Below, piece after piece: positions 1-64,000 of a DNA stretch of 64,000 bases (positions within the stretch are counted from its first letter, which is position 1; every line of letters begins with the position of its first letter). The DNA lies in the NCBI RefSeq assembly GCF_001511835.1, contig NZ_LN997848.1, positions 3,872,001-3,936,000 of the forward strand. Direction: 5' to 3'. Made by a program: the position numbers and the translations under genes. The notes under the pieces are model-generated. The model did not search any database. It had not been told where the DNA came from and saw nothing but the letters and a program-made list of their open reading frames with translations. The DNA is from Magnetospirillum sp. XM-1 (GTDB taxonomy: Bacteria > Pseudomonadota > Alphaproteobacteria > Rhodospirillales > Magnetospirillaceae).

Positions 1-78
1 AATCACCAGTTCGGCGGCCAGCGCCTGTCCGGTGGCCAGCACCAGCCCCAGACCGGCGAAAAGTAGTGTCCGTACCAT
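1..78 (-). CDS. N-terminus of an exported protein (partial)
   Basis: The gene runs off the left edge, so only 26 codons are visible. They start at an ATG with a strong GGGAGG ribosome site a few bases upstream. The peptide has a basic start (MVRT), a leucine/alanine/glycine-rich core and an ALAA-type signal peptidase I site, so the mature protein should be periplasmic or secreted. The family cannot be told from this fragment. It is divergent from the response regulator at 300, with about 220 bases between them that hold both promoters and no other gene I can support. Confidence 0.6.
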   Translation of the reverse strand, partial: MVRTLLFAGLGLVLATGQALAAELVI

Positions 79-299
79 GTTTCCTCCCGCTATCCACAAG
101 CGGTTCCGCCAGGCGCGGCGGCACCTCGTTCAAGCTAAGGTGATGAGGCTCCGGGGGATAATCAACCGGGCCTCCGCCATAGCCCCACAGAAATAATCCC
201 CGCAAATGTCTCATTCTGCACGTAAGCCGGTTTCCATACGGCTAAACCCGTAATATAGTTCCCGCTCACCCCGTTTGGCGGGAGAAGGGGGAGTCGGTC

Positions 300-746
300 T
301 TGACCCTGCGCAACGCATCGGAAGCTTTTGAAATCCTGCTGGTCGAGGATAATCCGGGAGATGCCCGTCTCGCCCAGGAAGCCCTGAAGGAAGGGCGCAT
401 GACCAGCCGCCTCAAGGTGGTGGTCGATGGCGTGGAGGCCATGTCTTTCCTGCGCCGCGAGGGGCCGTATGCCGGCTCGCCGCGCCCCAATCTGATTCTT
501 CTGGACCTCAACCTGCCCCGCAAGGACGGCCGTCAGGTCCTGGCCGAGCTCAAGGCGGACGAGGATCTGCGCCGCATTCCCGTGGTGGTGCTGACCACCT
601 CGCAGGCCGAGCAGGACATCCTGCGCAGCTATGACCTGCACGCCAATTGCTATATCACCAAGCCCGTCGACCTGGACCGCTTCATCTCGGTCGTCAGGTC
701 CATAGAGGAATATTGGTGCTCGGTGGTCACGCTGCCGCCGCGCTGA
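300..746 (+). CDS. Single-domain response regulator (Rcp1-like)
   Basis: A stand-alone CheY-fold receiver of 148 residues with no output domain. It shows the acidic pair in [12 protein letters not shown], the phospho-acceptor aspartate in [11 protein letters not shown], the switch threonine in VVLTTS and the lysine in ITKPVD. The NPGDARL signature and the long loop before the LLDLNLP strand are typical of the Rcp1 group, which often pairs with phytochrome-like or hybrid histidine kinases. The start is TTG, chosen because a GGAG-rich ribosome site lies just upstream. It ends 10 bases before the next gene, whose receiver has the same NPGDARL signature, so the two are probably co-transcribed and act in one phosphorelay or c-di-GMP pathway. 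Confidence 0.85.
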
Positions 747-756
747 GCACCGCGCC

Positions 757-3249
757 ATGAGCGGTCCCCGCCCCCTCCCCGCCGTGCTGACCGTCCTCGT
801 CGTCGAAGACAACCCCGGCGACGCCCGGCTGGTGGAGCTGTACCTCCACGAGGACCCCGCCCGTCCGTTCAAGGTGGTGAAGGCCGCCCGGCTATCCGAA
901 GGACTGGCCGCGCTGCAGGCCCAGCCCATCGACGTGGTCCTTCTCGACCTGTCGCTGCCCGATTCCTTCGGCATGGACAGCCTAGCCAGACTGCGCACGG
1001 CCAGCCCCACGGTTCCGGTGGTGGTGCTGACCGGCACCTCGGACGAGGCGCTGGCGCTTGAAGCGCTGCGCCAGGGCGCCCAGGACTATCTGGTCAAGGG
1101 CCAGGGCGACGGCGAACTGGTGCGCCGCGCCATCCGCTACGCCATCGGCCGCTCCGCCGCCGACGCCGCGCTGCGCCAGAGCGAATCGCGCTTCCGCGCC
1201 CTGTTCGACAATGCCGGCACCGGCGTCATCCTGTCCGATGCCGGCGGCAACTACATCCACTGCAATCCCGCCTTCTGCACCATGGTCGGCTATTCCGACG
1301 CCGAATTGCAGGCCATGACCTATCGGGACATCACCCATCCCGACGACGTGGACGCCCACCGGCAGATGCGCGACGACATGATGGCCGGGCGCCTGGACAG
1401 CTACGAGCTGACCAAGCGCTACATCCGCCGCGACGGCGCCACCGTCTGGGCGCGCCTCACCGTCACCGCCATGCGCGAGGGTCCCGACAACGAGACCCGC
1501 TTCACCGTGGCGGTGGTCGAGGACGTTACGGAAAGAAAGCGCCTCGAGGACCATATGCGCCTGGCCGCCACGGTGTTCGAGAGCACCGGCGAAGGGCTGT
1601 TCGTCACCGACGAGATGCGCCGCATCATCCACGTCAACCCGGCCTTCACCGAGCTGACCGGCTATCCCGCCGACGAGGTGATCGGCCGCACGCCCCGATT
1701 CCTGGCCTCGGGCCGCCATCCGCCGGAATTCTACGACGTCATCTTCAAGACCCTGGCCGAAACCGGCAAGTGGCAGGGCGAGATCTGGAACCGCCGCAAG
1801 ACCGGCGAAATGTTCGCCGAGTGGCTGAACATCTCGGTGGTGCGCAACGAGCGGGGCGAGCTTTCCAATTACGTGGCGGTGTTCTCGGACATCACGTCGC
1901 GCAAGCAGGACGAGGAGCGCCTCAGCTACGCCGCCAACCACGATCCCCTGACCCGGCTGCCCAACCGCACCCTGTTCCAGGAGCGTCTGTCGCGCGCGCT
2001 GACCCGCGCCCACCGCAACCAGTCCATCGTCGCCCTGCTGTTCATCGACCTCGACTTCTTCAAGCAGGTCAACGACACGCTGGGCCATCTGGCCGGCGAC
2101 ATCTTGCTGCAGCAGGTGGCCGAACGCCTGTCGTCGTGCATTCGCCAGGGCGACACCGTGGCCCGTCTGGCCGGCGACGAGTTCACGGTCATCTTGGAAG
2201 AGATCGGCGAACCCCGCGACGGCGCCGTGGTCGCCCACAAGATCCTGTCGCTGCTGGCCGAGCCCTTCGACCTGCAGGGGCACGAAGCCCGCATCTCGTC
2301 CTCCATCGGCGTGGCGCTGTACCCGTCCGACGGCGGTGATGCCCAGACCCTGATCAAGCTGGCCGACGCCGCCATGTACCGGGCCAAGCACCAGGGCCGC
2401 AACGCCTGCCGCTTCCATTCCGAGACCGTCAACGCCCTGGCCTTCGAGCGTCTGGCCCTGGAAAGCGCCCTTCGCCACGCGGTGGAGCGCGGCGAATTCC
2501 TGCTGCATTACCAGCCCATCTTCGACGCCCGCACCGGCGCCGTGGTGGCGGCCGAGGCGCTGCTGCGCTGGCGCCATCCCGATTTCGGCCTGATCATGCC
2601 CAACCAGTTCCTGCCGCTGGCGGAAGAGACCGGCCTGATCCTTCCCATCGGCCGCTTCGTGCTCGACCAGGCCTGCCGCCAGGCCAAGTCCTGGCTGGAT
2701 GCCGGTCACGCCGGCCTCAAGGTCGGCATCAATCTCAGCCTCAGGCAGTTGCGCGCCCCCGAACTGATCGAGGACATCGCCGCCGCCCTGGAGACCAGCG
2801 CGCTGCCCCCGGGCGCCCTGGAGCTGGACGTGCCGGAAAGCGCCATCATCGACAAGGGCCAGGACGTCGACGCCATCTTCACCCAGTTCAAGACGCTGGG
2901 CGTGCGCATGGCCATCGACGCCTTCGGCTCGGGCTATTCCTCGTTCTCATTCCTGCGCAAACTGCCCAGCAACACGCTGAAGATCGACCAGAGCTTCGTG
3001 CGCGACGCCGCCTCGGGCGCCGAGGAATCCGAGATCGTCACCGCCATCGTGGCGGTGGCGCGCGGCCTCCATCTGTCGGTCGTCGCCCCCGGCATCGAAA
3101 GCCAGGAGCAGTTGGATCATCTGACCAAGTACGATTGCGACATGGTCCAGGGCTTCCTGTTCGCCCATCCCATGCCGGCCGAGGAGCTGACCGCGTTCCT
3201 GCTTGCCGGCAAACCCCCGGCCTCCCTTCCGGTCAAGCCGCCGGCCTGA
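757..3249 (+). CDS. Receiver-PAS-PAS-GGDEF-EAL signalling protein
   Basis: An 830-residue c-di-GMP signalling protein. Order: receiver (about 10-130, phospho-acceptor Asp64), PAS (about 143-265), PAS with PAC (about 268-390), GGDEF (about 395-555) and EAL (about 565-815). The GGDEF signature reads AGDEF at 472-476 and keeps the upstream RxxD inhibitory site (RQGD, five residues before), so diguanylate cyclase activity is plausible. The EAL domain keeps EAL at 600-602, but the usual DDFG is DAFG (Ala722) and the usual AEGxE is APGIE (Pro778). Both changes hit residues needed for metal binding or catalysis in the family, so the phosphodiesterase is probably dead. There is no membrane segment, so it is cytoplasmic. 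It follows the receiver gene at 300. Confidence 0.9.
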   Translation: MSGPRPLPAVLTVLVVEDNPGDARLVELYLHEDPARPFKVVKAARLSEGLAALQAQPIDVVLLDLSLPDSFGMDSLARLRTASPTVPVVVLTGTSDEALALEALRQGAQDYLVKGQGDGELVRRAIRYAIGRSAADAALRQSESRFRALFDNAGTGVILSDAGGNYIHCNPAFCTMVGYSDAELQAMTYRDITHPDDVDAHRQMRDDMMAGRLDSYELTKRYIRRDGATVWARLTVTAMREGPDNETRFTVAVVEDVTERKRLEDHMRLAATVFESTGEGLFVTDEMRRIIHVNPAFTELTGYPADEVIGRTPRFLASGRHPPEFYDVIFKTLAETGKWQGEIWNRRKTGEMFAEWLNISVVRNERGELSNYVAVFSDITSRKQDEERLSYAANHDPLTRLPNRTLFQERLSRALTRAHRNQSIVALLFIDLDFFKQVNDTLGHLAGDILLQQVAERLSSCIRQGDTVARLAGDEFTVILEEIGEPRDGAVVAHKILSLLAEPFDLQGHEARISSSIGVALYPSDGGDAQTLIKLADAAMYRAKHQGRNACRFHSETVNALAFERLALESALRHAVERGEFLLHYQPIFDARTGAVVAAEALLRWRHPDFGLIMPNQFLPLAEETGLILPIGRFVLDQACRQAKSWLDAGHAGLKVGINLSLRQLRAPELIEDIAAALETSALPPGALELDVPESAIIDKGQDVDAIFTQFKTLGVRMAIDAFGSGYSSFSFLRKLPSNTLKIDQSFVRDAASGAEESEIVTAIVAVARGLHLSVVAPGIESQEQLDHLTKYDCDMVQGFLFAHPMPAEELTAFLLAGKPPASLPVKPPA

Positions 3250-3277
3250 GGGAACTGGCCGGCGGCGCCGACAATGC

Positions 3278-3724
3278 TCAGCCCTTGGCGAGCGCCTGAG
3301 CCACCACCATCCGCACCCAGGCGGCCCGCGACAGGCCCAGGGCCTCGGCCTTGGCGTCGATCTGCGGCAGCTGCGCATCCTCGAAGCGGATGATCACCGC
3401 CTCCTTCTTGCGCTTCTCCTTCTTGCGGCCCTTCTTTTCCTTCTTCTCCTTCTTTTCCTTCTTGGGCTTGGCGTCCTTCTTGTCGAGCTTGGGCGCCGCG
3501 GCCTCGGGCGCCGGAGCTTCGGGCGCCGCGGCGACGGGAGCCGCAGCGGGAATCTCGGCCTTGGCGGCAGGCGCCGCCTTTTCCTTCTTGGGCGCCGCAG
3601 CCTTGGGCTTTGCCGCCGTCACCGTCTTGGGCTTGGCCTCGGCCTTGGGCTTGGCCTCGGCCTTGGCGGCGGCCGCCTTGGGCTTGGGTACGGCCGCAGC
3701 CTTGGTCTTGTTCTCGTCCGACAT
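3278..3724 (-). CDS. Ala/Lys/Pro-rich protein with C-terminal ribbon-helix-helix-like segment
   Basis: Family not firmly recognised. The 148-residue protein starts at an ATG with GGAGTAGG upstream. Residues about 5-105 are low-complexity repeats of Ala, Lys, Pro and Glu, ending in a very basic lysine-rich stretch, and resemble histone-H1-like tails. The last 40 residues (VIIRFEDAQLPQIDAKAEAL, then GLSRAAWVRMVVAQALAKG) look like a CopG/Arc ribbon-helix-helix: one strand and two helices with a Ser-Arg helix start. I infer a DNA-binding protein that is either nucleoid-associated or a regulator. It is convergent with the GGDEF/EAL gene. Confidence 0.6.
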   Translation of the reverse strand: MSDENKTKAAAVPKPKAAAAKAEAKPKAEAKPKTVTAAKPKAAAPKKEKAAPAAKAEIPAAAPVAAAPEAPAPEAAAPKLDKKDAKPKKEKKEKKEKKGRKKEKRKKEAVIIRFEDAQLPQIDAKAEALGLSRAAWVRMVVAQALAKG

Positions 3725-3783
3725 CGATCCTACTCCGCATCCGGTCGGCGCCACCCTCGGCGCCACGGGAATATTGTATATCG

Positions 3784-3797
3784 AAGCGATATCGCTT
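3784..3797. promoter_or_regulatory. Palindrome between divergent genes
   Basis: AAGCGATATCGCTT is a perfect 14-base palindrome in the 171-base gap between the ribbon-helix-helix-like gene (minus) and the binding-protein gene (plus). Its position in a divergent promoter region suggests an operator, possibly for the neighbouring ribbon-helix-helix-like protein. This is inference. Confidence 0.3.
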
Positions 3798-3895
3798 TTT
3801 CAAGCAATTCCGCTGGCGGGATTCCGCTGTGGCGCGCCGCCCATCCGCTGGTAGACTGAAATCCGGATATTTCATATCTCAGGGAGGAGACAGAC

Positions 3896-4996
3896 ATGGG
3901 CAGGATCGGGATTACGGGGATCAGTCTGGCGACGGCGCTGCTGCTGGCCGGCGCGGCGCGGGCCGACATCACCATCGGCGTGGCCGGACCGCTGTCGGGC
4001 AGCGAGGCCGCCTTCGGCGAGCAGTTCAAGCGCGGCGCCATGAAGGCCATCGAGGACATCAACGCCAAGGGCGGCGTGCTGGGCCAGAAGCTGGCTCTGG
4101 CCATGGGCGACGATGCCTGCGACCCCAAGCAGGCGGTGGCCGTGGCCAACGAGATGGCCGCCAAGAAGGTGCCCTTCGTCGCCGGACACTTCTGCTCGGG
4201 CTCGTCCATTCCCGCGTCGGAAGTCTACGCAGAGACCGGCATCTTGCAGATCTCGCCCGCCTCGACCAACCCCAAGTTCACCGAACGCGGCCTGCCCAAC
4301 GTGTTCCGCACCTGCGGCCGCGACGACCAGCAGGGCGTCATCGCCGCCGAATTCATCGCCAAGACCATGAAGGGCAAGGTGGTGGCCATCGTTCACGACA
4401 AGTCGGCCTACGGCAAGGGCCTGGCCGACCAGACCCGCGACGCCCTGGGCAAGAACGGCGTCAAGGAAGCGGTGTACGAGGCCATCTCGGCCGGTGAGAA
4501 GGACTATTCCGCCCTGGTCACCAAGCTGAAGGCGGCCAAGGTCGACCTGCTGTATTTCGGCGGCTACAAGACCGAGGCGGGCCTGATCGTCCGCCAGTTG
4601 CGCGACCAGGGAATGCAGACCCGGCTGATGGGCGGCGACGCCCTGGTGACCGAGGAATACTGGGCCATCACCGGGGCTGCCGGCGAGGGCACCATGATGA
4701 CCTTCAGCCCCGACCCCCGCAAGAACCCGGCCAACGCCGACCTGGTCAAGTACTACCGCGCCCAGAAATACGAGCCCGAGGCCTATACGCTGTACACCTA
4801 CGGCACCATCCAGGCCTGGGCCCAGGCCGCCGAGAAGGCCAAGTCCACCGACTGGAAGAAGGTGGCGGCCACGCTGAAGGCCGACAAGTTCGACACCGCC
4901 ATCGGCAAGATCGGCTTCGACGCCAAGGGCGACGTCGCCGCTCCCGGCTACGTCATGTATGTTTGGAAGGGCGGCAAGTACGATTACGCGGATTGA
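3896..4996 (+). CDS. Branched-chain amino-acid-type ABC substrate-binding protein
   Basis: A 366-residue periplasmic binding protein of the LivJ/LivK (HAAT) family. A signal peptide ends at about residue 23 (ARA, then DITIG). The mature start matches the family pattern (ITIGVAGPLSGSEAAFGEQFKRG), and GRDDQQG and DKSAYGKG segments mark the two lobes. The start has an excellent AGGGAGGAG ribosome site. No permease or ATPase genes follow, so it must share a transporter encoded elsewhere, perhaps the liv operon at 19-23.7 kb, which has its own binding protein. The ligand cannot be read from the sequence. A strong hairpin lies after the stop. Confidence 0.88.
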   Translation: MGRIGITGISLATALLLAGAARADITIGVAGPLSGSEAAFGEQFKRGAMKAIEDINAKGGVLGQKLALAMGDDACDPKQAVAVANEMAAKKVPFVAGHFCSGSSIPASEVYAETGILQISPASTNPKFTERGLPNVFRTCGRDDQQGVIAAEFIAKTMKGKVVAIVHDKSAYGKGLADQTRDALGKNGVKEAVYEAISAGEKDYSALVTKLKAAKVDLLYFGGYKTEAGLIVRQLRDQGMQTRLMGGDALVTEEYWAITGAAGEGTMMTFSPDPRKNPANADLVKYYRAQKYEPEAYTLYTYGTIQAWAQAAEKAKSTDWKKVAATLKADKFDTAIGKIGFDAKGDVAAPGYVMYVWKGGKYDYAD

Positions 4997-5025
4997 CGCC
5001 TCCGCCCACCGGGTCTACCAAGGAA

Positions 5026-5049
5026 ACGGGCCGGACTCGTCCGGCCCGT
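5026..5049 (+). terminator. Intergenic hairpin between binding protein and copper-storage-like gene
   Basis: ACGGGCCGGA and TCCGGCCCGT form a perfect 10-bp stem with a CTCG tetraloop, 30 bases after the upstream stop codon and just before the ribosome site of the next gene. There is no T-run, so it may stabilise mRNA or attenuate transcription rather than act as a classic terminator. Confidence 0.45.
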
Positions 5050-5067
5050 ACAGGGGAGAAACGCAAA

Positions 5068-5397
5068 ATGCCTTTGTCCGATTGCATTGACGCCTGTGAA
5101 CTGGCGCACCGGGCCTGCACCGAGTCGGTGATCCACGGCATGCAACAGGGCGGCAGCGCCGCCGAATGGGAACTGGTCCAGCTGCTGCTCGACTGCGCCG
5201 ACATCAACGAGACCGCCGCCGACTTCATGCTGCGTTCATCGCGCCTGCACCACCTCACCTGCCAGGTGGCGGCCGAGGTGTCCGACAAGTGCGCCAGCGC
5301 CTGCGAGAAGCTGGCCAAGGAGGACGTGCGGCTCAAGGAATGCGCCGAAGCCTGCCGCCGGGCCGCCACGGCCTGCCGCAAGACCATCAAGAACTAA
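5068..5397 (+). CDS. Cysteine-rich four-helix-bundle copper-binding protein (Csp/DUF326-like)
   Basis: A 109-residue protein with ten cysteines at 6, 10, 17, 43, 65, 75, 79, 92, 96 and 103. Several are spaced CxxxC within predicted helices, which is the pattern of cytosolic Csp3/DUF326 proteins whose four-helix bundle core stores many Cu(I) ions. There is no signal peptide, so it is cytosolic like Csp3. The start was set at the ATG that follows CAGGGGAGAA; the longer reading frame upstream has no such site. No copper exporter or regulator is adjacent, so the copper role rests on the fold and cysteine pattern only. Confidence 0.75.
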   Translation: MPLSDCIDACELAHRACTESVIHGMQQGGSAAEWELVQLLLDCADINETAADFMLRSSRLHHLTCQVAAEVSDKCASACEKLAKEDVRLKECAEACRRAATACRKTIKN

Positions 5398-5398
5398 G

Positions 5399-5493
5399 GC
5401 GGCCGGGACGGCCGCGCTCCAAGGGGCATCGCCGCCCCGGAGCGCGGGCATCCTGCCCGCTGAATTTATCGGAGCGCGGGCATCCTGCCCGCA
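5399..5493. repeat. Interspersed palindromic repeat, family B (two units)
   Basis: The intergenic segment contains a GGCCGGGACGGCCGCGCTCC head followed by two copies of GAGCGCGGGCATCCTGCCCGC, each able to fold on itself (GCGGGCA / TGCCCGC). The same head and hairpin unit recur at 27946-28000, also next to a gene end. This is a REP-like dispersed element. Confidence 0.7.
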
Positions 5494-5518
5494 GGTCGCC
5501 CCGAGGACACAGGAGATC

Positions 5519-5800
5519 ATGGTGAAGGACGAAACCCGCATCGTTGGCAATCTGCCCAACCTTCGCATGGAGATCGTCCATCGCCAGGACCCCGACGGCG
5601 CGGCCGAGCATGTGAGCATTCATCTCTCGGCCACGCCGTCCTTCCAGGCCGCCGAAACCCTGCTGTCGCCCGCCATGTGGGGCAATCCCCTGGCGCTGTG
5701 GACCTGCATGACCCAGGCGTGGCTCACCCCCTGGACCCAGGCGCTGGGCGGCGGCGGCAATCCCTGGCTCGACGCCCTGACGCAGCGCGATTCCAAGTAG
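5519..5800 (+). CDS. Conserved-looking small hypothetical protein
   Basis: Not recognised. It is a 93-residue soluble protein that starts at an ATG with AGGAGATC immediately upstream. The first half (VGNLPNLRMEIVHRQDP, HVSIHLSATPSFQ) looks like beta strands; the second half is rich in Trp, Pro and Leu (WGNPLALWTCMTQAWLTPW). Phasins and poly-hydroxyalkanoate-associated proteins can have Trp-rich helices of this sort, but the likeness is too weak to call. Its TAG is followed directly by the ATG of the MFS carrier, so the two are translationally coupled and probably share a function. Confidence 0.6.
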   Translation: MVKDETRIVGNLPNLRMEIVHRQDPDGAAEHVSIHLSATPSFQAAETLLSPAMWGNPLALWTCMTQAWLTPWTQALGGGGNPWLDALTQRDSK

Positions 5801-6979
5801 ATGAATCCCGAACGTACCTCGTGGCCCGCCGTCCTCATGGCGGTGGGAGCGGGAGTCGCCGCCGCCTTCCAGGTGGGCAAGGCCCCCATCGCGCTGCCCT
5901 TCATCCGGGGCGAGATGGGCCTCGACCTGTCCCACGCCGCCTGGATCCTCTCCATCTTCGCCCTGATGGGAGCCGCCGTCGGCGCCGGCATGGGCACCCT
6001 GGTCACCCGCCTGGGCTCGCGCCGCCTGTTGCCGGTGGGACTCGGCATTCTGGCGGCCGGCAGCCTGGCGGGGGGCCTCATCCCGGGCTTCGAAGCCTTG
6101 CTGGCCGCCCGGGTGGTGGAGGGTATCGGCTATATGCTGGTGGTCATCTCGGCGCCCGCCCTCATCACCTTGCTGACCACCGCCAGCCAGCGCCAGATGG
6201 CCTTCGGCCTGTGGGGGGCCTTCATGCCGTTCGGCATGGCGGTGTCCATGGCCGCCGCCCCCGCGCTTCCCCTGGTCGGCTGGCGCGGCCTGTGGCTGGG
6301 CATGGCCGCGCTGCTGCTGGGCTACGCCCTGCTGGTCCATTTCCGCATGCCGCGCCCGCCCAGGCCGCCCCGGCAGGACAGCCACATCCTGCACGACGTG
6401 GCCGACACGCTGCGGGCCCCCGGTCCGCTGCTGCTGGCCGCCACCTTCATCCCCTATTCCGCCGCCTATGCGGCGCTTACCGGCTTTTTGCCCACCCTGC
6501 TGATCGAGCGCATGGAGGTCAGCCCCGGCACCGCCGGGCTGATGGCCGCCCTGGTGGCCGGGGTCAACATCATCGGCAACGTCTCGTCGGGTCCGGCGCT
6601 CCGCCTCGGTCTGCCCCGGCGCAAGGTGATGGCCGCCGCCTTCGCGGTGATGATGGTCGGCTGCTTAGGGATTTTCCAGCCCTGGGTCCCGCCCGCCGCC
6701 GCCTATGGCCTGTGCCTGATGGTCAGCGCCTGCTCGGGCCTGCTGCCCGGCTGCATCCTGGGCTCGGCCTCGGTCTACGCGCCGCGCCTGACCCTGGTGC
6801 CGGTGACGCTGGGCCTTTACATGCAGGGCAGCAACTGGGGCCAGCTGCTGGGGCCGGTGGTGGTGGGCGCCGCCGTCTCGTCCCAAGGCTGGTCCGCCGC
6901 CTCGCTCGTCCTGGGCGCCGCCACCCTGTGCGGCATCGGCATGGCGCTGGCCTTGCGCCGGGCGGGCAAGGAGCCTTAA
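5801..6979 (+). CDS. MFS transporter
   Basis: A 392-residue Major Facilitator Superfamily carrier with about 12 hydrophobic segments. The loop 2-3 motif appears as GTLVTRLGSRRLLPVG. The substrate is unknown; the overall look is of the CynX/NimT-like or general MFS_1 carriers. It starts at the base after the stop of the 93-residue gene and is followed closely by the D-lactate dehydrogenase-like gene. That suggests, as inference, a possible role in import of a hydroxy acid such as lactate, or in export. Confidence 0.85.
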   Translation: MNPERTSWPAVLMAVGAGVAAAFQVGKAPIALPFIRGEMGLDLSHAAWILSIFALMGAAVGAGMGTLVTRLGSRRLLPVGLGILAAGSLAGGLIPGFEALLAARVVEGIGYMLVVISAPALITLLTTASQRQMAFGLWGAFMPFGMAVSMAAAPALPLVGWRGLWLGMAALLLGYALLVHFRMPRPPRPPRQDSHILHDVADTLRAPGPLLLAATFIPYSAAYAALTGFLPTLLIERMEVSPGTAGLMAALVAGVNIIGNVSSGPALRLGLPRRKVMAAAFAVMMVGCLGIFQPWVPPAAAYGLCLMVSACSGLLPGCILGSASVYAPRLTLVPVTLGLYMQGSNWGQLLGPVVVGAAVSSQGWSAASLVLGAATLCGIGMALALRRAGKEP

Positions 6980-7011
6980 TTTAAGTGGTCCTACCACGAA
7001 GGCCCGTCCCC

Positions 7012-8385
7012 ATGCCCCTTCCCGCCGACCTTGCCTCCGATCTCGCCGCCCGCTTCGGCGAGCGCTTCTCCACCGCCCAGATCGTGCGCGAGCAGCACGG
7101 CAAGGACGAATCCCACTTCGCCCCCTGCCCGCCCGAAGCCGTGGTCTTCGCCCAATCCACCGAGGAGGTGGCGGCCACCGTCAAGGCCTGCGCCGCCCAT
7201 GGGGTTCCGGTCATCGCCTTTGGCACCGGCACCTCGCTGGAAGGGCATGTGGCGGCGCTTTCGGGCGGCGTCTGCATCGACGTCAGCGGCATGAACCGTG
7301 TCCTCGAGGTCAGGGCCGAGGATCTGGACGTCACCATCCAGCCCGGCGTGACCAGGAAGCAGTTGAACGAATACCTGCGCGACACCGGGCTGTTCTTTCC
7401 CATCGATCCCGGCGCCGACGCCTCCCTGGGCGGCATGGCGGCGACCCGGGCGTCGGGCACCAACGCCGTGCGCTACGGCACCATGCGCGAGAACGTGCTG
7501 TCGCTCCAGGTGGTGCTGCCCGACGGCCGGGTGATCCGCACCGCCAAGCGGGCGCGCAAATCGGCCGCCGGCTACGACCTCACCCGCCTGTTCGTGGGCT
7601 CGGAAGGCACGCTCGGCATCATCACCGAGCTGACGCTCCGCCTGCACGGCATCCCCGAAGCCATTTCGGCGGCAATCTGCCCCTTCCCCTCCATCGAGGC
7701 GGCGGTCAACACCGTGATCCTCACCATCCAGTCGGGCGTGCCGGTGGCGCGCATCGAGTTCCTGGACAAGGTGATGATCGACGCGGTCAACCGCTATTCC
7801 AAGACCAGCCACAAGGTGGCGCCCACCCTGTTCTTCGAATTCCACGGCAGCCCCGCTTCCGTGCAGGAGCAGGCCGAGAAGGTCGAGGCCATCGCCGCCG
7901 AATTCGGGGTCGAGGGCTTCCAATGGGCCACCGGCGCCGAGGAGCGCACCCGATTGTGGGCGGCGCGCCACAACGCCTATTACGCCGGCGTGGCCATGCG
8001 GCCGGGCTGCCGGGCCTGGACCACCGACGCCTGCGTGCCCATCTCGCGTCTGGCCGAATGCCTGCTGGAAACCGAGGAGGACTTGAAGTCCACCCCGCTG
8101 ACCTCGGCCATCGTCGGCCATGTGGGGGATGGAAACTTCCACGTCATGCTGCTGGTCGATCCCGCCCGCCCCGAGGAGATCGCCGAGGCCGAGCGCATCA
8201 ACCACCGCATCGTGCGCCGCGCGCTGGCCATGGACGGCACCTGCACCGGCGAGCACGGGGTGGGCCATGGCAAGATGGCCTTCCTGGAGGAGGAATACGG
8301 CGACGCCCTGGACGTGATGCGCGCCATCAAGCGCGCCATCGATCCCGCCGGGATCATGAATCCCGGCAAGATCGTCATTCCGTGA
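7012..8385 (+). CDS. FAD-linked oxidase, D-lactate dehydrogenase (cytochrome)-like
   Basis: A roughly 457-residue flavoprotein of the GlcD/Dld family that oxidises a 2-hydroxy acid (D-lactate or glycolate) and passes electrons to cytochrome or quinone. The FAD_binding_4 (PCMH) part shows VIAFGTGTSLEGH and a PGADASLGGMAATRASGTNAVRYG block. The C-terminal FAD-oxidase part ends with HVGDGNFH, GTCTGEHGVGHGK and a PAGIMNPGKI tail, all family hallmarks. A single polypeptide with no iron-sulfur domain favours the LDHD-like D-lactate enzymes over the three-subunit glycolate oxidase. An in-frame GTG at 6985 is an alternative start; I chose the ATG at 7012. Confidence 0.85.
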   Translation: MPLPADLASDLAARFGERFSTAQIVREQHGKDESHFAPCPPEAVVFAQSTEEVAATVKACAAHGVPVIAFGTGTSLEGHVAALSGGVCIDVSGMNRVLEVRAEDLDVTIQPGVTRKQLNEYLRDTGLFFPIDPGADASLGGMAATRASGTNAVRYGTMRENVLSLQVVLPDGRVIRTAKRARKSAAGYDLTRLFVGSEGTLGIITELTLRLHGIPEAISAAICPFPSIEAAVNTVILTIQSGVPVARIEFLDKVMIDAVNRYSKTSHKVAPTLFFEFHGSPASVQEQAEKVEAIAAEFGVEGFQWATGAEERTRLWAARHNAYYAGVAMRPGCRAWTTDACVPISRLAECLLETEEDLKSTPLTSAIVGHVGDGNFHVMLLVDPARPEEIAEAERINHRIVRRALAMDGTCTGEHGVGHGKMAFLEEEYGDALDVMRAIKRAIDPAGIMNPGKIVIP

Positions 8386-8392
8386 ACCGAAG

Positions 8393-8587
8393 TCAGGCGG
8401 CGGCGCCCAGCTCGGCGATGAAGGGGTAAAGCTGATCGACGATCAGCCGGATGGTGTCGGCGTCGAGGGAGGGAATCATGGCGGTCAGCAGGGTGGCGGC
8501 GGCGCCGCGCTGTGCGACCGGATCCAGCCCCCCCTTGCGGGCGTCCATCACCGCGTGGGCGATGATCTCTCTGAGCGATGGGTCCAT
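8393..8587 (-). CDS. Small hypothetical protein
   Basis: Not recognised. It is a 64-residue, mostly helical, acidic protein (MDPSLREIIAHAVMDARKGG, then PSLDADTIRLIVDQLYPFI), with no signal peptide or membrane segment. An upstream in-frame TTG at 8662 would extend it by 25 residues, but the extension runs through the terminator hairpin at 8604-8634, so I chose the ATG. The ribosome site is weak. It is convergent with the dehydrogenase, only 7 bases apart. Confidence 0.5.
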   Translation of the reverse strand: MDPSLREIIAHAVMDARKGGLDPVAQRGAAATLLTAMIPSLDADTIRLIVDQLYPFIAELGAAA

Positions 8588-8603
8588 GATCGGCCTATGA
8601 ACG

Positions 8604-8634
8604 AAAAAGGTTGCAGCTTCTACACTGCAACCTT
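8604..8634 (-). terminator. Rho-independent terminator of the DUF2189 gene
   Basis: Read on the minus strand, AAGGTTGCAG and CTGCAACCTT form a 10-bp perfect stem with an 8-base loop, and the stem is followed by a run of T. It lies 70 bases past the stop codon of the DUF2189 membrane protein gene. Confidence 0.75.
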
Positions 8635-8701
8635 GCCTCGTCCCCGCAGCACGATCCACCAACGAACAGGAAGAAGTTGTAAGCCCCTGTGACGCAAGGA
8701 A

Positions 8702-9478
8702 TCAGCGGCGTCCCATCACGTCGCGATAGGCGTGCCAGCTGGCGTGGCCGATGACCGGCAGGGCCACCACCATGCCGATGAAGGCGGTCGCCATGCCGAA
8801 GAAGGTCACCACCGCGATGGTGGCCGCCCAGCCGATCATGGTGCGCCAGTTGAGCCGCACCGCCTGGACGCTGAATTCCATGGCCTCGATGACGCCCACG
8901 TCGCGGTCGAGCAGCATGGGCATGGCGAAGACGCTGATGGAAAAGGCGATGACCGCCAGAACGCCGCCCACCAGCGTTCCCGCCGCCAAGAAGCGGAAGG
9001 AGGCGGGGCGCAGCACCACGTCCTCGATGAAATTGTCCAGCGGCAGCGGCATGCCCGGCGGATAGAACAGGGCGAACACCACCAGCCCGGCCAGCAGCCA
9101 GGCCATCAGCAGGATGGACAGGACCAGCCCCATATTGCCGATCTGGTCCAGGCGGGACCTGACGCCACCCACCACCAGCCCCAGGCTGACGGGCTGGCCG
9201 CTTTCATGCCGGCGGCTGATCTCGTAGAGAAACACCGCCGCCAGCGGCCCCACCAGCATGAAGCCGGCGGCCAGCGGGAAAAGCAGCGAGCCCATGTCCA
9301 TGGCGTTCAGCACCAGGAACAGCGCCATGCCGATGCCGGCATACAGCGCTCCGAAGCCGAGGCTGAGGCCGGGATCGCGCCATGTGTCGCGCCAGCCGGC
9401 GTTGAGCCATTCGGATGCCTGGGCCGGCGTCACCAGCCGGGCGTCATGAGGATGGGAATGGATGGCCATGGAAATCAT
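8702..9478 (-). CDS. DUF2189 family integral membrane protein
   Basis: A 258-residue inner-membrane protein with about six hydrophobic helices. The N-terminal part (ASEWLNAGWRDTWRDPGLSL) and the repeated phrase FGALYAGIG, together with the PLLLAVFLYEISRR-like helix end and the final GHASWHAYRDV, match the DUF2189 family, whose function is not known. The start ATG has a GGGGG ribosome site 5 bases upstream; a second in-frame ATG lies three codons later. It is divergent from the MarR gene, so MarR could control it. Confidence 0.8.
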   Translation of the reverse strand: MISMAIHSHPHDARLVTPAQASEWLNAGWRDTWRDPGLSLGFGALYAGIGMALFLVLNAMDMGSLLFPLAAGFMLVGPLAAVFLYEISRRHESGQPVSLGLVVGGVRSRLDQIGNMGLVLSILLMAWLLAGLVVFALFYPPGMPLPLDNFIEDVVLRPASFRFLAAGTLVGGVLAVIAFSISVFAMPMLLDRDVGVIEAMEFSVQAVRLNWRTMIGWAATIAVVTFFGMATAFIGMVVALPVIGHASWHAYRDVMGRR

Positions 9479-9652
9479 CTCGTCCCCCTGTTGGAAGGAG
9501 TGTCCCGATCTTCGCGCCCTGGCGCGAAGCACTGCCGCCTTGCATATGGAAATCCCGCCGGAGTTAAACAAGGCCGTCCATCCGTATTGCAGTTGTGCAC
9601 CCGGCGTAAAAGCAATACACATTTGTGCCGGCAATTGTCGAAAGAGGCTGAT

Positions 9653-10156
9653 TTGGCGATCAAGCGCACCAGAAAGACCGCGTCGGACAAGGCGGAAGTC
9701 AAGACGCAGCCCTCGCTGCTGTCGGGTATGGAACTGGACATTCTCGACGACATCGTCGGCTATCGCCTGCGCCGTGCCCAGGTCGTGGTCTATCAGGACT
9801 ATGTCCGCACTGTCGGTTCGCTCGACATCCGCCCGTCGCAATTCGCCGCCATGACCATCATCGGCGCCAATCCCGGCCTGTCCCAGACCACGCTGGCCGC
9901 CACCATGGGCATCGACCGCTCGGGCGCCGTGATCCTGATCGACGCGCTGGAGGGCAAGGGACTGGCCAGCCGAGTCCCCTCGCCGGTGGACCGCCGCACC
10001 TACGCCATCATGCTGACCGAGGCCGGGCAGAAGACCCTGGCCGAGTTGAAGCGGCTGGTGGCCGAGCACGATCTGCGCATCACCTCGCAGCTTTCCGACG
10101 CCGAGCGGACCCAGCTGCGCGACCTGCTGCACCGCCTGTATACGCCCCAGTTCTAG
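9653..10156 (+). CDS. MarR family transcriptional regulator
   Basis: A 167-residue winged-helix regulator. The recognition part reads PSQFAAMTIIGANPGLSQTTLAATMGIDRSGAVILIDALEGKGL, followed by the wing with the family Asp-Arg motif (SPVDRRTYAIMLTEAGQ). MarR proteins bind palindromes as dimers and usually release DNA when a phenolic or acyl-CoA ligand binds. The TTG start at 9653 is preferred because AAAGAGG lies six bases upstream; the first ATG is 25 codons later. It sits between a divergent DUF2189 gene and the thiolase/hydratase pair, with a perfect palindrome ahead of the thiolase, so it probably represses that pair until a CoA thioester appears (inference). Confidence 0.85.
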   Translation: MAIKRTRKTASDKAEVKTQPSLLSGMELDILDDIVGYRLRRAQVVVYQDYVRTVGSLDIRPSQFAAMTIIGANPGLSQTTLAATMGIDRSGAVILIDALEGKGLASRVPSPVDRRTYAIMLTEAGQKTLAELKRLVAEHDLRITSQLSDAERTQLRDLLHRLYTPQF

Positions 10157-10203
10157 GCTGGAACCCGCGTCAGCGCTGGCTGCGCCCGCCCCTCGCCAAG
10201 ATT

Positions 10204-10218
10204 GTTGACCTGGTCAAC
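10204..10218. promoter_or_regulatory. Candidate MarR operator
   Basis: GTTGACCTGGTCAAC is a perfect inverted repeat (7-bp arms around one T) in the gap between the MarR gene and the thiolase gene, about 120 bases before the thiolase start. Its size and symmetry suit a MarR dimer. Confidence 0.5.
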
Positions 10219-10336
10219 TGTTGTGAAGAGCAAATATTTACCTTTACCGCATTTCTGAAGATCGCTAGAGTGGTGGCAATCCGGGAGTTACCCGCGTCAC
10301 CGCATCCTTTGCGGCAAAAACATCTGGGAGTGCGTC

Positions 10337-11542
10337 ATGTCCTACAATGTCGAGATCCCCTACGGCTGCTACTGGTCCACGCCGTTCGCCCGCTGGCAGG
10401 GCGCCTATGCCAACCTGCATTCCATGGAATTCGCCGCCCACGTGGCCAAGGCGGAACTGGCCAAGCGCCAGATCCCGGCTTCCGTGTTCGACGCGGCGGT
10501 GATGGGCATCTCGGTGCCGCAGAAGCACTCGTTCTTCGGCACCCCCTGGCTGACCGCCATGCTGGGCGCCGGACAGGTGGGCGGCCCGACCATTTCCCAG
10601 GCCTGCGCCACCGGCGTGCGCTGCCTGCAGGCCGCGACCCAGGAAGTGAACGACGGCATCGCCGGCGTTTCCCTGGTGCTGACCTGCGACCGCACCTCCA
10701 ACGGCCCGCACGTGTTCTATCCCAAGCCCGCCGCCCCCGGCGGCACCGGCGATGCCGAGAACTGGGTGATGGACAATTTCGGCTATGACCCGGTGACCAC
10801 CAAGTCCATGCTGGTCACCGCCGAGAACACCGCCCGGGAATTCGGCCTCAACACCCAGGAACAGCACGATCTGGTGCTCTATCGCCAGGAGCAGTACGCC
10901 GCGGCCACCGCCAACGACAGCGCCTTCCTCAAGCGCTTCATGACCCTGCCCTTCGACGTGCCCGCCCCCAATTTCAAGAAGACCGTCGCCACCCTGTCGG
11001 GCGACGAGGGCGTCAGCGTCTCCACCGCCGAAGGCCTGGCCAAGCTGAAGCCGGTGATGCCCGACGGCACCATCACCTTCGGCTGCCAGACTCATCCGGC
11101 CGACGGCAACGCCGCCATCATCGTCGCCAATCCCGATCGTGCGCGCGAGCTGTCGAAGAACAAGGCCATCCGGGTCCGCGTCCTGGGCTTCGGCCAGAAG
11201 CGGGTCGAGCCCGCCTACATGCCCAAGGCCCCGGCGCCCGCCGCCCAGATGGCCCTGAAGCAGGCCGGCATCAGCCTGTCCCAGGTCAGTGTCATCAAGC
11301 TGCACAACCCCTTCACCGCCAACGATTTCGCCTTCGCCCGCGCGCTGGAGATCGACGTGAAGAGCTTCAACAATTTCGGCTCGTCGCTGCTGTGGGGCCA
11401 TCCCCAGTCGCCCATGGGCACCCGCGGCATCATCGAGGTGATCGAGGAGCTGGCCCTCAAGGGCGGCGGCTACGGCCTGTTCTCCGGCTGCGCCGCCGGT
11501 GATTCCGCCATGGCCGTGGTCCTCCAGGTCACGGACGCCTGA
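10337..11542 (+). CDS. Thiolase family protein (acyl-CoA acetyltransferase-like)
   Basis: A 401-residue thiolase-fold enzyme that should cleave or form 3-ketoacyl-CoA. The nucleophilic cysteine lies in QACATGVRCLQ. The histidine motif reads KLHNPFTAND instead of the usual NEAFA, the GHP motif is kept (WGHPQSPMGTRG), and the second cysteine region is SGCAAGDSAM. These variants resemble the divergent thiolases found in aromatic and unusual acyl-CoA pathways rather than classical acetoacetyl-CoA thiolase. It precedes a fused hydratase/dehydrogenase by 53 bases, so the pair covers three beta-oxidation steps. Confidence 0.85.
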   Translation: MSYNVEIPYGCYWSTPFARWQGAYANLHSMEFAAHVAKAELAKRQIPASVFDAAVMGISVPQKHSFFGTPWLTAMLGAGQVGGPTISQACATGVRCLQAATQEVNDGIAGVSLVLTCDRTSNGPHVFYPKPAAPGGTGDAENWVMDNFGYDPVTTKSMLVTAENTAREFGLNTQEQHDLVLYRQEQYAAATANDSAFLKRFMTLPFDVPAPNFKKTVATLSGDEGVSVSTAEGLAKLKPVMPDGTITFGCQTHPADGNAAIIVANPDRARELSKNKAIRVRVLGFGQKRVEPAYMPKAPAPAAQMALKQAGISLSQVSVIKLHNPFTANDFAFARALEIDVKSFNNFGSSLLWGHPQSPMGTRGIIEVIEELALKGGGYGLFSGCAAGDSAMAVVLQVTDA

Positions 11543-11595
11543 TTCACGGGCGCCTGATTTCGAACCGAATCGCATTCTTCCAAGGAACCGACATC

Positions 11596-13701
<2,106 letters not shown>

Positions 13702-13723
13702 ATCATCCTCCCGGATGAACACT

Positions 13724-13757
13724 GGACCCGCAGGCTTCGGCCGCGGGTCCTTTTTTT
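13724..13757 (+). terminator. Rho-independent terminator after the hydratase/dehydrogenase gene
   Basis: GGACCCGC pairs with GCGGGTCC around a short GC-containing loop and is followed by seven T. It lies 22 bases after the stop codon and ends the thiolase operon. Confidence 0.9.
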
Positions 13758-13800
13758 CGGCTGAGGGCCGTCGAGGCGTAAATCTGCACCACCCATCCCC

Positions 13801-13890
13801 TCGTCATGCCCGGACTTGATCCGGGCATCCATCCGGCACTGTGCCGAACGGCGTCACGTGGATCACCGGGTCAAGCCCGGTGATGACGAA
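13801..13890. repeat. Interspersed palindromic repeat, family A (copy 1)
   Basis: A roughly 90-base element with two hairpins. The left one is TCATGCCCGGACTTGATCC continuing to GGGCATCC; the right one is ACCGGGTCAAGCCCGGTGAT followed by GACGA. Related copies lie at 26928-27030 and 46752-46852. It fills the gap between two convergent operons, each of which has its own terminator. Confidence 0.8.
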
Positions 13891-13924
13891 TGAAATGGAA
13901 AGGCGGCATCTTCTTAACCCACAT

Positions 13925-13952
13925 AAAAAACTCCCCGCCGAAGCGGGGAGTT
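13925..13952 (-). terminator. Rho-independent terminator of the pad-like operon
   Basis: On the minus strand ACTCCCCGC and GCGGGGAGT form a 9-bp stem with a TTCG tetraloop followed by six T, starting 6 bases after the stop codon of the last pad-like gene. Confidence 0.92.
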
Positions 13953-13957
13953 GAATG

Positions 13958-15367
13958 TCAGTTCCGGGCGATTTCTCGCCGTACGGACTGGGTAGGTTCG
14001 GCTCCGGCCGGGGTGGAGAATCCGGCCGGAGCCCTGTGCGCCGCGTGAGGCGGAGGGGACTCCGCCGCCATCAGTTTGAGCAGCGCAACCTGCTCGTCCA
14101 CCTTGGCCTGGATGTGGGCGAGCTGGTCGGGGGAAAGATGACGGTACTTGCCGATCATCTTGACGTATTCGGAGACCGGATAGGCGTTATCCGGCGAGTG
14201 GGTGAAGCGCAGGCCCGTGGCGTTGGTGTATTCCCACAGGGGATTGAAGTTGCTGTCCACGCTCATGCGGCAGGCTTCGATCACCTTGGACGAGGGAACA
14301 CGCCAGCCGGTGGGGCACGGCGAGTAGATGTGAAGATAGGCGAAGCCCTCGAACGACGCCTTGGCGGCGCGGTCCAGCTTCTCGTACAGGTCTTCCATGT
14401 AGCCGGTCGACGCCGTGGCCACGTAGCGGCACTTGTGGGCCGTCATGATCAGCGGCAGGTTCTTGGCGTCCTGGGTCTTGCCCTTCATGTGCTCGCCCAC
14501 CGGAGTGGTCGAGGTCCACGAGCCGTAGGGCGTGGTGCCGGAGCGCTGCATGCCGGTGTTCATGTAGCCTTCGTTGTCGACGCAGACATACAGAACCTTC
14601 TCGCCGCGCTCGGCGGCGCCCGACACCGCATGGAAGCCGCAATCGGACGTGCCGCCGTCGCCGGCCAGGGCCATCACCACGATGTCCTTGCGCCCCACCC
14701 GGTCGTAATAGCGGCGGATGCCCGACAGCATGGAGGCGGTGTTGGTCAGCAGCGGGTGGAACACCGGCACCTTGGTGCCGGTCTTGCCGTTATAGCCCAC
14801 CGAGCCCATGCCGGGGATGCAGCCCGGCGGCGTGGCCAGCACCGAGTTGCGGCCGATCTTGCGCATGGTGTGGCGCATGATCAGTTCGGAATTGCAGCCC
14901 TGGCAGCCGGACAGGCCGGGAACGAACAGGTCTTCCTTGTCCCCGTACTGATTGAAGATGGTTCCCGCCTTGCGGTACTCCAGCGCCCCCGTCGGGCAGA
15001 CCTTGACGCAGGCCGGGTCGCCGTCGCACTGGTCGCACTTGGCGACGCGGGCCACCGTCTCGTCCACCGCGATGCCGCCATAGGCGCAGCCCGCCGTGCA
15101 CAGCAGGCAATCCACGCACTTGGACGCGTCCCACCCGATGACGCCGTTGCCGCCGTCCTTGTCCAGCGCCCCCGAGGGACAGACCTGGACGCATTTGGGA
15201 TCGCCGCACTGGCGGCAGATGGCGGTCTCGAAGGTCCCGACCTTGGCGCCGGGCACGATGGAGATGCGCGATGCGCCCTGCTTGGCCGTGGAACAGGCCG
15301 TCATGCAGTCGCCGCAGCCGTCGCAGAGCGAGGCCTTGAAGCTGATGCTGTCGAATGCCGCGCCCAT
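13958..15367 (-). CDS. padI: 2-oxoacid:acceptor oxidoreductase beta (TPP) subunit fused to ferredoxin domains, PadI-like
   Basis: A 469-residue protein that joins an N-terminal multi-cluster ferredoxin part (CDGCGDCMTAC, CRQCGDPKCVQVC, CVDCLLCTAGC, CDQCDGDPACVKVC) to the thiamine-diphosphate subunit of a 2-oxoacid oxidoreductase (GDGGTSDCGFHA and VDNEGYMNTGMQRSG for TPP-Mg binding). The start ATG is preceded by GGAGGTAAGA. It is the last gene of a five-gene set whose order (gamma, ferredoxin, alpha, flavoprotein, TPP subunit) and sizes fit padEFGHI of Azoarcus evansii, the phenylglyoxylate:NAD+ oxidoreductase of anaerobic phenylalanine/phenylacetate breakdown. Assignment to phenylglyoxylate rests on that synteny; other 2-oxoacids remain possible. 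Confidence 0.75.
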   Translation of the reverse strand: MGAAFDSISFKASLCDGCGDCMTACSTAKQGASRISIVPGAKVGTFETAICRQCGDPKCVQVCPSGALDKDGGNGVIGWDASKCVDCLLCTAGCAYGGIAVDETVARVAKCDQCDGDPACVKVCPTGALEYRKAGTIFNQYGDKEDLFVPGLSGCQGCNSELIMRHTMRKIGRNSVLATPPGCIPGMGSVGYNGKTGTKVPVFHPLLTNTASMLSGIRRYYDRVGRKDIVVMALAGDGGTSDCGFHAVSGAAERGEKVLYVCVDNEGYMNTGMQRSGTTPYGSWTSTTPVGEHMKGKTQDAKNLPLIMTAHKCRYVATASTGYMEDLYEKLDRAAKASFEGFAYLHIYSPCPTGWRVPSSKVIEACRMSVDSNFNPLWEYTNATGLRFTHSPDNAYPVSEYVKMIGKYRHLSPDQLAHIQAKVDEQVALLKLMAAESPPPHAAHRAPAGFSTPAGAEPTQSVRREIARN

Positions 15368-15369
15368 TC

Positions 15370-16605
15370 TTACCTCCACTGCTCGCTCATCAGGCGCCGT
15401 CCGGTTTCCACCGGCCGGGCCAGGAAGGCGTCCTTGCACGCGCTCAGATCCACCCGGCGGCGGATCAGTTCACCCATGATGCCGACATCGAAGGGCTCGT
15501 CCACGCTGGCATAGCCCACCAGCCGGTTGTCCTCGAGGACCAGGCGGCGATAGGCGCTTCCATCGGTTTCCACCGCCTCGACGCCTTCGGTGGCGGCGGC
15601 CCGGCCGATGGACAGCGCCACCCGGCCGAAGAAGCGGTAGGTGTTGACCGGCAATCCGCCGGCGTAATCCTTGCGGTAGGAATCCCCGGCCATACCCTGG
15701 CCGGCGATCTTGCCCTGCTCCACCGCCGTGGGAATGATGCCGATCAGGGCCGGCTTACCGCTGGCGAAGTCGGTGGCCTGGGCCACGTCGCCCGCCGCCC
15801 ACACGCCGTCGATGTTGGTGCGCATGGCCTCGTCCACCAGGACGCCCTTGTCCACCGTGACGCCCGAGCCTTCCAGCCAGTCGGTCACGGGGCGCACGCC
15901 GGTGGCGACCAGCAGCAGGTCGGCGTCGAGCACGCCGCCGTCGTCCACCGTCACCTTGCCCGGAGCCACCTCGGTGACCCTACGGCCCAGCAGCAGGTTG
16001 ACGCCGTGCTTGGTGAAGGCCTCCTCGATCCGCGTGCTGGCCTTGGCGTCGAAATAGCCGGGCAGGACGTGGTCCTGCATCTCCACCACCGTCACCTTGA
16101 GGCCGGCTTCGGCCAGGTTCTCGGCGGCGTGCAGGCCCACCAGGCCGGCGCCCAGCACCACGGCCGACTTGGCCGCGCCCATGGCCGAGCGCAAGCCCTC
16201 GGCGTCGGCCAGGGTGCGCAGCACGTGATAGCGCACGCTGTCCAGCCCCTTGACCGGGGGAATGGCCGGCGCCGCGCCGGTGGCGATCAGCAGGGTCTGG
16301 TAGCGCCAGACCTCGCCGCTCTCCAGGCTGACCGCCTTGGTCTTGGGGTCGAGCGACACCACACGCGCGTTGGGCACATAGGTGCAGTTGTTGGCGGCGA
16401 AGAACGCCGGATCGCGCAGCAGCACCCGTTCCGGGGCCGAGCGTCCCGACACCACATAGGGCAGGATGGTCGGCGAGTAGGGCAGCCGCCCGTCACGGGT
16501 CAGCATGGCCATGGTGCCGTCGGGATCGACCAGACGGATGGCGCGCAAGGCTTCCAGCGCCGCATGGCTGGAGCCGACGAGAAGGTATTTGGCCTCGGGC
16601 ATCAT
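15370..16605 (-). CDS. padH: FAD-dependent pyridine nucleotide-disulfide oxidoreductase subunit, PadH-like
   Basis: A 411-residue flavoprotein of the ferredoxin/rubredoxin:NAD reductase type. An FAD-binding start (YLLVGSSHAALEAL), an internal NAD(P)-binding Rossmann motif (VVLGAGLVGLHAAENL) and the late FAD-contact block (TNIDGVWAAGDVAQATD) are all present. Within this operon it would move electrons from the iron-sulfur clusters of the TPP enzyme to NAD+, which is the feature that sets the phenylglyoxylate enzyme apart from ordinary ferredoxin-reducing 2-oxoacid oxidoreductases. Two adjacent ATG codons follow GAGGT; I chose the first. It lies 5 bases after padG and 2 bases before padI. Confidence 0.78.
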   Translation of the reverse strand: MMPEAKYLLVGSSHAALEALRAIRLVDPDGTMAMLTRDGRLPYSPTILPYVVSGRSAPERVLLRDPAFFAANNCTYVPNARVVSLDPKTKAVSLESGEVWRYQTLLIATGAAPAIPPVKGLDSVRYHVLRTLADAEGLRSAMGAAKSAVVLGAGLVGLHAAENLAEAGLKVTVVEMQDHVLPGYFDAKASTRIEEAFTKHGVNLLLGRRVTEVAPGKVTVDDGGVLDADLLLVATGVRPVTDWLEGSGVTVDKGVLVDEAMRTNIDGVWAAGDVAQATDFASGKPALIGIIPTAVEQGKIAGQGMAGDSYRKDYAGGLPVNTYRFFGRVALSIGRAAATEGVEAVETDGSAYRRLVLEDNRLVGYASVDEPFDVGIMGELIRRRVDLSACKDAFLARPVETGRRLMSEQWR

Positions 16606-16610
16606 CGACC

Positions 16611-17831
16611 TCAATCGTTCTCGTTCAGCCACACGGGACCGGCGGCGGCTTCGCCCCCGGCCAGACGGAAGGTACGCCGCACCACGCTCGCGAAATGCTC
16701 GACGGTGATGTCGGCCCCGGCCAGTCCGCCGATGAAGCTCATCATGGGGATGCGGGCGGTCTGGTGGGCGTAGAGCGCCGCCAGCACCTCCTGGAAGGCC
16801 GGGCCGCAGTTCCAGCCAAAATTGACCGAGCGGTCGACCACGCCGATGGCCTTGACCTTGGACAGCGCCTGGGCGATGCGGGCGGCGGGGAACGGGCGGA
16901 AGGTCTTGATCTTGACCAGACCGACCTTCTTGCCGTCGAGGCGCGCCTCGTCCACCGCGTCCTTGGCGGCGCCCGTCATGGAGCCGATGGTGACCAGCGC
17001 CACCTCGGCGTCCTCCATGCGGTATTCCTCGATCAGGGGCGACCAGTAGCGCCCGGTGCGCCTGCCCCAATCGGCGTGGGCGTCCTCGATCACCTGCAGC
17101 GCGGTCTGCATGCCCGAGCACAGACCCTTGCGGTACTTGACGAACATGCTTGGCCCGATACCGCCGGCGCCGCCCGTCAGCGGGTCCACCGCCATGGGGC
17201 GCTCGGGGTCGAGGCAGGCATGCCAGTTGACCTGCTTCTCGCCCAGGAAGGCGTCGACCACCGATTGCTCGGGCAATTCCACCCGCGCCACGCCATAGGA
17301 CAGGTAATTGCCGTCATGGTTGACGTTGACGGGCAGCATCACGTCGGGATGCTCCGCCACCTTGTAGGCGATGGGGATGGTGTCGAGGATTTCCTGCTGG
17401 GTCTCGCAGTACATGTGGATCCAGCCCACTTCCTTCACCGTCATGGCGTCCTGCTGGCCGCCCCACACGCAGGTGGGCGACACCGCGTCGCGGGTGACCA
17501 GGGACACCACCATGGGCAGGCGCAGGCCCGGGGTGCGGAAATAGGGCTCGAACATGAAGGCCAGGCCTTGCGCCGATGTGGCGGAATAGGTCCGGGCCCC
17601 GGCCAGCACCGCGCCGTGCAGCACGGAAAGCACGGTATGCTCGCCCTCCACGTCCATCAGATCGGCGTCCATGCGGCCGTCGGCGATGAACTGGGCCAGA
17701 TACTCCACCAGCGAGCTTTGCGGCGTGATGGGGTAGACGGCGACCATGTCGGGACGCGACAGGCAGGCGCCCCAGGCCGCCGCCTCGTTGCCGTCACAGA
17801 CGATGACCTTGCCGGTCGAAACCTTGTTCAT
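16611..17831 (-). CDS. padG: 2-oxoacid:acceptor oxidoreductase alpha subunit, PadG-like
   Basis: A 406-residue alpha subunit of the pyruvate:ferredoxin oxidoreductase superfamily. The family start CDGNEAAAWGACLS and YPITPQSSLVEYLA is clear, followed by the EGEHTVLSVLHGAVLAGARTYSATSAQGL block and a C-terminal domain II (VALVTIGSMTGAAKDAVDEAR). It carries the core that, with the PadI-like TPP subunit, binds and decarboxylates the 2-oxoacid to a CoA thioester. It ends 5 bases before padH and starts 2 bases after padF. Confidence 0.8.
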   Translation of the reverse strand: MNKVSTGKVIVCDGNEAAAWGACLSRPDMVAVYPITPQSSLVEYLAQFIADGRMDADLMDVEGEHTVLSVLHGAVLAGARTYSATSAQGLAFMFEPYFRTPGLRLPMVVSLVTRDAVSPTCVWGGQQDAMTVKEVGWIHMYCETQQEILDTIPIAYKVAEHPDVMLPVNVNHDGNYLSYGVARVELPEQSVVDAFLGEKQVNWHACLDPERPMAVDPLTGGAGGIGPSMFVKYRKGLCSGMQTALQVIEDAHADWGRRTGRYWSPLIEEYRMEDAEVALVTIGSMTGAAKDAVDEARLDGKKVGLVKIKTFRPFPAARIAQALSKVKAIGVVDRSVNFGWNCGPAFQEVLAALYAHQTARIPMMSFIGGLAGADITVEHFASVVRRTFRLAGGEAAAGPVWLNEND

Positions 17832-17833
17832 GG

Positions 17834-18103
17834 TCAGCCCTCCGCCTCTTCAACCATCTTGATGGCGCGATGCGGGCATTCCTCGGCGCAGATGCCGCAG
17901 CCCTTGCAGTAGTCGTAGTTGAAGTCGAACCACGCCGCCTTCTCGACCACGCACTGCACCGGGCAATACAGCCAGCAGGTGGCGCACTTGACGCAGCGGT
18001 CGCGGTCGACCACCGGACGCAGCGCCCGCCAGTCGCCGGTGAGCATGGTGGTGTACTCGGTGGCGATGGGACACATGTTGTCGGGAACGTTGCGGAGGCT
18101 CAT
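17834..18103 (-). CDS. padF: 2x[4Fe-4S] ferredoxin subunit, PadF-like
   Basis: An 89-residue delta-type ferredoxin subunit with CVKCATCWLYCPVQC and CKGCGICAEECP, so two [4Fe-4S] clusters that wire the enzyme internally. Its start ATG overlaps the stop of padE by four bases (ATGA), showing translational coupling. About 10 kDa fits the small subunit of the phenylglyoxylate enzyme. Confidence 0.8.
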   Translation of the reverse strand: MSLRNVPDNMCPIATEYTTMLTGDWRALRPVVDRDRCVKCATCWLYCPVQCVVEKAAWFDFNYDYCKGCGICAEECPHRAIKMVEEAEG

Positions 18104-18672
18104 GCCGCCTTCTCCTTGCCGAGGTCCAGCACAACGGTTTCGGCGTAGCCGCGCCGCACCGCCTCGATATTCTGCTTGAGGCCGGCATCGCGGAAATGGG
18201 CCTCTTCCAGCGCCTTCTCCAGGGATTCCACGCTCACCAGCCCGGTGGCCTTGGCGAAGGCGCCCAGCATGATGGTGTTGGTGATCTGGCGCTTGAAGAT
18301 GTCCATGGCGATATGGATGGCGTTGCAGGTCGCCACCCGGTTGACCATGGAAGGCACCTCGATGTCGCCCGGCGGCTTGGAGGTCGCCATGATCAGGGTT
18401 CCGCCCTTGGGCATGCCGGCGAACACGTCCACCGCCCGGGCCACCGTGGGATCGATCACCACCACGATGTTGGGAGTGTAGATGTTCGTGACACGGCGGA
18501 TCTCCGTATCGGACAGCCGGAGGAACGCCACGACCGGCGCGCCGCGGCGTTCGAAGCCGAAGGCGGGAATGGCCATGACGTGTCGGCCTTCCTCCACCAG
18601 AGCGGCGGCAAGAATGGCGGAAGCCAAGACGGCACCCTGTCCGCCACGGCCATGAAGGCGCACTTCATGCAT
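18100..18672 (-). CDS. padE: 2-oxoacid:acceptor oxidoreductase gamma subunit, PadE-like
   Basis: A 190-residue gamma subunit. The start (VRLHGRGGQGAVLASAILAAAL) is the signature of the CoA-binding gamma domain of pyruvate:ferredoxin-type oxidoreductases; the rest follows the family (FGFERRGAPVVAFLRLSD, then TNTIMLGAFAKATGLV). It is the first gene of the five-gene minus-strand operon and has GGGAGG before the ATG. A candidate sigma70 promoter lies about 75-100 bases upstream. Confidence 0.82.
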   Translation of the reverse strand: MHEVRLHGRGGQGAVLASAILAAALVEEGRHVMAIPAFGFERRGAPVVAFLRLSDTEIRRVTNIYTPNIVVVIDPTVARAVDVFAGMPKGGTLIMATSKPPGDIEVPSMVNRVATCNAIHIAMDIFKRQITNTIMLGAFAKATGLVSVESLEKALEEAHFRDAGLKQNIEAVRRGYAETVVLDLGKEKAA

Positions 18673-18746
18673 GGTTTCCCGATCCTCCCGTAGACCTCTA
18701 AGCCGTTACCGGCACTTGGCGGCCGGTTAATTCGGTATTTCATTAC

Positions 18747-18775
18747 CTATTACAGATTTCACATCGGAAAAGCAA
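18747..18775 (-). promoter_or_regulatory. Candidate sigma70 promoter of the pad-like operon
   Basis: On the minus strand TTGCTT, a 17-base spacer and TAATAG lie about 75 bases before the padE start. The match to the consensus is moderate. The rest of the 260-base gap between padE and the divergent small gene is AT-richer than its surroundings. Confidence 0.4.
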
Positions 18776-18932
18776 GTTTCGTATCACGTTGCGTTGCAAA
18801 ATCCGCAACCCCTCCCGCGGCGCGCAGATGAACGAATTTAGTGGATTTTCCGGGGCGATATGGGGTAGCTACTCCTTCTGGATAGTTTAATACTTCCTTC
18901 GGGTAGGTAACTTTACGTAGAGATCTGTAAGC

Positions 18933-19097
18933 ATGTACGAATCCGCGATCAACTCGAATGAATCCAATAAGCGCAACTGGATCGCGCTGAGCATCGTCGG
19001 CCTGGGCGCCCTGGCCATCACGGTGCTGTTCTCGCCGGCCGCGGGCCTCTACGATCTCGGCCCGTCGCAAAAGCAAATCGCCGCCAGCGGACGCTGA
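18933..19097 (+). CDS. 54-residue single-span membrane protein
   Basis: Not recognised. The ORF encodes 54 residues: a polar Asn/Ser-rich N-terminus (MYESAINSNESNKRN), one transmembrane helix (WIALSIVGLGALAITVLF) and a short polar tail (YDLGPSQKQIAASGR). Codon use is typical of the genome (GC-rich third positions), which supports a real gene. It lies alone between the pad-like and liv operons, transcribed opposite to both, after a 240-base AT-richer region that also has a tandem imperfect repeat (18870-18906). It could be a small regulator or accessory subunit of a membrane complex. Confidence 0.6.
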   Translation: MYESAINSNESNKRNWIALSIVGLGALAITVLFSPAAGLYDLGPSQKQIAASGR

Positions 19098-19137
19098 CGG
19101 CGATCTGTTAGCCTTCAAGCCTTAAGGCGGGGCGCCG

Positions 19138-19853
19138 TCACAGCCCCAGATAGGCTTCCTTCACCTTGTCGTCATTGAGCAGACGCGAACCCTGGTCGGT
19201 CAGGACCACGGAGCCGGTCTCCAGCACATAGCCGCGATCGGCGATGGCCAGCGCGGCATAGGCGTTCTGCTCCACCAAGAAGATGGTGGTTCCCTGATCC
19301 TTCAGCGCCTGGATGGTGCGGAAGATTTCCGCCACCAGAAGCGGCGCCAGACCCATGCTGGGCTCGTCGAGCAGCAGCACGCGGGGATTGGCCATCAGCG
19401 CCCGGGCGATAGCCAGCATCTGCTGCTGGCCGCCCGACAAGGTGCCGGCCGGCAGGTCCCGCTTCTTGTGCAGGATGGGAAACATCTCGTACATGCGGTC
19501 CATGTCGGCCTTGACGTCCGGACCGTGGCGGCGATAGGCCCCCAGGCGCAGATTGTCCTCCACCGACATGGGACCGAACACCTGGCGGCCTTCGGGCGAC
19601 TGACAGATGCCGAGGCCCACCCGCTTTTCCGGGGCCATCCTGGTGATGTCCTGGCCGGCGAACTTGATGGTTCCGCCGCTCACCGGCTGGACGCCCGAGA
19701 TGCAACGCAGCATGGTGGTCTTGCCGGCGCCGTTGGCGCCCACCAGGGCGACCAGCTCGCCCTCGGCCACCTGGACGTCGATGCCCTTGAGCGCCTGGAT
19801 GCGGCCGTAATGGCTGGTGAGATTGGAGATTTCGAGCAGCATTCCCATGTCCA

Positions 19854-19854
<1 letters not shown>
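19138..19854 (-). CDS. livF: Branched-chain amino-acid-type ABC transporter ATPase LivF
   Basis: A 238-residue ABC ATPase of the LivF group: Walker A GANGAGKTT, signature LSGGQQQMLAIARAL and Walker B VLLLDEPSMGLAP. The MGLAPLLV sequence after Walker B is typical of LivF. It is the last gene of livKHMGF. The ATG overlaps the stop of livG (TGATG); ATG codons two and four codons later are alternatives. It energises uptake of amino acids or amino-acid-like carboxylates. Confidence 0.93.
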
Positions 19855-20611
<757 letters not shown>

Positions 20612-20615
<4 letters not shown>

Positions 20616-21559
20616 TTCCCGCCTCCCCGGCGCTTGAGGCTGACCAGCAGGCTGGGCAGCAGGCCCTTGGGCATGAAGATCATGGTGCCCATCATGATGG
20701 CGCCCAGGATCATGGCTTCGTACTGCTCCACCGCCGCCAGCACCTGGGGCAGCAGGGTCAGGATCACCGCGCCGATCAGCGCGCCGTAGATGGAGGCCAT
20801 GCCGCCCAGCACCACCATGGTCACCAGTTCCACCGAGTGGAAGAAGCTGCCGATGTCCGGCGTGATGAAGCCGTTCTTGTGGGCGAACAGCGAGCCGACC
20901 ACCGAGGCGAACACCGCCGAGACCACGAAGACCAGGACCTTGTAGCTGGAGGTGTCGACGCCGACCACCTCGGCCCCCACCTCCGAGCCATGCACCGCCC
21001 TAAGCGCGCGGCCCACCGGCGATTCGATCAGGTTGAGCGACAGCCACACCGCCAGCACCAGCAGGAAGCCGACCACCCAGTACCACATCTGGTCGCCCTT
21101 GATGGTGAAGCCCAGCATCTTGAAATTGCCCAGGCTCATGCCGTCGGGACCGCCGGTGATGCCGGATTCGGTCTTCAAGACGATGTGGATGATGATGCCG
21201 ATGCCCAGCGTCGCCATGGCCAGGTAATGGCCCTTGAGCTTGAGGATGGGCCGCGCCACCGCGAAGGCCAGGACGCCCACCACCGCCGCCGACAGGGTCA
21301 GCGCGCCGATGGCCGGCATGCCGTACTTCTCGGTCAGGATGCCGCTGCCATAGGCGCCCAGCGCGAAGAAGCCCGCGTGGCCCAGGCTGATCTGGCCGGC
21401 ATAGCCGATCAGCAGGTTCAGCCCGACGCAGACGATGGCGTTGAACATGGCGTTGACGGCGACGTCGTAGAAATAGCTGTTGGAGAAGCCGACGGGAGCG
21501 ACGGTGATGATGATCGCCAGGGCCGCCAGCCCGCCGGTTCGTGCTGTCATGAGATTCAT
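20612..21559 (-). CDS. livM: Branched-chain amino-acid-type ABC transporter permease LivM
   Basis: A 315-residue inner-membrane permease with about nine hydrophobic segments. Family marks are NLLIGYAGQISLGHAGFFALGAYGSGIL near the N-terminus, the SPVGRALRAVHGSEVGAEVVGVD cytoplasmic loop that contacts the ATPases, and GGMASIYGALIGAVILTLLPQVL near the end. It forms the channel with LivH. It starts 4 bases after livH and overlaps livG. Confidence 0.93.
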
Positions 21560-21563
21560 GGCG

Positions 21564-22439
21564 TCAGACCCGATCCGTGCCGCGCTTGCCGAACAAGCCG
21601 CTGGGCATGAAGAACAGAACGAAGAGAATGATGATGAAGGCGATGGCGTCCTTGTAGGCTGACGACAGGTAGCCTGACGCCATGGCTTCGGCGATGCCGA
21701 CGATCAGGCCGCCGACGATGGCGCCGGTGCCGTTGCCCAGTCCGCCGAGGACCGCCGCCGAGAAGCCCTTGAGCCCCAGCATGATCCCCGCCTCGTAATT
21801 GGTGAAGGTGATGGGGGTGACCACGATGCCGCCCACCGCGCCCAAGAGGGCCGAGAGGGCGAAGCTGGCCAGCAGCACCTTCTTCACCGCCACGCCCACC
21901 AACTGGGCGGCCAGGCGGTTGTGCGAGGTGCCCAGCATGGCCTTGCCGAACATGGTGCGGTTGAAGAAGTACCACAACCCCGCGATGGCCACCGCCGAGA
22001 TGCCGAACACCCACAGGCTCTGAGGCATCAGGGTGGCGCCCAGCACGGCGATGGGCGTCTCGCCCGAGAAGGCCGGCAGGGAGTGGAATTCCTTGTCCCA
22101 GATGATCTGGGCGGCGCCGCGCAGGAAGATCGAGGCGCCGATGGTGATGATGATGATGGTGACCACGTCGGCGTTGCGCGCCGGTTCGACCGCGAACTTC
22201 TCCATGGCGACGCCCACCAGCATGGAGGCGGCCATGGCCAGGGGAATGGCCAGGTAGATGGGCACGCCGGCCGCCACCATGGTGGCCGTTGCCATGCCGC
22301 CGATCATGATGAACTCGCCCTGGGCGAAATTGATCACGTGGCTGGCGTTGTAGATGATGGCGAAACCGAGACCGGCCAGCGCGTAGATGGCGCCCGAGGT
22401 CAGCCCGGAGAACAGATACTGCAGGAATGCGGCGAACAT
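21564..22439 (-). CDS. livH: Branched-chain amino-acid-type ABC transporter permease LivH
   Basis: A 291-residue permease with about eight hydrophobic segments. Family marks are GAIYALAGLGFAIIYNASHVINFAQGEFIMIGG near the N-terminus and GLGNGTGAIVGGLIVGIAEAM near the end. The start ATG was set by the GGGGGAAGC ribosome site; the longer frame upstream runs into non-coding sequence. Confidence 0.93.
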   Translation of the reverse strand: MFAAFLQYLFSGLTSGAIYALAGLGFAIIYNASHVINFAQGEFIMIGGMATATMVAAGVPIYLAIPLAMAASMLVGVAMEKFAVEPARNADVVTIIIITIGASIFLRGAAQIIWDKEFHSLPAFSGETPIAVLGATLMPQSLWVFGISAVAIAGLWYFFNRTMFGKAMLGTSHNRLAAQLVGVAVKKVLLASFALSALLGAVGGIVVTPITFTNYEAGIMLGLKGFSAAVLGGLGNGTGAIVGGLIVGIAEAMASGYLSSAYKDAIAFIIILFVLFFMPSGLFGKRGTDRV

Positions 22440-22519
22440 GCTTCCCCCAACTCTAATCGGCGGGGTCGTCCGGCGGCCCGCCCCGAACATGGGGACGAAA
22501 CCGCCGGCAAACCATGGGA

Positions 22520-23674
22520 TCAGTCGATCAGGACCCAATCGCCCTTGCGGATTTCCAGCATGTGGAAAGCCGACGGGGACAGGCCCATGTGGTCGGTGGG
22601 GCTCATGGAAACCAAGCCGCCGGTGCCCACATAGCCCGAGGTCTTCTCGATCTCGTCGCGGACCTTCGCCTTGTCGGTGGACTTGGCGCGGTTGATGGCG
22701 GCCAGCGCGATCTGCAGACCGTCATAGGCGTGACCGGCGAAGGTCGAGACATCCGACTTGAAGGCGGCCTCGTAATCCTTCTTGAAGGCGGTCACCACCG
22801 GCTTCTGCGGGTCGGAGGCGGGCAGCTGGTCGGGGACCACCTGGCCGGCAGCCGGCAGGCGGATGCCCTCGGCCGCGTCGCCGGCGAGCTTGATGAAGTC
22901 CTTGGAGGCGACGCCGTGCGACTGATACAGCGGGAGGGCGATGCCCAGCTGCTTGAAGTTCTTGGTCACGATCGCCGGACCCTGGCCGAAGCCGAAGTTG
23001 AACACCGCCTGGACGCCGGGGGCATTCTTGATCTTGGTGAGCTGAGCGGTGACGTCGGGGTCCTTCGGCGAGTAGATCTCGTCGGCGACCACTTCGATGC
23101 CATAGTTCTTCACCACGGCCAGCGACTGGTCGTGGCCCGACTTGCCGAAGCCCGCATCCTCGGAGATCATGCCGATCTTGGTGATGCCGCGCTTCTTCAT
23201 GTCCGAGAACACCTTCTCGGCGGCCATCTTGTCGGTGTGGGGAGTCTTGAACACCCACTTCTTCACCGGCTCGACGATAACCACGGCGCCGGCCAGCGAG
23301 ATGAACGGAATCTCGTTGCGCTCGGCCAGCGGCACGGCCGCCATGGTGGTAGCGGTGGTGGAGCCGCCGATCAGCAGGTCGACCTTGTCGCTTTCGATCA
23401 GACGCTTGGTGAAGGTGGAGGCCTTCTCGCCGGCGCCGCCGTCGTCATAGACGACCAGCTCGATCTTGCGGCCCATGACGCCGCCTTCCTTGTTGATGCG
23501 CTCGACGTACATTTCCAGCGTCTTCTTCTCGGGCTCGCCCAGGAAGGAGGCCGGACCGGTGACCGACAGGATGGAGCCGATCTTGATGGGATCGGCGGCC
23601 TGAGCCAGACCGGCGAAGGTGGAGCAACCGGCGACGACGACGGCCGTCGCGCCCCATTTCATGAGGTTACGCAT
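22520..23674 (-). CDS. livK: Branched-chain amino-acid-type ABC substrate-binding protein
   Basis: A 384-residue periplasmic binding protein of the LivK/HAAT family, first gene of the livKHMGF operon. A signal peptide with a cysteine before its end (VVVAGCSTFAGLAQA, then ADPIKIGS) is present; the AQA/AD site is a normal signal peptidase I site. The GSILSVTGPASFLGEPEKKTLEMYVERIN start and MISEDAGFGKSGHDQS lobe match the subgroup often found near aromatic-degradation genes, so an aromatic acid ligand is possible (inference from position next to pad-like genes). The ribosome site is GGGAGGAAAA. Confidence 0.88.
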   Translation of the reverse strand: MRNLMKWGATAVVVAGCSTFAGLAQAADPIKIGSILSVTGPASFLGEPEKKTLEMYVERINKEGGVMGRKIELVVYDDGGAGEKASTFTKRLIESDKVDLLIGGSTTATTMAAVPLAERNEIPFISLAGAVVIVEPVKKWVFKTPHTDKMAAEKVFSDMKKRGITKIGMISEDAGFGKSGHDQSLAVVKNYGIEVVADEIYSPKDPDVTAQLTKIKNAPGVQAVFNFGFGQGPAIVTKNFKQLGIALPLYQSHGVASKDFIKLAGDAAEGIRLPAAGQVVPDQLPASDPQKPVVTAFKKDYEAAFKSDVSTFAGHAYDGLQIALAAINRAKSTDKAKVRDEIEKTSGYVGTGGLVSMSPTDHMGLSPSAFHMLEIRKGDWVLID

Positions 23675-23948
23675 TCATTTTCCTCCCAGAAGCAGCTCAC
23701 GGCTTGTTCCGCCGCGTAGCCTATCTAATGAGCTATTTAACCCGAGAGCAACGCATTACGCCAGGAAAAAAATACGCATTTGAGTACCGGATTGCTTATT
23801 GACGAATCCGCGACAATCTGCCGCCCATCCATCCGTATGCCCCACCCTCCGGAATGCGTAATCATGTTGAAACGATATGTGTCATTTTGTAACTTACTTC
23901 TGGGGGATTAGTACCTTGGGCGAAAATGCTTCGGAGGTCGGGAAGGCT

Positions 23949-25631
23949 ATGGGAAGCGGGGATGCATCACTTGTTGAAAAGCTGAAGCTGCAGCGTGACC
24001 GCTTCATCGCCTTCGCGTTCGCCGGGGCCGACCTGCTGCTGGAACTGAACGACGAGGACGTCGTCACCTATTCCGCCGGGGCGGGCGAGGCGCTGTACGG
24101 CATTTCCGACGCGGAACTGCTGGGACGTCCGCTGTCCGACTTCATCTTCACCCGCGACAAGGACAAGTTCAGCGACGCCATCCAGCGCCTTCGGAACTCC
24201 GGCCGCCTGGATCATACGCCGCTGTCGATGATCGGCGCGTCGGGCGCGGTGTCGCGCATGCGCATGGCCGGCATCAAGCTGCCCCAGTTCCCCACCGGCT
24301 ATCATCTGGTGCTGTCGCGCATCTCGCCGCTTGCCACCAGCGAGAACGACCAGTCCGGCCAGACCGCCGACCCCCGGGTGCGCTTCGTCGACATGGTGCG
24401 CCAGCGCCTGAACGAGGCCAACCGCCTGGGCGAGGACTACACGCTGACCATGTTCGACCTGTCGGCGTCCAAGTTCGGCGGCACCGAGCCGGCCCTGCTG
24501 CAGAGCTTCTTCTCCACCCTGCACCACACCCTGGAGGGCTGTTCGGTGCGCCAGTCCTCGGCCGGCGCGCTCAACGAGCGGGCCTTCGGCCTGGTCCACG
24601 ACAAGGGCATGAGCTCGGGCGACGTCCACGAGAAGGTGAACGAGGTCTTCCGGCAGTTCAGCGGCAAGGTCAAGGGCGCCAGCCTCAAGATGCACAGCGC
24701 CTCGCTGGACATGGACGATTCCGCCATGTCCGAGGAGGACCTGGGCAAGGCGCTGACCTTCATCATCAACGGATTCGTCAGGGACAGCGCCAAGTTCGCC
24801 ATCAAATCCCTGGCCGAGGGCGCCAAGGTGGCGGTGGAGGACACCCTGGTCCGGGTGCGCAACTTCCGCAAGATGATCCGCTCGGACAAGCTGACCTTCT
24901 TCTTCCAGCCCATGGTCAACGTGTCGACCGGCACGGTACTGGCCTACGAGGCGTTCGGCCGCATCGCCCATGACAAGGGGTTCTTCGCGCCGTCCCAGAT
25001 CATCCCCTTCGCCACCGACGTGGGCGTCATCGGCGAGTTCGACCTGATGGCGGTGAGAAAGGCGGTGGACGCCATGAAGGCCGGGGCCGACATCTCGTCG
25101 CTGGCCTCCGTCGCCGTCAACGTGTCGGGCACCTCGCTGGGCAATCCCGCCTTCTACCACTCGCTGATCAAGATTCTGGAGGAGAACAAGCCGGTTCTCG
25201 CCCGCTTGGTGCTGGAAATCACCGACGTGGCCCGGATCTACAACCTGGACGAGGCCCGGCGGCTGCTGGCCCGCATCAAGCGCATGGGCGTGCGCCTGTC
25301 GCTGGACGATTTCGGCTCGGGCGGCGCGGCCTTCGACATCTTGAAGATCCTGCCCGCCGATTACGTCAAGATCGACCGCGACTACATCTTCGACGCGCGG
25401 GAAAAGCGCGGCCGCTCGGTGCTGCGCGCCATGGTCAGCCTGACCCACGAACTGGGCATGACCGCCATCGGCGAATGCATCGAGGACAGCACCATGCTGA
25501 ACATCCTCAAGGACGTGGGCGTCGAATACGCCCAGGGCTTCTTCTTCGCGCCGCCCGCCGTGGATGCGGCGCGCAAGATCAAGTACTACAAGGACCATAT
25601 CAAGGTGGCCGAAACGACCGCCGCCGAATAG
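23949..25631 (+). CDS. PAS-EAL domain protein
   Basis: A cytoplasmic signalling protein of about 560 residues. A PAS domain lies at about 20-120 (VTYSAGAGEALYGISDAELLGRPLSDFIF), a linker with coiled-coil features follows, and an EAL domain occupies about 315-550. The signature is EAF (AYEAFGR) rather than EAL. NVSG, LEITD, DDFGSG, YVKIDRDY and GECIED follow, so the acidic residues are largely kept, although the usual glutamate after LEIT is aspartate. c-di-GMP phosphodiesterase activity is possible but not certain. The ATG at 23949 follows GGAAGG; an in-frame TTG at about 23913 and an ATG at 23877 are alternatives. It is divergent from the liv operon. Confidence 0.8.
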   Translation: MGSGDASLVEKLKLQRDRFIAFAFAGADLLLELNDEDVVTYSAGAGEALYGISDAELLGRPLSDFIFTRDKDKFSDAIQRLRNSGRLDHTPLSMIGASGAVSRMRMAGIKLPQFPTGYHLVLSRISPLATSENDQSGQTADPRVRFVDMVRQRLNEANRLGEDYTLTMFDLSASKFGGTEPALLQSFFSTLHHTLEGCSVRQSSAGALNERAFGLVHDKGMSSGDVHEKVNEVFRQFSGKVKGASLKMHSASLDMDDSAMSEEDLGKALTFIINGFVRDSAKFAIKSLAEGAKVAVEDTLVRVRNFRKMIRSDKLTFFFQPMVNVSTGTVLAYEAFGRIAHDKGFFAPSQIIPFATDVGVIGEFDLMAVRKAVDAMKAGADISSLASVAVNVSGTSLGNPAFYHSLIKILEENKPVLARLVLEITDVARIYNLDEARRLLARIKRMGVRLSLDDFGSGGAAFDILKILPADYVKIDRDYIFDAREKRGRSVLRAMVSLTHELGMTAIGECIEDSTMLNILKDVGVEYAQGFFFAPPAVDAARKIKYYKDHIKVAETTAAE

Positions 25632-25743
25632 CCCTGCCCATCCGACATCCCCGCAATGCCTCCATGGGACTGGACCCCGTCCGGTGATCTGGTATTTTTC
25701 CCTACAGGCCGCGCCGGCGGCGATGTAGTGGGGGCTTTCCGAC

Positions 25744-26919
25744 ATGCATGATCCGTTGAACGCATTCGCCCTGGGCGGCGACGTCTACCTGAACGGCGCC
25801 GAGACCGGGCCGTTGGCTGGCCTCACCTTCGCCGCCAAGGACGTCTTCGACGTCGCGGGCTATGTCACCGGGGCGGGCAATCCCGACTGGCGCCGACTGG
25901 CCGAGCCCGCCAAGCACACCGCCTGGGCGGTGAGCGCCCTGCTGGAATCGGGCGCCCGCCTGGTGGGCAAGACCCACACCGACGAGCTGACGCGCGGTAT
26001 CTTCGGCGACAACTCCCATTACGGCACCCCCGACAACCCCCGCGCCCCCGGCCACGTGCCCGGCGGCTCCTCCAGCGGTTCGGCCGCGGCGGTGGCGGGC
26101 GGGCTTTGCTCCATGGCGCTTGGCACCGACACCGCCGGTTCGACCCGCGTGCCGGCCTCGTTCTGCGGCGTGTTCGGCCTGCGCCCGACCTTGGGCGTCA
26201 TTCCCATGGACGGCGTGCTCTCCCAGTCCAACACCTTCGACACCGTCGGCCTGCTGGCCGACGACCCGGAGATCCTCAGCCGTATGGGCGAGGCGCTGCT
26301 GCGCAAGAAGATCAAGGACGTCCGCCCCGCCCAGGTCGTGGTGCTGGAAGACGCCATGGAAGCCTCGGACCCGGCGGTGGCCGCCGCCATCGAGGCTGTG
26401 CTGCCCCGCATCAAGGAGGCTGTGGCCCCCATCGTGCGCGGCCGCAAGCTCTCGCCCGTGCCGCTGGCCGACTGGGTCGAGCACCAGAATGCCATCCAGG
26501 GCCGCGAGGCCTGGGAGACCTTCGGCGAGTGGATCAACAATTCCAATCCCCGCTTCGGCTTCGAGGTGGCGGACAATTTCCTGCGCGGCTCCAAGGTGTC
26601 GCAGCGCACGCTTTCGGCGGCCCGGGGCTTTCGCCTGCGCGCCAAGCGCTGGGTACAGGAAGCGCTGGAAGGCAACGCCGTGCTGCTGCTGCCTACCACG
26701 CCCGTGACCGCGCCGCCCGTCCACTCGCCGCGCTCGGTGATGTGGGAGATCAGGCATCGCATCGTCAGCCTGACCACCATCGCCGGCATGGCCGGCTGCC
26801 CGCAGATCAGCCTGCCGCTGTGCAAGGCCGGCGGCCTGCCGGTCGGCCTGTCGCTGATCGGCCCGCGCGGCTCCGACGCAATGCTGCTGGCGGCGGCCAA
26901 GCGGATCGGCAAGGCTTAA
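25744..26919 (+). CDS. Amidase signature family hydrolase
   Basis: A 391-residue amidase. The Ser-cisSer-Lys triad is visible: the lysine in FAAKDVFD (about residue 32), the Gly/Ser-rich motif PGGSSSGSAAAVAGG and the nucleophilic serine in GTDTAGSTRVPA. It hydrolyses C-N bonds of amides, though the substrate is not defined. At 391 residues it is shorter than GatA (about 480), and no gatB/gatC genes are adjacent, so it is a stand-alone amidase rather than the tRNA amidotransferase subunit. It is followed by a dispersed repeat. Confidence 0.88.
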   Translation: MHDPLNAFALGGDVYLNGAETGPLAGLTFAAKDVFDVAGYVTGAGNPDWRRLAEPAKHTAWAVSALLESGARLVGKTHTDELTRGIFGDNSHYGTPDNPRAPGHVPGGSSSGSAAAVAGGLCSMALGTDTAGSTRVPASFCGVFGLRPTLGVIPMDGVLSQSNTFDTVGLLADDPEILSRMGEALLRKKIKDVRPAQVVVLEDAMEASDPAVAAAIEAVLPRIKEAVAPIVRGRKLSPVPLADWVEHQNAIQGREAWETFGEWINNSNPRFGFEVADNFLRGSKVSQRTLSAARGFRLRAKRWVQEALEGNAVLLLPTTPVTAPPVHSPRSVMWEIRHRIVSLTTIAGMAGCPQISLPLCKAGGLPVGLSLIGPRGSDAMLLAAAKRIGKA

Positions 26920-26927
26920 TTCCATTT

Positions 26928-27030
26928 CGTCATGCCCGGCCTTGTGCCGGGCATCCACGCCCGCCCGCACGGTCATTGTCCGAAGATTGCGGCACCACGT
27001 GGATACGCGGGTCAAGCCCGCGCATGACGC
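26928..27030. repeat. Interspersed palindromic repeat, family A (copy 2)
   Basis: Begins CGTCATGCCCGGCCTTGTGC and ends in a second hairpin with GGGTCAAGCCCGCGCATGAC, matching the layout of the element at 13801-13890 with a diverged middle. It lies between the convergent amidase and radical SAM genes. Confidence 0.75.
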
Positions 27031-27048
27031 GATCAGCGCAGCGCCCCC

Positions 27049-27924
27049 CTAGAACCCCCGTATCCACCGGGGCCGCACGCCCGCGCCCTCGTCCAGGGCG
27101 GCGTCGATGCGGGCCAGCAGCTTGTCCCTGTCCCGGGGCAGATTGCCGGCCAGGGCGAGCGCGTTGCTGGCGTGGTTGGAGCGGAAGATCACCGGGGCGG
27201 GCGGGTCGAGGCGTTCGAGCAGGCGGCGCAGTTCCACCAGAACGCCGCGATCGTCCTGCCACTGGAACTCCTCGCCGAAGCGCTCGAAGAAGCGGGGCGC
27301 AACGTTGGTTTCCAGGCCCAATTGCAGGGTGGAGAGATAGGTGGGCGGCGCCCGGCTGACCAGTTCGGCCGTCTCGTCCATATGCGCCTCCCAGCCGGTC
27401 TTGCCGCCCAGGCCCAGGATCACCGTCGCCGAAACCTTGAGGCCGCATTGGCGGGCCTTGGCCAGCGCCGCCTCCATCTGCCTGGCCGAGCCCTTGGCGA
27501 TGCGCTTCAACAGCGCGTCCGAGCCGGTCTCGATGCCGAGATAGACCAGCCCCAGCCGCTTGGACTTCAACAGCGCGATGTCGTCCTCGCCCTTGCCCAG
27601 GATGTCGAAGGGGGTAGCGTAGGCGGAAATGCGCTGCAGCGCAGGAAAGCGGAGCGCCAGATGGTCGCAGATGGCGGCCAGCGTCGCGGTAGGCAGGCAA
27701 TAGGCGTCGCCGTCCGCCAGGAAGACCCGATGCGCGTCGGGCCAGTCGCGCGCCGCCTCGTCGATGTCGGCGAAGACCTCGTCCAGGCTTCGCGCCCGGT
27801 AGGTCTTGGTCTTGTACATGGAGCAGAAGCTGCACTGGTTGTAGCGGCAGCCCAGCGTCGCCTGGATGATCAGGTTGTCGCCTTCCGACGGCGGACGCCA
27901 CAGGGGAAAATCGTACTCAAGCAT
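27049..27924 (-). CDS. Radical SAM protein with Cx4Cx2C cluster motif
   Basis: A 291-residue Elp3/MiaB-type radical SAM enzyme. The cluster cysteines are Cys26, Cys31 and Cys34 (GCRYNQCSFCSMY), a Cx4Cx2C spacing instead of the canonical CxxxCxxC. After them come a glycine-containing GD turn (VFLADGDAY), LVYLGIETGSDALL and VILGLGGKTGWE, all typical of the SAM barrel. It lacks a B12-binding domain and a TRAM domain. The start ATG follows AAGGATAGG. The substrate is unknown. It is minus-strand with the glutathione reductase gene upstream, separated by a family B repeat. Confidence 0.8.
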   Translation of the reverse strand: MLEYDFPLWRPPSEGDNLIIQATLGCRYNQCSFCSMYKTKTYRARSLDEVFADIDEAARDWPDAHRVFLADGDAYCLPTATLAAICDHLALRFPALQRISAYATPFDILGKGEDDIALLKSKRLGLVYLGIETGSDALLKRIAKGSARQMEAALAKARQCGLKVSATVILGLGGKTGWEAHMDETAELVSRAPPTYLSTLQLGLETNVAPRFFERFGEEFQWQDDRGVLVELRRLLERLDPPAPVIFRSNHASNALALAGNLPRDRDKLLARIDAALDEGAGVRPRWIRGF

Positions 27925-27945
27925 AGTCCTATCCTTCGCCGGGAT

Positions 27946-28000
27946 GCGGCCGGGACGGCCGCGCTCCGTGCATCCGTGGAGCGCGGGCATCCTGCCCGCC
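27946..28000. repeat. Interspersed palindromic repeat, family B (second locus)
   Basis: Carries the GGCCGGGACGGCCGCGCTCC head and one GAGCGCGGGCATCCTGCCCGC unit, the same building blocks as at 5399-5493. It lies between the radical SAM gene and glutathione reductase. Confidence 0.7.
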
Positions 28001-28008
28001 GACGACGT

Positions 28009-29361
28009 CTAAGGGCGCTTGTCGCGCATGGTGACGAATTCCTCGGCCGCCGTGGGGTGAATGCCCACCGTGGAATCGAACTGGGCCTTGGTGGCGCCGC
28101 ATTTCAGCGCCACGGCGAAGCCCTGGACGATTTCCGGGGCGTCGGCGCCCACCATGTGCAGGCCCAGCACCCGGTCGGTGGCGCGGTCGACCACCAGTTT
28201 CATCATGGTGCGTTCGTCCCGGCCGGCCAACAGGTTACGCATGGGCTTGAAGCGGGTGAGATAGACATCGACGACGCCATAGCGCTTGGCCGCTTCAGCC
28301 TCGGTCAGCCCCGCCGTGCCCACCGGCGGCAACGAGAACACCGCGGACGGGATGTTGTCGTAATCCATGGCGGTGCTCTGGCCCAGGAAGGCGGTGCGCA
28401 CGAAGGCCATGGCCTCGTTGATGGCGACGGGCGTCAGGTTGACCCGGTCAGTGACGTCGCCCACCGCCCAGATGTTGCGCACCGAGGTGCGCGACAGGCG
28501 GTCCACCATGACGGCGCCCTTGGCGTTCAGCACCACCCCGGCCTGTTCCAGGCCCAGGCCTTCGGTGTTGGGCACCCTTCCGGTGGCGTACATCACCAGA
28601 TCGGACTCGATGGTCTGGCCGTCCGACAGCTCGACGCCATAGCCGTGGCCGCGCCGCTCGATGCCGCGCACCTGGGTGGTGGTGCGCAGCATCACGCCCT
28701 TTTTCGCCATCTCCTCGGCCAGGGTGGCGCGGATGTCGGAATCGAAGCCGCGCAGCAGGGTGTCGCCGCGCAGCACCAAGGTGACGGCGCTGCCCAGCGC
28801 GTTGAAGATGCCGGCGAATTCCACCGCGATATAGCCGCCGCCGACGATCACCACGCGCTCCGGCAATTGCATCAGGTCCAGCGCCTCGTTGGAGGTCACC
28901 GCATGCTCGATGCCCGGCACCTCAGGCAAAGCCGGACGCCCCCCCGTGGCGACCAGAATGGTCTCGGCGGTATAGACCTTGAGCCCCACCTGCACGGTGT
29001 GGGCGTCGAGCAGATGGCCCCTGCCCTCCACCACCGTGACGCCCGAATCCTTCAGCAGGCGCATGTAGACGCCTTCCAGGCGCTGCAATTCCTCGTTCTT
29101 GGCCGAGACCAGCCGCGCCCAGTCGAAATCGGCGCCCTCAAGGCTCCAGCCGAAGCCCAGCGAATCGGTCAGGTCCTCGGCGAACTTGGCACCCATGACC
29201 AGCAGCTTCTTGGGCACGCAGCCGCGCATGACGCAGGTGCCGCCCACCCGGCTGCTTTCCACCACCGCCACCTTGCGCCCCGCTTGGGCCGCCATGCGGC
29301 AGGCCCGCACGCCGCCGGAGCCGGCACCCAGGGTGATCAGGTCGAAATCATAGGCGGTCAT
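28009..29361 (-). CDS. gor: Glutathione-disulfide reductase
   Basis: A 450-residue FAD enzyme that reduces GSSG with NADPH. The N-terminal FAD motif is TLGAGSGGVRACRMAA, the redox disulfide is in GGTCVMRGCVPKKL, the NADPH-binding Rossmann motif is VIVGGGYIAVEFAG, and the C-terminal His-Glu pair is in VGIHPTAAEEFV. The YIAVEFAG pattern is that of glutathione reductases rather than mercuric or lipoamide enzymes. The start ATG follows GGGGACG. It is cytoplasmic and divergent from an MFS gene. Confidence 0.92.
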   Translation of the reverse strand: MTAYDFDLITLGAGSGGVRACRMAAQAGRKVAVVESSRVGGTCVMRGCVPKKLLVMGAKFAEDLTDSLGFGWSLEGADFDWARLVSAKNEELQRLEGVYMRLLKDSGVTVVEGRGHLLDAHTVQVGLKVYTAETILVATGGRPALPEVPGIEHAVTSNEALDLMQLPERVVIVGGGYIAVEFAGIFNALGSAVTLVLRGDTLLRGFDSDIRATLAEEMAKKGVMLRTTTQVRGIERRGHGYGVELSDGQTIESDLVMYATGRVPNTEGLGLEQAGVVLNAKGAVMVDRLSRTSVRNIWAVGDVTDRVNLTPVAINEAMAFVRTAFLGQSTAMDYDNIPSAVFSLPPVGTAGLTEAEAAKRYGVVDVYLTRFKPMRNLLAGRDERTMMKLVVDRATDRVLGLHMVGADAPEIVQGFAVALKCGATKAQFDSTVGIHPTAAEEFVTMRDKRP

Positions 29362-29444
29362 GGGACGTCCCCGGTTGCTGCAATGCGGTCGTCGCATTCA
29401 ACTTGGCATGTCGGAACGGCCGTGCCAAGGTGCGAGAGGATTCG

Positions 29445-30719
29445 TTGACCAGGACAACAATGTCGGAACGCCCAGAGCATCCCCTCGTCGCCCGCCTGCC
29501 GTTCCATTACGGCTGGGCCATCGTCGCCGCCGGTTGTCTCGGCCTGTTCGCGTGCCTCGGCATGGGGCGTTTCGCGCTCGGCATGCTGCTGCCCTCCATG
29601 GGGGCGTCGCTGGACCTTTCGCGCTCGGAGATGGGGGCCATCTCCACCGCCAATTTCATCGGCTACCTGTCGGCCGTCACCCTGGGCGGGCGCATGGTGG
29701 CGCGGCTGGGAGCGCGGCGCACCGTGGCGGCGGGGCTGGTGCTGGTCGCCCTGTCCATGATGGCGGTGTCCTACGCCCAGAGCTTTTCTCAGGTCCTGAT
29801 CCTCTATGCCCTGACCGGCTTCGGCAGCGGCGGCAGCAATGTGCCCATCATGGGCCTGATCGCCCACTGGTTCGGCCGCCGGGTCAGGGGCCGCGCCGCC
29901 GGCTTCGCGGTCATCGGATCGGGCTTCGCCATCATGGTGGCGGGCGCCCTGGTCCCCGCCATCAATGCCGTCCAGGGCGCCGAGGGCTGGCGTCTGTCCT
30001 GGCTGGTCATCGGCCTGATCGTCCTGGCGGCCGCCCTGGTGGATTGGCTGGTGATCCGCAACCACCCCTCCGAACTGGGCCTGGGACCGGTGACGGGTAA
30101 AAGCCAGGCCGCGACGGAAGAAGCCGCACCGCTGTGCGCCGCCGCCGCGCCGCCCGGGGCCAAGCGCCGCATCCTCGCCCATCTGGGGCTGGTCTACGCC
30201 GCCTTCGGCTTCAGCTACGTCATCTACGCCACCTTCATCGTCACCGCCCTGGTGCGCGAACGCGGCTTTCCCGAGTCCACCGCTGGGATTTTCTGGTCGT
30301 GGATCGGCCTGCTGTCCCTGGCCTCGGGACCGGTATTCGGCAGCCTGTCGGACCGGCTGGGCCGCCGGGCCGGGCTGATGATCGTGTTCGGCTTCCAGGC
30401 CTGCGCCTACGCGCTGGTGGCGGCGCCGCTGCCCGAGCCCTTCCTCTACGCCTCGATCCTGCTGTACGGTCTGGCGCTGTGGGCGGTGCCGTCCATCATG
30501 GCGGCGGCGGTGGGCGACTATCTCGGCCCGGAACAGGCGGCCGCCTCGTTTGGCACCATCACCATGGTCTTCGCGCTTGGCCAGATCGTCGGCCCGGCCA
30601 TCGCCGGCTGGATGGCCGATGCCTGGGGCGGCTTCTCCGGCGCCTTCGTCATGGCGTCGGCGGTGGCGGGGCTGGGCCTGGCCGGTTCGGCCTTCCTGCC
30701 CAGCCCGAAGAAGCATTGA
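29445..30719 (+). CDS. MFS transporter (YbfB/YjiJ-like)
   Basis: A carrier of about 424 residues with 12 hydrophobic segments. The start FHYGWAIVAAGCLGLFACLGMGRFALGMLLPSMG, with GMGRFALGMLLP, resembles the YbfB/YjiJ and OFA-related groups. The loop motifs GRMVARLGARRTVAAG and GSLSDRLGRRAGL are clear. I chose TTG at 29445 because GAGAGG lies just upstream; an in-frame ATG at 29460 is the alternative. The substrate is not known. Confidence 0.85.
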   Translation: MTRTTMSERPEHPLVARLPFHYGWAIVAAGCLGLFACLGMGRFALGMLLPSMGASLDLSRSEMGAISTANFIGYLSAVTLGGRMVARLGARRTVAAGLVLVALSMMAVSYAQSFSQVLILYALTGFGSGGSNVPIMGLIAHWFGRRVRGRAAGFAVIGSGFAIMVAGALVPAINAVQGAEGWRLSWLVIGLIVLAAALVDWLVIRNHPSELGLGPVTGKSQAATEEAAPLCAAAAPPGAKRRILAHLGLVYAAFGFSYVIYATFIVTALVRERGFPESTAGIFWSWIGLLSLASGPVFGSLSDRLGRRAGLMIVFGFQACAYALVAAPLPEPFLYASILLYGLALWAVPSIMAAAVGDYLGPEQAAASFGTITMVFALGQIVGPAIAGWMADAWGGFSGAFVMASAVAGLGLAGSAFLPSPKKH

Positions 30720-30824
30720 TATGTCCCTCATGCGCCGGGCGGATTTCTCCGAAACCCTTGGCTTTGTCCGCTGCGCGTTCCCTGCGGTCCGCGGCATAAG
30801 CCGCGCGGCCCCTTGGGCCTAGCC

Positions 30825-30854
30825 GCCTCATGACGAGATTCCTCGCCATGAGGC
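30825..30854. terminator. Hairpin between convergent MFS and bacterioferritin genes
   Basis: A 13-bp inverted repeat (GCCTCATGACGAG and CTCGCCATGAGGC, one mismatch) with a 4-base loop lies between the convergent MFS and bacterioferritin genes. No T-run follows, so it may be part of a dispersed element rather than a strong terminator. The rest of 30720-30867 holds no gene I can support. Confidence 0.4.
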
Positions 30855-30867
30855 AGTCCCGTCGTCA

Positions 30868-31350
30868 TCAGCCCCCGGCCAGTTCGCCCATGGCCGATTG
30901 CAGGTAGTTGGGCAGGCCCATGGAAGCGATCAGGCCCTGCTGGTTTTCCAGCCAGTCGATGGCCTCCTCCGCCTCTTCCAGGACTTCCGCCAGTTCGTGG
31001 CGGGTGACGAAATCCTGCTTGTCCTCGGCCAGGGCGATGGCGGCGACCAGGGCGGTGCGTTCCTTGACCATCATGGCCAGGTCGTTGGCGATGATCTCGG
31101 GCACGTCCTCGCCGATATAGAGCTTGCCCAAATCCTGCAGGTTGGGCAGCCCCTCCAGGAACAGGATGCGCTCGATCACCTCGTCGGCGTGCTTCATCTC
31201 CTCGATGGACAGCTTGTAGACGGCCTTGCCCAGGTCCTTGATGCCCCAGTTCTTCAGCATGCGGGCATGCAGGAAGAACTGGTTGATGGCGGTCAGCTGG
31301 ACCTTCAAGACCTCGTTCAGCGCCTTGTTGACGGCCTTGTCGCCCTTCAT
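30868..31350 (-). CDS. bfr: Bacterioferritin, heme-type subunit with degenerate ferroxidase site
   Basis: A 160-residue bacterioferritin close to the E. coli protein over its whole length ([15 protein letters not shown] and [22 protein letters not shown]). It keeps the heme-ligand methionine at Met52, but the dinuclear iron site is broken: E. coli Glu18, Glu94, Glu127 and His130 correspond here to Gln18, Met94, Ala127 and Ala130, with only Glu51 and His54 left. It should therefore bind heme but not oxidise iron by itself. It overlaps the next bacterioferritin gene by four bases. In Magnetospirillum the two Bfr subunits form mixed 24-mers. Confidence 0.93.
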
Positions 31351-31838
31351 GAGGCACCTCCGACCAGATCGCCGGCCGCCGATTGCAGGTAGTTCTGCAG
31401 GCCCAGGCGGCTGATCAGCCCCACCTGCTGCTCCAGCCAGTGGGTATGGTCTTCCTCGGTGTCGGACAGCAGCTCGCGCAGGATGGCGCGGGTCTCGTAA
31501 TCCTGCTCCTTCTCGACCAGGGCGATGGCGGCCTTGAGCTCGCCCACCACCATGATCTCGTAGGCCAGGTCGTTCTTCAGCATCTCCTCGACGTCCTTGC
31601 CGATGGCCAGCTTGCCGCGCTTGCCCACGTCGGGGGTGCCTTCCAGGAACAGGATGCGGCGGATCAGCTTGTCGGCATGCTCCAGCTCTTCCTCGCGCTC
31701 ATGGGCGATGCGCTCAAAGAGGCGGTTGAAGCCCCAATTGGCCATCATCCGCGAATGGGCGAAGTACTGGTCGGCGGCGGTCAGCTCGGCCGTCAGCAGC
31801 TTGTTGAGACAATCGATGACCTTCTTACTGCCCTGCAT
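31347..31838 (-). CDS. bfr: Bacterioferritin, ferroxidase-type subunit lacking heme methionine
   Basis: A 163-residue bacterioferritin with the full ferroxidase set: Glu18, Glu51, His54, Glu94 and, allowing for a one-residue insertion, Glu128 and His131. Position 52 is Leu rather than Met, so it should not bind heme. It is the first gene of the bfr pair, with GGAGGG before the ATG, and its stop overlaps the start of the heme-type subunit. Together the two proteins should store iron as a hetero-oligomer. The Irr-like regulator lies 101 bases upstream on the same strand. Confidence 0.93.
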
Positions 31839-31939
31839 GGCAATGCCCTCCTTCAACTGTTGGAGGGATGATGCGGCGCACCCTGCGGGTTATCAAGATT
31901 TTTCATTTAAAATCAAATAGATCGCCATACATCTAAGAC

Positions 31940-32347
31940 TTATTCGCGATTCTCGGCCGGTCTTATCCTGATCAGGATATCCACTCCGTCCAGTTCATAG
32001 CCGGGTGGCGGTTCGGGCAGGTGGTCGAGCACCGGCTGGCGTCCGGCGATATCGCTCAGGCGGCCGGTGGAGAGGTCGAGGAAATGATGATGCCCGGCCG
32101 GACAGGTGCAGAACCACGTCCGCTCGCCCAGGTCGATGCGGCGGACCAGCCCCGCCTTGGCGAACTGGTTGAGGATGTTGTAGGTGGTGGCCAGCGACAG
32201 CCGCAGCCCCTGCTCCGCCGACAGCCGGTGGGCCTCGTCGGCCGAGATGTTGCAGGCCCCCAGGCCGCCCAGCACGTCGAGCATGCCCCGCCGCTGGCGG
32301 GTGGGACGCAGACCGGCATCGCGGAGCGTGGAGTCGGAGGACGTCAT
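31940..32347 (-). CDS. irr: Fur superfamily regulator, Irr-like
   Basis: A 135-residue Fur-family repressor. The DNA-binding half has GLRPTRQRRGMLDVLGG and LSLATTYNILNQFAKAGLVRRI; the dimer/metal half begins with FCTCPAGHHHFLDLSTGRLSDI. The HHHF motif and the shape of the protein resemble Irr, the iron- and heme-responsive regulator of alphaproteobacteria, more than Fur, and the CxxC pairs of Fur are missing from the C-terminus. It lies upstream of the bacterioferritin pair on the same strand, which fits control of iron storage. An inverted repeat covers its ribosome-site region. Confidence 0.82.
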   Translation of the reverse strand: MTSSDSTLRDAGLRPTRQRRGMLDVLGGLGACNISADEAHRLSAEQGLRLSLATTYNILNQFAKAGLVRRIDLGERTWFCTCPAGHHHFLDLSTGRLSDIAGRQPVLDHLPEPPPGYELDGVDILIRIRPAENRE

Positions 32348-32355
32348 GGGCTCAT

Positions 32356-32378
32356 GTGCAATTGCGAGTGACTTGCAC
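32356..32378. promoter_or_regulatory. Candidate autoregulatory operator of the Irr-like gene
   Basis: GTGCAA and TTGCAC form an inverted repeat with 11 bases between them, 9-31 bases before the irr-like start codon. The placement suits autorepression. The repeat is unlike the classical Fur box. Confidence 0.35.
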
Positions 32379-32421
32379 TAATTAACCCGAACGCCTCCTC
32401 CCGGCAAGGCGCTTTTGCCGG

Positions 32422-33399
32422 TCAGACCTCGTCCTGCCACTTCCGCGCGATGATGCCGGCGGCGATCAGCTGGATCAGGTGGTAAAGGATGGTGGGGGCG
32501 ATGATCAGTCCCAGGACGGGCGAGGCGCCGAACATGATCTTGGCCATGGGCACGCCGGTGGCCAGCGACTTCTTGGTGCCGCAGAACACCCCGGCGATGG
32601 CGTCTTCGCGGTTGAAGCCCAGCCCCCGGCAGACCAGCCGCAGCAACAGGAAGACGAAGGCGAACAGCAGAGCCGCCCCGCCCACCGCCTGAAGGACGAA
32701 ACCACTCCCCTGCCCTTCCCACACACCTTCGGCCACGGAATCCGAGAAGGAATTGAAGACGATCAGCAAAATGGTCAGGCGGTCGAGGGATTTCAGCCAC
32801 TTCATGTTGCGCTCGAGCCAACCGCGCAGCCACGGCCGCAGCACCTGGCCCAGCACGATGGGCAGCAACACCAGCAGCACGATCTTGAGCAGCACCTTGC
32901 CGAGGTCGAGGGAGGCGCCGCTGGACGACAGGTACCAGTTGACCCAGAGCGGCGTCAGCACCACGCCGAGCAGGCTGGACAGGGTGGCGTTGAAGATGGC
33001 GCCCGCCACGTTGCCCCGCGCGATGGAGGTCATGGCCACCGAGGAGGAAATGGTCGACGGCAGCGCGGCGAGGAAGAAGAAGCCCAGCATCAGGTCGGGG
33101 GAAACCCGCCCGCCCAGCGCCAGGGCCGCCCCCCAGGCCAGGGCGGGAAACAGCAGGAAGGTGGAGGTCTGGACCACCAGATGCAGACGCCAGTTGACCA
33201 GACCGGCCTTCATGCGCTCGGGCGGGAGCGTCAGGCCATAGAGCAGGAAGACCAGCGCCACGCCGTAGACGGTGATGGCATCCATGTGCAGATGCCCGCC
33301 GCTCTTGCCGAAATCGGGCAGCACCCAGGCCAGCGCGACCATGGACACCAGTCCCAGCAGAAAGCCGTCGATACCGATACGGGCGAGAAGCTTGAACAC
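32422..33399 (-). CDS. Bile acid:sodium symporter (BASS/YfeH-like) family transporter
   Basis: A 325-residue membrane protein with about nine to ten hydrophobic segments. The family marks are LYGLTLPPERMKAG, ALPSTISSSVAMTSIARGNVAGAIFNATLSSLLG and GVFCGTKKSLATGVPMAKIMF. The STISSSV and GTKKSLA motifs are those of the YfeH/SBF_like branch. It probably moves an organic anion with sodium; the substrate is not known. It lies upstream of the irr-like gene on the same strand. Confidence 0.85.
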   Translation of the reverse strand: MFKLLARIGIDGFLLGLVSMVALAWVLPDFGKSGGHLHMDAITVYGVALVFLLYGLTLPPERMKAGLVNWRLHLVVQTSTFLLFPALAWGAALALGGRVSPDLMLGFFFLAALPSTISSSVAMTSIARGNVAGAIFNATLSSLLGVVLTPLWVNWYLSSSGASLDLGKVLLKIVLLVLLPIVLGQVLRPWLRGWLERNMKWLKSLDRLTILLIVFNSFSDSVAEGVWEGQGSGFVLQAVGGAALLFAFVFLLLRLVCRGLGFNREDAIAGVFCGTKKSLATGVPMAKIMFGASPVLGLIIAPTILYHLIQLIAAGIIARKWQDEV

Positions 33400-33497
33400 A
33401 CCGGACCTCGAACTGGCTGCGCCGTGGCGGCGACACTACCCCAACCGCCCCCCCCAATGTCATCGACTTTTACCCCCCGCTCTGGCATGAGGGAGGC

Positions 33498-33956
33498 ATG
33501 CGAGGACTTCTCTTGACCGTCATGGCCGCCTTGGCTCTGACCATTCACCCGGCCAGGGCCGAGACCATCGAGGGCAACCGCATCTTCGTGGAATTCGCCT
33601 ACGACGCCAGCACGCCGGAAATGGCCGCCGCCGAGAAATGGGCGCGGCCCCATTTCGCCAAGGCCAAGGCGGCGGGACGGCCCATCCGCGTCAGCGTCGG
33701 CCGCTCGCGCGGGACCACCCTGATCAGCCTGGAATCGGTGGCCGTCTGCGACCGGGTCAAGGCCTGCCCGCTGCTGGTGTTCCGCGACCTGACGGCGCGG
33801 CCCATCCTGGAAACCACCTCGTTCCAGAACGTGCTGATCGAATATCGGGGACAGGAAATCTTCCTGGTCATCCGCCTGTGGGAGGAGACCACCGAATGCC
33901 GGATCACCGGCATGGGCCGGGCCAAGTGCAGGAAGGTTCCGAAGAAAAGCGGCTAG
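33498..33956 (+). CDS. Exported hypothetical protein
   Basis: Not recognised. The 152-residue protein has a clear signal peptide (MRGLLLTVMAALALTIHPARA, then ETIEG), so it is periplasmic or secreted. The mature part is a mixed alpha/beta domain with two cysteines close together (VCDRVKAC) and another pair near the end (TECRITGMGRAKC), which may form disulfides. It is divergent from the BASS gene. Confidence 0.65.
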   Translation: MRGLLLTVMAALALTIHPARAETIEGNRIFVEFAYDASTPEMAAAEKWARPHFAKAKAAGRPIRVSVGRSRGTTLISLESVAVCDRVKACPLLVFRDLTARPILETTSFQNVLIEYRGQEIFLVIRLWEETTECRITGMGRAKCRKVPKKSG

Positions 33957-33961
33957 TTGGA

Positions 33962-33980
33962 GCACGATCCTAGATCGTGC
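33962..33980. terminator. Short perfect hairpin after the exported-protein gene
   Basis: GCACGATC and GATCGTGC, separated by CTA, form a perfect 8-bp stem 5 bases past the stop codon, between convergent genes. There is no T-run, so termination strength is doubtful. Confidence 0.35.
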
Positions 33981-34052
33981 CCGGCCGCCATTGCGGCGGC
34001 GGCCAAGCTCGCGGAGGCGAGCGCTAAGGCCAAGGGGCAAGCAAAGAGCGCG

Positions 34053-34364
34053 TCAGCGCCGCTTGTCGAACACCACCACCTCGCCCTCGCGCCCCATGTT
34101 CAGCATGATGCGCGCCCGCTCTTCCAGCATGTCGGGGTCAAGGTGGTCGGGCCGCAGAAGCTGTACCCGGTGTTCCATCTCGGTGCGTTCGGACGCCACC
34201 CGGGACAGGTGCATCTCGGCCTCGAGAATCTCTGCCTGCAGCCGAAAGTAGGCCAGCACTCCGCGATCACCTTCAACGGTGTGGTAGGTGAAATACGCCA
34301 CGGCGCCAAGCCCGATCATCGGTCCGACGACACGACGACAACGGCTGAGAAGTTCTTGCAACAT
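34053..34364 (-). CDS. Septum formation initiator-like protein (FtsB/DivIC family)
   Basis: A 103-residue single-span inner-membrane protein: short cytoplasmic N-terminus (MLQELLSRCRRVV), one transmembrane helix (GPMIGLGAVAYFTYHTVEG), a coiled coil (LAYFRLQAEILEAEMHLSRVASERTEMEHRVQLL) and the family end LDPDMLEERARIMLNMGREGEVVV. FtsB-like proteins link cell-division complexes through their coiled coil. No division genes adjoin it, though alphaproteobacterial members often lie alone or by pyruvate dehydrogenase genes. Confidence 0.8.
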   Translation of the reverse strand: MLQELLSRCRRVVGPMIGLGAVAYFTYHTVEGDRGVLAYFRLQAEILEAEMHLSRVASERTEMEHRVQLLRPDHLDPDMLEERARIMLNMGREGEVVVFDKRR

Positions 34365-34478
34365 GAAGGGGATGGAATCACATGCTGATTCATTGCGTCA
34401 ACACATGCATTCACACCACGTTCACTTTTCCATCGGGCGAGTCACCGGTGTTGCATAAATGACTCACTTTTCTCATGG

Positions 34479-36278
34479 CTATGTGGAGACGCTCACATTG
34501 GGGAGCGTGATGACGAAGACCGCCCCGCCTCCGGCCCGGTTGTCGGCCCGGATGGACCCGCCCATGTCACGGATGATGCCGTAGGACAGCGACAGGCCGA
34601 GCCCCAGCCCCTCGCCCACCTCCTTGGTGGTGAAGAACGGTTCGAACACGCGGTCGGCCACGTCGGAGGGCAGGCCGGGACCGCTGTCGGCGACGGAGAC
34701 CGCCACCTCGCCTCCCACCCGCACCGCGTCGATCACGATGCGCCGCGCCGGAGCATCGGCCACCGCGTCGATGGCGTTGGCCAGCAGGTTGACGAAGACC
34801 TGGTCGAGACGTCCGGGATCGCCCGACACCATCAGCCCCTCGGGCGGGTTCCAGACCAGATCGATCTCGGCCTGGCGCAGCCGCACCGCCAGCAGCGCCA
34901 CGGCCCGGCTGACCGAGGCGGCGGGATCGGTGACCTGGGGCGTCACCGGGCTCTTGCGGGCGAAGACCCGCAGGTGGCGGATGATCTCGGCCATGCGGCG
35001 GCACAGATCGTCGATCATGGACAGGTTGGTTCCCGCCGTCGCCGCGTCGCCGCGCTCGACGAAGATGCGGGAACTGGCGACGAAGGTCTGGATGGCGGCC
35101 AGCGGCTGGTTCAACTCGTGGGCGATGGCCGCCGACATCTGGCCCAGCGCCGCCATCTTGCCGGCATGAATGAGTTCGTCCTGGGTCTCGCGCAGATGGT
35201 GCTCGGTCCGCTGGCGCTCGACGATCTCGGCGCTCAGCGCCTCGGTCCGCAGGGCCACCAGCGCTTCCAGAGTGTCGCGGGCGTCCAGCTTGGCCTTCAG
35301 CACCAGGCGGCGCTGGCGCAGATAGAGCAGCAGCAGGATGAAGGCGATCCAGCCCAGCCCGGCCAGGGCGGCGGTGGAGCGCACGTTGCTTTCCATGGCC
35401 TCCCAGTCGGCCAGGTAGTGGATGGTCCAGCCCTCCTCGTCCAGCGCCTGGGCCTGGGCGACGAACCGGGCGTCGCCGTTGCGCTCGAGCCGGGCGGCGT
35501 CCCCCAGGGAGAGCAGGACCCGCCGCTCCAGCGCCCGCAGCTGCACGGCGCCGTAGCGCTGGATGGCGTCAAGCTTGCGGCGCAGCTCCTCGGTGACCGG
35601 CCCGTCCACCGCGTATTTCCACTCCGGCCGGCTGGTCAGGATCACCACGCCGTCCTCGTCGGTAACCATGACCGCGTCGCCGCCCCGCCCCCAATCCTCC
35701 TCCAGGGTCTCCAGGTCGATCTTGACCACCACGGCGCCGATGATGTCGCCCGCCCGGCCGCGCACGCCCGAGGCGAGGAAATAACCCGGCAGCTTGGTGG
35801 TCACCCCGATGCCGAAGAAGTGGCCCGCACCGGCGCTCATCACCTGGGTGAAATAGGGGCGGAAGCTGTAATCGTTGCCCACATAGGAGAGCGGCGTGCG
35901 CCAATTGCTGGCCGACACGGTCACGCCCTTGCGGTCCATGACGTAGAGCGAGGCCGAGCGGGCGCCGGCGTTGATGGTCTCCAGCTTGGCGCTCAAGGCA
36001 TCGGCCCGGTCGGGCTCGCCCTCCAGTACCTCGATCACCTCGCGGTCCAGCGCGATGGTGGCGGGCAGGTAGGAGAAGCGGTCGAGCGCGGCGCGGATGG
36101 TCGAGGCATAAAGGCCCAACCGCTGCTGCCCCATGACCAGGGCGCCGTCCAGCGCCTCGGCGCGGGCGCGCTGGTAGACCCAGGCCACCACCAGCCCGCC
36201 CAGCAAGGCCGCCAGCGCCAGCATCCCGACAACGGGACGGCTGGGCGGTGCGGCGGAAGGGGTGTCGGGCGAGGTCAT
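34479..36278 (-). CDS. dctB: Sensor histidine kinase DctB
   Basis: A 599-residue membrane sensor kinase. An N-terminal helix (VVGMLALAALLGGLVVAWV), a periplasmic double-Cache/PAS-like domain (about 35-290, with SASLYVMDRKGVTVSASNW and YSFRPYFTQVMSAGAGHFF), a second helix (AALAGLGWIAFILLLLYL), a coiled linker and the kinase core follow. The phospho-accepting histidine is in AAIAHELNQPLAAIQTF; the ATPase boxes are NLLANAIDAV, DSGPGLP and GLGLGLSLSYGII. This is the architecture of DctB, which senses C4-dicarboxylates. It is divergent from dctD, only 72 bases apart. Confidence 0.88.
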   Translation of the reverse strand: MTSPDTPSAAPPSRPVVGMLALAALLGGLVVAWVYQRARAEALDGALVMGQQRLGLYASTIRAALDRFSYLPATIALDREVIEVLEGEPDRADALSAKLETINAGARSASLYVMDRKGVTVSASNWRTPLSYVGNDYSFRPYFTQVMSAGAGHFFGIGVTTKLPGYFLASGVRGRAGDIIGAVVVKIDLETLEEDWGRGGDAVMVTDEDGVVILTSRPEWKYAVDGPVTEELRRKLDAIQRYGAVQLRALERRVLLSLGDAARLERNGDARFVAQAQALDEEGWTIHYLADWEAMESNVRSTAALAGLGWIAFILLLLYLRQRRLVLKAKLDARDTLEALVALRTEALSAEIVERQRTEHHLRETQDELIHAGKMAALGQMSAAIAHELNQPLAAIQTFVASSRIFVERGDAATAGTNLSMIDDLCRRMAEIIRHLRVFARKSPVTPQVTDPAASVSRAVALLAVRLRQAEIDLVWNPPEGLMVSGDPGRLDQVFVNLLANAIDAVADAPARRIVIDAVRVGGEVAVSVADSGPGLPSDVADRVFEPFFTTKEVGEGLGLGLSLSYGIIRDMGGSIRADNRAGGGAVFVITLPNVSVST

Positions 36279-36350
36279 GGGCAAGAGGCAATCACAGGCG
36301 CCTTCCCCCGGCAATTTGATTTTCGCCCCGGCTCGGTTATGGTCCTAAGG

Positions 36351-37690
<1,340 letters not shown>

Positions 37691-37691
<1 letters not shown>

Positions 37692-37739
37692 GCGGAATTC
37701 CGCCGATCCCATCCTGGGCGTTCGGCGGAATTCCGCCGA
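37691..37739. promoter_or_regulatory. Tandem palindromes, candidate DctD upstream activator sites
   Basis: GGCGGAATTCCGCC (37691-37704) and TCGGCGGAATTCCGCCGA (37722-37739) are perfect palindromes with the same core, centres 33 bases apart (about three helical turns). They lie 42-90 bases before the sigma54 promoter at 37781, which is the usual layout for tandem DctD-like activator sites. Confidence 0.7.
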
Positions 37740-37780
37740 TCAAACCCTAGACATGCGAATTAATTCAAAGCCTTAGCGTC

Positions 37781-37796
37781 TGGCCCGCCCCTTGCT
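37781..37796 (+). promoter_or_regulatory. Sigma54 (-24/-12) promoter of the KgtP-like carrier
   Basis: TGGCCCGCCCCTTGCT matches the consensus TGGCACG-N4-TTGCT with one change. The invariant GG (37782-37783) and GC (37794-37795) are separated by exactly 10 bases. It lies 56 bases before the TTG start of the carrier gene. Confidence 0.85.
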
Positions 37797-37851
37797 CTGG
37801 CCTTCCGCAAAATCGCCCGCGTCGTGCGGGCCAATGCGGGAGGACCGAACG

Positions 37852-39198
37852 TTGAGTCACATGGATACGACCATAATCCCGGCCGCGGGAACTCCGACGG
37901 CCGGGAGCCACGACATGGACAACAAGGACACCAAGGGCAAGATCCTGATGGTGTTCAAGGGGTCGGTGGGCAATCTGGTGGAATATTACGACTGGTACGT
38001 CTATTCCGCCTTCGCGCTGTATTTCTCCAAGTACTTCTTCCCGGGCGACGACCCCACCGTCCAGCTTCTCAACACCTCGGCCATCTTCGCGCTCGGCTTC
38101 TTCATGCGCCCGCTGGGCGGCTGGCTGCTGGGCACCTATGCCGACCGCAAGGGGCGCAAGGCGGCGCTGCTGGTCTCGGTCAGCATGATGTGCGCCGGTT
38201 CGCTGATCATCGCGGTGATGCCCGGCTACCAAACCATCGGCATCGCGGCGCCCATCGCCCTGATCCTGGCCCGCCTGCTGCAAGGCCTGAGCCTGGGCGG
38301 CGAATACGGCTCGGCCGCCACCTACCTGTCGGAGATCGCCTCCAAGGACCGGCGCGGCTTCTATTCCAGCTTCCAGTACGTCACCCTGATCATGGGGCAG
38401 CTGCTGGCGCTGGGCGTGCTGATCGCGCTGCAGCGGGTGTTCCTCTCCACCGCCGAGCTGGAAGCCTGGGGCTGGCGCATTCCCTTCGTCATCGGCGGCT
38501 TGTGCGCCGTGGTGGCCATCTATCTGCGGAGCTCCATGGAGGAGACCGAATCCTTCGAGCACCACAAGGGCGAGGTGGTGGGCGAAAGCCGCATCCGCGC
38601 CCTGATGCGCCACCCGCGCGAGGTGATGACGGTGATCGGCCTGACCATGGGCGGCACCGTGGCCTTCTACACCTTCACCACCTACATGCAGAAATATCTG
38701 GTGAACACCGCCGGCTTCTCGAAGAACGACGCCACCATGATCTCGGCGGCGGCCACCTTCGTCTACATGCTGATGCATCCGCTGGTGGGCCATATTTCCG
38801 ACAAGGTGGGGCGGCGCGCCGTGCTGATCGCCTTCGGCGTCATGAGCACGCTGTGCACCGTTCCCATCCTCACCGCGCTGGGCCAGACCAGAGATTCGGT
38901 CACCGCCTTCTTCCTGGTGCTGTCGGGGCTGACCATCGTCTCGGGCTATTCCGCCATCAACGCCGTGGTCAAGGCCGAGCTGTTCCCGGTGCAGATCCGC
39001 GCGCTGGGCGTCGGCCTGCCGTTTGCCATCGGTGTGTCGCTGTTCGGCGGCACGGCGGAATACATCGCGCTGTGGTTCAAGAGCATCGGCAACGAGACCT
39101 GGTTCTACTGGTACGTCACCGGCTGCTGCCTGTGCGGCCTGCTGCTGTTCGTCGGCATGAAGGACACCAAGCAGACCTCGCTGATCGACAAGGATTGA
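37852..39198 (+). CDS. MFS dicarboxylate/alpha-ketoglutarate-type symporter (KgtP-like)
   Basis: A 448-residue Major Facilitator of the metabolite:H+ symporter group. Marks are GNLVEYYDWYVYSAFALYFSKYFFP, RPLGGWLLGTYADRKGRKAALLVSV and RLLQGLSLGGEYGSAATYLSE, all typical of KgtP/ProP-like carriers. It probably imports a di- or tricarboxylate driven by protons. TTG at 37852 is preferred because GGGAGG lies eight bases upstream; ATG at 37861 is the alternative. Control by DctB/DctD and sigma54 is strongly suggested by the promoter region. A strong terminator follows. Confidence 0.88.
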   Translation: MSHMDTTIIPAAGTPTAGSHDMDNKDTKGKILMVFKGSVGNLVEYYDWYVYSAFALYFSKYFFPGDDPTVQLLNTSAIFALGFFMRPLGGWLLGTYADRKGRKAALLVSVSMMCAGSLIIAVMPGYQTIGIAAPIALILARLLQGLSLGGEYGSAATYLSEIASKDRRGFYSSFQYVTLIMGQLLALGVLIALQRVFLSTAELEAWGWRIPFVIGGLCAVVAIYLRSSMEETESFEHHKGEVVGESRIRALMRHPREVMTVIGLTMGGTVAFYTFTTYMQKYLVNTAGFSKNDATMISAAATFVYMLMHPLVGHISDKVGRRAVLIAFGVMSTLCTVPILTALGQTRDSVTAFFLVLSGLTIVSGYSAINAVVKAELFPVQIRALGVGLPFAIGVSLFGGTAEYIALWFKSIGNETWFYWYVTGCCLCGLLLFVGMKDTKQTSLIDKD

Positions 39199-39209
39199 CC
39201 CTCCTCACC

Positions 39210-39246
39210 TGCCGGCGGATTCTTTGCGAATCCGCCGGCATTTTTC
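39210..39246 (+). terminator. Rho-independent terminator after the KgtP-like gene
   Basis: TGCCGGCGGATTC and GAATCCGCCGGCA form a perfect 13-bp stem with a 5-base loop, followed by TTTTTC. It separates the carrier gene from the CoA-transferase gene. Confidence 0.93.
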
Positions 39247-39267
39247 TTCATTGCAGGAACCAGACCC

Positions 39268-40479
39268 ATGACCGGACCTTTGTCGCATCTTCGCGTTCTC
39301 GACCTCAGCCGCGTGCTGGCGGGGCCCTGGGCCGGCCAGCTGCTGGCCGACATGGGGGCCGAGGTGATCAAGGTGGAACGCCCGGGCGAAGGCGACGACA
39401 CCAGGGGCTGGGGCCCGCCCTTCCTCAAGGACAGCGACGGCAAGGACACCGGCGAGGCCGCCTATTTCCTGTCGGCCAACCGGGGCAAGCGCTCGGTGAC
39501 CATCGATTTCACTCGGACCGAGGGCCAGGAACTGGTGCGGCGCCTGGCCGCCCGGTCCGACGTGGTGCTGGAGAACTTCAAGGTGGGCGGGCTGGCCAAG
39601 TACGGCCTCGACTACGCCTCGCTGAAGGCGGTGAAGCCCGATCTGGTCTATTGCTCCATCACCGGTTTCGGCCAGGACGGGCCCTACGCCCAGCGGGCCG
39701 GCTACGACTTCCTGATCCAGGGCATGGGCGGGCTGATGAGCCTGACCGGTGAGCCCGGAGGCCAGCCCATGAAGGTGGGCGTGGCGCTCACCGACATCTT
39801 CACCGGCATGTATGCCGGCTTCGCCGTGCTGGCGGCGCTGGCCCGGCGCGACCGCACGGGCGAGGGCAGCCATATCGACTTGGCGCTGCTGGACGTGCAG
39901 GTGGCGGTGCTGGCCAACCAGGCCTCCAACTATCTGGTGGGCGGCAATACCCCCAAGCGCCTGGGCAACGCGCATCCCAACATCGTGCCCTATCAGGCCT
40001 TCGCCACCAAGGACGGCCACATCATCCTGGCGGTGGGCAACGACGGCCAGTTTCGCCGCTTCTGCGAGGTGGCCGGGCGTCCCGAGCTGGGAACCGATCC
40101 CCGCTACGCCGCCAATGCCGAGCGGGTCAGGAACCGCGCCGAGCTGGTGCCGGTGCTGGAAAGCCTGCTGGCGTCGCGTCCCTCGGCCGAATGGATCAAG
40201 ACCCTGGAGGCGGCGGGCGTGCCCTGCGGCCCCATCAACGACTTGGGCGGCGTGTTCGCCGATCCCCAGGTCATCCATCGCGGCCTGAAAACCCGCGTCG
40301 AGCACCCCCTGGCCGGCGGCGTCGATCTGGTCGCCAATCCCATCCGCTTCGACGGCGCCCAGGCGGTCTCGGACCGGGCCCCGCCGCTGCTGGGCGGCGA
40401 CACCGCCCAGGTTCTGTCCGGCTGGCTGGACCTGGACGAGGAGGAGATGGCCGGGCTCAGGGCATCCGGGGTGATCTGA
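39268..40479 (+). CDS. Class III CoA-transferase (CaiB/BaiF family)
   Basis: A 403-residue family III CoA-transferase, which moves CoA between carboxylic acids by an aspartyl-CoA mechanism. Marks are LDLSRVLAGPWAGQLLADMGAEVIKVERP, NRGKRSVTIDF, VLENFKVGGLAKYGLDYASL, YCSITGFGQDGPY and GYDFLIQGMGGLMSLTGEP; the likely catalytic Asp lies in VALTDIFTGMYA. The substrate pair is not defined. It follows the KgtP-like gene across a strong terminator, so it is a separate unit, though it could activate a carboxylate brought in by that carrier. Confidence 0.88.
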   Translation: MTGPLSHLRVLDLSRVLAGPWAGQLLADMGAEVIKVERPGEGDDTRGWGPPFLKDSDGKDTGEAAYFLSANRGKRSVTIDFTRTEGQELVRRLAARSDVVLENFKVGGLAKYGLDYASLKAVKPDLVYCSITGFGQDGPYAQRAGYDFLIQGMGGLMSLTGEPGGQPMKVGVALTDIFTGMYAGFAVLAALARRDRTGEGSHIDLALLDVQVAVLANQASNYLVGGNTPKRLGNAHPNIVPYQAFATKDGHIILAVGNDGQFRRFCEVAGRPELGTDPRYAANAERVRNRAELVPVLESLLASRPSAEWIKTLEAAGVPCGPINDLGGVFADPQVIHRGLKTRVEHPLAGGVDLVANPIRFDGAQAVSDRAPPLLGGDTAQVLSGWLDLDEEEMAGLRASGVI

Positions 40480-40572
40480 CCCGCCGCGCCCATTTCGGAT
40501 TCCCACATGTCGACCTAGCCGATGGTATGTGCTCTAATTCGGTGAAATTCGCGCCGAGGAAAGATCCCTTCC

Positions 40573-41028
40573 ATGGGTGAGCCGCGTCAATATCTGCGGG
40601 ATGTCACGGGAGTGACGGCCCCGCCAGGACTCCCCGGCGCCGGCCTGGGAATGGCGCCGCGCACCACCTTGTCCGAATTCGAGCGGGCCCAGGTCCGGGG
40701 AATCGCCGAGGAAGGCGCCGCCCTGGCCGCCACCATCGTCCGCTGGCACAAGGATCAGAACCGCGCTCACGGCCACTCACCCCAAGACAGGATGTCCCAC
40801 GGGCTGGCGGTCGCGGCGCTGGGCGCCGTGATCATGCAGATTCTGGCCTGGGTGCGCCTGGTCGAGCCCGCCGACGCCTCCCCCGCCACTCTGCGCAATG
40901 CCCGCGAAGTCATCGGCGGCGCCGACCCCGAGGCCGAGCCGACGGCCATCGACACCCAGGCCCGCGCCCTGCTGATTCACGCCCTGGGCGTCAAGGCGAA
41001 GGCTCGTCGCATTTCGCGCCACTGGTGA
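40573..41028 (+). CDS. Hypothetical protein
   Basis: Not recognised. It has 151 residues, soluble and mainly helical. Residues about 30-65 form a charged helix (LSEFERAQVRGIAEEGAALAATIVRWHKDQN), residues 73-93 a more hydrophobic one (MSHGLAVAALGAVIMQILAWVRLV), and a basic tail ends it (KAKARRISRHW). The start ATG has GGAAAG upstream. It is convergent with the small gene at 41046. Confidence 0.55.
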   Translation: MGEPRQYLRDVTGVTAPPGLPGAGLGMAPRTTLSEFERAQVRGIAEEGAALAATIVRWHKDQNRAHGHSPQDRMSHGLAVAALGAVIMQILAWVRLVEPADASPATLRNAREVIGGADPEAEPTAIDTQARALLIHALGVKAKARRISRHW

Positions 41029-41045
41029 CGCCCCCGCCGGGACGG

Positions 41046-41270
41046 CTAGCAGTTCGATCCGAGATCGCAAGGGGCCTTTTGTCCCAGGGACACCACCAGC
41101 AACCGCCCCTCGCATCGCTTGATGCGCTCGCGCACGGCTTCCAGACGCCGGGCCGCGTCGGCACGCTGCGCCTCGTCGCCGGCTTGCGTCAATTCAAGGG
41201 ACACTTCCGCCAACAGACGATAGGTCCGCTCCAGCTCGCCACATAAGGGGCCATATCCCGGATCGCTCAT
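41046..41270 (-). CDS. Small hypothetical coiled-coil protein
   Basis: Not recognised. The 74-residue protein has a short N-terminal segment (MSDPGYGPLCGE) and a long amphipathic helix (LERTYRLLAEVSLELTQAGD, then EAQRADAARRLEAVRERIKRCEGR), suggesting a coiled coil or dimerising helix, with cysteines near both ends. It starts at an ATG after GAGGGTGGG. It is divergent from the hydrogenase operon, whose promoter region starts just beyond it. Confidence 0.55.
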   Translation of the reverse strand: MSDPGYGPLCGELERTYRLLAEVSLELTQAGDEAQRADAARRLEAVRERIKRCEGRLLVVSLGQKAPCDLGSNC

Positions 41271-41348
41271 CCCACCCTCTTGATATTCATCAAGCATCAT
41301 ACTTATCGCAAAGATCAAACGGTATATGCAATGCCGCAGAGGGATAAT

Positions 41349-41384
41349 GGATATTACAATTCCATCAATGGAAAGCTAATATCC
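41349..41384. promoter_or_regulatory. Nested inverted repeats upstream of the hydrogenase promoter
   Basis: An outer inverted repeat GGATATTA ... TAATATCC (41349-41356 and 41377-41384) encloses an inner palindrome TTCCATCAATGGAA (41360-41373). It lies about 110 bases before the sigma54 promoter, where an activator would bind, in an AT-rich part of the 386-base gap between the divergent genes. The rest of the gap (41385-41493) shows no gene. Confidence 0.5.
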
Positions 41385-41493
41385 ACCTACCCGCCCCACC
41401 CGCTTTCTTGACGCATTCCATAATCAGGCGCGGACCGCCAGCCTGCCTGGGTTACGGTCTTGACCCTACCCCGCCACCCCCACCCTTTGGAGT

Positions 41494-41509
41494 TGGCACG
41501 GTGTTTGCG
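41494..41509 (+). promoter_or_regulatory. Sigma54 promoter of the hydrogenase operon
   Basis: TGGCACGGTGTTTGCG matches the -24/-12 consensus with exact GG-N10-GC spacing (GG 41495-41496, GC 41507-41508). It lies 148 bases before the hybO start, leaving a long leader with no convincing ORF. Sigma54 control by HoxA/HupR- or NifA-type activators is common for uptake hydrogenases. Confidence 0.82.
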
Positions 41510-41656
41510 GTGACTGCATCGCACAACCGAGAACAAGAAGATTCGGGAGGCATCAGGGAGGCAGGACGGCCGGGGCATGACCCCCGGACCCGCATGGCTC
41601 CGCGATCTTCCCTTCCGGACTTCCGCAGCCCGACGCGCCAGCCAAGGTGGGGGACA

Positions 41657-42787
41657 ATGTACGACGACACCGAAATTTCCCGCGAGATCGCGAACCGGTT
41701 CAATCTGGAACGCCGCGACTTCCTGAAGTTCTGCGCCGCCATGGCCGCGACCATGGGCCTGCCCAAGGGGGCCGACGCGCAGATCGCCCAGGCCATCACC
41801 GCCAAGGAACGCCCCAGCGTGATCTGGCTGCACTTCCAGGAGTGTACCGGCTGCACCGAGTCCATGCTCCGCGCCGAGCATCCGACCATCGAGAAGCTGA
41901 TCCTGGAGATCATCTCGCTCGACTACCACGAGACGCTGTTCGCCGCCGCCGGCCATCAGGTCGAGGCCGCCCGCGAAGCCGCCATGAAGAAGAACTGGGG
42001 CAAGTACGTCCTGGTCGTCGAGGGCGCCATTCCGGTCAAGGACGGCGGCATCTACTGCAAGGTGGGCGGCAAGACCGCGCTGCAGCTGACCAAGGAATGC
42101 GCCGAGGGCGCGGCCGCCGTCATCGCCATCGGCTCCTGCGCCTCGTGGGGCGGCATGCCGTCCACGCCGCCGAACCCCACGGGCTCGACCGGCGTGCCGG
42201 AGATCCTGGCCGGCAAGCCGGTGGTGACCATCCCCGGCTGCCCGCCCAACCCCTATAACTTCCTGTCCACCGTGGTCCACTTCCTGACCTTCGGCACCCT
42301 GCCGGCGGTGGACGACAAGGGCCGCCCGAAATTCGCCTATTCCCGCCTCATCCACGAGAATTGCGAGCGCCGCGCCCATTTCGACGCCGGCCGCTTCGCG
42401 CTGGAATTCGGCGACGAGGGCCACCGCAAGGGCTATTGCCTGTACAAGCTGGGCTGCAAGGGTCCCGAGACCTACGCCAACTGCCCGGCCATCCTGTTCA
42501 ACGACGTGGGTTCCGGCTCGTGGCCGGTGGGCACCGGGCATCCCTGCATCGGCTGCACGGAAAAGGGCATCGGCTTCGCCAAGCCCATCCACGCCTTGGC
42601 CGAGCTGCAGAACCAGCGTCCGCCCGTGGGCTATCCCCGCGTGGTCGAGGAGCAGGGCACCGGAGCCTCCATCGGCGCGCTGGCCACCGTGGCGGCGGTC
42701 GGCGGTCTGGCCATCGGCGCCGGCGCCAAGCTGGTGGGCAATCTGGGCAAGAACGAAGACGGCCAGGATTCCGGAAAGCAGGGGTAA
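41657..42787 (+). CDS. hybO: [NiFe] hydrogenase small subunit (HybO-type)
   Basis: A 376-residue small subunit that carries electrons from the active site through three iron-sulfur clusters. A twin-arginine signal (ERRDFLKFCAAMAATMGL) sends the folded enzyme to the periplasm. The proximal cluster starts with ECTGCTESML; GSCASWGG, PGCPPNP, HENCERR, CLYKLGCKGPETYANC and HPCIGCTEKG complete the cluster ligands. A C-terminal hydrophobic helix (ALATVAAVGGLAIGAGAKLVG) anchors it. The sequence follows E. coli HybO closely, and the gene order hybOABC is the same as in E. coli hydrogenase 2. Confidence 0.95.
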   Translation: MYDDTEISREIANRFNLERRDFLKFCAAMAATMGLPKGADAQIAQAITAKERPSVIWLHFQECTGCTESMLRAEHPTIEKLILEIISLDYHETLFAAAGHQVEAAREAAMKKNWGKYVLVVEGAIPVKDGGIYCKVGGKTALQLTKECAEGAAAVIAIGSCASWGGMPSTPPNPTGSTGVPEILAGKPVVTIPGCPPNPYNFLSTVVHFLTFGTLPAVDDKGRPKFAYSRLIHENCERRAHFDAGRFALEFGDEGHRKGYCLYKLGCKGPETYANCPAILFNDVGSGSWPVGTGHPCIGCTEKGIGFAKPIHALAELQNQRPPVGYPRVVEEQGTGASIGALATVAAVGGLAIGAGAKLVGNLGKNEDGQDSGKQG

Positions 42788-42793
42788 TCCGCC

Positions 42794-43813
42794 ATGACCA
42801 TCACCAGACGCAATTTCTTGCGCCGGGCGGCGGCGGGTGGAACGGCGGCGGCAGCCGCCTGCGCCACCCTCGCCCCCGCCGGCGCCGAGGCGCGGGAAAG
42901 CCATAAGGTTCCCGAGAACGCCGTCGGCCTGCTGTTCGACGGGACGCTGTGCATCGGCTGCAAGGCCTGCATGTCGGCCTGCAAGGAGGCCAACAGCCTG
43001 CCGCTGGAAGACAATGTCGGCGAAAAGCTGTGGGACACGCCGCTGGAGCTTTCCGGCAAGACCTACAACGTCATCAAGGTCTACCAGTCGGGCACCATGG
43101 AGAACAAGGACAAGGCCGAGAACGGCTTTGCCCATGTCAAGCGCTCGTGCCTGCACTGCGCCGACCCCTCCTGCGTGTCGGCCTGCCCGGTCTCGGCCAT
43201 GCAGAAGCGGCCCACCGACGGCGTCGTCACCTACAACAAGGACGCCTGCATCGGCTGCCGCTACTGCGTCGCCGCCTGCCCCTTCGGCGTGCCCCAGTTC
43301 CAGTACGACACGCCCAAGCCGGAAATCGCCAAGTGCCAGCTGTGCCGGCACCGCATGGACGAGGGCAAGTACGCCGCCTGCGCCGAGGTCTGCCCCACGG
43401 GCGCGACCATCTTCGGCTCCTACAAGGCGCTGTCCGAGGAAATCGACCGCCGCCGGGCCATGAAGCCGGGCGAGCCCAACAATTTCCCCCGCCGCACCCC
43501 CGATTCGGGCGACATGCACGAAAAGGCGGCGCCGGAATACGTGGATTACGTCTACGGCCAGAAGGACGCCGGCGGCACCCAGGTGCGCTACCTGTCCGGC
43601 GTTCCCTTCGACAAGCTGGCCCTGCCCATGGGTCTGCCGGAGCGGGCCTACGCCGCCGATTCCGAGACCATGCAGCACACGCTGTATGGCGGGATGATCC
43701 TGCCGGTGGTGGCGCTGGCCGGTCTGGTCACCGCCGCCTGGAAGGGCTCGAAGAACCACCACGACGATGATGATTTCGACATGTTCGATCATCCGGAAGG
43801 GGGGCACAAGTAA
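42794..43813 (+). CDS. hybA: Hydrogenase 4x[4Fe-4S] ferredoxin subunit HybA
   Basis: A 339-residue periplasmic iron-sulfur protein. A Tat signal opens it (ITRRNFLRRAAAGG). Four cluster motifs follow: CIGCKACMSACKEAN, CLHCADPSCVSACP, CIGCRYCVAACPFG and CQLCRHRMDEGKYAACAEVCP. A C-terminal hydrophobic helix (GGMILPVVALAGLVTAAW) and an acidic/His tail close it. It passes electrons from HybO to the quinone-reducing HybB. It starts 6 bases after hybO and its TAA overlaps the hybB start. Confidence 0.94.
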   Translation: MTITRRNFLRRAAAGGTAAAAACATLAPAGAEARESHKVPENAVGLLFDGTLCIGCKACMSACKEANSLPLEDNVGEKLWDTPLELSGKTYNVIKVYQSGTMENKDKAENGFAHVKRSCLHCADPSCVSACPVSAMQKRPTDGVVTYNKDACIGCRYCVAACPFGVPQFQYDTPKPEIAKCQLCRHRMDEGKYAACAEVCPTGATIFGSYKALSEEIDRRRAMKPGEPNNFPRRTPDSGDMHEKAAPEYVDYVYGQKDAGGTQVRYLSGVPFDKLALPMGLPERAYAADSETMQHTLYGGMILPVVALAGLVTAAWKGSKNHHDDDDFDMFDHPEGGHK

Positions 43814-45018
43814 TGGTCAATCACCCCATCCCCAGCCAGGTGGCCAGCCGCCTGAAGAAGGGCAAGGCCGGGCCGACCGCCATCGGCGGCTCGCTGGTCA
43901 CTCCCTTCACCATCGTGCTCGCCGTGCTGATTGGCATCGGCCTGTTCTTCATGGCCCAGCGCTTCATCTACGGCCTGGGCGCCGTCACCAACATCAACAA
44001 CGGCTACCCCTGGGGTATCTGGGTGGTGTGGGACGTGGTCATCGCCACGGGCTTCGCCTGCGGCGGCTACGCCATGGCCCTGGTGTGCTACGTCATGAAC
44101 CGGGGCGAGTACCATCATCTGGTCCGCCCGGCGCTGACCGCCTCGCTGTTCGGCTATTCCCTGGGCGGCCTTTCCGTGCTGATCGACCTCGGCCGCTACT
44201 GGAACTTCTGGCACATCCTGTGGCCGGGCTACGCCCAGCCGGGATCGGTGATGTTCGAGGTGGCCGCCTGCATCAGCTGCTACATCCTGGTGCTGTGGAT
44301 CGAGTTCTCGCCAGCCTTCCTCGAGCATTTCGGCTTCAAGGACCTCAAGGCCAAGCTGAACAAGGTGATGTTCTTCTTCATCGGCCTGGGCGTGCTGCTG
44401 CCCACCATGCACCAATCCTCGCTGGGATCGCTGCTGGTGGTGTTCGGCGCCCAGATCCACCCGCTGTGGCAGACCCCGCTGCTGCCCTTGCTGTTCCTGC
44501 TGACCGCCGTGTGCATGGGCTTCGCCATCGTCATCCTCGAGGCGACGCTGGCCGCCGTGGGCTTCAAGCGCGACATCGCCGACGAGCTGCCCATGCTTTC
44601 GAAGATCGGCAAGATCATCATGGGCATCCTGGTGGCCTATCTGGTCATCCGCCTGGGCGACCTAATGGTGCGTGGCGCCATCTTCAAGGCGTTCACCTCG
44701 GGCGCCAAGAGCGTGATGTTCCTGATCGAGATGGCGGTGTTCGTCTATCCGATCGTGGTGCTGTCCTCGCCGGCCAACCGCAAGAAGCTGTCCAAGCTGC
44801 TGGCGGCGGCCATGAGCATGCTGACCGGCGCGGTGCTGTACCGCATCGACGCCTTCCTGGTGGCCTACGACACCGGCCCCGGCTGGCATTACTTCCCCAG
44901 CGTGCCCGAGATGATGGTCACCATCGGCGTGATCGCCATCGAAGTGCTCGCCTACATCGTTTTCGTCCGCAAATTCCCCATTCTTCCCGGCCACTCGGCC
45001 CCCGCGGCCGCCGAGTAA
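43813..45018 (+). CDS. hybB: Hydrogenase membrane subunit HybB (NrfD/PsrC family)
   Basis: A 401-residue integral membrane protein with about ten hydrophobic helices, of the NrfD/PsrC family that exchanges electrons with the quinone pool without heme. Marks are NNGYPWGIWVVWDVVIATGFACGGYAMAL and LPTMHQSSLGSLLVV, as in E. coli HybB. It links the periplasmic hydrogenase to respiration. Confidence 0.94.
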   Translation: MVNHPIPSQVASRLKKGKAGPTAIGGSLVTPFTIVLAVLIGIGLFFMAQRFIYGLGAVTNINNGYPWGIWVVWDVVIATGFACGGYAMALVCYVMNRGEYHHLVRPALTASLFGYSLGGLSVLIDLGRYWNFWHILWPGYAQPGSVMFEVAACISCYILVLWIEFSPAFLEHFGFKDLKAKLNKVMFFFIGLGVLLPTMHQSSLGSLLVVFGAQIHPLWQTPLLPLLFLLTAVCMGFAIVILEATLAAVGFKRDIADELPMLSKIGKIIMGILVAYLVIRLGDLMVRGAIFKAFTSGAKSVMFLIEMAVFVYPIVVLSSPANRKKLSKLLAAAMSMLTGAVLYRIDAFLVAYDTGPGWHYFPSVPEMMVTIGVIAIEVLAYIVFVRKFPILPGHSAPAAAE

Positions 45019-45031
45019 GGAGACCTGAGCA

Positions 45032-46735
45032 GTGTCCAAGAGAATCACCATCGATCCCATCACCCGGATTGAAGGCCATCTGCGCATCGACGTCGAGGTC
45101 GACGGCGGCAAGGTCACCAAGGCATGGTCGTCGGGCCAGATGTGGCGCGGCGTCGAGCTGATCCTGCTGGGCCGCGACCCGCGCGACGCCTGGGCCATCA
45201 CCCAGCGCATCTGCGGCGTCTGCACCACCGTCCACGCCATCACCTCGGTCCGCGCGGTCGAGAACGCGCTGAACCTGGAAGTGCCGGTGAACGCCCAGTT
45301 CATCCGCAACATGATCATCTCGGCCCACGCCATCCATGATCACATCGTGCACTTCTACCACCTGTCGGCTCTGGACTGGGTGGACGTGGTCTCGGCGCTG
45401 AAGGCCGACCCGCTGAAGGCGGCCCAGCTGGCGGAAAGCCTGTCCGACTGGCCCTTGAACAACAAACACGTCATGGTCCAGACCCTGGAGAAGCTGAAGA
45501 CCTTCGTCGGCTCCGGCCAGCTGGGTCCGTTCACCAACGGCTATTGGGGCCACCCGGCCATGAAGCTGTCGCCCGAGGTCAACCTCATGGCGGTGGCCCA
45601 CTACCTCCAGGCGCTGGACGCCCAGCGCCACGCCAACAAGATCGTCACCCTGCTGGGCTCCAAGAGCCCGCACATCCAGAACGTGGCGGTGGGCGGCGTC
45701 TCCAACCCCATCGCCACCGACAGCCAGTCGGTGCTGACCGTCGAGCGGCTGCTGAAGCTCAAGATGCACATGGATGCGCTGGGCGACTTCATCCGCAAGG
45801 TCTATCTGGTGGATATCGCGGCCATCGGCGCCTTCTACGCCGACTGGACCAAGTACGGCGCCGGCGTCACCAACTACCTGTCGTGCCCCGACTTCCCCAT
45901 GGATTCCAAGGGCACCCAGTTCCTGGTTCCCGGCGGCTACATCCCCAACGCCGACCTGGCCCAGTACAAGCCCATCACCGCCTTCGGCGACGCCTACCTG
46001 CGCGACGGCGTCGAGGAAGGGGTCAAGCACGCCTGGTACGAGTATTCCAAGCCCGGCCCGCTGCACCCCTACAAGGGCGAGACCGTGCCCAAGTACACCG
46101 ACTTCCAGGATGACGGTAAGTATTCCTGGCTGAAGGCCCCCACCTTCTACGGCAAGCGCGCCCAGGTGGGTCCGCTGGCCAGCGTGCTGGCGGGCGTCGC
46201 CGCCGGCCACCAGCCGACCATCGGCTACGCCACCAAGGTGCTGGACACCGCCTCGTCGCTGCTGGGGTCCAAGATCCCGCTGGCGGCGCTGCACTCCACC
46301 ATCGGCCGTCACGCCGCCCGCGCCGTGCGCTGCGGCGTGATGCAGGAGGTCATGGTGCAGAACTGGCAGGCCCTGCTCGACAATATCGGCAAGGGCGACG
46401 CCAAGACCTTCAACAAGCCCACCTTCCCCAAGGGCGAGGTCATGGGCTACGGCTTCCACGAGGCGCCGCGCGGCCTGCTGTCCCACTGGACGGTGATCAG
46501 GGACGGCAAGATCGCCAACTACCAGTGCGTGGTGCCTTCCACCTGGAACGCCGGCCCGCGCGACGACAGCGACAACATCGGCCCCTACGAAGCCTCGCTG
46601 ATGGACAACCCCATCGCCGACGCCGAGTTGCCGCTGGAGGTGCTGCGCACCGTCCACTCCTTCGACCCCTGCCTCGCCTGCGCGGTGCATGTGGTCGAGG
46701 ACAACAAGGAAGTGGTGCAGGTCAAGGCGCTCTAG
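45032..46735 (+). CDS. hybC: [NiFe] hydrogenase large subunit (HybC-type)
   Basis: A 567-residue catalytic subunit. The four nickel-binding cysteines are in RICGVC (Cys61, Cys64) and DPCLACAVH (Cys547, Cys550). The last 14 residues after His553 should be cut off by the HybD protease once nickel is in place. It starts at GTG with AAGGAGACC upstream and rides to the periplasm on the HybO Tat signal. It splits H2 produced by nitrogenase or from outside. A family A repeat separates it from hybD. Confidence 0.95.
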   Translation: MSKRITIDPITRIEGHLRIDVEVDGGKVTKAWSSGQMWRGVELILLGRDPRDAWAITQRICGVCTTVHAITSVRAVENALNLEVPVNAQFIRNMIISAHAIHDHIVHFYHLSALDWVDVVSALKADPLKAAQLAESLSDWPLNNKHVMVQTLEKLKTFVGSGQLGPFTNGYWGHPAMKLSPEVNLMAVAHYLQALDAQRHANKIVTLLGSKSPHIQNVAVGGVSNPIATDSQSVLTVERLLKLKMHMDALGDFIRKVYLVDIAAIGAFYADWTKYGAGVTNYLSCPDFPMDSKGTQFLVPGGYIPNADLAQYKPITAFGDAYLRDGVEEGVKHAWYEYSKPGPLHPYKGETVPKYTDFQDDGKYSWLKAPTFYGKRAQVGPLASVLAGVAAGHQPTIGYATKVLDTASSLLGSKIPLAALHSTIGRHAARAVRCGVMQEVMVQNWQALLDNIGKGDAKTFNKPTFPKGEVMGYGFHEAPRGLLSHWTVIRDGKIANYQCVVPSTWNAGPRDDSDNIGPYEASLMDNPIADAELPLEVLRTVHSFDPCLACAVHVVEDNKEVVQVKAL

Positions 46736-46751
46736 TACGCTTCCCCGATCG

Positions 46752-46852
46752 CGTCATGGCCGGGCTTGTCCCGGCCATCCACGCGGTGCCGCCCCGGAAA
46801 GCGCCGGACCTGTGGCACGGCATGGATGCCCGGATCAAGTCCGGGCATGACG
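46752..46852. repeat. Interspersed palindromic repeat, family A (copy 3)
   Basis: Left hairpin GCGTCATGGCCGGGCTTGTC to CCGGCCATCC and right hairpin ATGCCCGGATCAAGTCCGGG to CATGACG, the same two-hairpin layout as at 13801 and 26928. It sits inside the hydrogenase operon between hybC and hybD, where its hairpins could stabilise the upstream mRNA or reduce read-through. Confidence 0.78.
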
Positions 46853-46875
46853 GGATAAGGAGGCCTTTCATTTTG

Positions 46876-47373
46876 ATGGATTCCCAAGCCATGCGCATCG
46901 TTGTTCTCGGCGTCGGCAACATCTTGCTCTCCGACGAAGGAATCGGCGTCCACGCCGTGAATAGGCTGGTGGAGCTCTACGACCTCCCCGAGGAGGTCGA
47001 GGTCATCGACGGCGGCACCTCGGGCATGGATTGCCTGGACCAGGTGTCCGAGGCGGATTACCTGATCATCGCCGACTGCATGCGTTCGAAGAAGGAGCCG
47101 GGCACCATCACGCGGCTCACCGACGACCAGATTCCCGCCTTCTTCAAGACCCGCATTTCGCCCCATCAGGTCGGCCTGTCCGACATGCTGGGCGCGCTCA
47201 ATTTCCACGACATGATGCCCAAGAACATCGTCCTGTACGGGGTCGAGCCCCTGTCCTTCGACCTGTCCATGGAACCCACCCCCATTGTGGGCGCCCGCCT
47301 GCCCGAGCTGGTGGAGCTGCTGGCCGGCGAACTGGCCGAAATCGGCATCGCGGTCGCCAAGAAGGCGGCTTAA
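46876..47373 (+). CDS. hybD: Hydrogenase maturation endopeptidase HybD
   Basis: A 165-residue nickel-sensing endopeptidase that trims the HybC C-terminus. The family start RIVVLGVGNILLSDEGIGVHAV carries the first metal-binding acid (Asp/Glu of SDEG); DGGTSGMDCL carries the second region, and SPHQVGLSDML supplies the histidine. It is very like E. coli HybD. I chose the ATG at 46876; an ATG five codons later (MRIVVL) matches the usual family start and is a good alternative. Confidence 0.92.
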   Translation: MDSQAMRIVVLGVGNILLSDEGIGVHAVNRLVELYDLPEEVEVIDGGTSGMDCLDQVSEADYLIIADCMRSKKEPGTITRLTDDQIPAFFKTRISPHQVGLSDMLGALNFHDMMPKNIVLYGVEPLSFDLSMEPTPIVGARLPELVELLAGELAEIGIAVAKKAA

Positions 47374-47377
47374 AACC

Positions 47378-47611
47378 ATGTGCATGGCCGTCCCTTCCCG
47401 CATCACCGCCATCGACAACGGAATCGCCACGGTCGAGGCCTTCGGGGCGCTGCGCACCACCAGCCTGATGCTGCTCGACGGCGAGGTGGCGGTGGGCGAT
47501 TACGTCCTGCTCGGCCCCGGCGGCAGTTTCGCCGCCGAGAAGGTCGATCCCGAGACGGCCGCCGAGGCGCTGGCCTATCTCACCGAGGTTCTGGCCACCG
47601 GGCAGGCCTGA
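47378..47611 (+). CDS. hypC: Hydrogenase assembly chaperone HypC (first copy)
   Basis: A 77-residue HypC/HupF chaperone. The start MCMAVP contains the essential cysteine at position 2, which holds the Fe(CN)2CO unit with HypD and later binds the immature large subunit. The rest (VGDYVLLGPGGSFAAEKVDPETAAE) follows the family. A second hypC lies at 51087; the pair may be split between HypD-bound assembly and delivery to HybC. Its stop overlaps the next ATG (TGATG). Confidence 0.92.
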   Translation: MCMAVPSRITAIDNGIATVEAFGALRTTSLMLLDGEVAVGDYVLLGPGGSFAAEKVDPETAAEALAYLTEVLATGQA

Positions 47612-48714
47612 TGCTGCCGGTGGAATCCAGCCTCGCCATCACGCTGCATCTGGACGGGGACCGCGTCGGGCGGGTGGAGATCGGCTCCAGCCGTCTGGTC
47701 AAGGCGTCCGATATGCTGAACGGCCGCCAGCCGGCCCAGGTCCTGGCCCTGCTGCCCACCCTTTACTCCCTGTGCGGCACCGCCCAAGGCCTCGCCGGCC
47801 TGCAGGCGGTGGAGAACGCCGCCGGGATCGATGCCCCGGCCGCCCAGCGCACGGCGCGGCGCGTCCTTTGCCAGGTGGAGGTGGTGGCCGAGCACGCCGC
47901 CGCCAGCTTGCGCGACTGGCCCGCCTTGCTGGGCGAAGAGCCCGACCTTTCGGCGCTGAAGCCTTTACGTCCGCTGATCATAGCGGCGCGCAAGGCGCTT
48001 TACCCGGCGGGCGACTGGACCGTGCCGGGCGGCGGCAGGCTGGCCCCCGACAGCGCGGCCCTGGCCGACATCCTGCGCGGCCTGGGCGAAGCGGTGGCCC
48101 GCGCGGATGACGTGGCCGACCGCCTGATCGAGCGCATCGAGGACGAAAACCTCGAAGGCTTCGGCGCCGTCCCCCCCTGCCTGATGCCCGCAGGCGGGCC
48201 GCCCGATCTGGAGGCGCGGCTGGCCGCCGACCACGATGGCTCCTACCGTGCCCGGCCCGATTACCATGGCGGCGTCTTCGAGACCGGGCCGCTGGCCCGC
48301 CAGTCCGGCCGCCCCCTGATGGGGCTTCTGATGGGGCAGTACGGCAACGGCTTGATGCCCCGCTTCTCCGCCCGGATGATGGAGATGGCGTCGGCGTTGC
48401 GGGAAGTGGAAGATTTGGTGCAGGATTTGTCGGGTGATTCCGGCGGCCTGCCCATGGCGCGGAGCGACGGAAGCGGATTGGGAGTGGTGGAGGCGGCGCG
48501 CGGCCTGCTGGCCCACCGGGTGGAATTGCGGGAGGGTTTGTTGAGCGCGTACCGGATTCTGGCCCCCACCGAGTGGAACTTCCACCCCGACGGCCCCCTG
48601 GCCCGGGGATTGATGGGGGCTTGCGGTCCCGATCTGGCGGGACGGGCCGCTTTGCTGGCCGCCAGCCTGGACCCTTGCGTGCCCTTCCGCATCGAGGTCA
48701 GGCCCCATGCATGA
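47611..48714 (+). CDS. hupK: HupK-like large-subunit-related assembly protein
   Basis: A 367-residue protein distantly related to hydrogenase large subunits, as are HupK/HoxV scaffold proteins. The first cysteine pair of a true large subunit is reduced to one cysteine (LCGTAQG), and the end reads LDPCVPFRIEV with one cysteine only, so it cannot hold the NiFe site as an enzyme. Such proteins are thought to carry the Fe(CN)2CO unit during assembly. It overlaps hypA by 8 bases. Confidence 0.8.
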   Translation: MLPVESSLAITLHLDGDRVGRVEIGSSRLVKASDMLNGRQPAQVLALLPTLYSLCGTAQGLAGLQAVENAAGIDAPAAQRTARRVLCQVEVVAEHAAASLRDWPALLGEEPDLSALKPLRPLIIAARKALYPAGDWTVPGGGRLAPDSAALADILRGLGEAVARADDVADRLIERIEDENLEGFGAVPPCLMPAGGPPDLEARLAADHDGSYRARPDYHGGVFETGPLARQSGRPLMGLLMGQYGNGLMPRFSARMMEMASALREVEDLVQDLSGDSGGLPMARSDGSGLGVVEAARGLLAHRVELREGLLSAYRILAPTEWNFHPDGPLARGLMGACGPDLAGRAALLAASLDPCVPFRIEVRPHA

Positions 48715-49051
48715 GATGAGCCTGACCGAGGGCGTGGTGCGCATCCTGGAGGATCAGGCGGCAAGCCACGGCTTCACCCGGGTCAAGACGGTGTGGCTGG
48801 AGATCGGCGAGCTGTCCACCGTGGTGCCCGAAAGCATGGAATTCTGCTTCGACGCGGTGGCGCGGGGCAATCCGCTCACCGCCGGGACCAAGCTGGAGAT
48901 CATCCGCGTCCCCGGCACCGCCTGGTGCATGGATTGCTCGAAGTCGGTCCACGTCACCTCGCGGGTCGACCTCTGCCCCGATTGCGGCGGCGCCAAGCTG
49001 GCGGTGACCTCGGGCGAGGAGATGCGGATCAAGGAAATGGAGGTGGAGTGA
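48707..49051 (+). CDS. hypA: Nickel insertion protein HypA
   Basis: A 114-residue nickel chaperone. His2 (MHEMSL) and Glu3 bind nickel; a zinc site uses CMDC and CPDC. It hands nickel to the large subunit with HypB. The gene overlaps hupK and touches hypB. Confidence 0.95.
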
Positions 49052-49998
49052 TGTGCACGGTGTGCGGCTGCGGTGACGCCAAGGTGGATGGACATTCCCA
49101 CTCCCACGATCATGACCACGACCACCATCATGGCCACAGCCACGATCACAGCCATGACCATCCCCATGGCCACGACCATCATCACCACGACCACGATTCC
49201 GATAGAAACATTCATTCCGATCGGGACATCCATTACGGCCGCGGCATCGCCGGCGTCCACGTGCCGGGCCTCAGCCAGAAGCGCATCGTCCAGATCGAGA
49301 AGGACATCCTGTCCCACAACGACGATTTCGCCGGGCGCAACCGGGCGTGGCTGGCCGAGCATGGGGTGTTCGCGCTCAACCTTGTCTCCAGCCCCGGCTC
49401 GGGCAAGACCACGTTGCTGTGCCGCACCGCCGAGGCCCTGAAGGGCCGCTACCCCCTGGCGGTGATCGAGGGTGACCAGCAGACCAGCTTCGACGCCGAC
49501 CGCATCCGCGCCACCGGCATTCCCGCCATCCAGGTCAACACCGGCAAGGGCTGCCACCTGGACGCCCACATGGTGGAAAGCGCCATCGCCAAGCTGGCTG
49601 TCGAGGACGATTCCGTACTGTTCATCGAGAATGTCGGCAATCTGGTCTGCCCCGCCGCCTTCGATCTGGGCGAGGCCTACAAGGTGGCGATCCTGTCGGT
49701 GACCGAGGGCGAGGACAAGCCCTTGAAGTATCCCGACATGTTCCACGCCGCTTCCATGATGATCCTCAACAAGACCGACCTGTTGCCCCACACGGATTTC
49801 GACGTGGAGCGCTGCATCGGCTTTGCGCGCCGGGTCAATCCCGACATCGTCGTGCTGCAGCTTTCGGCGCGGACCGGCGAGGGCTTCGACGAATGGCTGG
49901 CCTGGATCAACGAGGGCCGCAAGCGCATGGTCACCGAGCGCATCCGCCGCCTGGAAGCCAAGCTGGCCGCCGCCAAGGCCAGTCTGGAGGGCAAGTGA
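49051..49998 (+). CDS. hypB: GTPase nickel chaperone HypB
   Basis: A 315-residue HypB. The N-terminal high-affinity nickel motif CTVCGCG is followed by a histidine-rich tract with 20 His between residues 15 and 48, which stores nickel, and then by the GTPase domain (Walker [11 protein letters not shown] at about 113-122, [21 protein letters not shown] and NKTDLL). The long His tract points to a nickel-storage role besides GTP-driven delivery. Its stop overlaps the GTG start of hypF. Confidence 0.95.
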
Positions 49999-51071
49999 GT
50001 TCGGCTATCGCCCAGATCGTTCCCCTGCCGCACCCTGTGCCGCCGGTGCTGGCGCTGGGCGCGTTCCTCAAGAATTCGGTCTGCCTGACCCGGGGATCGG
50101 AAGCGCTGATCTCGGCCAATCACGGCGATCTCGGCACGCCCGAGGCCATCACCGCCTTCGAGGCGACGGTCGAGGCGCTGGTGGCCGAGGCAGGCGTCAC
50201 CCCGGTGCGGGTCGCCCATGACCTGCACCCCGATTTCCATTCCACCCGCTATGCTCAATCCCTGGACCTGCCGGCGGTGGCGGTGCAGCACCACCATGCC
50301 CACGCCGCGGCAATCGCCGCCGAGCACGGCATCGAGGGCCCGGTGATCGGCGTGTCCTTCGACGGCTTCGGCCTTGGCCCCGGCAACCAGTCGTGGGGCG
50401 GCGAATTGCTGAAGGCCGAGGGCGCCCATTACCGCCGCCTGGGCCATCTCGCCCTTTTGCCCCAGCCCGGCGGCGACCGGGCGGCGCGCGAGCCTTGGCG
50501 CATGGCGGCGGCCGCCCTGCACCGCCTGGGCCGCGGCGACGAGATATCCTCCCGCTTCCGCGACATTCCCGCCAGCGCCATGCTGGGGCAGATGCTGGAC
50601 AGGCGCCTCAACAGCCCGGAAACCTCGTCGGCCGGGCGGCTGTTCGACGCCGCCTGCGGCCTGTTGGGCATCCACCCCATCGCCGAGTTCGAGGGCCAGG
50701 CCCCCATGGCCCTGGAAGCCCTGGCGACCAGGCCGGAAGTGCTGCCCACCGGCTGGATCATCCAGGACGGGGTGTTGGACCTGCTGCCGCTGCTGGCCTG
50801 CCTCGCCCATTGCACCGACCCGGCCAGAGGTGCCAACCTGTTCCACGGCACCCTGGTCGAAGCCATGGGCCAGTGGATCGCGGAAGTGGCGGAAACCGCC
50901 GGCACGCCCTATGTCGCCCTGGGAGGCGGATGCTTCCTCAACAAGGTGCTGACCGGCGGATTGGTGGAGAAGCTGACACAAGCCGGCCTGAAGCCGCTGC
51001 TGGCCGCCAAGGTGTCGCCCGGCGACGCCGGCCTGTCCTTAGGGCAGGCCTGGATCGCCGCGTTGAGTTAA
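49995..51071 (+). CDS. hypF: Short HypF, Kae1-like carbamoyltransferase domain only
   Basis: A 358-residue protein covering only the C-terminal Kae1/TsaD-like half of HypF (full HypF is about 750). Visible marks: [66 protein letters not shown] and [16 protein letters not shown]. The acylphosphatase, zinc-finger and YrdC parts that make carbamoyl-AMP from carbamoyl phosphate are missing, and there is no room for them because the GTG start overlaps the hypB stop. R. eutropha HypF1 is a known short form. A full HypF or separate partners must exist elsewhere if this one is not self-sufficient. Confidence 0.88.
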
Positions 51072-51086
51072 GAGGAACCCAAATCC

Positions 51087-51314
51087 ATGTGCCTTGCCCT
51101 GCCCTCCCTGGTCACCGAACTCCTGCCCGACGACAACGCGAAGGTGGAACTGGGCGGCGTCACCAAGACCATTTCGCTGGCCTTGGTCTCCGACGTGAAG
51201 CCGGGCGACTACGTCATCGTCCATGTGGGCTACGCGCTGTCGGTGATCGACCCGGAAGAAGCGGCCCGCACGCTGGAGCTGTTCCGCGAGCTGGGTGAGG
51301 GCGTGCCGGCGTGA
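51087..51314 (+). CDS. hypC: Hydrogenase assembly chaperone HypC (second copy)
   Basis: A 75-residue HypC with the essential Cys2 in MCLALPS, and VSDVKPGDYVIVHVGYALSVIDPEEA typical of the HypC that pairs with HypD. Its stop overlaps the GTG start of hypD, which supports that pairing. Confidence 0.93.
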   Translation: MCLALPSLVTELLPDDNAKVELGGVTKTISLALVSDVKPGDYVIVHVGYALSVIDPEEAARTLELFRELGEGVPA

Positions 51315-52447
51315 AATACATCGACGAATTCAGGGACGGCGAGGTGGCGCAAAGCATCGCGAGCGCCATCAAGGCCGAGGCCGATCCCGCCTCCACCTAC
51401 CACATCATGGAATTCTGCGGCGGCCACACCCACGCCATCAGCCGCTACGGCCTGGAAGACCTGCTGCCCGCCAATGTGCGGATGATCCACGGGCCGGGCT
51501 GCCCGGTCTGCGTGCTTCCCGTCGGGCGCATCGACGCCGCCATCTGGCTGGCCAAGCAACCGGGCGTCACGTTATGCACCTATGGCGACATGCTGCGCGT
51601 GCCGGGCTCCAAACGCCTGTCGCTGTTGAAGGCCAAGGCCGAGGGCGCCGATGTGCGCATGGTCTATTCGACGCTGGACGCCATCAAGCTGGCCCAGGCC
51701 AACCCGGACCGGCAGATCGTCTTCTTCGCCATCGGCTTCGAGACCACCACCCCGCCCACCGCCGTGGCGATCAAACAGGCCCAGGCGCTGGGCTTGAAGA
51801 ATTTCAGCGTGTTCTGCAACCACGTGCTGACGCCGTCGGCCATCACCCAGATCCTCGACAGCCCCGAGGTGCGCGAACTGGGCACGGTGAAGCTGGACGC
51901 CTTCATCGGCCCGGCCCACGTGTCCACCATCATTGGCTCGCGCCCCTACGAGTATTTCGCCGAGGAATACCAGCGCCCGGTGGTGATCGCCGGGTTCGAG
52001 CCCCTCGACGTCATGCAGGCGGTGCGCATGCTGGTGCGCCAGATCAACGACGGCCGCTTCGACGTGGAGAACGAGTTCGCCCGCGCCGTGACCAGGGACG
52101 GCAACGAGAAGGCCAAGTCCCTGGTGGCCGACATGTTCGAGCTTAGGCGCGTCTTCGAATGGCGCGGCTTAGGGATGGTGCCCTATTCGGCGCTCCGCCT
52201 GAAAGAGCCCTATGCCGCCTGGGACGCCGAGCGCCGCTGGGACGTGCCCCAGGATAGCCCGCCCGACAACAAGGCCTGCGAATGCGGCGCCATCCTCAGG
52301 GGCGTCAAGAAGCCCACCGATTGCAAGCTGTTCGGCACCGTATGCACGCCCGAAAACCCCATGGGATCGTGCATGGTCTCGGCCGAGGGCGCCTGCGCCG
52401 CCCATTGGACCTATGGCCGCTTCCGCGACCTGGAGAAGAGTGAATGA
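51311..52447 (+). CDS. hypD: Hydrogenase maturation protein HypD
   Basis: A 378-residue iron-sulfur scaffold on which the Fe(CN)2CO unit is built with HypC. Marks are EFCGGHTHAISRYG, GPGCPVCVLP and IGFETTTPPTA; the [4Fe-4S] ligands lie near the end (CECGAILRGVKKPTDC and then CTPENPMGSCMVS). It starts at GTG overlapping hypC and ends at the hypE ATG. Confidence 0.95.
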   Translation: MKYIDEFRDGEVAQSIASAIKAEADPASTYHIMEFCGGHTHAISRYGLEDLLPANVRMIHGPGCPVCVLPVGRIDAAIWLAKQPGVTLCTYGDMLRVPGSKRLSLLKAKAEGADVRMVYSTLDAIKLAQANPDRQIVFFAIGFETTTPPTAVAIKQAQALGLKNFSVFCNHVLTPSAITQILDSPEVRELGTVKLDAFIGPAHVSTIIGSRPYEYFAEEYQRPVVIAGFEPLDVMQAVRMLVRQINDGRFDVENEFARAVTRDGNEKAKSLVADMFELRRVFEWRGLGMVPYSALRLKEPYAAWDAERRWDVPQDSPPDNKACECGAILRGVKKPTDCKLFGTVCTPENPMGSCMVSAEGACAAHWTYGRFRDLEKSE

Positions 52448-53493
52448 CCCTGCCCCGCCGCGCCCATCCCCGCCCCTTGGACATCGCGTCCGGCCGTGTC
52501 GATCTCACCCATGGCGGCGGCGGCCGCGCCATGGCCCAGCTGGTCGAGGAACTGTTCGTCGCCGCCTTCGACAACGAGGCGCTAAACCAGCGCAACGATC
52601 AGGCCGCCTTCGACGTGCCCGGCGGGCGCATGGTGATGACCACCGACGGCTACGTCATCAGCCCGCTGTTCTTTCCCGGCGGCGACATCGGCAGCCTTGC
52701 CGTGCATGGCACCGTCAACGACGTGGCCATGGCCGGCGCCAGACCCATCTCGCTGTCGGCGGGCTTCATCATCGAGGAGGGCTTCCCCCTTTCCGATCTC
52801 AAGCGCATCGTCGTCTCCATGGCCAAGGCGTCGAAGGACGCCGGTGTGCCGGTGGTGACCGGCGACACCAAGGTGGTGGAAAAGGGCAAGGGCGACGGCA
52901 TCTTCATCACCACGGCAGGCATCGGCATGGTGCCGCCCGGCGTTTCGATTTCCGGCGATCTGGCGCGGCCCGGCGATGCCATCCTGGTGTCGGGCACCAT
53001 GGGAGACCACGGCGTGGCGGTGATGAGCCAGCGGGAAAGCTTGGGCTTCGAGACCGAGATCCTGTCCGATTCGGCCGCATTGCATACAATGGTCGCCAAG
53101 ATGGTCGCCGCCGTGCCGGGCATCCGGGTGCTGCGCGATCCCACCCGGGGCGGTCTGGCCGCCACCTTGAACGAGATCGCCAGCCAGTCGGGCGTCGGCA
53201 TGCTGATCGAGGAAGCATTGGTGCCGGTCAAGCCCCAGGTGCTGGGCGCCTGCGAGCTTTTGGGCCTCGATCCCCTTTACGTCGCCAACGAGGGCAAGCT
53301 GATCTGCATCTGCGCCGAGGCCGACGCCCCTCGCCTGCTCGACATCATGCGCGCCCATCCCCTAGGCGCCGACGCGGCGCGCATCGGGGCGTGCCGGGAA
53401 GACTCCCACCACTTCGTCCAGATGAAGACCCGCATGGGCGGCAACCGGGTGGTGGACTGGCTGGCCGGCGAGCAATTGCCGAGGATTTGCTGA
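52444..53493 (+). CDS. hypE: Hydrogenase maturation protein HypE
   Basis: A 349-residue PurM-family protein that dehydrates a carbamoyl group on its C-terminal cysteine to a thiocyanate, the source of the CN ligands. LTHGGGGRAMAQLVEE and DGYVISPLFFPGGDIG open it, VSGTMGDHGVAVM and DPTRGGLAATLNEI follow, and it ends PRIC with the required terminal cysteine. HypF supplies the carbamoyl group. Confidence 0.95.
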   Translation: MTLPRRAHPRPLDIASGRVDLTHGGGGRAMAQLVEELFVAAFDNEALNQRNDQAAFDVPGGRMVMTTDGYVISPLFFPGGDIGSLAVHGTVNDVAMAGARPISLSAGFIIEEGFPLSDLKRIVVSMAKASKDAGVPVVTGDTKVVEKGKGDGIFITTAGIGMVPPGVSISGDLARPGDAILVSGTMGDHGVAVMSQRESLGFETEILSDSAALHTMVAKMVAAVPGIRVLRDPTRGGLAATLNEIASQSGVGMLIEEALVPVKPQVLGACELLGLDPLYVANEGKLICICAEADAPRLLDIMRAHPLGADAARIGACREDSHHFVQMKTRMGGNRVVDWLAGEQLPRIC

Positions 53494-55145
53494 TGCGCGT
53501 CTTGTTACTGGCCCATTCCTTCAACTCGCTGACCCAGCGCCTGTGGGTGGAACTGTCGGAACTGGGCCACGACGTCACCTGTGAATTCGACGTCAACGAT
53601 TCCGTCACCATCCAGGCGGTGGAGATGGCGCGGCCAGACGTGATCGTCGCCCCGTTCCTCAAGCGCGCCATTCCGGAAAGCGTCTGGAAGAACCACCTGT
53701 GCCTGGTGGTCCATCCCGGCCCGCCCGGCGATAGGGGACCGGCGGCGCTGGACTGGGCCATCCTGGAAGGCCACGAGGAGTGGGGCGTCACCGTGCTGCA
53801 GGCCGAGGCCGGCATGGACGAAGGCCCGGTCTGGGCCAGCCGCACCTTCCCGCTACGTCCCGCCACCAAGTCCAGCCTCTATCGCAACGAAGTGGCCGAC
53901 GGGGCGGTAGAGGCGACACTCGACGCCCTTGCCCGCCTCGCCGACGGACCGGTCGGCCGCCCGGCCCTGTCCCCCTTCAAGCCGGCGGTGAAGCAGGCGG
54001 ATCGCGCCATCGACTGGGCCAAGGACGACACCGCCACGGTACTCGCCAAGATCCGCTCGGCCGACGGCACGCCGGGCCTGCTGGATTTTATGCTCGACCG
54101 GCCGGTCTACCTGTATGACGCCCATGCGGCGTCGGGTCTTTCGGGCAAGCCGGGCGAGCTGATCGCCCGCTCGGGCCACGCGGTGGCACGCGCCACCACC
54201 GACGGCGCGGTGTGGATCGGCCATCTGCGGGCCAGGCAAGAACACGCCCTGAAACTGCCGGCGCTGGACGTGCTGGGGCCCCTGGACCACCTGCCCGAGT
54301 CGCCCGGCTATCACGACATCTGGTACGACGAGCGCCACGGGGTGGGATACCTGCATTTCCCCTTCGTCAACGGCGCCATGAGCACCGATCAGTGCCGGCG
54401 CCTGAAAGTCGCCTTCGTCAAGGCGACGGAGCGCCCGACAAAGGTGATCGTGCTGATGGGCGGCCCCGACTTCTGGTCCAACGGCATCCATCTGTGCACC
54501 ATCGAAAGCGCCGCCAGCCCCGCCGGGGAATCCTGGGACAACATCAACGCCATGAACGATCTCTGCCGCGAGATCATCACCTGCCCCAGCCATTTCACCG
54601 TCGCCGCCATGCAGGGCAATGCGGGGGCGGGCGGCGTGTTCCTGGCCCTGGCCGCCGATCTGGTGGCGGCGCGCGAAGCGGTGGTGCTTAACCCCCATTA
54701 CAAGGGCATGGGCAACCTCTACGGCTCGGAATACTGGACCTACCTGCTGCCCCGGCGCTGCGGCGCCGAGAATGCCCGCCGCGTCGTCGAAGCCCGCCTG
54801 CCCATGGGCACCGCCGAGGCCGAGCGCTTAGGGCTGATCGATTGCCGCTTCGGTCGCAGCATCCCCGAATTCCGCCAGTTGGTGGAGGAAATGGCCGAGG
54901 CCCTGGCCGCCGACCCGGGCCTGGACGAGCGCCTGGCCGCCAAACGCCTGACCCGGGCCGCCGACGAAGCCCAAAAGCCCCTGGAGCAGTACCGCGCCGA
55001 GGAGCTGGAACACATGAAGCTGAATTTCTACGGCTTCGATCCCAGCTACCACGTGGCCCGCTACAACTTCATCCACAAGATCCCCAAGTCGCGGACGCCC
55101 TTGTACCTGGCCCGACACCGCCGCAAGGATTCAGTGTCGCAATAG
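53493..55145 (+). CDS. hypX: HypX/HoxX, CO-ligand synthesis protein
   Basis: A 550-residue two-domain protein. The N-terminal half is a formyltransferase-like domain (LLLAHSFNSLTQRLWVEL, VHPGPPGDRGP and EWGVTVLQAEAGMDEGPVW); the C-terminal half is a crotonase-like domain (MGGPDFWSNGIHL, NAGAGGVFLALAADLVAAREAVVLNP). HypX makes the CO ligand of the NiFe site from formyl-tetrahydrofolate via formyl-CoA and is found in organisms that make hydrogenase in air. It ends the hyp operon; its ATG overlaps the hypE stop. Confidence 0.93.
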   Translation: MRVLLLAHSFNSLTQRLWVELSELGHDVTCEFDVNDSVTIQAVEMARPDVIVAPFLKRAIPESVWKNHLCLVVHPGPPGDRGPAALDWAILEGHEEWGVTVLQAEAGMDEGPVWASRTFPLRPATKSSLYRNEVADGAVEATLDALARLADGPVGRPALSPFKPAVKQADRAIDWAKDDTATVLAKIRSADGTPGLLDFMLDRPVYLYDAHAASGLSGKPGELIARSGHAVARATTDGAVWIGHLRARQEHALKLPALDVLGPLDHLPESPGYHDIWYDERHGVGYLHFPFVNGAMSTDQCRRLKVAFVKATERPTKVIVLMGGPDFWSNGIHLCTIESAASPAGESWDNINAMNDLCREIITCPSHFTVAAMQGNAGAGGVFLALAADLVAAREAVVLNPHYKGMGNLYGSEYWTYLLPRRCGAENARRVVEARLPMGTAEAERLGLIDCRFGRSIPEFRQLVEEMAEALAADPGLDERLAAKRLTRAADEAQKPLEQYRAEELEHMKLNFYGFDPSYHVARYNFIHKIPKSRTPLYLARHRRKDSVSQ

Positions 55146-55162
55146 GACGGCCCGAAGCGGTC

Positions 55163-55202
55163 TTTGTCGCATCCCCGCCGCCTTTGTCGGGGATGCGACA
55201 AA
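55163..55202. promoter_or_regulatory. Inverted repeat containing a NifA activator site (nifB)
   Basis: TTTGTCGCATCCCCG (55163-55177) and CGGGGATGCGACAAA (55188-55202) are a perfect 15-bp inverted repeat. The right arm contains TGT-N10-ACA (55185-55200), the NifA upstream activator sequence, about 48 bases before the -24 element. The hairpin also lies just past the hypX stop, so it may double as a transcription end signal for the hyp operon. Confidence 0.7.
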
Positions 55203-55246
55203 GCCTGAAACCCAGCATTTCCGCCACTTTGCTGCGCCGCAGCACT

Positions 55247-55262
55247 TGGCATCGCCATTGCA
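55247..55262 (+). promoter_or_regulatory. Sigma54 promoter of nifB
   Basis: TGGCATCGCCATTGCA fits the -24/-12 consensus with exact GG-N10-GC spacing (GG 55248-55249, GC 55260-55261), 38 bases before the nifB GTG start. Confidence 0.85.
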
Positions 55263-55299
55263 GAGGAACCGGCATAGACCCCTGACGAGGAGGCCGCCG

Positions 55300-56790
55300 G
55301 TGTCTGGCAACGTCATCTCTCTCTCCAGCATCGTCCGTGGACCCATGGTCCCCGCCGAAGCTCCGGCCGCGCCCACCGGCGGCTGTTCCTCCAAGTCCTG
55401 CGGGTCGGATGCGGGCCAGGGCGACATGCCCGCCCACATCTGGGACAAGGTCAAGGACCACCCCTGCTATTCCGAGGAGGCGCATCACTACTTCGCCCGC
55501 ATGCATGTGGCGGTGGCGCCGGCCTGCAACATCCAGTGCAATTACTGCAACCGGAAATACGACTGCGCCAACGAATCGCGCCCCGGCGTGACCAGCGAGA
55601 AGCTGTCGCCTGAGCAGGCGGCGCGCAAGGTGGCGGCGGTGGCGGCCAAGGTGCCGCAGCTTTCGGTGCTGGGCATCGCCGGTCCGGGCGATTCCATGTT
55701 CGACTGGAAGAAGACCTCGGCCACCTTCCGCGAGGTGTCCAAGCTGCTGCCCGACCTCAAATACTGCGTCTCGACCAACGGCCTGGCCCTGCCCGACCAC
55801 CTGGACGAGCTGGCCCAGCACAACATTGACCACGTCACCATCACCATCAACATGGTCGACCCCGAGATCGGCGCGCTGATCTATCCCTGGATCTACTTCA
55901 AGGGCAAGCGCTACACCGGCATCGAGGCGGCGCGCATCCTGCACGAGCGCCAGATGGAGGGCCTGGAGGGGCTGACCGCGCGCGGCATCCTCACCAAGAT
56001 CAACTCGGTGATGATCCCCGGCATCAATGACCGGCACCTGATCGAGGTGAACCGGGAGATCAAGGCCCGCGGCGCGTTCCTGCACAACGTCATGCCGCTG
56101 ATCTCCGACCCAGCCCACGGCACCGCCTTTGGCCTTTCCGGCCAGCGCGGCCCCAGGCCCGCCGAGTTGAAGGACCTGCAGGACAAGCTGGCCGGCGGCG
56201 CCAACCTCATGCGCCACTGCCGCCAGTGCCGCGCCGACGCTGTGGGCACGCTGGGTGAGGATCTGTCCCAGGACTTCACGCTGGACAAGCTTCCGGAAGT
56301 GGCCGCCGCCTTTGATCCCGAGCCCCGCCGCCTCTACCGCGAGGTGGTGGAGCGCGAGCGCGCCGACCGCGCCAAGGCGCTGGCCGGCGCCGAGGCCGAA
56401 CTGGCCGAGACCGTCATAGAGGCTCCGCCCAGGCTGGTGGCCGTCTGCACCAAGGGCGGCGGGCGCATCAACCAGCATTTCGGCCACGCCAAGGAATTCC
56501 AGATCTTCGAGGTGGATGCCAAGGGCGTGCGCTTCTCGGGCCATCGCAAGGCCGACAATTACTGCGTCGGCGGCTATGGCGACGACGACAAGCTGGACGT
56601 GGTCCTGGCCGCGCTGGAGGGCATCGACACGGTGTTCGTGGCCAAGATCGGCCGCTGCCCCAAGGACGACCTGAAGAAGGCCGGCATCGAGGCCATCGAT
56701 GCCTACCCCTTCGACTACATCGAGACGGCCGTGGCCGGCTGGTACGCCCAGCGTTTCGGCCAGAATTCCGACACCGCTGAAATTGCCTAG
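55300..56790 (+). CDS. nifB: Nitrogenase cofactor biosynthesis protein NifB
   Basis: A 496-residue radical SAM enzyme that builds NifB-co, the core of FeMo-co. The cluster motif is CNIQCNYC (Cys76, Cys80, Cys83). ADP-like YDCANESRPGVTS and PGDSMFDW blocks follow, and a C-terminal NifX/NafY-like domain (about 385-490, VCTKGGGRINQHFGHAKEFQIF) holds the product. It starts at GTG with GAGGAGG upstream. Expression from a NifA/sigma54 promoter is evident. Confidence 0.96.
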   Translation: MSGNVISLSSIVRGPMVPAEAPAAPTGGCSSKSCGSDAGQGDMPAHIWDKVKDHPCYSEEAHHYFARMHVAVAPACNIQCNYCNRKYDCANESRPGVTSEKLSPEQAARKVAAVAAKVPQLSVLGIAGPGDSMFDWKKTSATFREVSKLLPDLKYCVSTNGLALPDHLDELAQHNIDHVTITINMVDPEIGALIYPWIYFKGKRYTGIEAARILHERQMEGLEGLTARGILTKINSVMIPGINDRHLIEVNREIKARGAFLHNVMPLISDPAHGTAFGLSGQRGPRPAELKDLQDKLAGGANLMRHCRQCRADAVGTLGEDLSQDFTLDKLPEVAAAFDPEPRRLYREVVERERADRAKALAGAEAELAETVIEAPPRLVAVCTKGGGRINQHFGHAKEFQIFEVDAKGVRFSGHRKADNYCVGGYGDDDKLDVVLAALEGIDTVFVAKIGRCPKDDLKKAGIEAIDAYPFDYIETAVAGWYAQRFGQNSDTAEIA

Positions 56791-56808
56791 AGAGAACAGG
56801 AGAACATC

Positions 56809-56997
56809 ATGGCTCTGAAGATCATCGCCTCCGAATGCACCACCTGCGGCGCCTGCGAGTTCGAGTGCCCCAACGCCGCCATCTCCATCAAGAATGACGT
56901 CTACGCCATCAAGGCGTCGGGCTGCACCGAGTGTGACGGCGACGCACCCAAATGCCAGGCGGTCTGCCCGGTCGAGGGCTGCATCGTCCAGGGCTGA
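56809..56997 (+). CDS. fdxN: 2x[4Fe-4S] ferredoxin (FdxN-like, nifB-associated)
   Basis: A 62-residue bacterial ferredoxin with [12 protein letters not shown] and a second, extended motif [16 protein letters not shown], the form found just after nifB in many nitrogen fixers. It supplies electrons for cofactor assembly or nitrogenase. Confidence 0.9.
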
Positions 56998-57021
56998 CCT
57001 TCCACCAGAAAGGGTGCCGTC

Positions 57022-57303
57022 ATGAGCGAAGATGCGAATTTCGAGCTGTGGGACAAACCCCTTTACGAGCGCGGCGACAAGGTCACGGCGCTTCGGGACG
57101 TCCGCAACGACGGCACCTATCCCGGCTCCCGGATCGGCGAGTTCCTGATCCGCAAGGGCGAGGTGGGCTACGTCACCCAGGTGGGGACCTATCTCAACCG
57201 CTTCTACGTCTATGCCGTGGACTTTCTGGAGGCTGAGCGTCTGGTCGGCATGCGCGCCCATGAACTGGAGCGCGCGGAAGAAGAAGAGAGGAAGGCGTCA
57301 TGA
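57022..57303 (+). CDS. nifZ: NifZ family protein
   Basis: A 93-residue NifZ-domain protein. The family core is GDKVTALRDVRNDGTYPG followed by IGEFLIRKGEVGYVTQVGTYL and VYAVDF. NifZ helps form the P-clusters of the MoFe protein. It overlaps nifT by four bases. Confidence 0.85.
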   Translation: MSEDANFELWDKPLYERGDKVTALRDVRNDGTYPGSRIGEFLIRKGEVGYVTQVGTYLNRFYVYAVDFLEAERLVGMRAHELERAEEEERKAS

Positions 57304-57515
57304 AGGTCATGCTGCGCAAGGTCGGCGAGAAGTACGAGATCTACGTCCCCAAGAAGGACCTGGAGGAACTGGTCGTCGAGTCCGAGAAGGAAGGCATCTG
57401 GGGCGGCACCATCAGAATCGCCAACGGCTGGACCTTCGCCATGCCCGACATGCCGCCGGACACCAGGCTGCCCATCACGGTGGACGCCCGCAAGCTCAGC
57501 GGCGACGACGACTGA
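57300..57515 (+). CDS. nifT: NifT/FixU family protein
   Basis: A 71-residue NifT. KVMLRKVGEKYEIYVPKKDLEE and WGGTIRIANGWTFAMPDMP are typical of the family, whose exact role in nitrogen fixation is not settled. It overlaps nifZ. Confidence 0.88.
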   Translation: MKVMLRKVGEKYEIYVPKKDLEELVVESEKEGIWGGTIRIANGWTFAMPDMPPDTRLPITVDARKLSGDDD

Positions 57516-57538
57516 GCCCAGGCAGGAGGCCCGCGACC

Positions 57539-58393
57539 ATGCTCGACTCGCCCAAATCCCTGCTCGCCGAGATCGGCGCCGAGATCGCCGCCGGCAATCT
57601 CATCCCCTTTCTGGGGCCCGACTCGCTGCGGATGGAAGCCGAGCCGCCGGTGCCGGTGGGCGCCCGCGCCCTGGCGCTGGCCTTGGTCGCCAAGGTGGGC
57701 GTGCCCGGCCGCATCAAGAATAACCTGTGGCATTCCGCCCAGTACATCGAGACCCACAAGCACCGCATGACGCTGGACCGGCTGATGGCCGGCTTCTTCC
57801 AGCCGGTGCCCGAGCCCAACGCGCTGCACCGCTGGCTGGCCGGGCTGCCCCGTCTGCCCCTGGTGGTCGACACCTGGTATGACGGCGCCATGAAGGCCGC
57901 CTTCGAGGCGGCGGGGCGCGGCAACTGGGGCATCGTCCAGGGCTGTTCCAAGGCCCGGCGCCTGGACGGCGGCGTGTGGACACGGGCGGTGTCGCCCGAT
58001 GGTGCCACCGTCGGCGACGACGTGGCCGACGGCTGGCGGACGGTGCTCTACAAGCCCCACGGCGCCGCCCAGCCCACCGGCGACGTGCTGGTGTCGGATT
58101 CCGACTATGTGGAGGTGCTGACCGACATCGACATCCAGACCCCCATTCCCCAGGTGGTCAAGGACCGGCGGACGGGACGCGGCTTCGTCTTCCTGGGCTG
58201 CCGCTTCTACGACCAGATTCTGCGCACCTTTGCCCGCCAGATCGCCAAGCGTTCGGGCGGGCCGCGCTACGCCGTGGTGCCGGACGACCTGACCCGCAAC
58301 GAATGGAAGTTCCTGGAGACCGAGGGCATCACCCCCGTCACCCTGCCGCTGGCCGAGGCCGTGGCGCTGATGAGCACCGCACGGCCAGCCTGA
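57539..58393 (+). CDS. SIR2-like domain protein in the nif cluster
   Basis: A 284-residue protein of the SIR2-like (SIR2_2) group. The N-terminal Rossmann start is IAAGNLIPFLGPDSL, degenerate relative to the GAGxS motif of sirtuins. A conserved Pro-His-Gly at about 173-175 and a following acidic SDSDYVEVL segment match the family's nucleotide site. It starts at an ATG after GCAGGAGG. The family includes genes that occur in nif clusters of several alphaproteobacteria, with no known role. Confidence 0.65.
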   Translation: MLDSPKSLLAEIGAEIAAGNLIPFLGPDSLRMEAEPPVPVGARALALALVAKVGVPGRIKNNLWHSAQYIETHKHRMTLDRLMAGFFQPVPEPNALHRWLAGLPRLPLVVDTWYDGAMKAAFEAAGRGNWGIVQGCSKARRLDGGVWTRAVSPDGATVGDDVADGWRTVLYKPHGAAQPTGDVLVSDSDYVEVLTDIDIQTPIPQVVKDRRTGRGFVFLGCRFYDQILRTFARQIAKRSGGPRYAVVPDDLTRNEWKFLETEGITPVTLPLAEAVALMSTARPA

Positions 58394-58431
58394 CCCGCCG
58401 CCACACACCCCCCCTGGAGAGAGGAACACCC

Positions 58432-58815
58432 ATGGCCAACGTTACGTTCAGCGCCCCCACCCTGGAAAAGGACATCACCGTCTATGCGGTGGCGGGCGAC
58501 AACAAGACCCTGCTGGGCGTCGCCAAGCAGCACGGCGTCAAGATCCCCTGCCAGTGCGAAAACGGCGAATGCGGCTCGTGCCTGATCAAGGTCACCATCC
58601 TGGACGACAAGCGCCCATCCGGCATCCATCTGACCGAAAAGGAGAAACTTACCCTTTCGGTCAATGGCAAGCTGACCAAGGCCCAGCTGGCCGACACGGA
58701 GACCAACGACATGCCGCCGCCCTACCGGCTGGCCTGTCAGTACATCGTCCGCAATGAGGATATCCTGGTGGAATTTTCGGGCGAGCCGGGCGTCGAGATC
58801 GATCTGCGGCGATAG
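58432..58815 (+). CDS. 2Fe-2S ferredoxin of the nif cluster
   Basis: A 127-residue plant-type ferredoxin. The cluster ligands are CQCENGECGSC plus a later cysteine (RLACQ), the expected CX5CX2C...C arrangement. It starts at an ATG after GAGAGG and is followed by a strong hairpin, so it ends the nifB transcript. It probably supplies low-potential electrons to nitrogenase or to cofactor assembly. Confidence 0.88.
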   Translation: MANVTFSAPTLEKDITVYAVAGDNKTLLGVAKQHGVKIPCQCENGECGSCLIKVTILDDKRPSGIHLTEKEKLTLSVNGKLTKAQLADTETNDMPPPYRLACQYIVRNEDILVEFSGEPGVEIDLRR

Positions 58816-58837
58816 GTGGCGGAAGCTTGCAGATCGA

Positions 58838-58874
58838 GAAGGGGCGTCCCCGGCGGGGCGCCCCTTCATTCTTT
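58838..58874 (+). terminator. Terminator after the nifB operon
   Basis: GAAGGGGCG and CGCCCCTTC pair, with inner CCCC/GGGG pairing, giving a long GC-rich hairpin 22 bases past the stop, followed by ATTCTTT. It ends the transcript. Confidence 0.82.
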
Positions 58875-59047
58875 CCAGCCGGGAAAACCTTATTATTCGA
58901 ATGATAAATCTATACACCTGCGTATATGCGAGTTTGTCCCATATAGCCACGATATCATTTTCGACATAATTTCTATGTCCTTGCATTTCCTTAGTTCAGC
59001 CCTAGGGGCCAAAGGGAATGAACATATATTTATAATGGATGATTAGT

Positions 59048-61069
59048 ATGGCCTTCGAACAAACCCTGTCAGGTATATCCGTCAAAACCCGGATCTTTCT
59101 GGGCTTCGGTCTGGTTCTGGGCCTGCTTGGCCTCGTCGCCGCCATCACCTCCAGCGGATTGCGGTCCGGCACCGCCGAGGTGGGGCGCTACGCCAAGGTC
59201 AGCGACAACACCGTACGCGTCGCCACCATGGTCGGTAATTTCACCGAAGCTCGGCGCAATGTCCGCATCTATGCCACCGAGGGCACGGATTCCGCTGGCG
59301 TCACCGCCCGGGCCAAGCTCGAAGAAGTGCGCAAGACCCTGCCCCAGGCCATCGCCGAGACCATCGACCCCACCCGCCTGGAGAACCTGCGCAAGATTTC
59401 CAGCAGCATCGAGGCCTACGCCGCCAATTTCGAGAAGGCCGCCCTCGCGCGCGTGGAAAAGGAAAAGCTGATCACCGAGCAGTTACCCGTGTTCGGCGCC
59501 CAGTCCAAGGACGCGCTGACCGCCATCATCGGCCCGGCCATGGTGGAAGGCGATTACGAAGCCGCCGCGGTGACCGGTCAGGCCATGGAGCACCTGCTGA
59601 ACGCCCGCCTGCTGGCCAGCCGTTTCACCGCCACTCCCACGCCGCAGCTGGCCGAAGCCTCCCGCAAGCAGCTGGCCGCGTTCATCAAGACCGCCCAGGG
59701 CCTGGAAGGCCGCCTTCGCGACGCCAACCGCCGCCAGCAGGCCAAGGCCGCCGGCGCCGCGGCCGAACGCTATGGCGCGGCGCTCGAGCAGTTGATCGCC
59801 GACACCCTCGTGGTGGATCAGCTGGTCAACGGCATCATGCGCCAGGAGGCCGCCGAAATCGCCCAACTGGCGGGCGAGACCATGAAGTCCCAGGCTGCCG
59901 CCCTGGACGTCATGGAGCACGAGACCTCCGGCGCCCTGAGCCGCTCTGCCACCTTCAGCTTGATCCTTTCCCTGGGCGCCCTGGCGGTCGGCATCGTCCT
60001 TGCCGTACTGATCGCCGGCTCCATCGTCAAGCCGGTCCAGGCCATGACCGCCACCATGTCCAAGCTGGCCGCTGGCGAAAAGAGCGTGGAGATTCCCGCT
60101 ACCGCCAACCGCGACGAGATCGGCGAGATGGCCCGCGCCGTCCAGGTATTCAAGGAAAGCATGATCCAGGCCGAACGCCTGGAGGCCGAGGCCCGCGCCG
60201 AGCAGGAGCGCGAGGTTGCCCGCGGCCGCAAGCGCGAGCTGCTCACTGCCGATTTCGACGTGATGATCCGCCGGGTGATCGCCAAGGTGGACTCGACGGT
60301 GCAAAGCGTCCACTCCACCTCCACCAGCCTGCACGCCGCCGCCGAGCAGACCTCGCGCCAGAGCGCCGCCGTCGCGGCGGCCGCCGAGGAGGCCACCGCC
60401 AACATCCAGACCGTGGCCTCGGCGGCCGAGGAACTGGGCGCCTCCACCCACGAGATCAGCCGCCGGGTCCAGGACACCACCCGTATCACCCAGGAAGCCG
60501 TGGACGGGGTGCAGACCGCCGACGCCACGGTGGAGGGCCTGTCCACCGCCGCCCAGAAGATCGGCGAGATCGTCAGCCTGATCAACGACATCGCGGCCCA
60601 GACCAACCTGCTGGCCTTGAACGCCACCATCGAGGCGGCGCGCGCCGGCGAGGCGGGCAAGGGCTTCGCCGTCGTCGCCAACGAAGTGAAGCACCTGGCC
60701 ACCCAGACCGCCAAGGCCACCAGCGAGATCGCCGAGCAGATCGGCGGCATCCAGACCACCACCCAAAGCGCCGTCAACGCCATCAAGACGGTGGGCGCCG
60801 CCATTGCCCGGGTGGACGAGGTGGTGTCCTCCATCGCCGCTGCGGTCGAGGAGCAGAACGCCGCCACCCAGGAGATCGTCCGCAACGTCCAGGAAGCCGC
60901 CAACGGCAATCACGAGGTGACCAGCAACATCTCGGAGGTGTCGTCCGCCGCCCAGATGACCGGCGAGATGGCGTCCAACATGTACAAGGTGGCCGAAACC
61001 CTGGAGGAATCCGGCACCAGCCTGGGCAAGCACGTGGAGACCTTCCTCTCCAGCGTCAAGGCGGTGTGA
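59048..61069 (+). CDS. Methyl-accepting chemotaxis protein
   Basis: A 673-residue chemoreceptor. Transmembrane helix 1 ([22 protein letters not shown]) lies at about residues 16-37; a helical sensor domain extends to about 300; transmembrane helix 2 ([20 protein letters not shown]) lies near 305-325. A HAMP linker and a long signalling coiled coil follow, with the conserved hairpin tip (about 520-550, [22 protein letters not shown]). The sensor domain is rich in Ala and Gln. No ligand can be named. It has an AT-rich leader (58880-59040) and lies between the nif units. Confidence 0.92.
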
Positions 61070-61075
61070 TCAGGG

Positions 61076-61093
61076 GGGCGGGGAAACCCGCCC
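61076..61093. terminator. GNRA hairpin between convergent genes
   Basis: GGGCGGG and CCCGCCC form a perfect 7-bp stem closed by a GAAA tetraloop, just past the chemoreceptor stop and touching the stop of the convergent ArsC-like gene. No T-run follows. Confidence 0.45.
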
Positions 61094-61515
61094 TACCGCC
61101 CGGGGAGCGAGCAGATTCCGTCGCTGCGCGGACAGGTCTCCGGGATGGGCTCGGCGGTGCGGGCCAGGCCGATCCAGTCGGCCACCGCCGCCTCGTCGAA
61201 GCCGGCCATGTGGCGGCCGCCGCTTTCCATCAGGGGGCGGCGGATCAGCAGCGGGTCCAGACACATCTCGGCCAGCGCCTCGTCGGCCGGCATGGATTCC
61301 GGCACCACCGCCCCCGACTTGACACGGGGAGCGGCGCGGTTGAACCACTGCGCCACCGGCAGCCCCTCGAAGAACGGCCGAAGCCCCTCGGGGGTCCAGC
61401 CCTGGGCGCGGATGTCCAACGCCACCACGTCGTGTCCCGAACGCGACAGCAGCTGCTTTTGCCGGGTGTTGTTGCTGCAGCCCGGCTTTTCGTAGAAGAC
61501 GACCAGAGCCATCAT
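61093..61515 (-). CDS. ArsC-like nitrogenase-associated protein (NifO-type)
   Basis: A 140-residue thioredoxin-fold protein of the ArsC/Spx group, in the branch called nitrogenase-associated protein. The start VVFYEKPGCSNNTRQKQLL has one cysteine in place of the CxxC of thioredoxins; PLLIRRPLMESGGRHMAGF is the second family block, containing the conserved arginine. Its location next to draTG and nifH fits a role in nitrogen fixation, although the exact function is not settled. It starts 11 bases after draG on the same strand. Confidence 0.82.
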   Translation of the reverse strand: MMALVVFYEKPGCSNNTRQKQLLSRSGHDVVALDIRAQGWTPEGLRPFFEGLPVAQWFNRAAPRVKSGAVVPESMPADEALAEMCLDPLLIRRPLMESGGRHMAGFDEAAVADWIGLARTAEPIPETCPRSDGICSLPGR

Positions 61516-61526
61516 CCGCTTCTCCC

Positions 61527-62453
61527 TTATGCCTTGTTCTTGAGCCTGTCCGCCACGGCCAGCAGGGCCGGAACCTGGGCGCGGATCTCGTCGGCGACGC
61601 CCTTGTCCAGCTTGCCCGCCCAGGCCGACGGTATCTCCCGCACGCCATAGGTGGCCCCCGCCAGCATGCCGGCGATGGCCCCCGTGGTGTCGGCGTCGCC
61701 GCCCTGGTTGACCACCTCGATCAGGCAGTTGCGGAAGGAATCGGTCAGGAAATAGAAGTGCAGCACCGTCTGCATGGTATCGACGATGTAGGCGGTGGAC
61801 TGGCCGCGGAAGGTCTCGAACTTGAAGCATTTGTGCTTCTCGACCAGGGCGTTGGCCTCGTCGCGCGCCGCCTTCATGCCCTGGCCCGTCACCAGCGCCT
61901 GGGTCATGCGCCCCAGCGCCAGGGTGGCGTCGTCGGACAGAGGGTGGTTGTGGGTGATATGGCTCTGGGCCAGGGTCCACCCTTCCAGCAGGTCGGGACG
62001 ATGCAGGGTGGCCAGGGCGATGGGCAGATTGCGCATGGCCGCGCCGTTGCCGGCATCGCCCTCGCAATAGCCGCCATCGAGCGTGCCATGGGTCATGAAA
62101 CGGCGGATGCCGCGCCGGCAGGTGTTGCCCACGTCCACCGGCCCGGTCTTCAGCCAGGCGGCGAATTCCTCGCATACGTTCTTGAGGTCCAGTTCCTGCC
62201 TGGCGATCAGCGAGCGGCCCAGACACAGGCTCATCTCGGTGTCGTCGGTGACCTGGCCCGGCGCCAGGTGCAGCCAGCCCCCGCCGATCATCTTGCGGTG
62301 CAGGCCGTACTTCTCGCGGATTTCCCCCTTGGTCAGGAACTCGACGGTGGCCCCCAGGGCGTCGCCGACGGCGAAGCCCAGATAGGCGCCGAGCGCGCGC
62401 TCCTCCAGGCTTGGGCCGGACGACGGTGATCGGTCGAGGAATGGCAATCGCAT
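61527..62453 (-). CDS. draG: Dinitrogenase reductase activating glycohydrolase DraG
   Basis: A 308-residue ADP-ribosylglycohydrolase that removes ADP-ribose from NifH and turns it on. It has the metal-binding acidic motifs PGQVTDDTEMSLC and NQGGDADTTGAIAG, which bind the manganese pair, and GFAVGDALGATVEF at the start. It starts at an ATG after the draT stop with an 11-base gap and is co-transcribed with draT. Confidence 0.95.
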   Translation of the reverse strand: MRLPFLDRSPSSGPSLEERALGAYLGFAVGDALGATVEFLTKGEIREKYGLHRKMIGGGWLHLAPGQVTDDTEMSLCLGRSLIARQELDLKNVCEEFAAWLKTGPVDVGNTCRRGIRRFMTHGTLDGGYCEGDAGNGAAMRNLPIALATLHRPDLLEGWTLAQSHITHNHPLSDDATLALGRMTQALVTGQGMKAARDEANALVEKHKCFKFETFRGQSTAYIVDTMQTVLHFYFLTDSFRNCLIEVVNQGGDADTTGAIAGMLAGATYGVREIPSAWAGKLDKGVADEIRAQVPALLAVADRLKNKA

Positions 62454-62464
62454 GGGAAATCCAA

Positions 62465-64000
<1,536 letters not shown>

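Follow-up and report, generated by a model that had tools for sequence, protein, structure and literature searches.

In Pseudomonas aeruginosa, the use of 2-oxoglutarate is reported to require the two-component system MifSR together with RpoN, acting via PA5530, a relative of KgtP, and the expression of PA5530 meets the needs for both MifSR and RpoN (PMC4482717). The same study gave DctB and DctD of R. meliloti as the closest homologues of MifS and MifR and described a motif, GATCGGCGGATt/gTCC, common to the mifS and PA5530 promoters. PA5530 was also reported to depend on ErdR (PMC9927353) and to be induced by asparagine (PMC7962211). MifSR has been named a DctBD-type system for C5-dicarboxylates (PMC7962211), and the sensor domains of MifS, AauS, and DctB have been grouped together (PMC8694187).

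Three further systems are of interest for comparison. In S. meliloti, DctBD responds to a C4 inducer (PMC4077058) and its target is DctA; the operator before dctA has a GCGGANNTCCGC core with outer bases TGT, and the recognition helix of the regulator is PRKTFYDKL. In uropathogenic E. coli, KguSR combines a DctB-like kinase with a sigma54 activator for 2-oxoglutarate uptake (PMC5318444, PMC3694859). Its target c5038 is a carrier of the DASS family with the predicted site TGTGCG-N8-CGCACA, and E. coli kgtP itself is described as not RpoN-dependent (PMC5318444). The DctBD-type pair AauSR of Pseudomonas acts with sigma54 on the uptake system aatJQMP, an ABC carrier for acidic amino acids, at the site TTCGG-N4-CCGAA (PMC7962211).

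The locus studied here shares with MifSR/PA5530 a DctBD-family pair, a sigma54 promoter, a KgtP-type target, and the half-site GATCGGCGGAT-TCC; six related genomes also place a MifR-like gene directly before kgtP, as is the case here. It differs in that dctB is divergent from dctD, whereas mifSR is an operon, in its two near-perfect sites 33 bp apart, and in its alphaproteobacterial host; PA5530 is, moreover, separated from mifSR (PA5511–PA5512) by locus number. With S. meliloti DctBD, the locus has in common the domain plan and the operator core, whereas the C4 inducer, the DctA target, the outer bases of the operator, and the recognition helix set that system apart. KguSR and AauSR are similar in being DctB-like or DctBD-type systems that control uptake with sigma54, but differ in the carrier family, the operator, and, for AauSR, the substrate class. 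Very probably, the locus is a two-component switch of the MifSR type that serves a C5-dicarboxylate carrier.

Organization of the locus

In the window, i.e., the whole stretch of 64,000 nucleotides of Magnetospirillum sp. XM-1 that was analyzed, dctB and dctD are divergent with ~36–72 bp between them, in contrast to the operon in which dctBD is usually arranged, and dctD is followed by genes for a KgtP-type carrier (kgtP) and a CoA-transferase (Table 1). The Fis HTH of the regulator contains PRRTLNEKM. An earlier note on this DNA had described two perfect palindromes 33 bases apart ahead of a GG-N10-GC promoter, a dctD stop codon overlapping the first of them, and an MFS carrier gene with a TTG start, and all these elements were confirmed. 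Both palindromes are exact, the stop codon TAG (37689–37691) overlaps operator 1 by a single base, and the TTG of kgtP is preceded by GGGAGGA and aligned to an ATG in the congener G013. Elsewhere in the window, two bacterioferritin-like ORFs lie side by side at 30868–31856, and a hydrogenase-like cluster occupies positions 41408–45018; both were named by eye from the translations.

Table 1. Features of the dctBD–kgtP region, in window coordinates.
Feature	Position	Strand	Remarks
Sensor kinase, dctB/MifS-type	34479..36314	-	dCache_1, HisKA, HATPase_c by Pfam; start candidates TTG 36314 or ATG 36278
Response regulator, dctD/MifR-type	36351..37691	+	446 aa; receiver, sigma54 AAA+, Fis HTH
Operator 1, GGCGGAATTCCGCC	37691..37704		centre ~-109 from predicted transcription start
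Operator 2, GGCGGAATTCCGCC	37724..37737		centre ~-76 from predicted transcription start
IHF-like site ATTCAAAGCCTTA	37763..37775	+	weak; 1 mismatch; 41/1000 shuffles as good
Putative sigma54 -24/-12 promoter TGGCCCGCCCCTTGCT	37781..37796	+	one mismatch to TGGCACGNNNNTTGCW
Leader stem before ribosome-binding site	37804..37840	+	weak; z -1.54; 15/200 shuffles as good
KgtP-type MFS carrier	37852..39198	+	448 aa; TTG start
Intrinsic-terminator-like hairpin	39210..39240	+	strong, with T-run; between kgtP and the CoA-transferase gene
CaiB/BaiF CoA-transferase, gcoT-like (succinate--glutarate CoA-transferase)	39268..40479	+	best model NCBIfam NF052585

Phylogenetic placement of the regulator and the kinase

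The phylogenetic tree comprised 81 DctD-family regulator rows, the partial rows L035, L101, and L137 being left out. All 30 regulators with TLNEK or TFNEK formed one side of a branch with a support of 100/99, which holds the window regulator together with MifR-like and Azospirillum-type rows. Against the paralogues of the Pseudomonas-like genome G471, the window regulator reached 495 bits with the MifR-like protein and 414 and 411 bits with the other two DctD-family regulators, while the window kinase reached 387 bits with the MifS-like protein and 288 and 275 bits with the other two DctB-family kinases. The Azospirillum-type kinases scored slightly higher against the window kinase (419) than the MifS-like ones (409). 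The ligand pocket was compared at the motif level: the window kinase carries GVTT, the kinases of TLNEK/TFNEK regulators carry GVT[TS] in 19 of the 21 shown, and the DctB/AauS-type kinases have GT[TV]S in 11 of 15. By the tree and the paralogue scores, the window regulator is classed as MifR-type rather than DctD or AauR; by the paralogue scores, MifS is a closer counterpart of the kinase than either DctB or AauS.

Among 398 genomes drawn from across the phylum, the best regulator matches outside the genus came from f210, a single family of 13 Pseudomonas-like genomes (57–60%), and from G567 (60%); in a class-wide draw of 385 genomes, G090 was equally close (62%). Two genomes, G548 and G471, were taken as relatives of P. 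aeruginosa because the published mifSR primer sites partly match in them, with two mismatches at 4/9 sites in G548 and 5/9 in G471. The remaining sites had 3 to 9 mismatches, and the four poorer sites of G471, including that of the mifR start primer, 4 to 9. When the exact mifSR primers were scanned over the named genomes, only a myxococcal contig matched; the apparent kinship with P. aeruginosa is based on Pseudomonas-like genomes and not on a P. aeruginosa genome itself.

These placements bear on the reading of the locus as a classical, C4-sensing DctBD rewired to a KgtP-type carrier. The sensor part of the kinase aligns with DctB of S. meliloti and V. cholerae, and the solved structures related to it are those of DctB (3e4o, 2zbb, and 3by9). 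In addition, around the single SDF-family (DctA-type) gene and the four DctP-family genes of the genome, no DctD match exceeded 42%, so that a second DctBD did not come to light in these stretches. However, a search of window positions 33001–41000 gave zero matches to DctA or DctP, the usual neighbouring targets of DctBD, the family members being located elsewhere in the genome. Both the tree and the paralogue scores put the regulator and the kinase with MifSR-type proteins, the GVTT motif is that of the TLNEK/TFNEK partners and not the GT[TV]S of DctB/AauS-type kinases, and the outer bases of the window operators are unlike those of the S. meliloti dctA site TGTGCGGAAATCCGCACA. The rewiring of a canonical DctBD was rejected on the tree and the paralogue scores, and we regard it as improbable. 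The earlier note had attributed control of the carrier to DctB/DctD; its proposal of an adjacent two-component system acting through two sites and a sigma54 promoter is upheld by conservation, while the assignment to classical DctBD is not. The label thus shifts from DctBD to MifSR-type, and C5-dicarboxylates replace C4-dicarboxylates as the predicted inducers. As a side observation, the dctB region of S. meliloti RCAM1750 (L090 ~5278–6985) is unannotated and matches in two pieces.

Operators, promoter, and their conservation in congeners

The half-sites of the window operators are TAGGCGGA and TCGGCGGA, and the published motif of the mifS and PA5530 promoters, GATCGGCGGATt/gTCC, differs from the window half-site by 1 mismatch of 15; the sites do not correspond to the TGTGCGGA-type operator of canonical DctBD. 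A genome scan for the palindrome, as suggested in the earlier note, found exactly two copies of GGCGGAATTCCGCC in the 4,992,477 bases, both at kgtP, compared with a chance expectation from base composition of ~0.06 copies and with no copies of the reversed-sequence control. Operator 2 is the core of an 18-bp perfect palindrome, TCGGCGGAATTCCGCCGA (37722–37739), the sole one of that length in the window.

When WW variants of the palindrome were considered, four further exact GGCGGAWWTCCGCC sites were found in the genome. Three of them, at 1972537, 3608381, and 3909274 (the last in dctD), are within likely coding DNA, and the fourth, at 4765503, is a single site upstream of an integrase-like ORF named by eye; these sites were rejected as further targets of the regulator. 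The site in dctD, a near-copy with the sequence GGCGGAAATCCGCC at window positions 37274–37287, lies over codons for AEIRLPP, and near-copies of this type are also present in several congeners where AEIRLPP is encoded. It is probably a coding coincidence, and an internal site is less favoured.

The regulator was found at 65–89% identity in 5 of the 16 congeners searched; in the other 11, no regulator above 46% was present among the matches listed. The locus is complete in four of the five (G009, G013, G008, and G002), while the contig of G014 stops within dctD. In all four, a KgtP-type gene (58–95%) follows, and two operators with at most two mismatches from TCGGCGGANNTCCGCCGA are present at spacings of 33, 33, 33, and 32 bp. 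The two regulatory genes are divergent in the window, G009, G013, G014, and G008, and co-oriented in G002. In G009, an oppositely oriented ORF of 507 aa (L033 3826–5349) is inserted between dctD and the operators, so that the pair lies ~1.6 kb from dctD yet still upstream of kgtP. Because the pair in G009 stays beside kgtP and away from dctD, the sites were assigned to kgtP.

It could be argued that the palindromes arose by chance or serve in the processing or termination of the dctD 3′ end, given that operator 1 overlaps the dctD stop codon and that perfect 14-bp palindromes are commonplace in the window (10 observed, 8 expected from composition). We consider this extremely improbable: the identical pair occurs nowhere else in the genome, its spacing is conserved among the congeners, and the displaced pair of G009 has remained with kgtP.

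The predicted promoter is kept in 4/4 congeners with a complete locus (TGGCCC...TTGC). Taken by itself, the promoter pattern is weak evidence, with three window matches to TGGCACGNNNNTTGCW as good as TGGCCCGCCCCTTGCT against 0.92 expected, and 6 of 100 shuffled windows reaching three matches. Between operator and promoter, G013 and G002 have perfect IHF-like matches (2 and 3 of 1000 shuffles, respectively), and G008 and G009 have matches with two mismatches (52/1000 and 375/1000), that of G009 being no better than shuffling gives. In the leader of the window kgtP, a weakly supported stem may form (Table 1); by eye, GC-rich inverted repeats were also noticed in some Pseudomonas-like kgtP leaders.

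The KgtP-type carrier in other genomes and plasmids

The window carrier scored just under the cut-offs of two curated models, with 522.9 bits against NCBIfam PRK10406 (cut-off 550) and 429.2 bits against TIGR00883 (cut-off 443.45). Both cut-offs are passed by KgtP of G548 and G471 and failed by the proteins of G009 and B. ambifaria. Since the cut-offs were not reached, we call the carrier KgtP-type and not KgtP; it is 53.6% identical over 90% to an E. coli gene annotated kgtP.

In a search of 19 genomes, 13 of them f210, KgtP was found at 66–68% identity in nine, all f210. The gene is directly downstream of the MifR-like gene in six of these, at ~190–330 bp, and elsewhere in three. Upstream of all nine there is a TGGCAC..CTGC promoter together with a site of the GCGGANNTCCGC type. 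A second site was detected before only two; TCG occurs as outer bases in 3/9, and TAA or others in 6/9. Thus, the putative operator core is common to the window and the Pseudomonas-like kgtP genes, whereas the pairing of sites and the outer bases are shared less strictly. In the other four f210 genomes (G441, G692, G658, and G589), which have a MifR-like gene, the best KgtP match was 34% or none was found; MifR would therefore have another target in them or none.

KgtP matched 1430 plasmid records, and 10 of the 40 listed were examined. A DctBD-type pair directly adjoins a KgtP-type gene in five of the ten (L093, L094, L097, L099, and L100); in L101 the pair is beside a DctA gene with an MFS gene further on, and four records lack such a pair. 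The regulators of the five records fall into two clades of the tree, both separate from the MifR-type clade. The pairing of DctBD-type systems with KgtP-type carriers seems to have arisen three times, although transfer of the neighbour is also possible. The earlier note had considered the link of this regulator type to an unrelated carrier class unusual. This view does not hold, as MifSR–RpoN control of PA5530 has been published (PMC4482717) and KgtP-type genes stand beside DctBD-type pairs in three separate regulator clades. The arrangement is already known and ordinary in kind; the host group is new, and predicted MifSR–KgtP control now reaches a genus of Alphaproteobacteria in which the promoter is conserved.

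Predicted regulation of the carrier

Because the operator pair, its spacing, the promoter, and the gene order are conserved, the neighbouring two-component system most likely controls the KgtP-type carrier via the two sites and the sigma54 promoter. We infer that the periplasmic double-Cache domain of the kinase would sense a dicarboxylate outside the cell, and that the kinase would then phosphorylate the regulator. The most likely ligand is 2-oxoglutarate, and glutarate is a possible one. The regulator would bind the two TCGGCGGA-NN-TCCGCCGA-type sites, which are about three helical turns apart (~-109 and ~-76), and would reach the sigma54 polymerase through DNA looping, perhaps with the help of IHF, so that transcription of kgtP would start from the -24/-12 promoter, at about position 37806. 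C5- rather than C4-dicarboxylates are the predicted inducers.

The neighbouring CoA-transferase gene and glutarate

The CoA-transferase gene lies 69 bp downstream of kgtP. Its score against its best family model, that of succinate--glutarate CoA-transferase, was 531.6 bits, below the cut-off of 750, and the G471 gene also fell short (547.3). The window gene is 68% identical to this G471 gene, which adjoins an acyl-CoA dehydrogenase gene; the pair resembles the gcdH–gcoT order described in P. putida (PMC6667623), and a 70% relative of the G471 dehydrogenase is present in the genome of the window. No model scored above its cut-off for the G471 dehydrogenase, FadE being the best (248.5 of 600) and glutaryl-CoA dehydrogenase the fourth (222.8 of 470). 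Since the latter cut-off was not reached, the label "GcdH-like" rests on gene order.

E. coli KgtP is reported to import glutarate with a Km of ~23 uM (PMC12622518). Together with the family model and the gene order, this points to a variant that overlaps with the MifSR-type switch, in which the switch would chiefly serve glutarate, taken up by KgtP, activated by the GcoT-like enzyme, and passed to GcdH. However, the terminator-like hairpin that follows kgtP makes its simple co-transcription with the CoA-transferase gene doubtful, and the CoA-transferase gene, which follows kgtP in G009 and G013, is absent from the stretches behind kgtP in G008 and G002 and found elsewhere in these genomes. 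With the scores of both enzymes below the cut-offs, we hold the glutarate variant as a tentative possibility only, glutarate itself being a serious second candidate next to 2-oxoglutarate. Hairpins occur at the same place in G009 and G013, that of G013 without a clear T-run. The idea of a firm kgtP–gcoT operon was dropped in view of the hairpin, and a limited literature search, which does not prove absence, found no publication placing a kgtP–gcoT pair under RpoN.

G009 has two CoA-transferase copies (L251, L264) 89% identical to that of the window and one more at 77%. One copy is behind kgtP and one adjoins an ORF that by eye resembles an aldehyde dehydrogenase; the setting of this second copy may point to lysine/5-aminovalerate catabolism.

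Association between recognition helix and operator

The recognition helix was compared with the operator at 63 regulator loci, the window being excluded, and a locus was scored if an operator with two mismatches at most was found near the mapped gene. Twenty loci were scored and 43 had no operator: 9/17 N-type, 25/37 Y-type, 2/2 H-type, and 7/7 unclassed loci. All eight scored loci of TLNEK regulators, four of them congeners of the window, had TCGGCGGA-type half-sites, and all 12 scored loci of T[FL]Y[DE]K regulators had TGTGCGGA-type half-sites (Fisher value 8e-6, kinship ignored). As all TLNEK rows form one clade, this association could stem from kinship alone; the fit was also looser in Pseudomonas. 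The putative targets behind TLNEK regulators include KgtP and a DctP TRAP gene (L123); judged by eye from the translations, L108 adds TRAP-like genes and L126 one that is TAXI-TRAP-like.

These results led us to a broader reading with two parts, to which, taken jointly, we give a little less than an even chance. First, a DNA code of the DctBD family may exist, in which TLNEK and T[FL]Y[DE]K helices pair with the outer bases TCG and TGT, respectively, of the GCGGANNTCCGC operator. Second, MifR-type regulators, each with its promoter, may form a portable cassette placed on unrelated carriers (KgtP, DctPQM TRAP, TAXI-TRAP, and NMT1-type ABC); in many cases the carrier genes would have been joined to the 3′ end of the regulator gene. 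Our confidence was lowered because four of the eight TLNEK loci are congeners and the Pseudomonas-like operators fit loosely. A limited search, which does not prove absence, found no publication stating such a helix/operator rule. If true, it could make C5- and C4-acid regulons predictable from sequence, and it may assign targets to DctBD-type pairs without an adjoining transporter gene.

In Azospirillum, KgtP was considered as the target of the orphan two-component system and rejected, as G090 and two Azospirillum plasmids contained no close KgtP (best match 35%). In Azospirillum sp. B510, an operator pair with a spacing of 32 bp and a sigma54 promoter (L170 4566–4615; NC_013859.1 415567–415612) precede the genes of an NMT1-type ABC importer on a plasmid that also carries, at another position, the nearest TLNEK two-component system, and this importer is a new predicted target in that strain.
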